Shown in pieces: positions 1 through 36,693 of a stretch of 36,693 nt of DNA. This DNA is from Kiritimatiellia bacterium. GTDB taxonomy: Bacteria; Verrucomicrobiota; Kiritimatiellia; B70-G9. A program made the position numbers and the translations under genes. How positions within the stretch are numbered: the stretch's first letter is position 1; every line of letters begins with the position of its first letter. Under the pieces are notes generated by a model. That model was not told where the DNA came from. It made no database searches and worked only from the letters and a program-made list of their open reading frames with translations. The stretch is from NCBI GenBank assembly GCA_029934055.1, contig JAOZMZ010000004.1, positions 1-36,693 on the forward strand, in the 5' to 3' direction.

Positions 1-77
1 TTTTCTTCTCGCCAAGCACGCCAAGGACGCCAAGGGACGGAGTGGATAATGGTTGATCGTTGATGGTTGATTGGTTG
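1..77 (+). repeat. long direct repeat, copy 1
   Basis: It starts with TTTTCTTCTCGCCAAGCACG, continues through a 9-bp-periodic CGCCAAGNA array and a GGACGGAG word, and ends in a TTGATCGTTGATGG-type tract. The same order of elements recurs at 255-328 with a few substitutions and small indels. The CGCCAAG array is close to the reverse complement of the CTTTGCG/CTTGGCG arrays between the two copies, so the region could fold back on itself. Confidence 0.65.
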
Positions 78-106
78 CTCGTGATAACGGAATGCACCCT
101 TCATCA

Positions 107-252
107 TTCTTAGATTCTTTCTTTGCGGTCTTTGCGCCCTTTGCGAGATATCCTCCCTTCTTCCCTCTTCTTTGCGAGCTTTGCGATCTTGGCGAGAAAT
201 TCTTCCTTCTTCCCTCTTCTTTGCGGTCTTTGTGATCTTTGCGAGAGTTTCT
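107..252 (+). repeat. tandem 49-bp repeat, about three units, with inner 9-bp period
   Basis: Units start near 107, 156 and 205. Bases 156-176 and 205-225 are identical over 21 positions. Each unit has a pyrimidine-rich CCTTCTTCCCTCTT lead followed by three CTTTGCGNN 9-mers and a closing GCGAGA. The first unit is the most divergent, lacking the CCCTTCTTCCC lead. The units are contiguous and degenerate, with no unique spacers, so this is not a CRISPR array. Confidence 0.65.
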
Positions 253-254
253 CT

Positions 255-328
255 TTTTCTTCTCGCCAAGCACGCCAAAAACGCCAAGGACGGAGAGCTT
301 AATAGTTGATCGTTGATTGGTTGATTGT
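255..328 (+). repeat. long direct repeat, copy 2
   Basis: This is the second copy of the element at 1-77, with the same leading TTTTCTTCTCGCCAAGCACG block, then CGCCAAAAACGCCAAGGACGG and a TTGATCG/TTGATTG tract. The first 24 bases are identical to copy 1; divergence is greater toward the end. Confidence 0.65.
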
Positions 329-376
329 GCTTACCTTTTGTGAATTTGGTGGAGGCTGTGCAGAGGAAGAGATAGA

Positions 377-404
377 ACCACGGAGGACACGGAGAACACG
401 GAGG
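377..404 (+). repeat. triplicated 9-mer (ACACGGAGG-type)
   Basis: Three head-to-tail 9-mers sharing CACGGAG lie at 377-404. Their 9-bp period equals that of the CGCCAAG and CTTTGCG arrays nearby although the words are unrelated. No function can be assigned. Confidence 0.55.
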
Positions 405-515
405 CCGGGGTTGGTTAATGGTTGATAGTTAATGGTTGATTGGAGGGAGCGGAAGACGGAGGTCGGCCGACTACGCCAAGGCTATGTCGGCCAGGGAGGT
501 CGGAGGTCGGGGGCT

Positions 516-2339
516 TCACTCGTCTTGCGGCACGGTCCGGGGCAGGTCCGCCGGCGGTGCGCCGGTCGAAGCCGCCTCGCCTTCTTCGGCGGCGGGCAGC
601 TCGGCGGCAATGTCTTCCTCGAGGTTGGTCTCGGCGGCGGTCTCTTCGGGATAGGTCTTTTCTTCGAAGTGGGCCTGCCTCAAGAGGTAGTCCTCGAATC
701 CCTGCCAAAGAAGGCGGGCACGGTCACGGCGAAGGGCATTGATGATGTTCTGGCGCAAGGATTCGAAGCGGGCGGGATCGCCGGGTTTTCTTTCGGCAAT
801 GTAGGCGATGGCGATGGCGTCCTCGAGGGGTACCAGGTCGGTCAATTCCCCCTGGTTACGCACGAGGATGGCCCGCAGAATGGTATCGGAAGTATCTTCG
901 TCGAGATCCTTGAATCCCACAGCGGCGGTGAGGTTGGTGACGTTGACGGGGATCAGCCCATGGCGGCGGACAATTTTCGCAAAAGTCTTGCCGGCGGCGA
1001 GGCCCTTTTCGAGGTCGTCGTGGAGTTTGCGGGCCTTTTCGGTGAGGGCTTTTTCGAGGGCGTCGGCCTCGGCGGCGGCGCGCACGCGCGCGGCGACCTC
1101 GTCGAATTGCGGCACGCGGGGCTCGAAACGTTCCTTGAGGGCGATGACGTAGACCGCACTGGTTCCGACGACGGCGTCGCTGAAGTAGTCATCCGGTCCG
1201 AGGCTGAGTTCGAAGGCGGCGTGGTTGAAGTCCAATCCGGCGGAGATGCCGGCGAGCGGCTCCTTTTCCGCAAAGGGCGGCAGGGTGAGGACTTTCAGGC
1301 CACGGTCGGCGGCGGCTTCTTCGAAGGTAGGTGCGTTGCCTTCGCGGTCGGGCGCAAGGGCGACGACGAAATCGGTGGCGGCGTCCTGGGCGGCGGCGAC
1401 GGCCGCATTGTGCCTGAGAGTGGCCGCGATCTCGTCATGGACTTCATCGAGCGGGCGGTAGAGGGAATCGGTTTCGGCGACGGCGTTGGTCGAGCTGGCG
1501 GCGTTGGTCGCGGCGGCATTGGTATCGGTGGTGAAATCGTCGATGTGTTGATCGTAGTAGGCCTGGATATCGTCTTCGGAAACGCTTGCGTCGGCGAGGT
1601 AGTTGCTGATGGGAAATTCCACGTAAGCCACGCGGACCTTTTCGGGGATGGTGAAGGCAGCCGGATCGCGGTCGAAATAGGCGCGCACATCCTCGCGTGA
1701 GAGATGGACCTCGCCGGCAACGTCGGAGGGCCGCACAAGGGTGTAGTCCACGGTGAAGACGTCGGTAAGCGTGGCGAAGGCTCGTTTCTGTTCGAAAGGC
1801 GAGATCAGGGCGGCGCGGCGGATCATGTGGCGCATTTTCTGAAGGATTATTTCTTCGCGGACGTGCTGTTCGAACTGGGTCTCGCTGACGCCGACGGACC
1901 TGAGGAGTCCGGCGATGAAGGCATTGTAGCGCGCGGGACTGAAGCGACCGTCCACGGCGAACCCGGGATGGTGCTGAATGGTGGCGACGACCTCGGCGTC
2001 GGAAGCGCTGATCCCGAGTTTGCGGGCCTCCGCGAGCGCGGCCAGTCTCCGCCAGGCGGCGCGGCGCAATTCCTTGTCGAGCTTGGGGGTGATATTGAGC
2101 GCCTGGCCCATGATCATCACCACCGAAAGGTAGCTGTTGAAGTAAGCCTGGCGAAATTCCTGGTGGGAAACCGGCTTGCCGTTGAGGCGGCCGGCGGCCT
2201 GCTGTTCGCGGGCGCGGCGGGCGCCGCGCGGGGTGATCATGCCCCAGATGACGAAGGTGAAGACGACCACCAGCAGAAAGCCCAGCCAGAGCAGGCGCGA
2301 CTGGATCAGGCGGTGAAATTTTCCTATCAGCATCGCCAT
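516..2339 (-). CDS. SurA/PpiD-like membrane-anchored periplasmic chaperone (peptidyl-prolyl isomerase family)
   Basis: Encodes about 607 residues, similar in size to PpiD. A short cytoplasmic N-terminus is followed by one transmembrane helix (about residues 14-35) and then a SurA_N-type helical chaperone domain (about 45-190). That domain contains the family-typical pattern around [20 protein letters not shown]. An Asn/Ala/Thr-rich linker lies near 265-290, followed by a large C-terminal region and an acidic, Glu/Ala-rich tail. I see no clear parvulin active-site signature, so chaperone activity for exported proteins is more likely than isomerase activity. I chose ATG 2339 because a GAGGT sequence lies a few bases upstream; 2375 and 2333 are alternatives. 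The gene is divergent from the microcompartment operon, and a functional link to it is not implied. Confidence 0.8.
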
Positions 2340-2354
2340 ATCGGTTCTACCTCG

Positions 2355-2370
2355 CCGGCCGACCGGCCGG
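2355..2370. other. GC-rich hairpin in the divergent intergenic region
   Basis: CCGGCC-GACC-GGCCGG can form a perfect 6-bp stem with a 4-base loop just upstream of the chaperone gene. A related word, GCCGACCGGCCGGGC, recurs at 2386-2400. It may be a protein-binding site or just GC-rich sequence. Confidence 0.3.
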
Positions 2371-2462
2371 AACACAACGCCGCCCGCCGACCGGCCGGGC
2401 GGAAATCAGGGCGTCACCTTATCCATCCTTCCCGTTGCGGTCAACATTTCTCTCCTGGCGTC

Positions 2463-2491
2463 TTTACCGGGCTGCGGCCAGAGGTTATGCT
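2463..2491 (+). promoter_or_regulatory. possible promoter of the microcompartment operon
   Basis: TTTACC (2463-2468), a 17-bp spacer and TATGCT (2486-2491) resemble a sigma70-type promoter, each box matching 4 of 6 consensus positions. Transcription would start near 2498, only a few bases before ATG 2503. This is weak evidence by inspection only. Confidence 0.3.
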
Positions 2492-2502
2492 TGCCTTTCG
2501 GA

Positions 2503-3774
2503 ATGAAAGACAAGCTCTCCATCGCCGTCGGCGCCGATCACGGCGGATTCGAACTCAAGCAGGCACTGATCCCCTTTCTGCGCTCCCTGGGACACGAGGT
2601 AAAGGACTGCGGCACTCACGACACCACGCCGGTTGATTATCCGCTCTTCGCCCTGGCGGTGGCCCGGCGCGTGGCCTCCGGCGAATGCGATTTCGGGATC
2701 ATGGTGGACGGTGCCGGCATCGGCTCGGCGATTACGGCGAACAAGGTGCCGGGAATCCGCGCCGCGGCGGTGTACAACGAAAAACTGGCCCTCAACAGCC
2801 GGGAGCATAACGACGCCAACGTATTGACTCTCGGATCGCAGTACATTACTCTTGAGCAAGCCCGGACGGTGGTGAGGGCTTTCCTCACCCACGAGTGCAC
2901 GCTGGAGCGGCACCGCCGCCGGGTGGGGTTGATAGAGGCCATCGAACGCAGTCCGTCGGGGATCCCCGCGGGCGTCGAAGGTGCGGGAGCGGAGAAAGAA
3001 ATGGATCTGGATCCTGAAGACATCGGCCGCATCGCCGAGCGGGTGAAGCAGCTCGTCGGCACGGGATCCGGGGGTGCGCCGGGGGCGCTTCCCTCGCCGG
3101 GCCCGGAAGAAATCGCCAAGATGATCGACCATACCCTTCTCAAGCCGGAGGCCTCCAAGGCAGACATCGAAAAGCTCTGCGATGAAGCCCGGACACACAA
3201 CTTCTACTCGGTCTGCGTCAACCCCGCCTACGTGAGTCTCGCCGCACGCCGCCTGCAGGGGTCCGAGGTCAAGGTCACCTGCGTGGTAGGCTTTCCGCTC
3301 GGGGCCCAGGCGCCCGAGATCAAGGTTCTCGAGGCCCGCAAGGCGTTGCGGGAAGGCGCCCGGGAGATAGACATGGTCATCAATGTCGGCGCGTTGAAAA
3401 GCGGCGATGACGCCCTGGTTTTGCGGGACATACGGGGGGTGGTGGAAGCCTGCATCGAGAGCCGGGCGATCTGCAAAGTGATCCTTGAGACGGCCCTGCT
3501 GACCGACGAAGAAAAGGTACGTGCCTGCCGACTGAGCGTGAAGGCCGGCGCACATTTCGTAAAGACCTCGACGGGATTCGGTCCGGGCGGCGCCACGGAA
3601 GAAGACATTCGGCTGATGAGCCGCGAGGTGGCGCCGAAACTGGGCGTCAAGGCTTCCGGCGGAATACGCAGTTACGACGACGCCGTGCGCATGATCGCGG
3701 CCGGAGCCACGCGCATCGGATCGAGCAGCAGTGTAAAGATAGTCGAAGAAGCACGGGCGCGCACCGGCGGGTGA
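2503..3774 (+). CDS. RpiB-like / deoxyribose-phosphate aldolase (DeoC) fusion enzyme of a microcompartment
   Basis: About 423 residues in three parts. Residues 1-150 are RpiB-like: Asp12-His13 in ADHGG, His102-Asn103 in REHNDAN and the Arg-rich ERHRRRV near 136 are conserved. The E. coli motif CGTGVG, with its catalytic Cys and Thr, reads DGAGIG here (Asp69, Ala71). Residues 167-186 form an amphipathic helix ([16 protein letters not shown]) flanked by Gly/Ala/Pro-rich linkers, typical of an encapsulation peptide. Residues about 200-423 are DeoC, with Asp290 in EIDMVIN, Schiff-base Lys358-equivalent Lys354 in [12 protein letters not shown] and Lys383 in VKASGG. DeoC cleaves 2-deoxyribose 5-phosphate to glyceraldehyde 3-phosphate and acetaldehyde. 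It is the first gene of the shell operon, which suggests cargo. A TTG at 2491 with a better-spaced GAGG is an alternative start. The role of the RpiB half is open. Confidence 0.92.
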
Positions 3775-3826
3775 TGATACCGGTTTCCGGTCGCAGCCGT
3801 TCTTTCCAGAGGAAAGGAGCAGACAA

Positions 3827-4450
3827 GTGGCGGAACTGAGGACCTACGTTTTTCTCGACAGTCTCCAGCCGCAGTTCGCGGCCTTTCTGGGGACCGTCGC
3901 CCAGGGATTTCTGCCTGTGGCCGGGCAGGCCTCGCTCTTTGTGGAGATATCCCCGGGAATCGAAATAAACCGGATAACCGACGTGGCGCTCAAGGCGACC
4001 AACGTGACTCCCGGAATGCAGATCGTCGAACGCCTCTACGGCATGCTCGAGATCCATTCCGATTCCCAGGCCGACGTGCGCCAGGCAGGCGCCGCGATCC
4101 TCCAGGCTCTCGACCTGAAAGAAGAAGACCGCATCAAGCCCAAGGTCTATTCCAGCCAGGTCATCCGGCGCATCGCCGACCACCAGACCCAGCTCATCAA
4201 CCGCATGCGCCACGGCAACATGATCATTCCCGGTCACACCCTTTACGTAATGGAGGTCGCCCCGGCCGGCTATGCGGCCCTGGCGGCCAACGAGGCCGAA
4301 AAGGCGGCCGAAATCAACATTCTCGAGGTACGTACCTTCGGCAGTTTCGGACGGGTTTATCTCGGCGGCGAGGAACGTGATATTGATATCGGCTATCGCG
4401 CCGCGGAAAACGCCATTGCGGCGCTCACCGGGCGCGAACCGAAGAAATGA
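3827..4450 (+). CDS. tandem-domain microcompartment shell protein (BMC-T), copy 1
   Basis: 207 residues with two Pfam00936-like BMC domains (about 34-98 and 136-202) in the standard, non-permuted order. Domain 1 begins [12 protein letters not shown] and domain 2 begins [13 protein letters not shown] roughly 30-residue N-terminal lead ([14 protein letters not shown]) precedes the first domain. BMC-T proteins form trimers that look like hexamers and tile the shell facets, often with a wider pore for larger metabolites or cofactors. The start is GTG, supported by AAAGGAG seven bases upstream. It lies 52 bp after the fusion enzyme and before the BMC-H gene, in one transcription unit. The pore-lining residues cannot be assigned safely by eye. 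Confidence 0.9.
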
Positions 4451-4555
4451 GGTCGCCGCACAGAGCGCTTTCACGCCTGAAAAAAGGATGATTTGGGACC
4501 GGCCCGGAGAGCCGGTGAATGTCGAGAAGGCAAACGAAAGACTGAGAGGTGCAAA

Positions 4556-4852
4556 ATGGCTGAAGCATTAGGAATGATAGAAACCCGCTCGTTTCCGGCG
4601 GTGGTCGAAGCCGCCGACGCCATGGTCAAAGCCGCCAAGGTCGAACTGGTGACCTACGAGAAGACCGGCGGCGGATATACCTCCGTGGTCGTCCGCGGTG
4701 ATGTCGCCGCGGTCAAGGCGGCCTGCGAGGCCGGACAGATCGCCGCCGGCCGCGTCGGCGAAGTGGTCGCCGTCCACGTGATCGCCCGGCCGCACACCAA
4801 CGTGGATGCCGTGCTGCCGCTCGGACGGGCTCCGGAAACGAAAAAGAAATGA
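4556..4852 (+). CDS. hexameric microcompartment shell protein (BMC-H)
   Basis: 98 residues, the usual size for a single-domain BMC-H protein such as PduA or EutM. It opens with the hallmark [21 protein letters not shown] and has the pore-loop pattern KTGGGYTS at residues 36-43, where PduA-like proteins have K-x-G-S-G. Hexamers of this protein should form most of the facet area. It is the only BMC-H gene in the cluster. ATG 4556 fits the family N-terminus exactly and has GAGAGG six bases upstream. The short Lys-rich C-terminus (ETKKK) is unremarkable. Confidence 0.96.
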
Positions 4853-4878
4853 GCGCCTGAGAGAACGGACGGAGCGAT

Positions 4879-5181
4879 ATGAACCTCGGCAAAGTCGTCG
4901 GCACGGTGGTCTCGACGCGCAAGGAGCAAAGCCTCGAGGGGCTTAAACTCCAACTGGTGAAATACGTTGACGAACACGGCAAGGAAACCGGGGCCCAGGT
5001 CGTCGCCGTAGACACCGTCGGCGCCGGCCCCGGAGAAATGGTGCTCGTGGCCTGCGGCAGCTCCGCACGCCAGACGACCGCCACCGACAAACGGCCGTGT
5101 GACGCGGTCATAATGGCCATCGTGGACTCGTGGAACGTCGGCGATCGCACTGTCTACCGCAAGTCGGAAACCGACCGGTAA
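4879..5181 (+). CDS. pentameric vertex protein (BMC-P, EutN/CcmL family), copy 1
   Basis: 100 residues of the EutN/CcmL fold: an N-terminal MNLGKVVGTVVSTRK strand, the GAGPGEMVLVACGSSAR signature in the middle and a C-terminal AIVDSW strand. Such proteins form pentamers that cap the vertices of the icosahedral shell. This copy matches the family best among the three encoded here. It follows BMC-H by 26 bp and precedes the aldehyde dehydrogenase. Confidence 0.95.
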   Translation: MNLGKVVGTVVSTRKEQSLEGLKLQLVKYVDEHGKETGAQVVAVDTVGAGPGEMVLVACGSSARQTTATDKRPCDAVIMAIVDSWNVGDRTVYRKSETDR

Positions 5182-5266
5182 ACCGAGCAGGCGCCTTTTC
5201 GCCGTCCGGAACTGATCTCCGGCGTCCGCGGCGGCCGCATATTTCAGCCAAGAAAGGGGTTTTGCA

Positions 5267-6712
5267 ATGGCCAGACTGAGTGACCGGGAAATCGAAGAAA
5301 TCGCCCGGCGCATCGCCGCCGACATAACCGGGGCGCCGACCAACGCTTCCCCCGGTGCTGCGCCGCCTCCGACTTCGTCTTCCGCCATGTCGGGAATATT
5401 CGCCTCGGTCGACGAAGCTGTGCGTGCCGCATCCGAAGCCCAACCGCGCTTCGCCGCTCTCACCCTCGAAAAACGCGGGGAAATCATAGCTTCCATCCGC
5501 GCCAGGATGCTGGCCGAAGCCACCGCCCTGGCGCGCGCCGCCTACGAGGAGACCGGGCTGGGCCGCTTCGAAGACAAAATAATGAAAAACGAACTGGTCG
5601 CCCGCAAGACGCCCGGGATCGAGGATCTGCATCCGACCGCCTACAGCGGTGATCACGGCCTGACCATCTGCGAGCCGGCGCCCTTCGGCGTGATCGGGGC
5701 CATCACCCCCTGCACCAACCCCACTTCGACCATCATCTGCAACTCGATCGCCATGCTTGCGGCCGGAAACACCGTTGTCTTCAACGTGCATCCCACCGCC
5801 CGTAACTGTTCCAAGCTGACCATTCAGCTCGTCAACCAGGCGGTGACCGCCGCCGGCGGTCCTCCCAACACGGTCACCGGCGTGGAGAACCCCACCATCG
5901 AAAGCGCCCAGCAGCTCATGCGCCATCCGGCGGTGCGCCTTGTGGTGGTCACCGGCGGCGGGGGCGTCGTCAAGGCGGCCATGGAAAGCGGCAAGCGCGC
6001 CATTTGTGCCGGGCCGGGCAACCCGCCGGTCGTCGTCGACGAGACCGCCGACATCGAAAAGGCCGCCCGCGACATCGTGCTCGGAGCCTCGACCGACAAC
6101 AACATCATCTGCGTCGACGAAAAGGAAGTGATCGTCGTCGAATCCGTCGCCGACACACTCTTGCAGGCCATGGCCCGCAACAACGCGGTGATCATCGGCA
6201 AGGATCGCCTGAGTGCGCTCGAAAAGGTGATCTTCACGGAAGTCCACGGGCCGCGCAAACCCGCCACCGTCAACCGCGAACTCATCGGCAAGAACGCCGA
6301 CCTGATCCTCTCGCGCATCGGCTTGAATGTGCCGGCCACGATCCGCCTCGGAATAGTCGAAGTCAATGAAGATCATCCCCTGCTGTGGACCGAACAGATG
6401 ATGCCGATCCTTCCGGTTGTGCGGGTGCCGGACGCCGATTACGCCATCGACCTGGCCGTCAAGGTCGAGGGCGGCAACCGCCATTCGTTCATCATGCACT
6501 CGCGCAATCTCGACAATCTCAGCCGCATGGCCCGCGAGTGCAACGCGAGTATCTTCGTGAAAAACGGACGTTCCCAAGCCGGGCTCGGCTTCGGCGGCGA
6601 GGGCTACTGCTCCTTTACGATCGCCAGCCCCACCGGCGAAGGACTCACCGGTCCGCGGACGTTCTCGCGCAGTCGGCGTTGCGTCCTGGTTGACCATTTC
6701 CGAATCGTGTAA
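5267..6712 (+). CDS. CoA-acylating aldehyde dehydrogenase of the microcompartment (EutE/PduP-like)
   Basis: 481 residues. Residues 4-22 (LSDREIEEIARRIAADI) form an amphipathic helix followed by a Pro/Ser/Ala linker (about 23-42), the layout of a shell-targeting encapsulation peptide in PduP. The catalytic domain starts near residue 43 (SGIFASVDEAV). The cofactor region contains GAITPCTNPTSTIICNS (about 144-160), the nucleophile is Cys282 in NNIICVDEKEV, and the C-terminus RCVLVDHFRIV matches EutE/PduP. The expected reaction is aldehyde + NAD+ + CoA to acyl-CoA + NADH; here the likely substrate is acetaldehyde released by DeoC. AAAGGGG lies seven bases upstream of ATG 5267. The stop overlaps the next ATG by one base, suggesting coupled translation. 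Confidence 0.95.
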   Translation: MARLSDREIEEIARRIAADITGAPTNASPGAAPPPTSSSAMSGIFASVDEAVRAASEAQPRFAALTLEKRGEIIASIRARMLAEATALARAAYEETGLGRFEDKIMKNELVARKTPGIEDLHPTAYSGDHGLTICEPAPFGVIGAITPCTNPTSTIICNSIAMLAAGNTVVFNVHPTARNCSKLTIQLVNQAVTAAGGPPNTVTGVENPTIESAQQLMRHPAVRLVVVTGGGGVVKAAMESGKRAICAGPGNPPVVVDETADIEKAARDIVLGASTDNNIICVDEKEVIVVESVADTLLQAMARNNAVIIGKDRLSALEKVIFTEVHGPRKPATVNRELIGKNADLILSRIGLNVPATIRLGIVEVNEDHPLLWTEQMMPILPVVRVPDADYAIDLAVKVEGGNRHSFIMHSRNLDNLSRMARECNASIFVKNGRSQAGLGFGGEGYCSFTIASPTGEGLTGPRTFSRSRRCVLVDHFRIV

Positions 6713-7341
6713 TGAAGAAGTACCCGGCCATCGCCCTTCTCGAATTCGACGACATCCCGGCTGGGATGACCACCGCCGATGCCATGCTCAAGGAATCACC
6801 CGTGGCGGTCATTCGTACCGGAACCATCGGCGGAGCCGGATTTCTCACCATCCTGGCCGGCACCACGGCGGCCGTGCAGGAAGCGCTGCGCGAAGGGCTT
6901 CTTCTCGCCGGCGAACGCCTGCGCGATCATGCCTTCCTGCCCGACGTTCATCAGGCGCTCTACGACGCGGTCCTCGAAGCGCACCGCAATCCGCCGGGCG
7001 GCGCAATCGGCGTGCTCACCACCTCCACGGTGACCGCAAACGTCCTGGCCCTCGAACGCGCGCTCAAGGGCACTCCGGTAACCCTCGTGGAAGTGCGGCT
7101 CGGAGACCCCGCCCTGGCCGGACAAGCACTCGGCATCGTCAGCGGGGAACTGCGCGACGTACAGGCCGCCATGGAACTCGCACTGGAAGTGATCGCGGCA
7201 CGCGCGGTGAGCGCCTCGCACCGCATCATCACCGCACCACACGAGGCTTTCCTGCGCCAGCTCGGGCAAACCAGCGATATCTTCACCGCCGCGGCGGTGG
7301 AACTCGAAGGAGAAAAACCGGCCACCCCGGTTTCGCAGTAG
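6712..7341 (+). CDS. tandem-domain microcompartment shell protein (BMC-T), copy 2, divergent
   Basis: 209 residues with two BMC-like domains: about 4-70 (PAIALLEFDDIPAGMTTADA) and 97-165 (GAIGVLTTSTVTANVLALER). A helical connector lies between them and a C-terminal tail ends in EKPATPVSQ. It is clearly different from the BMC-T at 3827-4450 and contains no cysteine, so it cannot hold the iron-sulfur cluster known in PduT-type trimers. Trimers should occupy shell facets, possibly with a specific pore. Its ATG overlaps the dehydrogenase stop codon (TAATG), so the two are probably made together. The second domain is divergent, so the family call rests on fold-like pattern and context. Confidence 0.85.
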   Translation: MKKYPAIALLEFDDIPAGMTTADAMLKESPVAVIRTGTIGGAGFLTILAGTTAAVQEALREGLLLAGERLRDHAFLPDVHQALYDAVLEAHRNPPGGAIGVLTTSTVTANVLALERALKGTPVTLVEVRLGDPALAGQALGIVSGELRDVQAAMELALEVIAARAVSASHRIITAPHEAFLRQLGQTSDIFTAAAVELEGEKPATPVSQ

Positions 7342-7351
7342 GACAAGGATC

Positions 7352-7639
7352 ATGAAGCTCGCGGAAGTCATCGGACAAGTCATTCCGGCCCGCGTCTATG
7401 ACGGGCTGGAAAGCGTCCCCATGCTTCTCATCCGTCCCCTGGATGAACACCGCCATCCTGCGGGAAAGACGCTCGTGGCCGCCGACAGCACGCGCATGGC
7501 CGGGCCGGGCGAACTCGTCTACTACGAAGGCGGCCGCGAAGCCGCCCTGGCACTGGACCCATGGTTCGTTCCGGTCGACCACGCCATCGTTGGGATCGTC
7601 GACTCGGTGCACGTGACTTCCGGAGAAGACGCGCCATGA
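7352..7639 (+). CDS. pentameric vertex protein (BMC-P, EutN/CcmL family), copy 2, divergent
   Basis: 95 residues with EutN-like ends (MKLAEVIGQVIPARV and AIVGIVDSV). The centre is altered: the usual GxGxGE..GSSAR stretch reads MAGPGELVYYEGGREAALAL. It starts 10 bp after the second BMC-T gene, with AAGGA upstream, and its TGA overlaps the next ATG as ATGA. It likely forms a distinct pentamer, or a heteromer with the other two copies. Confidence 0.88.
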   Translation: MKLAEVIGQVIPARVYDGLESVPMLLIRPLDEHRHPAGKTLVAADSTRMAGPGELVYYEGGREAALALDPWFVPVDHAIVGIVDSVHVTSGEDAP

Positions 7640-7902
7640 TGATCGGAAAAGTCAGCGGAGAAATATACTCCACCATCAACCATCCTTTCTACGACGGGCG
7701 CAAGCTGCTCATCGTCAGCCTGGAACATCCTGCAGGCGGCTACATCATCGCCGTCGACAGCGTGGGAGCCGGTGTTGGAGAACGCGTGCTGGTGCTCGAT
7801 GAAGGCAATGGCGCCCGGCAGGTGTTCGCCGCCGACAATGCGCCGGTCCGTTCGGCCATAGTCGGCATTATCGATTCCGTGGACGTACCCGGCCGCGACT
7901 GA
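7636..7902 (+). CDS. pentameric vertex protein (BMC-P, EutN/CcmL family), copy 3
   Basis: 88 residues, beginning MMIGKVSGEIYSTINHPF and carrying IAVDSVGAGVGERVLVLD followed by GNGARQVF, a variant of the EutN signature, with a C-terminal SAIVGIIDSVDV strand. The start ATG overlaps the previous stop (ATGA), so it is probably translationally coupled; ATG 7639 is a possible alternative. It is the last gene of the shell operon. Confidence 0.92.
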   Translation: MMIGKVSGEIYSTINHPFYDGRKLLIVSLEHPAGGYIIAVDSVGAGVGERVLVLDEGNGARQVFAADNAPVRSAIVGIIDSVDVPGRD

Positions 7903-7923
7903 CATCACACGCGAAGCACGGCG

Positions 7924-7948
7924 GGCGCGCCGCTCACGCGGTGGCGCC
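7924..7948 (+). other. strong GC hairpin after the microcompartment operon
   Basis: GGCGCGCCGC, loop TCAC, then GCGGT-G-GCGCC form about ten base pairs with one bulge and one G-T pair. No T-run follows on the plus strand, so it is not a classical terminator. It may stabilise the 3' end of the mRNA or help stop transcription. Confidence 0.35.
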
Positions 7949-7952
7949 GAGC

Positions 7953-7971
7953 AAAAACCGGCGTCGCGCCG
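7953..7971 (-). terminator. intrinsic terminator of tRNA-Val
   Basis: On the minus strand, immediately after the tRNA 3' end, CGGCG-CGA-CGCCG forms a 5-bp stem with a 3-base loop, followed by G and five T residues. This is a compact Rho-independent terminator for the tRNA transcript. Confidence 0.65.
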
Positions 7972-7973
7972 AA

Positions 7974-8050
7974 TGGTGGGCGGTACAGGACTTGAACCTG
8001 TGGCCTCCTCGGTGTAAGCGAGGCGCTCTGGCCAACTGAGCTAACCGCCC
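7974..8050 (-). tRNA. tRNA-Val (anticodon TAC)
   Basis: 77 nt with all arms intact: acceptor GGGCGGT/ACCGCCC, D stem GCTC/GAGC, anticodon stem CCTCG/CGAGG around loop CTTACAC, and T stem ACAGG/CCTGT around TTCAAGT. The discriminator is A and the CCA end is encoded. The anticodon TAC reads valine codons. It is a single-gene unit with its own promoter and terminator, sitting between the shell operon and purN on the opposite strand. Confidence 0.97.
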
Positions 8051-8070
8051 GTCCAGGCCGATCGAACCCC

Positions 8071-8098
8071 ATTATCACCCATTCCATCCACTTTTCAA
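8071..8098 (-). promoter_or_regulatory. promoter of tRNA-Val
   Basis: On the minus strand TTGAAA (8098-8093), a 16-bp spacer and GATAAT (8076-8071) match a sigma70-type promoter well (5 of 6 positions in each box). The start point would fall near 8064, about 14 bases before the mature tRNA. Confidence 0.6.
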
Positions 8099-8219
8099 GC
8101 CGGCACCCCGGCGGAGGACGCGGCAACAGTCGGTGCGGATTACCTTGCGCCGGCGGTGTTGAATGAGGATCATCTGTTCGGACCCGACATGCGGCTTTTG
8201 GCGAAAGGAGGCAAGGACA

Positions 8220-8876
8220 ATGTTGAAGATCGCCGTGCTCGGCTCCGGGAAAGGAAGCAATCTGGCCGCCATCCTGGAAGCCGCCGACGCGGGCACACTG
8301 CCCGCGGCCGTCGCTTGCGTCATTTCCGACGTTGAGGATGCCTACATCCTGGAACGTGCGCGCCAGCGTAACATACCCGCCTACTACGTGGACTGTGCTC
8401 CGTTCAAGACCAAGCTCGACGGGCGCGCCGAGGAAGAAGTCATCCGTATCATTCGCAGTCACGACACCGGGCTGGTGGTCCTGGCCGGGTTCATGCGCAT
8501 GGTCAAGTCCGGACTGCTGGAGGCTTTCCCGCAGAGGATCATCAACATTCACCCGGCCCTGCTGCCCTCTTTTCCCGGTCTCGAAGCCTGGAAACAGGCC
8601 CTGGACTACGGCGTCAAGGTCACCGGCTGTACGGTACATTTCGTGGACGCCGGCATGGACACCGGCCCGATAATCCTCCAGCGCAGCGTTCCGGTGCTCG
8701 ACGATGACACCCCCGCAACGCTCCATGCCCGCATCCAGGAACAGGAACACATCGCCTATCCCGAGGCCATCCGGCTGATTGCCGCCGGGCGCATCCGCAT
8801 CGAAGGCCGGCGGACCCTTGTTCTGCCGGAAGTTCCCGCTGGTGGCAGCAAAAAAAGCCGGCCCGGGGCAGACTAG
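8220..8876 (+). CDS. purN: phosphoribosylglycinamide formyltransferase PurN
   Basis: 218 residues. It transfers a formyl group from 10-formyl-tetrahydrofolate to GAR in step three of purine synthesis. It begins MLKIAVLGSGKGSNLAAI, with the phosphate-binding Gly-rich loop. Catalytic Asn109 and His111 lie in INIHPALLPSFPG and Asp147 in FVDAGMDTGPIIL, at almost the same positions as in E. coli. ATG 8220 is chosen over an upstream in-frame ATG (8163) because AAAGGAGG precedes it and the sequence then matches the family start. No other purine genes are adjacent and no purine riboswitch is apparent upstream. Confidence 0.96.
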   Translation: MLKIAVLGSGKGSNLAAILEAADAGTLPAAVACVISDVEDAYILERARQRNIPAYYVDCAPFKTKLDGRAEEEVIRIIRSHDTGLVVLAGFMRMVKSGLLEAFPQRIINIHPALLPSFPGLEAWKQALDYGVKVTGCTVHFVDAGMDTGPIILQRSVPVLDDDTPATLHARIQEQEHIAYPEAIRLIAAGRIRIEGRRTLVLPEVPAGGSKKSRPGAD

Positions 8877-8938
8877 AGGTAGACTAACGGATCGGCTTTC
8901 CGCTAATATGGCAGCTTTCCGGTGACAAGGGAGCGGAC

Positions 8939-9835
8939 ATGACGGAAACGAGAGACAGCGCTCAGCGCAAGTTGGTGCTGGGACTGCCCAAGGGCAGCCT
9001 CCAGGAGTCCACCTTTGCCATGTTCAAGAAGGCCGGCTTCACTTTCAAGGCGGGAGCCCGTTCCTACACTCCCACGGTGGACGATCCGGAACTTTCCGCC
9101 CGGCTCATCCGGGCCCAGGAAATCAGTCGCTACGTTGAACACGGCATGCTTGATGCCGGCATCACCGGCTATGATTGGATACTCGAAAACGACTCCCAGG
9201 TCGTCGAGGTCGCCGAACTCAATTACGCCAAGCAGGGACTGCGCCCCGTCCGTTGGGTTCTGGCGGTGCCTGAAGATTCGCCGATCCGCTCTGCAGCGGA
9301 CCTCGAGGGGAAACGTATCGCCACCGAGGCGGTCGGTCTCGCCAAGCGCTGGCTGGCCGAAAAAGGCGTCAGTGCCGAAATCGAATTCTCGTGGGGTGCC
9401 ACCGAAGCCAAGGTACCGGAACTGGTGGACGCGATCATCGAAATCACCGAAACCGGGGCGTCACTGCGGGCCAACAACCTGCGCATAGTGGATACCGTAC
9501 TGACCTCCACCACGCGCCTGATTGCGAACCGTGAGGCCTGGAACGACGCCTGGAAAAAGGCGAAGATCGAACAGATCTCGCTGCTGCTGAAGGGGGCGTT
9601 GACGGCGGAAACGCGTGTGCTCCTCAAGCTCAACACCCCTTCCGAGAACCTCGATCGAATATTGGAGCTTTTGCCGGCCATGCACGCGCCCACCGTCAAC
9701 AATCTCGCTTCAAAAGGATGGGTTTCCGTCGAATCGGTCGTCGAGGAGCCGACCGTGCGCGAAATCATTCCACGCTTGAAAGCCGCGGGCGCGACCGACA
9801 TCATCGAATTGTCCCTGAACAAGGTCGTTCCGTGA
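8939..9835 (+). CDS. hisG: ATP phosphoribosyltransferase HisG, long form
   Basis: 298 residues. It catalyses the first committed step of histidine synthesis, joining ATP and PRPP to give phosphoribosyl-ATP. The N-terminus reads KLVLGLPKGSLQESTFAMFK and the body has GITGYDWILEN and the PRPP-site segment ITETGASLRANNLRIV. The final 75 or so residues resemble the ACT-like regulatory domain of long-form HisG, which usually allows feedback by histidine without HisZ. AGGGAG lies just upstream of ATG 8939. No other his gene is next to it, so the pathway genes are scattered in this genome. Confidence 0.96.
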   Translation: MTETRDSAQRKLVLGLPKGSLQESTFAMFKKAGFTFKAGARSYTPTVDDPELSARLIRAQEISRYVEHGMLDAGITGYDWILENDSQVVEVAELNYAKQGLRPVRWVLAVPEDSPIRSAADLEGKRIATEAVGLAKRWLAEKGVSAEIEFSWGATEAKVPELVDAIIEITETGASLRANNLRIVDTVLTSTTRLIANREAWNDAWKKAKIEQISLLLKGALTAETRVLLKLNTPSENLDRILELLPAMHAPTVNNLASKGWVSVESVVEEPTVREIIPRLKAAGATDIIELSLNKVVP

Positions 9836-9876
9836 ACGAAAGCGGGCATCCAGGGGTCTTTATCATCAGGAGTCAA

Positions 9877-9892
9877 GTGTATGTGAATACAC
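9877..9892 (+). other. small inverted repeat before the bS22-like gene
   Basis: GTGTA-TGTGAA-TACAC forms a 5-bp stem directly ahead of the ribosome-binding site GGGAG (9893-9897). It could affect translation of the tiny gene that follows, or be chance. Confidence 0.25.
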
Positions 9893-9902
9893 GGGAGTTC
9901 CC

Positions 9903-9992
9903 ATGGGCAGCATAAAGAAAAAACGCCGAAAGAAAATGGCCAATCACAAGCGTCGCAAGCGCCTGCGCGCTGATCGGCACAAAAAGAAATAA
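9903..9992 (+). CDS. AURKAIP1/COX24-like small ribosomal protein (bS22-type)
   Basis: A 29-residue, extremely basic protein (MGSIKKKRRKKMANHKRRKR... ending DRHKKK). The pattern M-G-S-x-x-K-K-R-R-K-x-M matches the AURKAIP1/COX24 domain. In mycobacteria and some other bacteria that domain is the small-subunit protein bS22, located near the decoding site. The gene has GGGAG six bases before its ATG, a clean TAA stop, and lies alone between hisG and the TPR gene. It is shorter than most gene finders accept. The assignment rests on the conserved N-terminal motif, size and charge; a role in this organism's ribosome is inferred. Confidence 0.8.
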   Translation: MGSIKKKRRKKMANHKRRKRLRADRHKKK

Positions 9993-10036
9993 CCGCGCCA
10001 CGACTCTGTGACGATTTCCCCGGCCGCGGGTGGAAC

Positions 10037-12229
10037 ATGAAGGACGTACAGGCCAGTACTGTCAGGCTCACCGTCGGAATCCTGGCGGCGGCGGCTTTGG
10101 TGTGCTGGACCGCCGCCTGCAGCGCATTCCCGGGCGGGAAACCGCGCGCACCGAAAACCGCGGCCGCCCATCCGGCACGGGTGAGTGCTCCCCTGAGTTA
10201 CAGCAACGCCCTCATGGCGGATGCACTCGCGGCTTACAGCGAGGGTGTCCGGCAGCAGATGCACGGTAACTTCGATGCCGCGCTGACGAATTTCCTCAAT
10301 TCCCTGGCTTACGATCCCGACAACCAGGAGCTCTACCTGCGCATTGCACTTGAATATATCCGCCGGCGGGACGTGCCCAAGGCCGTGGCAACGCTGCAGA
10401 ATCTCATCCGCCGCAAGCCGCGTTCGGCGGACGCCCATCTCTGGCTCGGGCTGGTATACCGCGCCGCCGGGAATCGCCAGGCGGCCTACCAGGCCTACCG
10501 CCGCGCCATGAAACTGGCACCACGGCGCCATGCCCCATATCTGGAAATGGCTTCCATGCTCCAACGCGAGGGCAAATCCGACCAGGCCGTGGCCCTCCTG
10601 CGGAAAGGCATAAAGAAGGTTGACGATCCGACCCAACTGATGCGCCTGCTCGGCGAAATATACCTGCGCAAGGCCGCCTCAAGCGACAACACCGGGCAGG
10701 CGAAGGAAAACAGGCTGGCCGCCGCGCATGCCTTCGAACAGGCCCTTGAACACGACCCGGAAAACGTCGAACTGCTCTACCGCCTGGCGGATCTCTACAT
10801 ACTCACCGATCAGCCGGCCAAGGCCATACCCTACTTCCAGCGGATCGAAAAAATCGAACCCGACAACATGGACATCAAGAAGAAGATAGCCCTCAGCTTT
10901 ATTGCGGGCGGAGACCGCCGGAAAGCCGTCGCCACCCTCGAAAAAATCCTCACCAAGGAACCCGACAACCCCCAGATCAACTACTATCTCGGCGAAATCT
11001 ACGAAAAACTCGGCGACAAGCAAAAGGCCCGCAATCACTACCAACTGGCGACACGGGCCACCCCGCCCCAGCCCAGCGCCTATATCAAGCTGGCCCTGCT
11101 CGAAATGGAAGACGACCCGCAGGAGGCCGTGGAAACGCTCGCCAAGGCCCTCAAGGTCCTGCCGGACAATGTGCGCATCACGGAAATGCTCGCCTACCTC
11201 TACCTCAATCAACACGACTACCACAATGCCCTGCAATACTTCAGCCGTGCAGAACAGCTACTCCGGAACAGCCCGGAACGCAGCGCATCGCCCTTGTTCT
11301 ATTTCAACTACGCGATAGTCGCCCAGCGCGCCGGCAAGATTCAGCAGGCCGCCGACCTCCTGGTGGACGCGGCCGCCGAACAGCCGCTCCTGCTGGATAC
11401 CTACGTGCAGTACATCGTTCAGCAGGATGATGAAGAGGTCACCGAAGAAGCTATCCAGGTCCTCAAAAAGGCCGCACCCGAGTTGCCTGATCAGCCCGCT
11501 GTCCTGATCTACCTCGGCATGCTCCAGAGTTTTGAGCACCACTACTCCGAGGCGTTACAGGCCTTCCGGCAAGCGGAAGAAAGGATCGAGACTCTGCCGG
11601 CCGATTCCCCCCAGCGCATCCGGCTGGCTGATTCCTTCTACTTCCTCTACGGCGTCGCTTCAGAGCGTACCGGGCATCCCACCGAAGCCGAGGAGCATTT
11701 TGAAAAATGCATCGAACTGAATCCCAAACACGCCGACGCCTACAACTACCTCGCCTACATGTGGGCCGAAAAATCCGTCAACCTCGACAAGGCCCTCAAA
11801 TACATCCACAAGGCCCTGGAGATTGAACCCGACAACGGTGCCTTCCTCGATACTCTGGGCTGGATCTATTACATGAAGGGCGACTACGAGCAGGCCCAAC
11901 CGCAACTCGAGCGCGCCTGGAAACAAATGTCAGACGATCCGACCATCGCCGAGCATCTCGGAGACCTCTACGACAAACTCGGCCTGGCAGACAAGGCTGC
12001 CTTCTACTGGAAGAAGTCGTTGCAGATGGATCCCTCCAACACCAATCTGCTGGCAAGGATCCGAGATCGCGGGATCGCCTTCGAACCCCCCGCAGCCGCC
12101 ACCACCAACAGCGCTCCGGACACCGGCGGCACCCCGGCGGATACAAATCAGGCCCCGCCGGCGTCTTCTCCCGCACCGGCGGAGTCCGGAGAGGACCGCC
12201 CCCAGACGTCTCCCACCGAGACGCGGTGA
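10037..12229 (+). CDS. large TPR-repeat protein, probably exported or a lipoprotein
   Basis: 730 residues. The N-terminus has a basic start and a hydrophobic segment (about 10-27) followed by TAAC, a possible but imperfect lipobox with Cys28. From about residue 75 to 680 runs a long series of tetratricopeptide repeats, recognisable by repeated patterns such as [20 protein letters not shown] and DNGAFLDTLGWIYYMKGDYE. The last 45 residues are a Pro/Ala/Thr-rich disordered tail. TPR arrays bind other proteins; candidates include outer-membrane or secretion assembly, but no partner is evident. The 3' end overlaps the convergent fmt gene by 82 bp, all within the low-complexity tails. Confidence 0.88.
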   Translation: MKDVQASTVRLTVGILAAAALVCWTAACSAFPGGKPRAPKTAAAHPARVSAPLSYSNALMADALAAYSEGVRQQMHGNFDAALTNFLNSLAYDPDNQELYLRIALEYIRRRDVPKAVATLQNLIRRKPRSADAHLWLGLVYRAAGNRQAAYQAYRRAMKLAPRRHAPYLEMASMLQREGKSDQAVALLRKGIKKVDDPTQLMRLLGEIYLRKAASSDNTGQAKENRLAAAHAFEQALEHDPENVELLYRLADLYILTDQPAKAIPYFQRIEKIEPDNMDIKKKIALSFIAGGDRRKAVATLEKILTKEPDNPQINYYLGEIYEKLGDKQKARNHYQLATRATPPQPSAYIKLALLEMEDDPQEAVETLAKALKVLPDNVRITEMLAYLYLNQHDYHNALQYFSRAEQLLRNSPERSASPLFYFNYAIVAQRAGKIQQAADLLVDAAAEQPLLLDTYVQYIVQQDDEEVTEEAIQVLKKAAPELPDQPAVLIYLGMLQSFEHHYSEALQAFRQAEERIETLPADSPQRIRLADSFYFLYGVASERTGHPTEAEEHFEKCIELNPKHADAYNYLAYMWAEKSVNLDKALKYIHKALEIEPDNGAFLDTLGWIYYMKGDYEQAQPQLERAWKQMSDDPTIAEHLGDLYDKLGLADKAAFYWKKSLQMDPSNTNLLARIRDRGIAFEPPAAATTNSAPDTGGTPADTNQAPPASSPAPAESGEDRPQTSPTETR

Positions 12230-13134
12230 CCGCAAAGGAACGCGGCCGCGCTCATAACCGGCTTGCCCGGCGGCTGCACCGCAAGGACCCGCAACCCACC
12301 ACGCCCGGTTCCCAGAAGGGGCCCATCACGGCCGATCTCGATCACCTCGCCCGGCCTGCCACCGCCGTTCTCCTCGACCCGCGAACGTCTCACGTGCAAC
12401 ATGCCGCCGTGCAGACCCGGCACGCTGGTATAACATCCCGGCCAAGGCTGAAAGCCGCGGATGCGGTTATGTATCGCTGCGGCCTCAAGCGACCAGTTGA
12501 TCAAGCCGTCTTCTTTTTTCAACCGGGGGGCGAACGTCGCCTCGGAGCTCTTCTGGGCGTGAACCGCGACCTTCCCCTTTTCGAGCCCGTGCAAGGCCCG
12601 CAGCAGCAGCTCGGCGCCGAGGACCTCCAGCCTTCCCATCAACTCCGGCGCCGTTTCATCGGGTCCGATGGAAACGGATTCCTGCAGAATTATGTCTCCG
12701 GCATCCATCTCTTCGGTAACGAAGAGAACGCTCACGCCGCTGGTCTTTTCGCCTTTGGCTATGGCCCACTGCACGGGGGCCGCCCCACGGTATTTCGGCA
12801 ACAGGGACGGGTGCACATTGATAACTCCCCGCGGCGGCAGTTCCAGCACTTCGGGCGGGATGAAGATGCCGAAATCCGCCGTCACCATCACGTCCGGCCG
12901 GAGTTCACGCAAGCGTGCCACGATATCCTCAGCTCGCAGGCTGTCGCATTCCAGGACCGGCAAGCCTCGCCGCCGGGCCAGTTCTTTCACCGGGCACTCC
13001 CGCAAACGGCGGTGTCGGCCCGCCGGCCGGTCCGGACGGCTAACCACGGAAACCACATCGTGGACGCCTTCGTCCAACAAAGCCGCCAGAACTGCGCGTC
13101 CCAACCCGCCCGATCCGAGGAAAACGATTCTCAT
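12148..13134 (-). CDS. fmt: methionyl-tRNA formyltransferase Fmt
   Basis: 328 residues. It formylates Met-tRNA for translation initiation using 10-formyl-tetrahydrofolate. The N-terminal domain starts MRIVFLGSGGLGRAVLAALL and holds Asn106 and His108 in INVHPSLLPKYRGAAP and Asp144 in EEMDAGDIILQ. The C-terminal domain ends near FLCGHRVSVGDVWG. The last dozen residues are an extra Gly/Ala/Ser tail lying in the overlap with the TPR gene. No def gene lies beside it, although fmt and def are often paired. Confidence 0.95.
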   Translation of the reverse strand: MRIVFLGSGGLGRAVLAALLDEGVHDVVSVVSRPDRPAGRHRRLRECPVKELARRRGLPVLECDSLRAEDIVARLRELRPDVMVTADFGIFIPPEVLELPPRGVINVHPSLLPKYRGAAPVQWAIAKGEKTSGVSVLFVTEEMDAGDIILQESVSIGPDETAPELMGRLEVLGAELLLRALHGLEKGKVAVHAQKSSEATFAPRLKKEDGLINWSLEAAAIHNRIRGFQPWPGCYTSVPGLHGGMLHVRRSRVEENGGGRPGEVIEIGRDGPLLGTGRGGLRVLAVQPPGKPVMSAAAFLCGHRVSVGDVWGRSSPDSAGAGEDAGGA

Positions 13135-13160
13135 TGCTCAACCTTTCCCATTCCGCCGTT

Positions 13161-13170
13161 CACGTACGTG
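13161..13170. other. perfect 10-bp palindrome between fmt and the alcohol dehydrogenase gene
   Basis: CACGTACGTG is a perfect palindrome about 30 bp upstream of fmt in the divergent intergenic region. Only one copy is seen, so an operator role is speculative. Confidence 0.2.
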
Positions 13171-13274
13171 CCACACCGCCCTCCGGTTCCCTCCGTCAAC
13201 ATATGCTGCGTCGGCCGCCGCCGTTCGTCAATCCACGGGATTCCCTCTCCCGGCCGACTACGCAAAAAAGGAAG

Positions 13275-13303
13275 GTGAAATATTCGCCTTCAGCCCCTAT
13301 AAT
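13275..13303 (+). promoter_or_regulatory. promoter of the iron-containing alcohol dehydrogenase gene
   Basis: GTGAAA (13275-13280), exactly 17 bp, then a perfect TATAAT (13298-13303). The start point would be about 13310, leaving almost no leader before ATG 13314, and no Shine-Dalgarno sequence precedes that ATG. A leaderless or near-leaderless transcript is implied. Confidence 0.55.
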
Positions 13304-13313
13304 GCCTCTGACA

Positions 13314-14522
13314 ATGAAAAACAGCCACATCGAAGACAAGGCCTACGAAGCCATCGAATACATACGGGCTCAGGGGCTCCTCGCACCTACCACGATCGTT
13401 TTCGGCAGCCACAAGCTCCGTGAGCTGGGCGAACTGGCGTTGCCCCATGCCCACCGTGGCAAGGCCCTGGTGATATTCGGGGCCAATTCAGCCAGAAAAA
13501 GCGGACTCACTGACCGTGTCGACGCACTTCTGTCACGTTACACGATCAAAATGGTTCCCTGGTTCGGCGTTGTCCGCGAACCGACGGTCCGGATAGTCGA
13601 CGAGGCGGCCGCCCTCGCGCGCCGCGAGAAGGTCGATCTGATAATCGGTATCGGTGGAGGCAGCGTTATCGACTGCGCGAAGGCCGTCGCGGCCCTGGCG
13701 GTCAATGAAGGCTCAGCCGCGGATTATCTCGAAGGCATCGGCAGGGGCCTGAAGATCACTAACCAGCCTCTCCCGATGTTCGCCATCCCGACAACCGCGG
13801 CCACCGGTGCGGAAATGACGAAAAACGCCGTAATCTGTGTGCCGGAAAAGGGTTACAAGAAAAGCATGCGCGACCCCAAACTCGTACCCACGGTCGCCCT
13901 CGTTGATCCCGAACTGTGTCTGAACCTCCCGGCCCATGTCACCGCCAACGGCGGCATGGACGCCCTCACCCACCTTCTGGAATCATGCATCACTACACGT
14001 CGCCGGCCGGAAGTGACCGAGCTGGCACACCGCGCGCTTCGCAACGTCCAACTCGGCCTCTCGGTGGCCTTCGAGGATCCCGGCAACATACTGGCGCGGG
14101 AACGCACCGCTCTGGTAAGCATGCTCGGCGGGGTCTGCCTGGCGAACAGCGGGCTGGCGATGGCCCACGGAATCGCCGCCGCGCTGGGCGCGCTCCACGA
14201 TGTGCCGCATGGGTTGGCCTGTGGAATTCTCCTGCCGCACACACTCCGTTACAACGCTTCCGCCTGCAGCGACGAACTCGCCGGGGCATTGGCGGCGTTT
14301 CTCAACCAGGTCGAGCCACGCGACAATTCGATATCCGACGGCATCGAAGCCGTTGACAACCTCAGGCGCTGGTTACAGATCCCGCCCGACCTGAAGTACC
14401 TGCGTCTCAGTGCCGACGACATACGCACCATCGCCGAACATTCCATGGGCAGCAGCATGTCCGGCAATCCCATACCCATGGACGTCCCGCGCACCATCGA
14501 ATTCCTCGAAACGCTGGTATAG
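13314..14522 (+). CDS. iron-containing alcohol dehydrogenase
   Basis: About 402 residues of the Fe-ADH (group III) family. The NAD(P) loop is IIGIGGGSVIDCAKAV (about 110-125). The metal ligands Asp216 and His220 lie in GGMDALTH, with His285 in AMAHG and His299 in DVPHG, matching FucO. The likely reaction is NAD(P)H-dependent interconversion of an aldehyde and an alcohol; the substrate cannot be read from sequence. Before the usual family start (TTIVFGS) there is an extra N-terminal helix, residues 5-22. ATG 13314 is preferred because a TATAAT box ends ten bases before it; ATG 13302 and GTG 13275 are alternatives. It lies 5.4 kb from the shell operon and could regenerate NAD+ for it, but that link is inferred. 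Confidence 0.9.
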   Translation: MKNSHIEDKAYEAIEYIRAQGLLAPTTIVFGSHKLRELGELALPHAHRGKALVIFGANSARKSGLTDRVDALLSRYTIKMVPWFGVVREPTVRIVDEAAALARREKVDLIIGIGGGSVIDCAKAVAALAVNEGSAADYLEGIGRGLKITNQPLPMFAIPTTAATGAEMTKNAVICVPEKGYKKSMRDPKLVPTVALVDPELCLNLPAHVTANGGMDALTHLLESCITTRRRPEVTELAHRALRNVQLGLSVAFEDPGNILARERTALVSMLGGVCLANSGLAMAHGIAAALGALHDVPHGLACGILLPHTLRYNASACSDELAGALAAFLNQVEPRDNSISDGIEAVDNLRRWLQIPPDLKYLRLSADDIRTIAEHSMGSSMSGNPIPMDVPRTIEFLETLV

Positions 14523-14540
14523 GCGCCGCGGGGCGATTTT

Positions 14541-16115
14541 TCAGGATTCCTTCGAGTGGTAGAGCTCCTTGCCGGATTCCGCGTGCAGGATCACGAATTC
14601 TTCCATGTGCCTGGCGGGATCCGGGACAAAGCTCAGGCGCGTGTTGTACTGCTTCTGCAAATCCATGAGGATCTTTTCATCCTCTTTACGAAGGCGCTCG
14701 AGGACCGCCGGATTGATCACGATCCGCAACGGCACCTGTTCCCGCGAATGGATGCGCCGCAACACCTCGGATATGCGACGCTGAATTTCGACACTCATGC
14801 TCAGGGCCGACTTCACCTTGCCGCGGCCATGACAGTAAGGGCAATCGCTGTAGGTCGTCTCGCGAATGCTTTCCTCGGCCCTCTGGCGCGTCATCTCCAC
14901 CAGTCCCAGCGGGGATATGGGCAGGACATTGGTGCGGGCGCGGTCTTTCTGCAAAGCCTTCTTCAGCGCACGGTAAACCTGGTTCTGATGGCGTTTGTGA
15001 CGCATATCAATGAAGTCGATCACCACCAGCCCGCCGATATTCCGCAGCCGCAACTGCCGCGCGACCTCCTCGGCCGCCTCCAGATTCACCTCGAGGATGA
15101 CGTCCTCCTGGGACCCGCTGCGCTTGTGTCGGGCGGTATTCACGTCCACCGCCACGAGGGCTTCGGTCTCGTCGAAAGCCAGGTACCCGCCCGATTTCAG
15201 CCGGACTTTCCGGCGGAAGGCGTTTTCTATCTGCCGCTCGACGTCGAAATGCTCGAAGATCGGGGCCTCACCGGCGTAGAGCTTCACCCGCCCGCGCGCG
15301 CGCCGTGAGAGGCGGGAAATCATGCTGCGCAAGCGCTCGTAGACTTCCTTGGAATCCACCACCACCCTCTCGACGTCTTCGGTCAGGGAATCCCGCACGA
15401 CCCGCTCGGCAAGGTCCGGTTCCCGATAGAGGCGGCAGGGTGCCGGCTTGTTCTTGATGCCATCCTCGATTTCCTTCCAGATCTCCACGAGCGTCCGCAT
15501 ATCACGCACGAAACTGGTCTTGCGTGCTCCGGCCCCCACGGTTCGTACAATGAGACCGTTCTTCGGGGGTATCGGCAGCCGGGCGATAATTTTCTTCAGC
15601 CGCTGGCGTTCGCGCGCATCCTCGATCTTCCGGGACACCCCCTTCAGCGAGCTGCCAGGCATCATCACCAGGTAACGACCCGGAATACTGAGGCTGGCGG
15701 TGACCCGCGGTCCCTTGGAACCGATGGCGTCCTTGGTGACCTGCACGATTATTTCCGATCCGACCGGAAACAGTTTTGCCATTTCCCCTTCCGAATAGCG
15801 TTTCTTGCGGCGGGAAACCGCCCGGCGCTCGATTCCTTCTTCCGCCTCCAGCCGGGCGGCGTCTTCCGGTATCATGTCCCAGTAATGGATAAAGGCATTC
15901 TTCTTCAGTCCGATATCAACAAAAGCCGCCTGCAACCCATCATCGAGATTCTGGATGCGTCCCTTGAAAATGCTCCCCACCAGGTGTTGTTCCGTCGGCC
16001 TTTCTATGAAAAAAGCCTCCAATACCCCACCCTCCAGGAGAGCGACTCTGGTTTCCAATGACTCAACGTTAATGATTATTTCCTGAGTACGCTTCTTCCC
16101 TATTATCCCGATCAT
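14541..16115 (-). CDS. rng: ribonuclease E/G family endoribonuclease
   Basis: 524 residues, the length of RNase G rather than RNase E. The order is an S1 RNA-binding domain (about 35-130; VGSIFKGRIQNLDDGLQAAF and KNAFIH), the RNase H-like and 5'-sensor region, and the catalytic DNase I-like part with metal ligands in VAVDVNTARHK and IDFIDMRHKRH. The zinc-link sequence CPYCHGRGKV follows. It processes rRNA and mRNA, and in E. coli RNase G also affects cell-shape gene products. GGAGGAG lies just before ATG 16115. It is the last gene of the mreB-to-rodA operon, a placement seen in many bacteria. Its 3' end faces the alcohol dehydrogenase gene, only 18 bp away. Confidence 0.95.
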   Translation of the reverse strand: MIGIIGKKRTQEIIINVESLETRVALLEGGVLEAFFIERPTEQHLVGSIFKGRIQNLDDGLQAAFVDIGLKKNAFIHYWDMIPEDAARLEAEEGIERRAVSRRKKRYSEGEMAKLFPVGSEIIVQVTKDAIGSKGPRVTASLSIPGRYLVMMPGSSLKGVSRKIEDARERQRLKKIIARLPIPPKNGLIVRTVGAGARKTSFVRDMRTLVEIWKEIEDGIKNKPAPCRLYREPDLAERVVRDSLTEDVERVVVDSKEVYERLRSMISRLSRRARGRVKLYAGEAPIFEHFDVERQIENAFRRKVRLKSGGYLAFDETEALVAVDVNTARHKRSGSQEDVILEVNLEAAEEVARQLRLRNIGGLVVIDFIDMRHKRHQNQVYRALKKALQKDRARTNVLPISPLGLVEMTRQRAEESIRETTYSDCPYCHGRGKVKSALSMSVEIQRRISEVLRRIHSREQVPLRIVINPAVLERLRKEDEKILMDLQKQYNTRLSFVPDPARHMEEFVILHAESGKELYHSKES

Positions 16116-16136
16116 CTCCTCCGTTCCTCCTTCTTT

Positions 16137-17252
16137 TCAACGTATCCTACGTCGTGCATAAATGCTTTGCGTCAATCCCAATGCCACCATGACACTGAGC
16201 ATGAACGATCCCCCATAACTGATCAGCGGCAGTGGCAACCCCGTGATCGGCAGCAGGCCGACAGTCATCGCGATGTTCACGAATACATGCGAGAAAATCA
16301 GCATCGCCACTCCTACCGCTACAAGCCTGCCGAAACGGTCCGGCGCCGCCAGCGCTGCCCGTACGCACCCGGTCAACAGGGCTGCAAACAGGCCCATCAG
16401 GATCACCGAGCCGACAAAGCCGGTCTCTTCAGCGATCACCGAGTAGATGAAGTCCGTCGGCGCCACGGACCGCGGCAGAAACCCGAGTACGTTCTGCGTC
16501 CCGCGCAGGTAGCCCTTGCCGAAAAGCCCGCCCGAACCCACTGCTATTTGGGACTGCATCTTGTTCCAGCCGGCGCCCAGAGGATCCCGTGCCGGATCGA
16601 AGAAAACCAGGATGCGCTCCTTCTGGTAGTCATCCAGCTCCAGCCATGCCAGCGGCATCAAAAGCAGGCCGGCCAGTAGAATGAACCCGATGATCCGTAC
16701 CGGAACACCGGCGACATACATCATCACCAGGCCGACGGGCAAAAAAACGGCCGCCGTACCCAGATCGGGTTCACGAATGATCAAGACGGCCGGAAGTAAG
16801 ACGAGCGCCAGGCCGGTCAACACCGTGCGCCACTCGGACACCCGCAATCCGGGACGCCCGAGATAGCGCGCCAAGGCGATTATCGTAGCCAGCTTGGCCG
16901 GTTCGGACGGCTGTAACTGCAGCCCGAATATGTTAAGCCAGCGATAGGCCCCGTAAACCCGCTTGCCGGTGATCAGCACCGCTACCAACAAGACCATACA
17001 CACGGCATAGAACCACCAGGCGATATCGCGCGCGCCGCGGTAGTCGCTGACGATCAGCCACAGAAACAACCCCAGCCCGAGCAACCCCCATACGATCTGT
17101 CGGCGATAAAAAGGGCTTACCGGCTGATCGGCACTGCGATAGGAAGCGCTGTAGACGAAAAGAACCCCCACGACAATCAAAATGATCATCGCGCCGGCGC
17201 TGACAAAGTCCATCCGGCGCAGATAACGACGGATTCTCACAGCGTCATACAT
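16137..17252 (-). CDS. rodA: rod-shape peptidoglycan glycosyltransferase RodA (SEDS family)
   Basis: About 371 residues with around ten membrane helices. RodA polymerises glycan strands from lipid II together with PBP2 during side-wall growth. SEDS hallmarks are present: the extracellular loop GSGGLFGKGYLRGTQNVLGF followed by SVAPTDFIYSVIAEETGF, and the C-terminal LPLPLISYGGS. ATG 17252 is preferred since GGAGGGG sits just upstream; the reading frame also has a TTG at 17267. Its start overlaps the end of mrdA by eight bases, consistent with coupled production of the two partners. Confidence 0.96.
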   Translation of the reverse strand: MYDAVRIRRYLRRMDFVSAGAMIILIVVGVLFVYSASYRSADQPVSPFYRRQIVWGLLGLGLFLWLIVSDYRGARDIAWWFYAVCMVLLVAVLITGKRVYGAYRWLNIFGLQLQPSEPAKLATIIALARYLGRPGLRVSEWRTVLTGLALVLLPAVLIIREPDLGTAAVFLPVGLVMMYVAGVPVRIIGFILLAGLLLMPLAWLELDDYQKERILVFFDPARDPLGAGWNKMQSQIAVGSGGLFGKGYLRGTQNVLGFLPRSVAPTDFIYSVIAEETGFVGSVILMGLFAALLTGCVRAALAAPDRFGRLVAVGVAMLIFSHVFVNIAMTVGLLPITGLPLPLISYGGSFMLSVMVALGLTQSIYARRRIR

Positions 17253-19029
17253 CGTCCGCCCCTCCAAGTCCGAATATCCTTTTGAACAACAAGGCGATAC
17301 GCGGCGCAGTGGTCGCCCCGCCGCTCTGTGCCCGCTCGATCACCATGGCCACCGCATAGCGCGGATTGCGGTAGGGTGCATAGGCTATCATCCAGCCGTA
17401 TTTCAGCCCCGACCCCTTACGCCCGTACTCCGCAGTGCCCGTCTTGCCGGCTATCTCCAGTCCCGGCACCCGCGCCCGCCTGCCGGTTCCCGTCGCCGAC
17501 ATCACCACCGCGTACATGCCCTCGCGTACCACGGAAAGTGCTCGGCGGGAAAAATGCAGATCATTGACCACCTCCGGTGCAACCGTCTCAAAAGTCTTGC
17601 TGCCCGGCTTGCGCACACCCAGCAGCAGGCGCGGGCGATAGACCCGCCCGCCGTTCGCAATCGCTGCGACGACCACCGCCATCTGCAAGGGTGTAACCAA
17701 TATCGGCCCCTGACCGATCGAGGCGTTACAGGTATCGCCGTCTCTCCAAGCATCCCCGTAGACCCGGCGTTTCCAGGCATCGTCGGGTAAGAGACCGGCC
17801 CTTTCGTAATCCAACGCAATGCCCGTTCGCCGTCCCAGACCAAGTGCAGCCGCCATATGATACATGGCCGGATAACCGCACTTGAGCCCCAGTTGATAAA
17901 AATAGACGTTGCACGAATGTTCCAGTGCACCCCGCATGTCAAGCATACCGTGTCCACGCGTATACCAGCACAGGAAACGATGCTTGCCGACCATGAAATA
18001 GCCGGGACAGTTGAACCTCGTCGAAGGCGAAGCCCGTTCGTTTTCCAAGGCGGCCAGCGCCACCACCGGCTTGAAGGTGCTTCCCGGCGCATAGCGGCCG
18101 GCCAGTGCCCTGTTCATCAGGGGTTTATGAGGATTACCGATCAATTTCGCCCAGTCAGCGGAAGAAATCGCCGGCACAAACCCGTTCGGGTCGAATCCCG
18201 GCGAGCTTGCCAAGGCCAATACATCCCCATTGCGAGGATCCAATATCACCACCGCCCCGTCGCTTTCACCAAGGGCCGCCTCCGCCGCCTGCTGAATTTC
18301 CACATCCAGGGCCAGCTTGAGGTCCGCGCCGGCCTGCGGCGCCCGGAACCCAAGGTCATCATGCCGAAAACCCGCGACGTCCACACGCACCAAGCGTCCG
18401 CCCGCGCTTCCCCGCAGCAATTCGTCGAAATGTTTCTCGACGCCCGCCCGCCCCTCCATCTCGGGAAGGTAATAGTGATAATATCCACTATCGTCGCCCG
18501 CCGGAGACGCCCGCCCGACGTAACCCAAAACGTGACAGGCGCTGCGTCCATAGGGATAGCGCCGCGTCGCCTCGGTGTATATGTCCGCGCCGGGAATGAA
18601 CAAACCTCTCTCCGCCCACCGCGCCATCGCCCGTTCATCCAGGTTTCTCCAAGCAATCAGCGGCAAAGGTAGCCGGCGGTGGATGTGACGCTCTACATCC
18701 CTGCGGCTGAGCTGGGGTGGTAATTCCAGAATTCCACTCAGTTTCTCGATAAGTTCCATGACCCGGTCCACGGTCTTGTTCCAAGGTCCCGGCCGCCTGA
18801 GTTCCTCCAGGTAAATCGCCAGACAATAACTGGGGGCATCATCCGCAAGAATCCGTCCCTGACGGTCGAATATCCGGCCGCGCATTCCTGGAAGGCGTAT
18901 CCGCCGCACGCTCTGGCGCACCAGATTTTTCTGGTATTCCTGCCCGCGTGCCACCTGGATGCGCCAGAGCGCTCCGACCAGCAGAAGAAAACACGCCAGC
19001 ATTGCGCCCAATACCAGGCGTATTCTCAT
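17245..19029 (-). CDS. mrdA: penicillin-binding protein 2, transpeptidase MrdA
   Basis: About 594 residues. One N-terminal membrane anchor (LVLGAMLACFLLLVGALW) precedes the periplasmic dimerisation domain and a transpeptidase domain with all three active-site motifs: STFK with Ser317, SCN with Ser372 and KTGT with Lys529. It cross-links side-wall peptidoglycan and works with RodA and MreCD. ATG 19029 has AGGAGAGG just upstream. An in-frame ATG at 19059, overlapping the mreD stop as ATGA, would add ten residues and cannot be excluded. Confidence 0.96.
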   Translation of the reverse strand: MRIRLVLGAMLACFLLLVGALWRIQVARGQEYQKNLVRQSVRRIRLPGMRGRIFDRQGRILADDAPSYCLAIYLEELRRPGPWNKTVDRVMELIEKLSGILELPPQLSRRDVERHIHRRLPLPLIAWRNLDERAMARWAERGLFIPGADIYTEATRRYPYGRSACHVLGYVGRASPAGDDSGYYHYYLPEMEGRAGVEKHFDELLRGSAGGRLVRVDVAGFRHDDLGFRAPQAGADLKLALDVEIQQAAEAALGESDGAVVILDPRNGDVLALASSPGFDPNGFVPAISSADWAKLIGNPHKPLMNRALAGRYAPGSTFKPVVALAALENERASPSTRFNCPGYFMVGKHRFLCWYTRGHGMLDMRGALEHSCNVYFYQLGLKCGYPAMYHMAAALGLGRRTGIALDYERAGLLPDDAWKRRVYGDAWRDGDTCNASIGQGPILVTPLQMAVVVAAIANGGRVYRPRLLLGVRKPGSKTFETVAPEVVNDLHFSRRALSVVREGMYAVVMSATGTGRRARVPGLEIAGKTGTAEYGRKGSGLKYGWMIAYAPYRNPRYAVAMVIERAQSGGATTAPRIALLFKRIFGLGGADDV

Positions 19030-19055
19030 CGCCTCTCCTATCCCGGGGGTGCCTC

Positions 19056-19565
19056 TCATAGCCGTACATTCCGCATCGCTATCAAGCCCAACCTGGCATC
19101 AATCGCCTCCGCCGCCCGCGACACCAAAGGAACCGTGACCGCCCCCAGCACCGCCGCCCATACGGTACGCCCGATCAGTCTCTGCCACACATCGGCGATC
19201 AAGCCCGCATGCACCAACAGCATTGCCATCACAAGAAACATCCCTGCCCCGCTCACCGCGCCGGTCAGGACCCAGGTTATCGGCTGGTGGGTAAAAACAT
19301 CCCCACGCACCCGATTCACGAACCAGGCCGTCACGCAGAAGCAAAAAGAGCTGTAACCAAGAGGTACCAGTGAAAGGCTGTCTCTGATCAGCCCGGCGAC
19401 GAGTGCCGTCACCAGCGCAAAACGCACGGGCCGCGTCAATGAGTAGTATATGACCAGTCCCAGCATGAAGGGCGGCGGCTGCCCCAGCGGGAAAAAGCGC
19501 GCCGGCACCACCGCTTGCAGGGCCGCCGCCGTCAACAAAAGAAAACCCATGACCACCCAGTTCAT
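19056..19565 (-). CDS. mreD: rod shape-determining membrane protein MreD
   Basis: 169 residues, mostly hydrophobic, with about five membrane segments, as usual for MreD. It belongs to the elongasome that links cytoplasmic MreB to the RodA/PBP2 synthase. Primary sequence is poorly conserved, so the call rests on size, topology and its position between mreC and mrdA. Both ends overlap neighbours through ATGA junctions, implying translational coupling. Confidence 0.88.
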   Translation of the reverse strand: MNWVVMGFLLLTAAALQAVVPARFFPLGQPPPFMLGLVIYYSLTRPVRFALVTALVAGLIRDSLSLVPLGYSSFCFCVTAWFVNRVRGDVFTHQPITWVLTGAVSGAGMFLVMAMLLVHAGLIADVWQRLIGRTVWAAVLGAVTVPLVSRAAEAIDARLGLIAMRNVRL

Positions 19566-20437
19566 CGCCGGTCGCCTCCCCCCTGTGGGCCGGTCGCGGC
19601 GCCCCCTCTCCTTTCCGCATCGGCATTGTCGCCGACAACCACAAAAACATATCGTAGCGCCGCCAAGTCCGCCCGCGGCACAATTTCCGCTTCCTGGTAA
19701 AGACCGTTACGACCAAGATGGACCCTCTCGACGTAGCCTATCAACAAGCCTGCGGGGAAGACACCGCCCAAGCCCGAGGTAACCACCTCGTCACCCGGAA
19801 ATGCCGGTTTTTCCTTGGTAATAAATTTCATCAGGCACAACACCTGCCCGCGTTCCGAGACACCCGCCCCCACAGTGATGCCGGCCGCATCGCTGCGTGG
19901 TATCCGTGCTGAAACTCGACAGGCGGAATCGGAGATCAAAAGCACTTCGGCGGTGTTGCGGGATGCCGCCACCGTACGGCCCACCAATCCGTCGGGCGTG
20001 ATCACCGCGCAATCCTTTTCAACACCCGCCGCCGTTCCCTTGTTGAGACGGATCGTCTGCCACCATCCACTGGCATCACGCGCAATCACTTCGCAGGGAA
20101 TAAGCTTACGACTATCCTTGGACTCGAATTTCAACAGTGCCCGCAGTTCAAGATTCTCGCGTTCCAGCGCCTCCAGCCGCCGTTCCCGGACCCGCAACCG
20201 CACCAGTTCCCGGGCCATTTCGCGGTTCTCCGCCGCCAACCCACCGATTCCTCTCACCACGGAAATCCCCTCCCGCAAACGTACCGAAACCATCCTGATC
20301 AATTCCTGCAAAGGAGCCGCGCTCTCCCGCACGACCGACTTGACCGCTTCTGCAATCCCGCCGGGCAGATTCAGCGCGATCGCCAGCAGTCCGCCGACAA
20401 TCAACAAGGGAACAAAATGTCTCTGCCTCAGGTACAC
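19562..20437 (-). CDS. mreC: rod shape-determining protein MreC
   Basis: 291 residues: a short basic N-terminus, one membrane helix (about 9-25), a periplasmic coiled coil (about 60-105, rich in Glu/Arg/Leu) and the beta-rich MreC core with DGLVGRTVAASRNTAEVLLI and GDEVVTSGLGGVFPAGLLIG. It scaffolds the elongasome and activates PBP2. The start is GTG 20437, supported by GAGGCGAGG seven bases upstream. The C-terminal tail after VFVVVG is short, charged and low in complexity. Confidence 0.95.
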   Translation of the reverse strand: MYLRQRHFVPLLIVGGLLAIALNLPGGIAEAVKSVVRESAAPLQELIRMVSVRLREGISVVRGIGGLAAENREMARELVRLRVRERRLEALERENLELRALLKFESKDSRKLIPCEVIARDASGWWQTIRLNKGTAAGVEKDCAVITPDGLVGRTVAASRNTAEVLLISDSACRVSARIPRSDAAGITVGAGVSERGQVLCLMKFITKEKPAFPGDEVVTSGLGGVFPAGLLIGYVERVHLGRNGLYQEAEIVPRADLAALRYVFVVVGDNADAERRGGAATGPQGGGDRR

Positions 20438-20537
20438 GTATACACCTCGCCTCTCATTATCTTTTCCATGCGGGAGACTATCATGCGCAGTAGCGACCCT
20501 TTAGAGAGACCGCTGCGCACGAGGGCGACGTGTATCC

Positions 20538-21792
<1,255 letters not shown>

Positions 21793-21798
21793 TGAGTC

Positions 21799-22401
21799 AT
21801 GACAGGTGACGTCATAGGCCCCCGATTAGCGCGGACATGCCTGGCGGGGTTCCTGTTCCTATTCCTGGCAGACGTGTCGACCAGCCGCGCCCGCCCGCAT
21901 CCTCTTTACCAGCAACCCGCCACACCTGCTGCTACCAACAACCTTTCCCTGGCCGACCTGCCCCGGGCACCGAGCAAATGGTTCCAAGGATTCCACGGGT
22001 ATTCCAAGGCCCTCTCCGCCCAGAAAGATACCGGGCGCGATATCTTCATCTATTTCGCCCGTCCCAACACTCCCCGCGAAAAAGGCCTCTGCCGCTGGCT
22101 GGAAAACAAAGGCATCAAGTCTCTGCCGGTGCGCAAAATCCTGCGTCAATACATCAAGGTTCGGGTTGACCTACCGGGAAATCCCGGGAACCAAAAACTG
22201 GCACGCAAGTTCCACGTCCATAAAACCCCCGCCGTCTTCATTCAGCTTCCCAATGGATGGCGTAACCGCTGTACCACCTTCGATTGGAGCAACCGGCGCC
22301 CCAAACTCCTGACTCCGGAAGAACTGGTGGAACTTTTCGTAAGTCACAGCAGTGCCGTCTATCAACCGCTGGCGGAAAAATTACGGGAAAAAAGCAAGTA
22401 G
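21799..22401 (+). CDS. exported thioredoxin-fold-like protein without a CxxC motif
   Basis: 200 residues. The N-terminus looks like a signal peptide (hydrophobic CLAGFLFLFLADVSTSRA, likely cleaved near residue 32). The mature part has a thioredoxin-like layout: a strand RDIFIYFARPN where Trx has its active-site strand, a helix with one Cys (EKGLCRWLENKGI), a strand IKVRVDLPGNPGNQKLARKF and the typical cis-proline segment HKTPAVFIQLPNG. The CxxC redox pair is absent, so it may act as a binding or folding domain rather than an oxidoreductase. It is divergent from mreB and convergent with rplQ. I do not recognise a specific family. Confidence 0.65.
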   Translation: MTGDVIGPRLARTCLAGFLFLFLADVSTSRARPHPLYQQPATPAATNNLSLADLPRAPSKWFQGFHGYSKALSAQKDTGRDIFIYFARPNTPREKGLCRWLENKGIKSLPVRKILRQYIKVRVDLPGNPGNQKLARKFHVHKTPAVFIQLPNGWRNRCTTFDWSNRRPKLLTPEELVELFVSHSSAVYQPLAEKLREKSK

Positions 22402-22420
22402 CCGCGTCAGTACCACGCCG

Positions 22421-23005
22421 CTATTCGCCCCGCTTACCACCCCGCAGAAACTTTTTCCACCATTGCCCCTCTCCGGACTTCTTCTCATCCGGACGTGCTT
22501 CCTGCGTCTGCGCGCCCTCGGTGGTCCCGCCCTTCTCGTCATCCGCGGCCTTCCCCTTTCCCGCAGAAGACGATTCCTTTTTCGGCGAGGCTCCCTCCTG
22601 CTTGACGCCCTTACGCTTTCGGCTTTCCGTCTTCTTTTTCTCTTTCGGGGTGAAATCTACCCACTCGAGGACGGCCATCTCCGCATTGTCGCCCTGCCGC
22701 TTACCCAATCTCATGATGCGCGTGTAGCCCCCATTACGGCTCTCCATCGCCGGAGCGATCTCGCCGAACAACAGGGCTACCGCATCCTTTCTGCGCAGCA
22801 CCGAAACGGCCCTGCGGCGTGCCGCCAGGCCACCCTGCTTGCCGAGCGTGACCATCTTTTCAGCCAGACTCCGCGCCGCCTTGGCCTTGGTCACGGTGGT
22901 CTTCACCCTACGGTGCTCGATCAGGCTGCACACCAGATTCGCCAGCATGGCGTCACGATGCGCACCCGGCCGTCCCAATTTGGTTCTTTGTCTGCGGTGT
23001 CTCAT
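22421..23005 (-). CDS. rplQ: 50S ribosomal protein L17 with long charged C-terminal tail
   Basis: 194 residues, against about 120 for typical bacterial L17. Residues 1-118 are a normal L17 (MRHRRQRTKLGRPGAHRDAM at the start, NGGYTRIMRLGKRQGDNAEM near the end), which sits by the peptide exit region of the large subunit. Residues 119-194 are an added low-complexity tail rich in Lys, Glu, Ser, Gly and Ala, ending with an aromatic basic patch (WWKKFLRGGKRGE). It is the last gene of the ribosomal supercluster, directly after rpoA. Confidence 0.96.
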   Translation of the reverse strand: MRHRRQRTKLGRPGAHRDAMLANLVCSLIEHRRVKTTVTKAKAARSLAEKMVTLGKQGGLAARRRAVSVLRRKDAVALLFGEIAPAMESRNGGYTRIMRLGKRQGDNAEMAVLEWVDFTPKEKKKTESRKRKGVKQEGASPKKESSSAGKGKAADDEKGGTTEGAQTQEARPDEKKSGEGQWWKKFLRGGKRGE

Positions 23006-23052
23006 GCCGTTAATCCATTCCTGCGGTCACTGAAGCTCTTCCCGGTGCCGTA

Positions 23053-24057
23053 CTAGTCATCCGAACTCGGAGGGCGCAGGAGATCGGGATCCAGTTTCAT
23101 GCCGAGGCTCAATCCCAGTTCCGCCAACTTTTGCTTTATCTCATTCAAGGATTTCTTTCCGAAATTGCGGTATTTCAGCATTTCGCTTTCGGTCTTCTGC
23201 GCCAGTTCACCGACGGTGGTAATATTGGCGTTGTTGAGACAGTTGGCCGCCCGCACACTCAGCTCTATTTCGTTAACGCTTATGTTCAACTTGCGGCGCA
23301 GCTCTTCCATTTCGGCGTCGATCTGCTTTTCGCTTTCCTCAAACTCGACCAGGTTCTTGTCGTAGTTCACAAAGACATCCAGGTGATGGCGCAGAATGGC
23401 CGCCGCCAGAATCAGGGCGTCGTCCGGCGTCACCCGGCCGTCGGTCCATATTTCAGTAATCAGGCGGTCATAGTCGGTGCGCTGTCCCACGCGTGTGTTC
23501 TCAACGGTGTACTTTACCCTCTTCACGGGGGAAAAGAGGGAATCAATCGGAATCACACCGATCTCTTGATCCTCTTTCTTGTTCCATTCCGCGGGGCAAT
23601 AACCGCGGCCGATACGTACTTCCAATTCGGCCTCCAGCTTCCCGTCGCGATCGAGCGTAGCGATGTGCTGGTCGGGATTGATGACCTCGACGCCGGCATC
23701 GGTCTGAATATCAGCCGCCGTCACCTCGCCGGGACCCTTGGCTTTGATGGTCACCTTGCGCGGTTCCCGCGAATACAGCTTGAAGAGCACCTTCTTCAAA
23801 TTCAGGATGATATCGGTTACATCCTCGATCACCCCCGGCAGGGAACAAAACTCGTGCTGCGCTCCGGCGATTTTTACACTCGAAATCGCCGCTCCCTCGA
23901 TAGAAGAAAGCAGTACCCGCCGCAACGAATTTCCTATTGTCCGACCGTAACCGGCCTCAAAAGGCTCCGCGTAAAACTTGGCGTAAGTATCGCTCGACTC
24001 CGCATCGTCCTTGACAATGCGTTTCGGCATCTCGAATCGTGCTAGTCTCTTCGGCAT
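23053..24057 (-). CDS. rpoA: RNA polymerase alpha subunit
   Basis: 334 residues, full length. The N-terminal domain (about 1-240) mediates assembly, with the hallmark [21 protein letters not shown] linker follows, then the C-terminal domain (about 255-325) with [20 protein letters not shown] and the helix-hairpin-helix [16 protein letters not shown] that contacts UP elements and activators. ATG 24057 has GGAGGA seven bases upstream. It lies between rpsD and rplQ as in the classical alpha operon. Confidence 0.98.
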
Positions 24058-24168
24058 TTTCTGGTCCTCCCAGAGCCGGGCGTCAACCGGCTCGTATGGT
24101 GTCCTCTTTTCTGTTTCACTCCTGGAATCGCGCGTCCGGCGGCTGCCGCTGATCCACCGGGACGTGCG

Positions 24169-24795
24169 TCACTTGGAATACAACTCCACTATCAGCTGCT
24201 CATTGACCGGCGCACCGATCTCATCGCGCTTGGGAACGTGATGAATCTCACCCCGGTAGGCCTGCTTGTCCAATGTGATCCAGGGAACGATGCCTCGACT
24301 CTCGGCCGCTTCAATGAACTGGGCCGCCAAACGGCGGCTCTTCTCATCTTTCTTCACCTCAACCACGTCGCCGGCCTTCAGAACGATCGAGGGAATGTTC
24401 GCCTTGTGACCGTTCAACAAGACGTGCCCATGTCTGACGAACTGGCGTGCCGCGCGGCGTGAGGGGGCAAACCCCAGTCTGTAAATCACGTTGTCCAAAC
24501 GCAGTTCCAACAACTGGAGAAGATTCTCGCCGGTGACGCCCTTGGCCTTCATGGCCCGCCGGAAGATCAGCCTGAACTGTCCTTCCTGCAGACCGTACAT
24601 GCGGCGCAGACGCTGCTTCTCCCGCAACTGCATGCCGTAGTCCGAAAGTTTTCCGCGTCTCTGGCCGTGGGAACCGGGCGCCGGACGACCGGTCTCAATC
24701 GGACATTTCGCCATGAAACAGCGTTCCCCTTTGAGGAACAGCTTCATGCCTTCCCGCCGACACATCTTGCAGGCTGGTCCGGTATATCTGCCCAT
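24169..24795 (-). CDS. rpsD: 30S ribosomal protein S4 (zinc-binding form)
   Basis: 208 residues. S4 nucleates small-subunit assembly by binding 16S rRNA. The N-terminus carries Cys9, Cys12, Cys26 and Cys31, the zinc-binding C+ variant, and the S4 RNA-binding domain is present (LELRLDNVIYRLGFAPSRRAARQ). It ends normally with VELYSK. Position between rpsK and rpoA is canonical. In E. coli S4 represses the alpha operon; no such site can be shown here. Confidence 0.98.
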   Translation of the reverse strand: MGRYTGPACKMCRREGMKLFLKGERCFMAKCPIETGRPAPGSHGQRRGKLSDYGMQLREKQRLRRMYGLQEGQFRLIFRRAMKAKGVTGENLLQLLELRLDNVIYRLGFAPSRRAARQFVRHGHVLLNGHKANIPSIVLKAGDVVEVKKDEKSRRLAAQFIEAAESRGIVPWITLDKQAYRGEIHHVPKRDEIGAPVNEQLIVELYSK

Positions 24796-24824
24796 TTCCT
24801 GTTTCTCCCTCCAGGTCTCGAAAA

Positions 24825-25310
24825 CTACACGCGACGTCTCTTCGGCGGACGGCAGCCGTTATGTGGAATCGGCGTGACGTCCTTGATCGCCGTAATACTC
24901 ATACCGGCGGCCTGTAACGCCCGAATCGCCGATTCCCGCCCCGCGCCGGGCCCTTGCACCCGCACTTCCACTTCGTGCATGCCATGGCTCATCGCCTGGC
25001 GGGCGGCATCCTGGGCTACGAGGCTGGCGGCGAACGCCGTACTCTTGCGTGACCCTTTGAAGCCACACCTGCCGGCTGAACTCCACGCCACGACCGCACC
25101 GTTCATGTCGCTTATGCTCACGATAGTGTTATTGAAAGTCGCCTTGACATGAGCAATACCATTGGTGACGTGGCGCCCACCCCGGCCCCGACCGGATCTA
25201 CGCACGGGAGCGCCCGCCGTCGCGGCGGCCGTCTTGTTCTCCGGCTTCTGTCCCGCCGAATCGGGCTTCGGCTGTTCCACGTCCTCGTTCTTTGTTTCTG
25301 CTTCAGCCAT
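24825..25310 (-). CDS. rpsK: 30S ribosomal protein S11 with N-terminal extension
   Basis: 161 residues, about 30 more than usual. The conserved body starts near residue 46 ([20 protein letters not shown]) and ends [11 protein letters not shown]11 lies in the platform and helps shape the mRNA exit region. The first 45 residues are a charged, Ala/Lys/Glu/Pro-rich extension ending in an Arg/Gly-rich patch ([10 protein letters not shown]). No later in-frame ATG lies before the conserved body, which supports the long form. Confidence 0.97.
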
Positions 25311-25340
25311 CGCGTGCTAGACCCTCCATAGCACAAATTC

Positions 25341-25748
25341 TCACTTCTTGGCACCCGACTTCAACGCGGCGCGCGCGGCACGGTCGCGCACCGCACCCAC
25401 CGTCTTGCGCGGGCCCTTGCGCGTACGTGCATTCGTAATCGTACGCTGTCCACGCACCGGCAGGCCACGCTTGTGCCGGATTCCGCGATAACATCCTATA
25501 CCCATCAAACGCCGGATATTCTGGGAAACTTCGCGGCGCAAATCACCCTCGATGCGGTATTCACTCTGCAATATCTTGGCCAGCCGCGTGATTTCTTCAG
25601 CGGTCAGGTCGTCGGCCTTTTTGGAAGCGTCGAGACCGGCCTTGTCAACGACCTCACGCGCGCGTGTCGGCCCGATACCATATATGTACCGGAGAGCATA
25701 CTCCAACCGCTTCCTGCCAGGTATATCTATTCCCAATACTCTCGGCAT
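25341..25748 (-). CDS. rpsM: 30S ribosomal protein S13
   Basis: 135 residues, starting MPRVLGIDIPGRKRLEYAL and containing the helix-turn region YGIGPTRAREVVDKAG and the RNA-binding RHKRGLPVRGQRT. S13 sits in the small-subunit head and contacts P-site tRNA and the large subunit. AGGAAGAG precedes the ATG. The C-terminal tail (ALKSGAKK) is slightly extended and basic. It follows rpmJ by 12 bp. Confidence 0.98.
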   Translation of the reverse strand: MPRVLGIDIPGRKRLEYALRYIYGIGPTRAREVVDKAGLDASKKADDLTAEEITRLAKILQSEYRIEGDLRREVSQNIRRLMGIGCYRGIRHKRGLPVRGQRTITNARTRKGPRKTVGAVRDRAARAALKSGAKK

Positions 25749-25760
25749 ACTCGCTCTTCC

Positions 25761-25874
25761 TCATCCCTGGCGCTGCTTGTGACGCGGATTAGGGCATATC
25801 ACCCGCACCACGCCTTTGCGCCGCACGATCTTGCATCGCTCGCATATCCGCTTCACTGAACTGCGCACCTTCAC
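25761..25874 (-). CDS. rpmJ: 50S ribosomal protein L36 (zinc-binding form)
   Basis: 37 residues with a GTG start. It reads [20 protein letters not shown] and continues to NPRHKQRQG. Cys11, Cys14, Cys27 and His32 form the CCCH zinc site of the C+ type. L36 binds 23S rRNA near the GTPase-associated region. The GTG overlaps the infA stop by four bases (GTGA), suggesting coupling. Its position between infA and rpsM is the classical one. Confidence 0.96.
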
Positions 25875-26098
25875 CGGCTTTCTCCTCGTTCCGGAACTAT
25901 CCGTCCCTGCGACATGTCAAACGGCGACATTTCCAGCCGCACCATGTCTCCAGGCTTGAATCCCGTCCGGGCCGCATATTTCTTGTCGGCGAAATAGGCC
26001 ACAACCCTGTGGCCGTTCGCCAACTCGGCTTCAAAAGCCGCTTCTCCTACCATAGAAATCAGGCGCGCGTCCAGCATTATTCTTTCTCTTTTTGACAC
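25871..26098 (-). CDS. infA: translation initiation factor IF-1
   Basis: 75 residues, an S1/OB-fold protein that occupies the ribosomal A site during initiation. Starting at MSKRERI, it aligns without gaps to the first 30 residues of E. coli IF-1 and includes [15 protein letters not shown] and [20 protein letters not shown]. The sequence is rather divergent (AARTGFK replaces the usual KNYIRI-type segment). The gene start lies inside the end of map, a 22-base overlap. Confidence 0.92.
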
Positions 26099-26835
26099 GT
26101 CAAAATCTCCGCCGGTCCAGGACCCACCGCCACTGTATGTTCAAAATGCGCCGACGGCTTCCCATCTTTCGTGACCACCGTCCATCCGTCCTTCAGGACA
26201 CGCACGCCGGCGCCGCCCAAATTCACCATCGGCTCGATCGCCAACGTCATGCCCGGACGTAATTCCGGACCTCTCCCCGGGGGCCCGAAATTCGGTATCT
26301 GCGGGTCCTCGTGCAGGTTCCGGCCCACTCCGTGACCGACAAACTCGCGAACCACCGCAAAACCGGCCATCTCCACCACCGACTCGATCGCGTGCGAGAT
26401 ATCGGAAAGCCGCTTCCCCGCACGCGCCTGGGCTATCCCGGCCGCCAAGGCCTCCTCGGTCACCGCAACCAGCCGCATCACCTCTTCGTCCACCTGCCCC
26501 ACAACGACCGTGCGCGCCGTGTCGCCTACGAACCCCTCGTAGCGCACGCCGACATCCAAACTGACGATATCCCCGGCCTTGACCTTGCGCTTCCCCGGAA
26601 TTCCATGAACGACCTCATCGTTGATGGATATGCAAATATTCCCGGGATAACCGTGATAACCATAGAAGGCGCTTTCAGCCTCCATGCTCTTGAGAATATC
26701 CCGGGCGTATTCATCCAGTTCCGCGGTCGTCACACCCGGCTCGATGCGTTCAGCCACGCGGTCGCGCAATTCCGCCGCCAGTCTTCCACTAACCCGCATG
26801 CGCTCCAGTTCTTCTTCAGTCTTGAGAATGATCAT
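26077..26835 (-). CDS. map: type I methionine aminopeptidase
   Basis: 252 residues. It removes the initiator methionine from nascent proteins. All metal ligands of the pita-bread fold are visible: Asp in SLDVGVRYEGFVGDTAR (two), His in EFVGHGVGRNLHEDP, Glu in LAIEPMVN and the final Glu in FEHTV. It has no N-terminal zinc finger, so it is the minimal type Ia form. Its ATG overlaps the adk stop as ATGA. The adk-map-infA order downstream of secY is common in bacteria. Confidence 0.97.
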   Translation of the reverse strand: MIILKTEEELERMRVSGRLAAELRDRVAERIEPGVTTAELDEYARDILKSMEAESAFYGYHGYPGNICISINDEVVHGIPGKRKVKAGDIVSLDVGVRYEGFVGDTARTVVVGQVDEEVMRLVAVTEEALAAGIAQARAGKRLSDISHAIESVVEMAGFAVVREFVGHGVGRNLHEDPQIPNFGPPGRGPELRPGMTLAIEPMVNLGGAGVRVLKDGWTVVTKDGKPSAHFEHTVAVGPGPAEILTCQKEKE

Positions 26836-27491
26836 TCCGACCCACCGGCCATAAGATACTTCGTTATCTCCGCCACGGTCCCCTCGCGGTCGTGAGCCGC
26901 ATCAATCCGCCGCACCAGGCCCTTTCGGTCGTAGTAGTCAACCAGTGAAGCCGTCTCTTTCTCGAAAACCTCGAGGCGGTTGAGCACCGTTTCCGGCCGG
27001 TCATCGGGGCGTTGATAAAGCTCGCCGCCGCAAATATCGCACTTCCCCGGAACCTTCGGGGGAATGTTCCTGATGTGGTACACAGCTCCGCAATTGCGGC
27101 ATATCCTCCGCCCGGAAAGACGATCCACGAGAACCTCCCGCGGCACCTCCAACAAGAAAACATGACTCACCCGCCCGCCGCCCGACTCGAGAACCTCATC
27201 CAGCAGCCGCGCCTGATTGATCGTCCGCGGGAATCCATCGAACATGTAACGGGCGTCGTCCGGCCCCCGCGCCAGCCGCTCCTTGACGATGCCGATGATC
27301 ACGTCGTCCGGAACCAACTCGCCCTTCTCCATGTAACTGCGGGCCTCCAGTCCGACGGGGAGGCCTTCCTTGACCGCCTCACGCAGCATGTCGCCCGTGG
27401 ATACATGAATGTATCCGGACGTCTTCTCCAGGGCCTCGGCGACGGTGCCTTTGCCGGCGCCCGGCGGACCAAGCAGTATTATCGCCTGCAT
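26832..27491 (-). CDS. adk: adenylate kinase (zinc-LID form)
   Basis: 219 residues. It interconverts ATP + AMP and two ADP. The Walker A loop is GPPGAGKGT (8-16), the AMP site has STGDMLREAV and FDGFPRT, and the LID domain bears Cys131, Cys134, Cys151 and Cys154, the four-Cys zinc type found in many Gram-positive and other bacteria but absent from E. coli. It sits 9 bp after secY and overlaps map. Confidence 0.98.
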   Translation of the reverse strand: MQAIILLGPPGAGKGTVAEALEKTSGYIHVSTGDMLREAVKEGLPVGLEARSYMEKGELVPDDVIIGIVKERLARGPDDARYMFDGFPRTINQARLLDEVLESGGGRVSHVFLLEVPREVLVDRLSGRRICRNCGAVYHIRNIPPKVPGKCDICGGELYQRPDDRPETVLNRLEVFEKETASLVDYYDRKGLVRRIDAAHDREGTVAEITKYLMAGGSE

Positions 27492-27500
27492 CCTGCTCCG

Positions 27501-28847
27501 CTACCTCCGTGATCTCAGCTTGCCCTTCTTCAAAAAGCCGTCATAGTGCCGCATCAGCAGGTGCGACTCAACCTGCCGCATGGTATCCAGCATTACTCCC
27601 ACCATGATCAGCAGACTCGTTCCCCCGAAAAACGATGCCACTATCCAGGGAATCCCGAATTGACGCGCCATAACCGATGGAATCACCGCAATGACCGTCA
27701 GGAATATCGCTCCCGCCAGGGTGATCCGCGTCATCGTCCGGTCGAGGAACTCGGCCGTCGGACGCCCTGGCCGGATGCCCGGAACATAACCGCCGTATTT
27801 TTTGAGATCGTCGGCGATTTGAATGGGATTGAATTGGGTCGCCACCCAGAAGTAGGAAAAAAACAGAATCAACAACCCGTACAGGATCAGGTACATGGGT
27901 GTGCCGTACTGGATGGCCGCCGCCATTCGCTTGAAGAAATCCAGCGGGACCAGGCCCAAAACCTTGGAGGGAAACATCAATATCGCCTGCGCGAAGATTA
28001 TCGGCATCACCCCGGAATAGTTCACCCGCAGCGGCATGTAGGTGCTCTGTCCCCCATAGACCTTTCGTCCCACGACGCGCTTCGCATACTGCACCGGAAC
28101 CTTCCTCTGGGCCTGGGTCACCGCCACCACCCCTGCGATAACCAGAAAGATCATCACCAGCAGACCGATCAGGTGGAAAACAGTGAATTGCGCCACGCCG
28201 TCCACCGGCATGAACATGTTGATCGTCGCCTGTACCGCTCCCGGCAATCGGCTGATGATGTTCACGGTGATGATCAGCGAAATGCCGTTCCCGATGCCCC
28301 GATCCGTTATCTGCTCGCCCAGCCACATCAGCATCATTGTTCCGGTGGTCATGGTCATGACCGTCAGAATCCGGAAACCCCATCCCGGCATATACACGAT
28401 CTGGCGATTGATCCCGAGCGCGCCCGGGTTTTCCAAGGTCATCGCCATGGCGTATCCCTGAACAATGCACAACAGGACGGTCAGATAGCGTCCGTATTGC
28501 GTTATCTTCTGCCGCCCGGCATCGCCTTCACGCGCAAGCCGCTCAAGCGACGGAATCACCGCGGTCATCAACTGCAGGATGATCGTGGCGCTGATGTAGG
28601 GCATGATCCCGAGTGCGCCCACGGCCACGTACCGCAACGCCCCGCCGCTGAACAAATCGAACAAACCCAGGAAACTTCCGCCCGCCGTAGTCTGAAGATG
28701 GGTGATAAACTCCCGCAGCGCCACGGCGTCGACCCCCGGAGAGGGCACCCGTGCGATTATGCGGCAGACGAGCACCAGTCCAAACGTAAAAAGGATCCTC
28801 TGCCGCAATTCAGGAATCTTAAGGCTGTTGGCAAAAGCTGAAAACAT
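27501..28847 (-). CDS. secY: protein translocase subunit SecY
   Basis: 448 residues with ten predicted membrane helices, the central channel of the Sec translocon. It begins LKIPELRQRILFTFGLVLVC and contains IMPYISATIILQL, the plug/TM2 region, and GIGNGISLIITVNII. The C-terminal cytoplasmic end has SHLLMRHYDGFLKKGKLRSRR, typical of bacterial SecY. It follows rplO within the spc part of the cluster. Confidence 0.98.
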   Translation of the reverse strand: MFSAFANSLKIPELRQRILFTFGLVLVCRIIARVPSPGVDAVALREFITHLQTTAGGSFLGLFDLFSGGALRYVAVGALGIMPYISATIILQLMTAVIPSLERLAREGDAGRQKITQYGRYLTVLLCIVQGYAMAMTLENPGALGINRQIVYMPGWGFRILTVMTMTTGTMMLMWLGEQITDRGIGNGISLIITVNIISRLPGAVQATINMFMPVDGVAQFTVFHLIGLLVMIFLVIAGVVAVTQAQRKVPVQYAKRVVGRKVYGGQSTYMPLRVNYSGVMPIIFAQAILMFPSKVLGLVPLDFFKRMAAAIQYGTPMYLILYGLLILFFSYFWVATQFNPIQIADDLKKYGGYVPGIRPGRPTAEFLDRTMTRITLAGAIFLTVIAVIPSVMARQFGIPWIVASFFGGTSLLIMVGVMLDTMRQVESHLLMRHYDGFLKKGKLRSRR

Positions 28848-28853
28848 TGCAGG

Positions 28854-29303
28854 CTACTTCCGTACGGGCCCGATTACCTCGCATGTACCGCCAGCAGCCT
28901 CGATCCGGGCCTGCGCCTTGGCGCTGAAGCCGTGCGCCCGTACGGTCAAACGACGGTCAATCTCACCCTTGCCGAGTATTCTCACCTTTCTGGAACTGCT
29001 CCGGATCAAGCCGGCCTCCCGCAACAGCTCAGGGGTCACCTCAGTCCCTTCTTCGAAGCGCTGCAACTCACGCAGATTGACGATTGCCGGCCGCTCGGTA
29101 ACGTGCTTGAAGCCCCGCTTGGGAATGCGCCTTATAAGAGGCATCTGCCCGCCCTCGAAGCCGATCTTGCGGCTGTACCCCGAACGTGACTTCTGCCCCT
29201 TGACACCGCGCCCCGCGGTCTTGCCGTGGCCGGAACTCATTCCGCGCCCCACGCGTTTGCGGCTGCGCCGCTTATCCGCCCTTTTCAGCGTGTGCAGATT
29301 CAT
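28854..29303 (-). CDS. rplO: 50S ribosomal protein L15
   Basis: 149 residues from ATG 29303, giving the usual [21 protein letters not shown] start; a GTG at 29312 overlapping the rpsE stop is an alternative. The Gly-rich arm [16 protein letters not shown] and the globular C-terminal half are present. L15 binds 23S rRNA late in assembly. It follows rpsE directly, with no rpmD (L30) gene between them. Confidence 0.97.
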
Positions 29304-29311
29304 GCTCAACA

Positions 29312-29821
29312 CTACACCCCTTGTTCCTTGACTGCCTTCCGCAGGTAACGAACCTCGTCCGCCGTGCGCAGCTTTTCCAATGCCACCGCGGTCGCCTTGG
29401 TCACGTTGATGGCATTACTGCTGCCCAGCGATTTCGCCAATACATCCCGAATCCCGGCCAAGTCCAGAACCGCGCGCGTGGCACCGCCTGCGATAACGCC
29501 CGTACCGGGCGCCGCCGGCTTCAGCAAAACGCTTGCACCGCTGTACTTGCCCTTGACCTCGTGCGGTATGGTCTTGCCGCGCATCTTTACCGTGAACATG
29601 TTGCGCTTGGCGATCTCGCCCCCCTTGCGGATGGCGTCGGCCACTTCGTTGGCCTTGCCGAGGCCGTATCCCACGTGACCGCTGCGGTCGCCCACCACCA
29701 CCAACGCACTGAAACTGAAACGGCGCCCCCCCTTGACCACCTTGGAACAGCGGTTCACATTGACAATCCGGGTCTCGATGCCGCTGTCCTCTTTCTGCGT
29801 ATCGTTTTTTTCGACAACCAT
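29312..29821 (-). CDS. rpsE: 30S ribosomal protein S5
   Basis: 169 residues from ATG 29821, which has AGGAG nine bases upstream; an upstream in-frame TTG at 29839 is less likely. The dsRBD-like N-terminal domain carries [21 protein letters not shown] and the C-terminal domain [25 protein letters not shown]5 helps maintain decoding accuracy and mRNA helicase activity at the entry site. Confidence 0.98.
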
Positions 29822-29876
29822 CTTTCCGATCTCCTGCAATGCCCGTGCCGGTCAAAGCCTTTCCCTGCCGGCCCTC

Positions 29877-30233
29877 TCAGAATCGCAATCCTCCCTTACG
29901 CGCCGCTTCGGCCAGAACTTTCATACGCCCCCCGTACGTGAAACCGCCCCGATCAAAAACCACCCTCTCGATCCCCTTCTCGCGCGCCCGACGGGCAGCC
30001 TCTTCGCCCAGACGCTTGGCGGCCGCTGTATCGCTGCGCGTACCTTCCCAAGAAGAGCCCGCGGTGGATGCCGCCGCAAGAGTCCGCGCCGCATCATCAT
30101 CAATAAATTGCACGTATATGTGCCGGTTGGAAAGATATACCGCCATACGCGGGCGTTCACTGGTTCCGCGCACCTTCCGGCGCACACGGTAGTGCCGCCG
30201 CCGCCGATAATCTGCCCTTGTCTTCACTTTCAT
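29877..30233 (-). CDS. rplR: 50S ribosomal protein L18
   Basis: 118 residues, beginning with a basic tail (MKVKTRADYRRRRHYRVRRK) and continuing with RPRMAVYLSNRHIYVQFIDDD and a C-terminal GFTYGGRMKVLAEAARKGGL. L18 binds 5S rRNA in the central protuberance. It starts directly after the rplF stop codon. The 55 bases to rpsE hold only its ribosome-binding site. Confidence 0.97.
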   Translation of the reverse strand: MKVKTRADYRRRRHYRVRRKVRGTSERPRMAVYLSNRHIYVQFIDDDAARTLAAASTAGSSWEGTRSDTAAAKRLGEEAARRAREKGIERVVFDRGGFTYGGRMKVLAEAARKGGLRF

Positions 30234-30770
30234 TTACGCCACCGTCTTGCCGGCCTTGCGCCGCACGTGTTCACCCTTGTACCTGATCCCCTTGCCCTTG
30301 TAGGGATCAGCCGGCGAAAACTTTCGGATACGCGCCGCCGCCAAGCCCACCTGCTGCTTGTCAGCGCCGTGCAGAATTATCGCCGTACCGTCCTTTACTT
30401 CCACGTTAACACCTTCCGGCACCTCGTACTCCACTGGATGGGAGAAACCCAAAGACATCACCAGCTTGCGCCCCTGTAACTGGGCCCGGTAACCAACACC
30501 CTGTATTTCCAATTCGCGCCGGAAACCATCCTTTACTCCGACAACCATATTGGCCAGCAAACTGCGTATGGTGCCGTGCAGGACCCGCAACTCGCGGCTG
30601 TCGTTCGCGCGCTCCACAAGAAGCCGATCCGCCTCCCGCCGCACGGAAATCCCCCCCGGCAGGGCAAGCTCCAACCGTCCCAGAGGACCGCCGGCGGTGA
30701 CCCGCCCGTCCTTGGTTTCGACTTCGACCCCCGCGGGTATCTCTATTGGTTTCTGTCCAACGCGCGACAT
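30234..30770 (-). CDS. rplF: 50S ribosomal protein L6
   Basis: 178 residues from ATG 30770 (MSRVGQKPIEIPAGVEV), the conserved L6 start; the open frame extends upstream without conservation. It has two similar domains and the C-terminal hallmark DPYKGKGIRYKGEHVRRKAGK. L6 lies near the sarcin-ricin loop and supports factor binding. Confidence 0.98.
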   Translation of the reverse strand: MSRVGQKPIEIPAGVEVETKDGRVTAGGPLGRLELALPGGISVRREADRLLVERANDSRELRVLHGTIRSLLANMVVGVKDGFRRELEIQGVGYRAQLQGRKLVMSLGFSHPVEYEVPEGVNVEVKDGTAIILHGADKQQVGLAAARIRKFSPADPYKGKGIRYKGEHVRRKAGKTVA

Positions 30771-30795
30771 TCCGGTACCACTCCTGTAACCACTT

Positions 30796-31194
30796 TTACC
30801 ACACGTAACATATGACTTCACCGCCGACTCCGCGGCGCGCCGCCTCACGACCGGTCAGGATTCCCTGGGAGGTGCTCATTATCACCACGCCCAGCCCGCG
30901 TAGAATCTTGGGAATCCGCTTGGCCGATGCATATCGCCGCAGGCTCGGCCGGCTCATCCGCTGCAGTCCCTGAATGACCGGCTCTCCTTCACCGGTATAC
31001 TTCAGGTAGAGGCGCAGAATCTTCTTGCCGCCATGACCTTCAACCGCGTATTCCCGGATGAAGCCCTCGCGCTTGAGAATCCGCGCAATCTCTCCTTTCA
31101 GCCGGGAATGCGGCATCTCCACCGTTTCCAGACGGGCCATGCACGCGTTGCGCACGCGCGTCAACATATCGGCTATCGGATCACTCACACTCAT
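30796..31194 (-). CDS. rpsH: 30S ribosomal protein S8
   Basis: 132 residues, starting MSVSDPIADMLTRVRNACMA and ending with GILTGREAARRGVGGEVICYVW, both family hallmarks. S8 binds helix 21 of 16S rRNA in the central domain. In E. coli it represses the spc operon; no such site was identified here. Confidence 0.98.
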   Translation of the reverse strand: MSVSDPIADMLTRVRNACMARLETVEMPHSRLKGEIARILKREGFIREYAVEGHGGKKILRLYLKYTGEGEPVIQGLQRMSRPSLRRYASAKRIPKILRGLGVVIMSTSQGILTGREAARRGVGGEVICYVW

Positions 31195-31215
31195 GTGTCG
31201 CCGCCTCTCTCAAAC

Positions 31216-31401
31216 TCACCAACTCGCCTTGACAACCCCCGGAAGCTGCCCCCGCGACGCCAGTTCACGGAAACAGATCCGACACAGCTGAAATTTGCGG
31301 ATATACGCCCGTGACCGCCCGCAACGCCTGCATCGATTGTAGCGCCGGGCCCTGAACTTCGGGCTGCGACTCGCTTTAACTATCAACGACTTCTTGGCCA
31401 C
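31216..31401 (-). CDS. rpsN: 30S ribosomal protein S14, type Z (zinc-binding)
   Basis: 61 residues, the short zinc form of S14. Cys24, Cys27, Cys40 and Cys43 ([20 protein letters not shown]) form the zinc ribbon, and the end [11 protein letters not shown] is typical. It sits in the small-subunit head. Position between rplE and rpsH is standard. Confidence 0.98.
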
Positions 31402-31419
31402 CTCTTTCCTCCGTCTTCC

Positions 31420-31965
31420 TCACGACTTGGCAAAGGGCATTCCCAACAGACGCAGCAAATCCCGCGCCTCATCATCGCTACCCGCCGTCGTCACAATTGT
31501 TATATCCATCCCCTGAACGATCTTGACGTGATCAGGATCTATCTCGGGAAACACCATTTGCTCCCGAATACCCAAGGTATAGTTTCCCCGGCCGTCGAAG
31601 GCTTTCGGCGAGACTCCACGAAAATCACGAATCCGCGGCAGAGCGACGTTCACCAGCCTGTCAAAGAACTCGTACATACGGGCACCCCGCAGGGTCACCT
31701 TGGCGCCGATCGGCATACCTTTGCGCAGCTTGAAATTGGCTATACTCTTGCGCGCCCGGGTGATAATCGGCCGCTGGCCCGTAATCATCGCCAGGTCCGC
31801 CGTCAAGCTTTCCAGGGCATCCTTTTCCAGGCCCGTACCGATACCCATATTCACCACTATGCGCGTCATCCGCGGCACCTGCATGACGTTCCGGTAGCCC
31901 CGTTCAGCCTTCAAGGCCGGTACGACTTCCCTTTCGTATTTCTCTTTCAGTCTAGCAATCATCAT
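31420..31965 (-). CDS. rplE: 50S ribosomal protein L5
   Basis: 181 residues with [16 protein letters not shown] near the N-terminus, the [20 protein letters not shown]-like block and a normal C-terminus ([15 protein letters not shown]). L5 binds 5S rRNA and touches P-site tRNA. Two tandem ATG codons begin the gene, the second at 31962; AGGAAG lies upstream. Confidence 0.98.
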
Positions 31966-32007
31966 CCCTGCTTCCTGAAACCAACTCCGAATCCGAACGG
32001 CTGTGTC

Positions 32008-32298
32008 CTAATGCGTGCCGCCCTTGCCGGATTTTTCCGCGGGCTTCACAACTCTCAGGTTCGATGCCGCGATAGGCGCCTCCACCCGCGTGATTGCGCC
32101 GTGCGGATGTTCCTCGCTCTTACGCAAGTGCTTGGTGACCAGGTTGAATCCTTCCACCAAGACGCGTCCCGTGGAAGGCATCACCTGCAGAACCCGTCCG
32201 GTCTTCTTGCCGTCCGCGTCTTCTCCGCTGATCGCCTTGACGATATCTCCACGGCGAATATGCATCTTGATCCTCTTCTTCTTCTTCGCGGAACGCAT
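32008..32298 (-). CDS. rplX: 50S ribosomal protein L24
   Basis: About 96 residues. The KOW-type core is HIRRGDIVKAISGEDADGKK, followed by VLVEGFNLVTKHLR. L24 initiates large-subunit assembly near the exit tunnel. ATG 32298 overlaps the rplN stop as TGATG; GTG 32301 and ATG 32265 are alternative starts. If the long form is right it has an extra basic lead (RSAKKKKRIK). Confidence 0.95.
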   Translation of the reverse strand: MRSAKKKKRIKMHIRRGDIVKAISGEDADGKKTGRVLQVMPSTGRVLVEGFNLVTKHLRKSEEHPHGAITRVEAPIAASNLRVVKPAEKSGKGGTH

Positions 32299-32663
32299 CA
32301 CAGCACCTCCGGTGCGAGCGAAATAACCTTCATGTAGTTCTTGTCGCGCAGTTCCCGCGCCACGGGGCCGAATATACGCGTACCCCGGGGGTTCATCTGC
32401 TCATCCACCAGCACGACCGCATTGTGGTCGAACCTCAAAATGGAACCATCCGCACGCCGAATCGGGTTCCGCGTCCTAACCACCAAGGCCTTGTGGACTT
32501 CACCCTTCTTCACCATACCGCGCGGCTGCGCATCTTTAACCGACACCTTGATCACATCTCCGACGCGGGCATATCGTTTGCGCTGCCCGAGAACGCGGAT
32601 ACAGGCCACACTGCGCGCTCCCGTGTTGTCCGCTACATCCAGTCTGGTTTCTACTGTGATCAT
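32298..32663 (-). CDS. rplN: 50S ribosomal protein L14
   Basis: 121 residues: [20 protein letters not shown] at the start, [19 protein letters not shown] in the middle and [20 protein letters not shown] near the end, all highly conserved. L14 forms an intersubunit bridge. Confidence 0.98.
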
Positions 32664-32685
32664 TGCCGTTCAACTCCACCCGCAA

Positions 32686-32952
32686 TCACTTCGCACGCCT
32701 GATGATCTCCACCAGCCGCCAGCGTTTCATCTTGCTGAGGGGACGCGTTTCCTGAATCCTCACCACGTCGCCCACCGCGGCTTCGTTCTTTTCGTCGTGC
32801 ACGTAAAACTTCTTATGCCGGCGGATCTCTTTTCCATACAGAGGATGCCTCATGCGGCGCTCGACCAAGACCACGACGGTCTTGTCCATCGCCGTACTCA
32901 CCACCCGGCCTTCACGCTGTTTCCGCGTGCCTCTTTCAACAGTACCAGCCAT
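32686..32952 (-). CDS. rpsQ: 30S ribosomal protein S17
   Basis: 88 residues with the family core [20 protein letters not shown] and [20 protein letters not shown]17 binds 16S rRNA early in assembly. Its ATG shares one base with the rpmC stop (TGATG), suggesting coupled translation. Confidence 0.97.
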
Positions 32953-33146
32953 CAGTCTTCCCTTCCGCGCTCATGCATAACCGTTTTCATCCTGGCGATT
33001 TCCCTGCGCAACTCCCGGATACGCGAGGGCTTCTCGAGATGCCCGCCGACCTGCTGACGCCGAAGATCAAACAGTTCCCGCTGAGTATCGCGCAAACGCT
33101 CTTCCAGCTCATTCACACTCATTTCTCTCAACGCCGCCGTCTTCAT
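32952..33146 (-). CDS. rpmC: 50S ribosomal protein L29
   Basis: 64 residues from ATG 33146, which has AGGACGG upstream and gives the usual length; the open frame reaches 33179 without conservation. Two antiparallel helices are recognisable ([20 protein letters not shown] and [20 protein letters not shown]). L29 borders the exit tunnel, where nascent-chain factors dock. Confidence 0.96.
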
Positions 33147-33159
33147 AAAGCAACCGTCC

Positions 33160-33573
33160 TCAGCCGTGTCTATGAACAAACCTCGTGGCTATGGGCAACT
33201 TCGCCGCCGCCAGGCGCAGCGCCTCGCGCGCAACGATCTCCGGAACTCCATCAACCTCGAAAAGAACCCGGCCGGGCTTGACCGGCGCCACCCAATGATC
33301 CACCGCCCCTTTTCCTTTACCCATGCGCGTCTCCAGAGGCTTTTTCGTCCTCGGACGATCCGGAAAAATTCTGATCCACACCTTTCCCTTACGCTTCATC
33401 GCACGATTTATCGCCACGCGGCAGGCCTCGATCTGGACGTTCGTGACCCACGCCCGCTCAAGTGCCTGCAGCCCGTACTCGCCAAAATCCAAACGGTTGC
33501 CGCCCCGCGAAAAACCTTTCAGGTTTCCACGGTGCGATTTTCGGTGCTTCACTCTTTTAGGCATTAATGGCAT
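33160..33573 (-). CDS. rplP: 50S ribosomal protein L16
   Basis: 137 residues, with [20 protein letters not shown] near the start and [20 protein letters not shown] in the body. L16 helps position A-site tRNA. ATG 33573 lies within the end of rpsC (17-base overlap); a second ATG at 33564 also fits the family start, but the spacing from GGAGAG favours the first. Confidence 0.97.
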
Positions 33574-34222
33574 GCCGTCTTCTCTCCCGCTGATCCTCTT
33601 CCTCTTCCGCCCGGCATATCCAAGCCTTTACTCCGATCGTGCCGGCCGTCGTCCTCGCCTCTGCAAATCCGTAGTCTATGTTCGCCCGCAGGGTGTGCAA
33701 TGGAATCTTGCCCGCCTTGTAACTCTCACGGCGGGCCAGTTCCGCGCCACCAAGCCTTCCCGCAGTCTCAACCTTGATTCCCTCCACGCCCAGTTCCATC
33801 GCCATCTGCACCGCGCGTTTCATCGCCCGCCGGAAAGATACCCGGCGCTCGAGCTGCAAGGCGATGCTTTCGGCTACAAGTTGGGCGTTAACATCAGGAT
33901 TACGCACTTCCCGTATGTCAATATATATCTCTTTGCCCGTCAGCGCCGCTATATCTTCCCGCAGCCGCTCCAAATCCTGCCCCTTGCGCCCTATCACGAT
34001 CCCGGGGCGAGCCGTGAAGATAGTTATGCGCGCCCGGTTGGCGTAACGCTCGATTCGTATTTCGGGCACCGCCGCATCACGCAACCGGCGTTTCACCAGG
34101 GTCCTTATTGCAACATCCTCGTGCAAAAGACACCCGTACTCGCTCCGCTCCGCGTACCAGCGCGAACGCCAGTCCCGAGTGACGCTCACCCGCAGCCCAA
34201 TCGGATTTACCTTCTGTCCCAA
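33557..34222 (-). CDS. rpsC: 30S ribosomal protein S3
   Basis: 221 residues: [20 protein letters not shown] start, KH domain with [20 protein letters not shown] and the C-terminal domain with [20 protein letters not shown] and [13 protein letters not shown]3 lines the mRNA entry tunnel. The C-terminal tail is short and basic. Confidence 0.98.
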
Positions 34223-34254
34223 CTACTCGTCCTCCTTCGTACGCACGGTGCCTG

Positions 34255-34593
34255 CTACTCGGCGCCGTCCGTCAATGTTATCCTGATGTGACTCATCCTT
34301 TTCAAAATGACCGAAGCCATCCCGCGCGCGCGCGGCCGCCAGCGCTTCAGCCGCGGGCCGTCTTCAACCACGGCTTCCCGCACCACCAGCTTCTCCACCG
34401 CCAGGCCGCTGTTGTTCTCCGCGTTGGCCACCGCCGACTTCAACGTTTTGCCGATCTCGACGGCCGCCTTCCTCCGGCTCGATGCCACCAGCATCAACGC
34501 CTCGGATACCGGCTTGCCGCTTATCGCCCTGGCCAGATCCCGCGCCTTGCGCGGCGAGATTCTCACAAACTTAGTTGTAGCCGTGACTTCCAT
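34255..34593 (-). CDS. rplV: 50S ribosomal protein L22
   Basis: 112 residues with TKFVRISPRKARDLARAISG and the extended loop/hairpin end PRLKRWRPRARGMASVILKR. Its beta-hairpin reaches into the exit tunnel. ATG 34593 follows GGGAAG; a GTG lies one codon upstream. Confidence 0.98.
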   Translation of the reverse strand: MEVTATTKFVRISPRKARDLARAISGKPVSEALMLVASSRRKAAVEIGKTLKSAVANAENNSGLAVEKLVVREAVVEDGPRLKRWRPRARGMASVILKRMSHIRITLTDGAE

Positions 34594-34609
34594 CACAAGT
34601 CTTCCCGAA

Positions 34610-34894
34610 TCACTTCAACGACACCGACTTGTCGGTCGCCGCCCCATGCCGCCGGAATGAACGGGTCGGAGCGAATTCTCCGAGGCGATGACCAACCATA
34701 TTCTCCGTTATGAACACTGTTATGAAATTCTTGCCGTTGTGAACCGCGAACGTGTGCCCCACGAACTCCGGTATTATCATCGACCGGCGTGACCACGTCT
34801 TGATCACACGGCGTTCTCCGGCGCGATTCATACGCTCCACCTTTTTCACTAACTTCAGATCCACGTAGGGCCCTTTTTTCAATGAGCGCGTCAT
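34610..34894 (-). CDS. rpsS: 30S ribosomal protein S19
   Basis: 94 residues from ATG 34894, giving the conserved [20 protein letters not shown] start; the frame is open farther upstream only as a by-product of rplB sequence. [20 protein letters not shown] and [17 protein letters not shown] are typical. S19 binds with S13 in the small-subunit head. Confidence 0.98.
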
Positions 34895-34896
34895 CC

Positions 34897-35724
34897 CTAC
34901 TTCCTCCTCCGCTCGACTATGAACTTGTCGGACGGCTTGCGCTTCCGCCGCGTTCGCTTGCCCTTCGCCAGTTGACCCCACGGCGAGACGGGATGTCCGC
35001 CTCCGGAACTGCGTCCTTCACCGCCTCCCATCGGGTGATCAACCGGATTCATCGCCACCCCGCGCACCGTCGGCCGGCGGCCCCGCCAGCGCGCCCGCCC
35101 GGCTTTGCCCATCGAAGCACTCTCGTTCTCAACATTGCCGACCTGGCCTATCGTGGCGTAACACCTAACATTCACCTTGCGCAACTCACCCGACGGCAAC
35201 CTGATGGTTGCGTATTTGCCTTCCCGCGCGGTGATCTGGGCGGCGGCCCCGGCTCCACGCACCATCTGGGCGCCCCGTCCGGGATACAGTTCGATATTGT
35301 GGATGGGTATCCCCGGAGGGATCTTTTCAAGCGGCAACGCATTTCCGGTCCGCGGTTCGACGTCCGGGCCCGCCACGACGGTGGCGCCGACCTCCAATCC
35401 CAACGGTGCAAGGATGTAACGCTTCTCCCCGTCGGCATAGGTCAACAGCGCCAAGCGCGCCGAACGATTGGGATCGTACTCAATCGCCGTCACCCGGGCC
35501 ACCGTGCCGTGCTTGTCACGCCGGAAATCCACCCGGCGGTACCGCCGCTTATGCCCGGAGCCGTGATGCCGGACGGTGATTCTACCGGCATTGTTGCGCC
35601 CGCCGCGTGACTTCATACCGCGCACAAGCCCGCGCTCCGGCGCCTTCTTGGTCAACTCCTCGAAATCCGGCAGCACCGTAAAGCGCATGCTCGGCGTAAC
35701 CGGCTTATGTTTCTTTACACCCAT
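34897..35724 (-). CDS. rplB: 50S ribosomal protein L2
   Basis: 275 residues, full length. The start is [20 protein letters not shown] with GAGGTG upstream of ATG 35724. The body has [20 protein letters not shown] and the C-terminal part [20 protein letters not shown], containing the conserved His linked to peptidyl-transferase-centre assembly. It is followed after two bases by rpsS. Confidence 0.98.
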
Positions 35725-35735
35725 AACGTCGCACC

Positions 35736-36020
35736 TCAAGCAAGCTCGATCGTCTCGCCTTCCTTCAGCGTCACCACCGCCCGTTTCCAGGACGAGGTCT
35801 TGCCAAATTGAATCGTCCGCTCACGCTTTCTCTTGCCCGTGCGGTTCATCGTGTTCACCTTGATGACGTGAACACCGAACAATTGTTCGACCGCCCGTTT
35901 GATCTCATGCTTGTTCGCCCTCGACATCACCTTGAACAGGTACTTGTTGCCCTCTTCGGCCAAGCGGGTTCCCTTCTCGGTCAAAAGAATTCTCTGAACG
36001 ATGTCGTGCGCGTCCTTCAT
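35736..36020 (-). CDS. rplW: 50S ribosomal protein L23
   Basis: 94 residues with [20 protein letters not shown], the [21 protein letters not shown] core and a C-terminal [13 protein letters not shown]23 sits at the tunnel exit and is the docking site for trigger factor and SRP. Its ATG overlaps the rplD stop (ATGA). Confidence 0.98.
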
Positions 36021-36661
36021 TTTCCACCCCCGGACTTGTCCCCAAGCCGCGCCTGCAATTTTTTCAGGGCCTCGCTGGTTACGACCACTTTCCGGTAACG
36101 AAGCAATTGGTACGTGTTGACATCATCCGAAGCGGCCACTGCCACCCCCGGAATGTTGCGCGCCGCCAGCCGCAGAACCCGATCCTCCGCACCGGTTACG
36201 ATCAAGGCCCCGTTGCGGACGTCCAACTTCTTCAGAATTTCGGCGATTACACGGGTCTTAGGTTCCGAAAGATTCAATTCCTCCAATACAATCACATCTC
36301 CTGCCGAAATCTTCTCGCTCAACGCACGCCGAAATGCCAGGCGCTTGATCCCTTTCGGTACCCGGCGGTGAAAATCACGCGGACGCGGGCCGAACGCCAC
36401 ACCCCCGCCCCGCCACACGGGCGAACTCCGAGTCCCCGCCCGCGCACGCCCGGTCCCTTTCTGCCGCCAGGGCTTGCGGTTGCTGCCGGCGACTTCACCC
36501 CGCGTCTTCGTCGAGGCCGTACCCCGCCGCTGATTCCTGAGATACGCCACCACGGCTGCATGAACAGCCTCGGCGCCCTTGTCGAGCACCAGCAGCTTCT
36601 CGTCGAAATCAATTTCGCCGGTACGGTCCCCGGCCATGTTATGTACCGCCAACTTCGTCAT
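36017..36661 (-). CDS. rplD: 50S ribosomal protein L4
   Basis: 214 residues, with the tunnel loop [20 protein letters not shown] and [20 protein letters not shown] highly conserved and a globular C-terminal domain. In E. coli L4 autoregulates the S10 operon. Its start overlaps the rplC stop (ATGA). Confidence 0.98.
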
Positions 36662-36693
36662 TTCGCCCCCGCATGTTTCTTCAGGGCCCGGCT
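36658..36693 (-). CDS. rplC: 50S ribosomal protein L3, C-terminal end only
   Basis: Only the last 11 codons and the stop lie in the window; they encode [11 protein letters not shown]. Identification rests on position, since rplC precedes rplD in nearly all S10 operons, and on the basic ending and ATGA junction. The rest of the gene runs off the right edge. Confidence 0.75.
   Translation of the reverse strand, partial: SRALKKHAGAK

Follow-up and report, generated by a model that had tools for sequence, protein, structure and literature searches.

The SPU type of microcompartment is among the most widespread ones, with more than 280 loci in 26 phyla, and it is defined by BMC shell genes together with an aldolase of pfam01791, a protein of pfam02502 and an aldehyde dehydrogenase; pfam01791 and pfam02502 are common to all SPU subtypes (PMC8217296). 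The pfam02502 protein of these loci has been described as RpiB, isomerising ribose-5-phosphate (PMC8217296; PMC4207490), and an RpiB-DeoC fusion was already noted in Marinimicrobia in 2014 (PMC4207490). Our searches of the literature on SPU and RpiB brought up only the surveys of 2014 and 2021 as relevant, and we saw no mention of a missing catalytic Cys. Regarding the catalytic residues of the family, the C65A mutant of LacAB is inactive and its T67A mutant is slowed 20-fold; the Cys is in contact with O1 and the Thr with both O1 and O2, and His96 takes part in ring opening (PMC3755991). The base of M. tuberculosis RpiB is Glu75, position 72 in E. coli numbering (PMC3755991), and in the RpiB of C. 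immitis the carboxylate of a malonate lies beside the Cys, held by backbone amides, a conserved Asp and the partner's Asn (PMC3212906).

The window analyzed here, the whole stretch of 36,693 nucleotides from a Kiritimatiellia bacterium, contains all the elements of the SPU definition, that is, shell genes, pfam01791, pfam02502 and aldehyde dehydrogenase. The features of the locus are as follows:

2503-3774, + strand: RpiB-DeoC fusion ORF; alternative TTG start at 2491, stop ending at 3774
2503-2958, + strand: RpiB-like domain of the Asp66 subclass, fusion residues 1-152 (PF02502, E = 1e-48)
2707-2727, + strand: DGAGIGS motif, with Asp69 (E. coli Cys66), Ala71 (Thr68) and Ser75 (Ile72)
2794-2796, + strand: codon of Asn98 (E. 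coli Leu95), one helical turn ahead of His102
2971-3102, + strand: linker with an encapsulation-peptide-like helix (residues 171-186, 3013-3060)
3103-3774, + strand: DeoC (deoxyribose-phosphate aldolase) domain, by TIGR00126, Foldseek and catalytic residues
3827-4450, + strand: BMC-T-like shell protein (PF00936)
4556-4852, + strand: BMC-H shell protein (PF00936, E = 9e-29)
4879-5181, + strand: BMC-P shell vertex protein 1 (PF03319, E = 2e-31)
5267-6712, + strand: CoA-acylating-type aldehyde dehydrogenase (PF00171; NF011927, 657 bits against a cut-off of 403)
6712-7341, + strand: tandem BMC-domain (PduT-like) shell protein, two PF00936 stretches (TIGR02526, E = 2e-23, under cut-off)
7352-7639, + strand: BMC-P shell vertex protein 2 (PF03319)
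7636-7902, + strand: BMC-P shell vertex protein 3 (PF03319), start position uncertain

Of the two candidate starts of the fusion, the ATG at 2503 is more probable than the TTG. Residues 6-149 match PF02502 with 165 bits against 24.7, and this half falls within the RpiB/LacA/LacB fold family (TIGR00689, 150 against 88.3); with the TIGR01120 equivalog, whose cut-off is 138.65, it scores 132.9 and L038, of the same subclass, 155.9. Residues 204-414 are DeoC (TIGR00126 equivalog, 287.5 bits, cut-off 117.3; PF01791), with equivalents of Asp102, Lys167 (Schiff base), Lys201 and Cys47 kept and the DERA 8qps as the top Foldseek match (TM 0.94 on target). In an AlphaFold2 model of the fusion, pLDDT is about 96 across residues 6-149 and falls below 50 in the linker at residues 157-169 and 186-194, with the helix 171-186 in between; the predicted model supports the domain layout only. 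The BMC-T-like gene occurs in 22 of the 25 other fusion genomes of the class and adjoins the fusion whenever both share a contig. About 5 kb beyond the shell genes, at 13134-14522 (+), lies an iron-containing alcohol dehydrogenase gene, which could recycle NADH for the compartment.

The preliminary description of this DNA had claimed that DGAGIG replaces the CGTGVG of E. coli RpiB, with Asp69 and Ala71 in place of the catalytic Cys and Thr, and that the ring-opening and phosphate-binding residues are kept, and our alignment bore this out. The catalytic loop reads CGTGVGI in E. coli RpiB and DGAGIGS in the window (codons 2707-2709 for Asp69 and 2713-2715 for Ala71), and Asp12, His13, Tyr46, His102, Asn103, Arg136, His137 and Arg140 are retained. 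To the Asp/Ala pair we add Ser72, Asn95 and Thr106, which are Ser75, Asn98 and Thr109 in the window; residues of the subclass are numbered here as in E. coli RpiB, and the signature comprises Asp66, Ala/Val68, Ser72, Asn95 and usually Thr106. Position 72 is Ile in E. coli RpiB and Met in most, and position 106 is Ala in E. coli. A second RpiB of the window genome, on another contig, is ordinary (CTTGIGM) and shares 45% identity with the RpiB half of the fusion. This ordinary RpiB (L002, G000:C16:22719-23159, -) sits in a 741-codon open frame, with similar large frames in relatives, and is probably fused to a further domain.

Searching 97 genomes of the window's class with the whole protein, we found another 25 fusions, with Asp66, Ser72 and Asn95 in 25/25 and Ala68 in 24/25, so that the Asp66 change is neither chance nor a sequencing slip. 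We then scanned the genomes of 84,980 species with a pattern that fixes the Asp and its flanks and leaves positions 68, 72, 95 and 106 free, which gave at least 116 matching stretches. Among the matches listed, the full set of Ala/Val68, Ser72 and Asn95 is present in 103 of the 109 usable Asp66 domains (Thr106 in about 89%), and the full-signature domains span at least 24 named phyla plus unnamed lineages; the alignment that had been suggested as a check shows Asp/Ala to be the mark of a conserved subclass. Counted over 136 distinct Asp66 sequences, Ala68 appears in 127, Val68 in 4, Ser72 in 134, Asn95 in 131 and Thr106 in 121, whereas 50 Cys66 sequences have Thr/Ser68 in 49, Ser72 in none, and chiefly Leu, Met or Gln, also Ala and Tyr, at position 95. 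Neither the catalytic Cys66 nor the Glu at 72 of M. tuberculosis is found in the subclass, which has Asp66 and Ser72, nor is the Thr/Ser68 that serves RpiB for the oxyanion and the O1/O2 contact. The common pocket residues are more strictly kept in the Asp66 subclass than in the Cys66 group, with Asp9, His10, Tyr43, His99, Asn100, Arg133, His134 and Arg137 conserved at 0.98 or more.

The lost Cys and Thr positions are not taken over by another Cys, Thr or Glu, which would have spoken against the preliminary description, and the new residues in the pocket are Ser72 and Asn95. No Cys or Glu has become conserved anew in the subclass; at position 73, Cys occurs in 56 and Ala in 73 of 151, and otherwise Ser or Thr. 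Replacement of Cys66 by some other Cys or Glu was rejected on the variability of position 73 and the lack of a new Glu. On the other hand, the change does not belong to the fusion: stand-alone RpiB-like members have the same residues, just as strictly, and the signature is therefore unrelated to the fusion.

In a tree built without the five signature columns, the subclass forms one side of a branch with ultrafast bootstrap 94 and SH-aLRT 88, which is not a starred branch. The RpiBs of three Phycisphaerales (L050, L062 and L083) have Asp66 with Thr/Ser68 (DGT/DGS) and without Asn95, they group with the Cys66 sequences in the tree, and shell genes are present in 0/3 of their genomes. A single origin of Asp66 was rejected, given that this trio and LacA fall with the Cys66 group, and Asp66 alone apparently arose more than once. 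Judged from sequence, it is only the full residue set that marks the subclass, Asp66 alone being insufficient. Asp stands at the Cys position in Lactococcus LacA too (DAYGAGP), and LacAB has one active site, so the subclass might be a decayed half of the LacA kind, forming an active site jointly with an ordinary RpiB. However, LacA lost His10 and Tyr43 and is without Ser72 and Asn95, all four of which are present in the subclass; it lies elsewhere in the tree on a long branch; a Cys66-type copy next to shell genes was seen in only one examined locus (L202, Cloacimonadota), and the window locus has no Cys66 partner RpiB. We give almost no credence to such a partnership, and a dead half of this kind was rejected on the retained His10 and Tyr43. 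RpiBs of the M. tuberculosis type (GGSGNGE) occur in several genomes of the window's class (L215-L219, L221 and L222).

We then asked how closely the subclass is tied to the shell. Among the matches listed, 103 signature loci of up to 8 kb include DeoC in 82 and shell genes in 60, and BMC vertex genes (PF03319) were present in 17/17 tested signature genomes, including those without nearby shell genes. In the tested genomes without shell genes within 8 kb, the DeoC or the RpiB bears targeting peptides. A subclass that accompanies DeoC outside microcompartments, as the loci without shell genes in 8 kb could have been read, was rejected, as all such genomes tested have shell genes elsewhere. Among the loci examined of the Cys66-type and M. 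tuberculosis-type RpiBs, only L202 adjoins shell genes; in this microcompartment locus (G129:C31) a signature RpiB (DGVGIGS) is accompanied by a Cys66 RpiB of very divergent sequence (CGSGVGV). N-terminal amphipathic peptides, typical of encapsulation, were found on stand-alone RpiB-like members and on stand-alone DeoC, and the stand-alone subclass members would be lumenal on account of their own peptides. The consensus of the linker helix in the fusions, DLSPxDxxRIAxRVxxLL, resembles the N-terminal peptides of stand-alone DeoC in make-up.

Other features of these loci can be mentioned here. Stand-alone RpiB-like proteins (L042, L043, L110, L135 and others) have a conserved N-terminal stretch, approximately LxVPxGAxxTPLARxxAxERxVxL, that follows the targeting peptide and precedes the RpiB domain, and stand-alone SPU DeoCs (L076, L068, L092, L042 and L075) have in the equivalent place, before the DeoC domain, a Cys-rich stretch such as CGPGCCECADGRCVRDC, which is present in many stand-alone SPU DeoCs and absent in the window fusion. 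In L069 (G141, a MAG) a signature RpiB adjoins shell genes and no DeoC was found anywhere in the genome, possibly a variant compartment. In 13 loci, most of them of Chloroflexota (L065, L096, L104, L056, L131, L044, L126, L149, L119, L085, L122, L103 and L082), the RpiB-like gene has a Peptidase_S26 (signal-peptidase-I-like) gene no more than about 1 kb away.

Relatives that have lost the shell were informative. Counting the window's, 25 of 26 fusion genomes have BMC vertex genes; the one that differs, G027 (95% complete, with the fusion inside a 102 kb contig), has neither PF03319 nor PF00936. Its fusion is the only one with Y43C, A68E, T106A and R133L, the catalytic residues of its DeoC are intact, and, compared with its family mates, this fusion is 10-14 points less similar in the RpiB half than in the DeoC half, the mates differing by about 7 on average. 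G009 (93% complete), of the same genus as the shell-bearing G096, has no shell domains and no RpiB half, and its orthologous DeoC (71%) adjoins deoB; shell-less deoC-deoB operons of other families (G032 and G034, the latter also with nucleoside phosphorylase) are likewise without RpiB. From these four genomes, the RpiB half appears dispensable for DeoC and retained only with the shell. A requirement of the RpiB half for the folding or activity of DeoC is unlikely, as G009 and other relatives keep DeoC without it. Beside the deoB-deoC pair of G009 lies a DUF4380 protein (L275:4355-5428, -), weakly matched by a mutarotase model of NCBIfam (49 bits, cut-off 550), which does not adjoin deoB in the other relatives read. 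Altogether, we are highly confident of the joint claim that the Asp66 subclass exists and depends on the shell.

A domain that has lost base and Thr with its pocket fully kept, that is fused to or lies beside DeoC, and that is needed only with the shell could also be non-catalytic, binding 2-deoxyribose 5-phosphate (dR5P) and capturing or channelling it in the lumen, or serving as a scaffold that packs DeoC. We consider this improbable: His99 is invariant in the signature class, the remodelling of five positions (Asp, Ala, Ser, Asn and Thr) indicates chemistry and not mere loss, and stand-alone members with their own targeting peptide require no scaffold role for DeoC.

The neighboring genes point to deoxynucleoside breakdown. 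The usual locus in the window's class comprises rpiB-deoC, shell genes, aldehyde dehydrogenase, shell genes, deoB and pyrimidine-nucleoside phosphorylase; in at least seven relatives it runs on to phosphopentomutase (deoB) and the phosphorylase, and in others directly to deoB. In G027 both genes still adjoin the shell-less fusion and reach the NCBIfam cut-offs. The deoB of the window genome (G000:C56:2650-3806, -) lies outside the SPU locus, unlike that of the relatives, and its match is split between two frames, with profile positions 2-101 in one and 100-372 in the other, possibly by a frameshift or an assembly error. Four Marinimicrobia encode, 11-46 bases from rpiB-deoC, a regulator that among solved structures comes closest to B. 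subtilis DeoR (2e-65); the Lys of DeoR that we presume to bind the effector is Asn in all four. The locus of Pseudogracilibacillus auburnensis holds an ABC sugar importer, a ribokinase-type kinase, DeoR (equivalog, 425 bits, cut-off 420), PduL, aldehyde dehydrogenase, triose-phosphate isomerase, the RpiB-like protein and DeoC. The suggestion that dR5P is the substrate context is supported, since these loci carry deoB, nucleoside phosphorylase and regulators of the DeoR type. A pathway from (deoxy)nucleoside through dR1P to dR5P, then to acetaldehyde and G3P, and on to acetyl-CoA, is well supported as a prediction from these genes, and from it we infer the sugar that the RpiB-like step would handle.

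The triose-phosphate isomerase next to the subclass gene in Pseudogracilibacillus shows that this step is wanted there, and the base of triose-phosphate isomerase is a carboxylate. The equilibrium of DeoC favors synthesis (K = 5000 per M; PMC8403123), which would also speak for the RpiB-like protein itself acting as a triose-phosphate isomerase. But with both in the Pseudogracilibacillus locus, the RpiB-like protein is not that enzyme there, and the residues that bind the C5 phosphate and stack on the furanose are invariant, so that we regard this activity as very improbable.

Our tentative proposal, to which we give somewhat less than even chances, is that the RpiB half belongs to a distinct lumenal subclass that acts on dR5P in deoxyribonucleoside-degrading SPU microcompartments, most likely by opening its ring, as the preliminary description had suggested for this half. 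The furanose form of dR5P would be bound by the retained phosphate-binding arginines and Tyr43; Asp66 would take the proton from the anomeric O1-H, and His99, contributed by the partner subunit, would protonate the ring oxygen. In mutarotases a carboxylate and a histidine work together in much this way. The open-chain aldehyde, the sole form that DeoC attacks, would be set free beside DeoC. As dR5P has no C2 hydroxyl, the usual enediol isomerisation is impossible and Thr68 would not be needed; Ala/Val68 suits a 2-deoxy sugar, since the Thr of LacAB contacts O2. Ordinary isomerisation should be crippled in the subclass, judging from the Cys and Thr mutants of LacAB, and the position of malonate in C. 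immitis RpiB suggests that a carboxylate fits at the Cys66 site. Furanose makes up 99.8% of dR5P, and DeoC acts on the open chain alone (PMC5975929, PMC8403123); ring opening by Asp66 and His99 is therefore consistent with the residues kept and lost.

The chief objection is kinetic: the ring of ribose 5-phosphate opens at 40-100 per second and the kcat of DeoC is 15 per second, so spontaneous opening of dR5P is not expected to limit DeoC turnover (PMC5975929). The step would be relevant only at very high DeoC concentration, that is, inside the shell. We estimate that DeoC at about 1 mM (kcat/KM 1.3e5 per M per s) would use dR5P at about 130 per second, opening then being co-limiting; co-limitation only at the lumenal concentration would also explain the shell dependence. 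It counts against ring opening that DeoC has its own way of opening the ring.

The main rival, in substance the preliminary description's own alternative of Asp69 as base on a different sugar phosphate, is a working aldose-ketose isomerase in which Asp66 is the base. Its substrate would be ribose 5-phosphate or some other pentose 5-phosphate, and the family would then have three catalytic solutions, the other two being Cys66 in E. coli and the Glu at 72 in M. tuberculosis; ribose 5-phosphate brought in by nucleoside breakdown would be cleared or used by this isomerase. Every other catalytic residue is strictly kept, carboxylate bases are known in other isomerases, and the published surveys assign this very reaction. 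Ribose forms are also handled by DeoB and pyrimidine phosphorylase, the broad specificity of DeoB counting toward ribose 5-phosphate as a possible substrate, and the ribokinase-type kinase of the Bacillota locus possibly leaves it as a substrate as well. Moreover, 6 of 68 subclass genomes, most of the six being MAGs, are without both RpiA and another full-length RpiB. However, none of the lumenal enzymes uses the ribulose 5-phosphate that would be formed, and Thr68, worth 20-fold in LacAB, is gone. The genomes also do not depend on the subclass for this activity: in the 68 genomes, which are not independent and many of which are MAGs, RpiA is present in 20/26 without another full-length RpiB versus 2/42 with one (Fisher p = 5e-10). 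The subclass thus seems to be no substitute for housekeeping RpiA or ordinary RpiB, although encapsulation could also explain this, as an encapsulated isomerase might likewise not serve the cytosol. We consider the isomerase rather unlikely.

Returning to ring opening, its fullest form, possible but doubtful, is an RpiB-family enzyme turned into a dedicated dR5P ring-opener (a furanose-phosphate anomerase) that exists only through the shell-packed aldolase in more than 20 phyla and is named ribose-5-phosphate isomerase in databases. Should ring opening prove right, this would be a case in which encapsulation itself makes a new catalytic step necessary. In any case, one of the two signature enzymes of SPU, assumed to be a ribose-5-phosphate isomerase, lacks the residue behind isomerase activity, and a coordinated new active site persists only as long as the shell does. 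Why an isomerase adjoins a deoxyribose aldolase becomes a directly testable question, whose answer would alter annotation across databases.

Compared with known systems, the subclass is a new variant in a known superfamily and compartment type that has been mistaken for ordinary RpiB. With RpiB (EC 5.3.1.6; PF02502, TIGR01120) it shares the fold, the dimer-type active site and Asp9, His10, Tyr43, His99, Asn100, Arg133, His134 and Arg137, but it has Asp66 for Cys, Ala/Val68 for Thr, Ser72, Asn95, Thr106 and lumenal targeting peptides. The M. tuberculosis type (GGSGNGE) has the same fold and also a carboxylate instead of Cys as the likely base or acid, at 72 with Ser at 68, whereas the subclass has it at 66 with Ser at 72 and forms a separate clade. 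LacA also has Asp at the position of Cys66 but needs LacB, while the subclass keeps His10 and Tyr43 and has no partner. With aldose 1-epimerase (GalM) there is likeness only in the proposed chemistry, in which a carboxylate takes the proton of O1-H and a His protonates the ring oxygen, the fold being unrelated; profile searches gave no mutarotase family match for the window protein, whose family and secondary structure are of the RpiB type and not of the GalM type. As in the SPU loci of Axen 2014 and Sutter 2021, DeoC, an RpiB-type protein and aldehyde dehydrogenase occur with a BMC-H/T/P shell. In those surveys the RpiB-type protein is a ribose-5-phosphate isomerase; here its residues show a subclass of its own, without the catalytic Cys. 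New with respect to the surveys, deoB and nucleoside phosphorylase are tied to the locus in the window's class.

Follow-up and report, generated by a model that had tools for sequence, protein, structure and literature searches.

Related putative encapsulation peptides on the aldehyde dehydrogenase and inside the RpiB-DeoC fusion of a sugar phosphate utilizing microcompartment operon from a Kiritimatiellia bacterium

Encapsulation peptides have been described as terminal segments (PMC8217296, PMC12339742). On EutE/PduP-type aldehyde dehydrogenases they take the form of a short amphipathic N-terminal helix and a linker; HO-linked DeoC-type aldolases have an N-terminal extension resembling an encapsulation peptide (PMC8217296); EutC and EutE, two enzymes of one compartment, both carry N-terminal peptides, which are similar and share a binding partner, EutQ (PMC12487888); and the EutD phosphotransacetylase, an acyl-CoA recycler of the PTA_PTB family, has a predicted N-terminal peptide (PMC8547011). 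Loci for sugar phosphate utilizing (SPU) microcompartments were described in 2014 by Axen (PMC4207490), in a paper that already reports an RpiB-DeoC fusion in Marinimicrobia, and were extended to seven subtypes in 2021 by Sutter (PMC8217296). The operon analysed here has in common with those loci DeoC, RpiB, an aldehyde dehydrogenase (AldDh), three BMC-P proteins and BMC-Tdp; the descriptions consulted (PMC4207490, PMC8217296) make no mention of a tag inside the fusion, and a profile search of the genome studied here found no PduL (PF06130). Packaging tags, compartments of the SPU type and fusions of RpiB with DeoC have all been described before, and the tag on AldDh is a typical case of such a tag. 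The internal position of the tag in the fusion, and a C-terminal tag on the phosphotransacetylase (Pta) of some relatives, look like variants. No report of an internal encapsulation peptide was found in the literature searched.

The SPU-type operon lies on the forward strand at about positions 2503-7902 of the window, by which we mean the whole 36,693-nt stretch of Kiritimatiellia bacterium DNA that was analysed; a tRNA-Val gene on the opposite strand lies just beyond its end. It encodes, in order, the RpiB-DeoC fusion, BMC-Tdp, BMC-H, BMC-P, AldDh, BMC-T and two more BMC-P proteins (Table 1), and its six shell genes include the only PF00936 shell matches in the whole genome (2.2 Mb searched, 89% complete). 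The fusion combines the Pfam domains PF02502 (1.2e-48, residues 7-143) and PF01791 (3.7e-18, residues 206-402), and scores over the cut-off of the NCBIfam model TIGR00126 deoC (5e-86). The locus thus holds what characterizes the SPU type: the pfam01791 aldolase and the pfam02502 isomerase, in one fused gene, beside shell genes, together with a pfam00171 aldehyde dehydrogenase. Among the shell proteins, BMC-Tdp matches the structures of CcmP (5lsr, 2.3e-80), HO (5v76, 7e-76) and CsoS1D (3f56, 1.7e-53), the best natural PDB match of BMC-H is Haliangium HO-5815 (5djb, 1.4e-41), and BMC-T resembles PduT (TIGR02526) but scores below its cut-off. The compartment probably breaks down DNA sugars. DeoC would free acetaldehyde from deoxyribose-5-phosphate inside the shell, where AldDh would convert it to acetyl-CoA.

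Table 1. Features of the SPU-type operon and of the two putative packaging tags (positions in the window)
Feature	Position	Strand	Basis or remark
RpiB-DeoC fusion, 423 aa (ribose-5-phosphate isomerase B + deoxyribose-phosphate aldolase)	2503..3774	+	ATG at 2503
Variable linker preceding internal tag	2947..3006	+	Free variation in length and sequence, 36 fusions
Putative internal tag, fusion residues 169-185, between RpiB and DeoC	3007..3057	+	Conservation, predicted helix
Variable Gly/Pro/Ala linker after internal tag	3058..3105	+	Linker variation among fusions, low pLDDT
BMC-Tdp, permuted double-trimer shell protein, CcmP/CsoS1D-like	3827..4450	+	PDB matches
BMC-H, hexamer shell protein, candidate shell-side receptor	4556..4852	+	PF00936, 8.8e-29
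BMC-P, pentamer shell protein 1	4879..5181	+	PF03319, 2e-31
AldDh, CoA-acylating aldehyde dehydrogenase, EutE/PduP class	5267..6712	+	PF00171, 9.9e-38
Putative N-terminal tag, AldDh residues 4-20	5276..5326	+	Predicted helix, matrix rank 1
Pro/Ala/Ser-rich linker, tag to AldDh body	5327..5386	+	pLDDT <50 at residues 17-40
BMC-T, trimer shell protein, two BMC domains	6712..7341	+	PF00936, 5.3e-25, two stretches
BMC-P, pentamer shell protein 2	7352..7639	+	PF03319, 3.5e-17
BMC-P, pentamer shell protein 3	7636..7902	+	PF03319, 5e-22

A preliminary description of this DNA had placed two short tags at residues 4-20 of AldDh (LSDREIEEIARRIAADI, after M-A-R) and residues 170-181 of the fusion, and they lie where it put them. 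In the internal tag D173 and R180 are at least 90% conserved among 36 aligned fusions, while the surrounding linker cannot be aligned in length or sequence. AlphaFold2 predicts fusion residues 171-186 as an isolated helix between disordered stretches (pLDDT <50 at residues 157-168 and 188-194), and AldDh residues 6-21 as a helix of low pLDDT followed by a disordered linker, the confidence being modest for both helices (about 73/53 for the fusion helix and about 50 for that of AldDh). The hydrophobic moments of the window tags fall in the top 5-6% of shuffles; those of other tags are less clear, and overall the values are marginally above shuffled. This form of helix plus linker agrees with encapsulation peptides as the literature describes them (PMC8217296, PMC12339742): a poorly conserved, flexible linker joins a conserved tag to its cargo, and the tagged enzymes are encoded in the same operon as the six shell genes. 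The AldDh tag is also terminal, whereas the fusion tag is not, and we therefore class the latter as a variant with a probable encapsulation-peptide function. AldDh belongs to the same subfamily as the EutE/PduP-type enzymes; its match to NF011927 (1.1e-197, over cut-off) begins at residue 6, inside the tag, which differs from the known peptides by a dialect of its own.

The preliminary description had assigned both tags one pattern, D-x-[ED]-I-x-x-I-A-x-R-[IV], and called them near-identical. AldDh matches the pattern; the fusion does not, because it is one residue longer and reads D-x-x-D-I, and the core truly common to both is [ED]-I-x-x-I-A-x-R-[IV]. Near-identity is an overstatement: the anchored tags agree at 5 of 17 residues and their coding sequences at 22 of 51 bases. 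Anchored 17-mers were adopted because the unanchored window-to-window test, which we dropped, was dominated by Pro/Gly/Ala linkers. The 17-mers have a layout of hydrophobic residues at positions 1, 6, 9, 13 and 17, a small residue at 10 and Arg at 12, and come in two dialects, LSPxDVxRIAERVKxLL for DeoC and LTDxxIExIARxIxxDL (Ala at position 10) for AldDh; DeoC and AldDh tags differ systematically at positions 8, 14 and 16. Using matrices built solely from tags at loci of other phyla, and a background of 542,280 17-mers, we found the window AldDh tag at rank 3 under the DeoC-tag matrix and the window DeoC tag at rank 15 under the AldDh-tag matrix, each being rank 1 under the matrix of its own enzyme. 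The resemblance is therefore real: it is above chance, a kinship between two dialects rather than near-identity. In profile-HMM searches with the same training sets, the fusion tag was not among the best ~60 matches of the AldDh-tag profile, nor the AldDh tag among those of the fusion-tag profile. As for the spread of the pattern, a six-frame scan of the genome found the core only at the two tags; a third match, EIGVIADSI, is without the Arg. The regular expression is not diagnostic by itself: it also matches ClpX, and in relatives it hits roughly one site per genome whether shell genes are present or absent, which rules out the literal pattern as a cargo finder.

The tags follow the shell genes. 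Every fusion inspected in a shell-positive genome keeps the internal tag, which covers more than 20 fusions of the same class and 15 loci in other phyla. Among 128 genomes of the class, a tag profile trained partly on the same class (threshold E<1e-3) detected a tag in 33 of the 43 shell-positive genomes versus 2 of the 85 shell-negative ones (Fisher 2e-19, uncorrected for phylogeny). All ten shell-positive genomes that lack a tag belong to two families, f5 and f84; those of f5 have tandem BMC-H genes and, where searched, no strong match to the fusion, for which reasons they probably hold another compartment type. One of the two shell-negative matches (G415) is a stretch inside an unrelated protein, and the other (G394, 88% complete) is a tagged Pta only, possibly due to contamination or a missing locus. 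That genome (locus L202) has one complete C-terminally tagged Pta, and the tag sequence occurs once more at a contig start. In a 95%-complete genome in which neither a shell gene nor a close AldDh was found (G047, locus L139), the fusion is retained with its internal tag eroded to LSGDNIQRIANQDKPHV and a short linker left, a single case. Four further shell-less genomes (G115, G053, G215 and G065) have a lone, untagged DeoC. Two side observations concern tag-bearing AldDh genes elsewhere: in G121 (L133/L147) the tag MATLTDQEIELIAQKIVGNL and the AldDh body are in different frames, from a frameshift within the linker that is either real or an assembly error, and in G090 and G104 (L148, L149) the tagged AldDh and BMC-T are on another contig than the fusion and BMC-H, which suggests a split (satellite) locus in their genus.

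Several unfused SPU loci (for example L015, L018, L021 and L036) have the tag at the N-termini of both DeoC and AldDh, and for this reason the internal tag looks like a trapped N-terminal peptide of DeoC. In the simplest history, rpiB would have been joined to the 5' side of a deoC gene that already carried the tag. The fusion of RpiB is also why the tag is internal here, unlike that of the HO-linked aldolases (PMC8217296). The RpiB N-terminus is often tagged too in unfused loci (e.g. PLSDQDIHEIVSRVVRQTLG in L028); separate RpiB proteins with their own N-terminal tag, resembling the AldDh dialect, occur in the Chloroflexi SPU loci L028, L032, L043, L045 and L053.

Several features speak strongly for a role of both segments as shell-packaging tags: their position, hypervariable linkers and conservation, and also the co-occurrence with shell genes and the decay in their absence. 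Judged on what was computed (tag position, conservation, cross-resemblance, shell co-occurrence, erosion in one shell-less relative and the untagged state of shell-less DeoC), both are very probably encapsulation peptides. To the full reading, that they serve one SPU-type compartment and that the fusion's tag is a trapped DeoC peptide serving both enzymes, we give a probability of roughly 85%. An amphipathic helix on a flexible Gly/Ala/Pro linker would recruit each enzyme to the nascent compartment, and the peptide trapped in the fusion would thereby package RpiB and DeoC with one tag. For the internal segment we infer this function, since described encapsulation peptides are terminal. The common pattern includes L-[ST]-x-x-[DE]-[IV], a generic helix N-cap, and the segments might instead be unrelated linker or oligomerization helices without a packaging role that merely follow common helix grammar, an N-cap box and an amphipathic helix. 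The match of the regular expression to ClpX would fit, as would a similar helix, LSADDIRTIAEHS, in an iron-dependent alcohol dehydrogenase, but such helices would hardly rank 3rd and 15th among 542,280 in cross-detection, erode or be absent where shells are missing, or recur at the C-terminus of a third unrelated enzyme, and we regard this explanation as very improbable.

If the segments are encapsulation peptides, what reads them is less certain. The literature offers several docking modes: a groove between PduA tiles (PMC11157265), condensation by the peptides themselves (PMC12339742, PMC7221423) and the EutQ adaptor (PMC12487888). The preliminary description had proposed a common shell-side receptor, and one such receptor is compatible with the data. 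In its specific form, with both tags docking in one hydrophobic groove between tessellating BMC-H/BMC-T tiles, the proposal is a serious candidate to which we give slightly less than even odds; the helix-in-groove step itself is one we infer. Experiments support peptide binding between PduA tiles (PMC11157265), the window BMC-H is close to HO-5815, and over all 35 loci tag pairs from the same locus resemble each other more than shuffled pairs (p~4e-5), a signal at the level of compartment type. Within the fused type, however, same-locus pairs are no closer than shuffled ones (p=0.16; p=0.46 in the window clade), which gives no support there to a lock-and-key coevolution of the tags specific to each locus, and the enzyme-specific dialects, with their differences at positions 8, 14 and 16 and profiles that miss each other, also speak against a single site.

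Helix-helix self-association could alternatively condense the cargo before shell assembly, the resemblance then reflecting mixed bundles and not a shell receptor. Metabolosome peptides do gather cargo into condensates and assemble as trimeric bundles (PMC12339742), and different Pdu peptides co-aggregate cargo (PMC7221423), but these properties are compatible with shell docking too, and self-association alone leaves the recurrence of Ala 10 and Arg 12 unexplained; we consider it unlikely as the main mode. Least probable of the three is a non-shell adaptor reading both peptides: the peptides of EutC and EutE, which are 40% identical, share EutQ as their binding partner (PMC12487888), but the operon is without a candidate adaptor, no EutQ family member was found in this genome, unlike in the Eut system, and ten genomes searched gave one weak partial match. 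These three modes are not mutually exclusive, since an encapsulation peptide can act by any of them. A bolder picture, which we hold to be doubtful, is of a portable tag acting N-terminally (AldDh, RpiB), internally (the fusion) and, on Pta, C-terminally. Its two enzyme-specific dialects, one for DeoC and one shared by AldDh and Pta, would be read by different sites and would order the halves of the pathway in the lumen, and the internal tag would tether two oligomeric enzymes to one site in a 1:1 ratio.

Under the preferred reading, that both segments are encapsulation peptides, further cargo might be sought by the tag, as the preliminary description proposed. The search yielded nothing further in this genome, although it did yield a tagged Pta in relatives. 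Over the genome, the tag profile found the two window tags at ~1e-7, values that are not independent because these tags sit in its training set, and nothing else better than 0.19; the weaker matches were not taken as cargo. A pattern scan of relatives found a phosphotransacetylase (PF01515, 2.6e-111) tagged at the C-terminus, unlike EutD with its N-terminal peptide (PMC8547011): in family f11 a Pro/Ala linker leads to the C-terminal tag ILSDDEIEAIARRVAQDLLASP, and in G148 the linker is short. These loci (L168/L205 of G095, L202, L203, L204, L206, L207, L208, L210 and L225) lie outside the shell operon, and several f11 genomes have a second, more distant Pta besides the tagged one. The other Pta C-termini examined were without a tag, among them that of the window genome's own Pta (contig C31), which is thereby rejected as a third cargo. 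Given that the genome studied here lacks PduL, those relatives, though not this organism, could plausibly recycle coenzyme A with the tagged Pta. The iron-dependent alcohol dehydrogenase mentioned above (about 13311-14522) was rejected as cargo, its N-terminus being typical and untagged; it lies ~5 kb downstream of the operon, and its tag-like helix, near the C-terminus, is a decoy inside the enzyme domain.

The tag profile points to a likely answer, in some relatives, to the question of the missing phosphotransacetylase of these PduL-less compartments. The fusion, if its reading is confirmed, would be a natural example of an encapsulation peptide that can work from mid-protein and of one tag that can load a pair of enzymes in a fixed proportion, a property useful for engineered compartments. 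Nature also offers matched comparisons, since one and the same fusion occurs both together with a shell and a tag and in the absence of the two. Upstream of the operon, positions 1-430 of the window form a repetitive stretch with repeats of CTTTGCG and GTTGATGGTTGAT-like units.

Follow-up and report, generated by a model that had tools for sequence, protein, structure and literature searches.

The 29-codon gene at positions 9903 to 9992 on the forward strand of the window (the whole 36,693-nucleotide stretch of Kiritimatiellia DNA that we analyzed) is real and conserved, codes for a protein, and belongs to the COX24_C/bS22/mS38 family, and its sequence makes it very probable that it encodes the small-subunit ribosomal protein bS22. 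The gene is a new member of an already known family; the new leads are the gene order around it and the copies found in phages, the second being the more novel. Its product, MGSIKKKRRKKMANHKRRKRLRADRHKKK, has Lys or Arg at 17 of its 29 residues, and the frame ends with TAA at 9990 to 9992. An earlier note had described an ATG start, 29 residues of which more than half are Lys or Arg, and a good ribosome-binding site. Coordinates, length, and start proved exact, and a ribosome-binding site, GGGAG at 9893 to 9897 on the forward strand (GGAG at 9894 to 9897), can be read 5 nt ahead of the ATG at 9903. Most relatives in the class also have an AGGAG- or GGAG-like motif ahead of the start. Several bS22 genes in Verrucomicrobiia-type loci (e.g., L089, L109, and L126) have no clear AGGAG, unlike those of Kiritimatiellia and Omnitrophota.

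Pfam COX24_C (PF08213) matched residues 1 to 29 of the window protein with 30.1 bits (cut-off, 23), and the window gene was its sole match in the whole genome. In a phmmer search of the PDB with the window protein, the top match was bS22 of F. johnsoniae (7jil_5; E, 3e-4). With profile A1, built from 24 homologues, all 12 distinct PDB sequences at E ≤ 10 were bS22 or mS38, the best being 7jil_5 again (4e-11); the PDB matches comprised bS22 of F. johnsoniae, B. burgdorferi, mycobacteria, and Cutibacterium as well as mitochondrial mS38. The earlier reading of a bS22-type ribosomal protein was thus borne out by the COX24_C score, the PDB matches, and the conservation of the frame described below. 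Furthermore, window bS22 scored 53.4 bits with a profile built without the window, whereas none of 1000 shuffled versions of it exceeded 9.0 bits. The COX24/bS22 profile search proposed earlier was successful with Pfam but not with the NCBIfam bS22 equivalog NF047430, for which the window protein reached 22.5 bits and not the cut-off of 34; the three family members from Verrucomicrobiota and Omnitrophota tested with the NCBI model were below the cut-off or gave no match. NF047430 gave 58.3 bits with the C. acnes chain and no match with the F. johnsoniae, B. burgdorferi, and 9i5v chains. Since the bS22 proteins of F. johnsoniae and B. burgdorferi are proven by structure, this model is narrow, in effect limited to the actinobacterial branch, and does not represent bS22 as a whole.

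Nine residues were invariant across the 24 sequences (M1, K6, K11, H15, K16, K19, R25, H26, and K27). The bS22 proteins of F. johnsoniae (7jil chain 5) and B. burgdorferi (8fmw chain V), of 28 to 30 aa, match the window family over their full length without gaps and share K11, H15-K16, K19, and R25-H26-K27 with it, but they start with MPSG or MPCG, whereas the window protein starts with MGSI. Entries differ in naming chain 5 of 7jil, either S22 or L38; bL38 is a separate protein in the available part of PMC10618245. Actinobacterial bS22 (M. smegmatis 5o61, C. acnes 8crx; the NF047430 type) has the same MGS[VI]..KKRR.. start and belongs to the same length class, but the match is weak (E, 0.13 to 0.2) and the C-terminal RHKKK is replaced. 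Mycobacterial bS22 and mS38, to which the earlier note had likened the window protein, are both among the PDB matches, but the Bacteroidota and spirochaete proteins are closer than the mycobacterial one. In mitochondrial mS38/AURKAIP1/COX24 (6xyw, 9evs, and 6nu2), a C-terminal stretch matches A1 (E, 3e-4 for 6xyw); these proteins are longer, with an N-terminal part, and the match covers about 20 residues. The window protein is bacterial, 29 aa long, and without such an extension, which places it outside mS38. In length, basicity, and helix it fits bS22 (29 aa, with relatives of 28 to 33 aa, for a class of about 28 to 34 aa), and a helix was predicted at residues 4 to 23 of a 31-aa homologue (mean pLDDT, 88.6). 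Eukaryotic and archaeal eL41, reported to occupy the same pocket (in the available parts of PMC10618245 and PMC10085706), is an analogy only, and A1 did not find it in the PDB at E ≤ 10.

Frame conservation, on which the earlier note had let its reading depend, was examined in the 53 best-scoring genome matches of the class (L001 to L053, the class loci). The frame was intact in 53/53, encoding 28 to 33 aa, with 33 ATG and 20 GTG starts. Over 54 sequences, mean pS was 0.72 and mean pN 0.17, with pN below pS in 1430/1430 non-identical pairs, and the shifted frames of the same sequences gave the opposite trend. Between window bS22 and a relative of the same family (L231), we counted 10 silent and 3 replacement changes. 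Within the 36.7-kb window, this gene was the only open reading frame of 25 to 40 aa with at least 50% Lys or Arg, and 20 order-1 Markov simulations yielded a mean of 0.00 such frames.

The leader also holds a small hairpin (GTGTAT-GTGA-ATACAC, 6 bp, 9877 to 9892, forward strand), which the earlier note had reported. The hairpin exists, but we rejected it as a regulatory element, for its stability is not above that of shuffles and it is not conserved: perfect hairpins of at least 6 bp occurred in 6/53 class leaders versus 3.3 expected. Because the window leader is not more stably folded than its shuffled versions (z, −0.31) and few leaders of relatives have a hairpin, it is probably incidental. 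A promoter between hisG and bS22 was likewise rejected; the one weak sigma-70-like match (1 found versus 0.3 expected) lies inside hisG at 9776 to 9804.

We then considered the distribution of the family. Profile A1 matched 282/288 genomes of the phylum, inferred to be Verrucomicrobiota since the named hisG records nearest to that of the window are MAGs of Kiritimatiellae, Lentisphaerae, and Verrucomicrobia, including 247/250 of the better genomes; the 6/288 without a match include some fairly complete ones. PF08213 alone matched 146/288 of these genomes at E ≤ 0.001 and 134/288 over its cut-off, so that Pfam at its cut-off catches about half of the Verrucomicrobiota genomes. For three further sets of genomes, each gathered around a named center and carrying the phylum label of that center, A1 was found in 100/117 (Omnitrophota), 117/118 (Bacteroidota), and 7/99 (Planctomycetota). 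The sole miss in Bacteroidota was the center itself, and this set can serve as a positive control because the structure of F. johnsoniae bS22 has been solved (PMC10618245, available part). By these counts, Verrucomicrobiota and Omnitrophota gain a small ribosomal protein that is almost universal in them, and the sharp contrast with Planctomycetota provides a natural comparison for the role of bS22. One Omnitrophota locus, L155 (G343:C7:53628-53714 and 53867-53953), has a pair of equally scoring bS22 genes on a single strand, separated by about 150 nt.

A position far from the ribosomal cluster, as had been noted earlier, fits the neighbors scanned, which were purN, hisG, and a TPR protein gene. 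hisG, encoding ATP phosphoribosyltransferase with a C-terminal domain, occupies 8939 to 9835 on the forward strand and ends 67 nt ahead of bS22; a TPR-repeat protein gene follows on the same strand at 10037 to 12229. In 53/53 class loci, hisG immediately preceded bS22 on the same strand, with gaps of 14 to 95 nt in 52 loci and 223 nt in one, and a TPR gene was downstream on the same strand in 34/53. As most gaps are 14 to 70 nt, bS22 is probably co-transcribed with hisG. Starting from 80 named hisG loci, we found bS22 just downstream in 46 with a home-made profile, and later in L102, Verrucomicrobiia and Omnitrophota being included; 2 of the 34 loci without a match (L069 and L087) are uninformative, their sequence ending less than 50 nt past hisG. 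The hisG loci led to 38 genomes, 20 of which contained bS22. Among the matches listed, the two genes were linked in 82/96 genomes of the phylum and 50/50 of the class, a count that favors close relatives since the best-scoring genomes were listed for both genes. Outside the class, they were apart in at least 11 further genomes of the phylum, compared by eye. In Omnitrophota, hisG was linked in 25/29 loci and a TPR gene lay downstream in 17/29 (the best 29 of 100 positives). The order hisG-bS22, often followed by the TPR gene, is thus common to Kiritimatiellia, other Verrucomicrobiota, and Omnitrophota. It is not that of Bacteroidota, where hisG was near bS22 in 0/30 loci (the best 30 of 117 positives) and the neighbors differ. 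In at least 15/30 of these Bacteroidota loci (L201 to L230), bS22 is followed in the same orientation by an RNase E/G-like gene, an arrangement that may connect bS22 with rRNA processing. The RNase E/G gene of the window (14541 to 16115, reverse strand) was discarded as an equivalent neighbor, being separated from bS22 by 4.5 kb and encoded on the opposite strand. Our literature search found no paper pairing bS22 with hisG and none pairing bS22 with Verrucomicrobi-, and the hisG-bS22 pair is a widely shared gene order. HisG is the feedback-controlled first step of an amino-acid supply, and regulating it jointly with a component of the ribosome might be of benefit, which we offer as a thought. 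A microcompartment gene group, with BMC-domain shell proteins at 3827 to 4450 and 6712 to 7341 and an aldehyde dehydrogenase at 5267 to 6712, also lies near purN and hisG in the window.

The constant position directly after hisG in the class, seen in other groups as well, would suit a small peptide with a regulatory or accessory function for hisG, either associated with HisG or acting in attenuation, that resembles bS22 through its basic residues only. We regard this as very improbable, since the gene follows hisG rather than preceding it, the Bacteroidota homologues (117/118 genomes) have no adjacent hisG in 30/30 loci, and the gene is conserved even in several families of the phylum where it sits away from hisG. 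In addition, the match depends on the order of the residues and not on composition (53.4 versus at most 9.0 bits).

As a bS22 protein, the product would act in the ribosome as its solved homologues do, whose pocket and bridge are described in the available parts of PMC10618245, PMC10085706, and PMC6582356. Its basic helix would insert into a pocket of 16S rRNA formed by h2, h27, h44, and h45 beneath the decoding center and, across the interface, would touch 23S rRNA near H67/H68. By analogy with these structures, bS22 would hold the top of h44 and add an intersubunit bridge, probably steadying h44 and the joining of the subunits. We found no 16S rRNA gene in the MAG of the window. The very basic predicted helix would also fit a cationic antimicrobial or a nucleic-acid-binding peptide working outside the ribosome, and C. 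acnes bS22 is antimicrobial in vitro, inhibiting other bacteria and cell-free translation (PMC10085706, available part), which makes a second role of bS22 possible. As a replacement for the ribosomal role, such a peptide is hardly credible, as 29 residues leave no space for a signal sequence, every relative in the PDB is ribosomal, and a near-universal single copy across phyla better suits a housekeeping part. Finally, the idea that the frame behind hisG is open by chance, which a length of only 29 codons might suggest, is contradicted by the conservation, the purifying selection, and the shuffle controls, and its probability is negligible.

Beyond the cellular genomes, we found intact bS22-like genes in 13 IMG/VR virus contigs (L232 to L244), at 8832 to 8882 in L232, 9139 to 9189 in L234, and 3372 to 3422 in L237, among others. 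A tblastn search of phages and plasmids with the 29-aa peptide gave no match, and a related-locus search in viral contigs confirmed 0/14 pattern matches. BLAST masks such low-complexity sequence, so we discounted these negatives and used degenerate DNA patterns instead. The pattern of the invariant residues, which in gene-bearing loci matched only the expected site (two matches for the two genes of L155), matched 8 IMG/VR contigs, and an actinobacterial-type pattern matched 5 more. The ten distinct virus-encoded peptides scored 20 to 45 bits, whereas no score above 15 arose among 1000 shuffled versions of each. Of four virus peptides searched with COX24_C, one barely passed (23.6 bits), one fell short (20.3), and two had no match.

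Two of these contigs, L234 (297,623 bases) and L237 (231,285 bases), encode a T4-type Gp23 capsid protein (E, about 1e-63; 0/14 controls) and a terminase (E, 5e-42 and 8e-50, respectively, with a profile that also matched 11/14 cellular controls). Terminase was found in 3/13 virus records, one of them weakly, and Gp23 in 2/10, and the contigs other than these two and L232, L235, and L239 are less certain. The bS22-like gene lies among genes for a primase-helicase, an SSB, a ParB-like protein, and an endolysin in L235, near an endolysin gene in L232, and next to a dUTPase gene in L239; a clear ATG is lacking in those of L238 and L239. bS22 was absent from the stretches examined of L246 and L247, which are 74 to 75% relatives of L235, and thus seems to be a variable gene among these relatives. 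The subtypes differ among phages, being Verrucomicrobiia-like, Bacteroidota/spirochaete-like, or actinobacterial-like. S22 is not named in the available main texts of three papers on virus ribosomal proteins (PMC6375957, PMC13157829, and PMC7162821). We tentatively propose, as a possibility somewhat short of an even chance, that phages themselves provide bS22 as a replaceable component of the decoding region, the subtypes presumably being those of the hosts; the phage copy would replace or top up that of the host and shift translation in favor of phage mRNA, as has been suggested for bS21 of phages. The tested pairs of phage genes are under purifying selection (pS, 0.61, and pN, 0.04, for L233-L235; pS, 0.67, and pN, 0.05, for L232-L234), which suggests that the spot near the decoding center is worth taking over.
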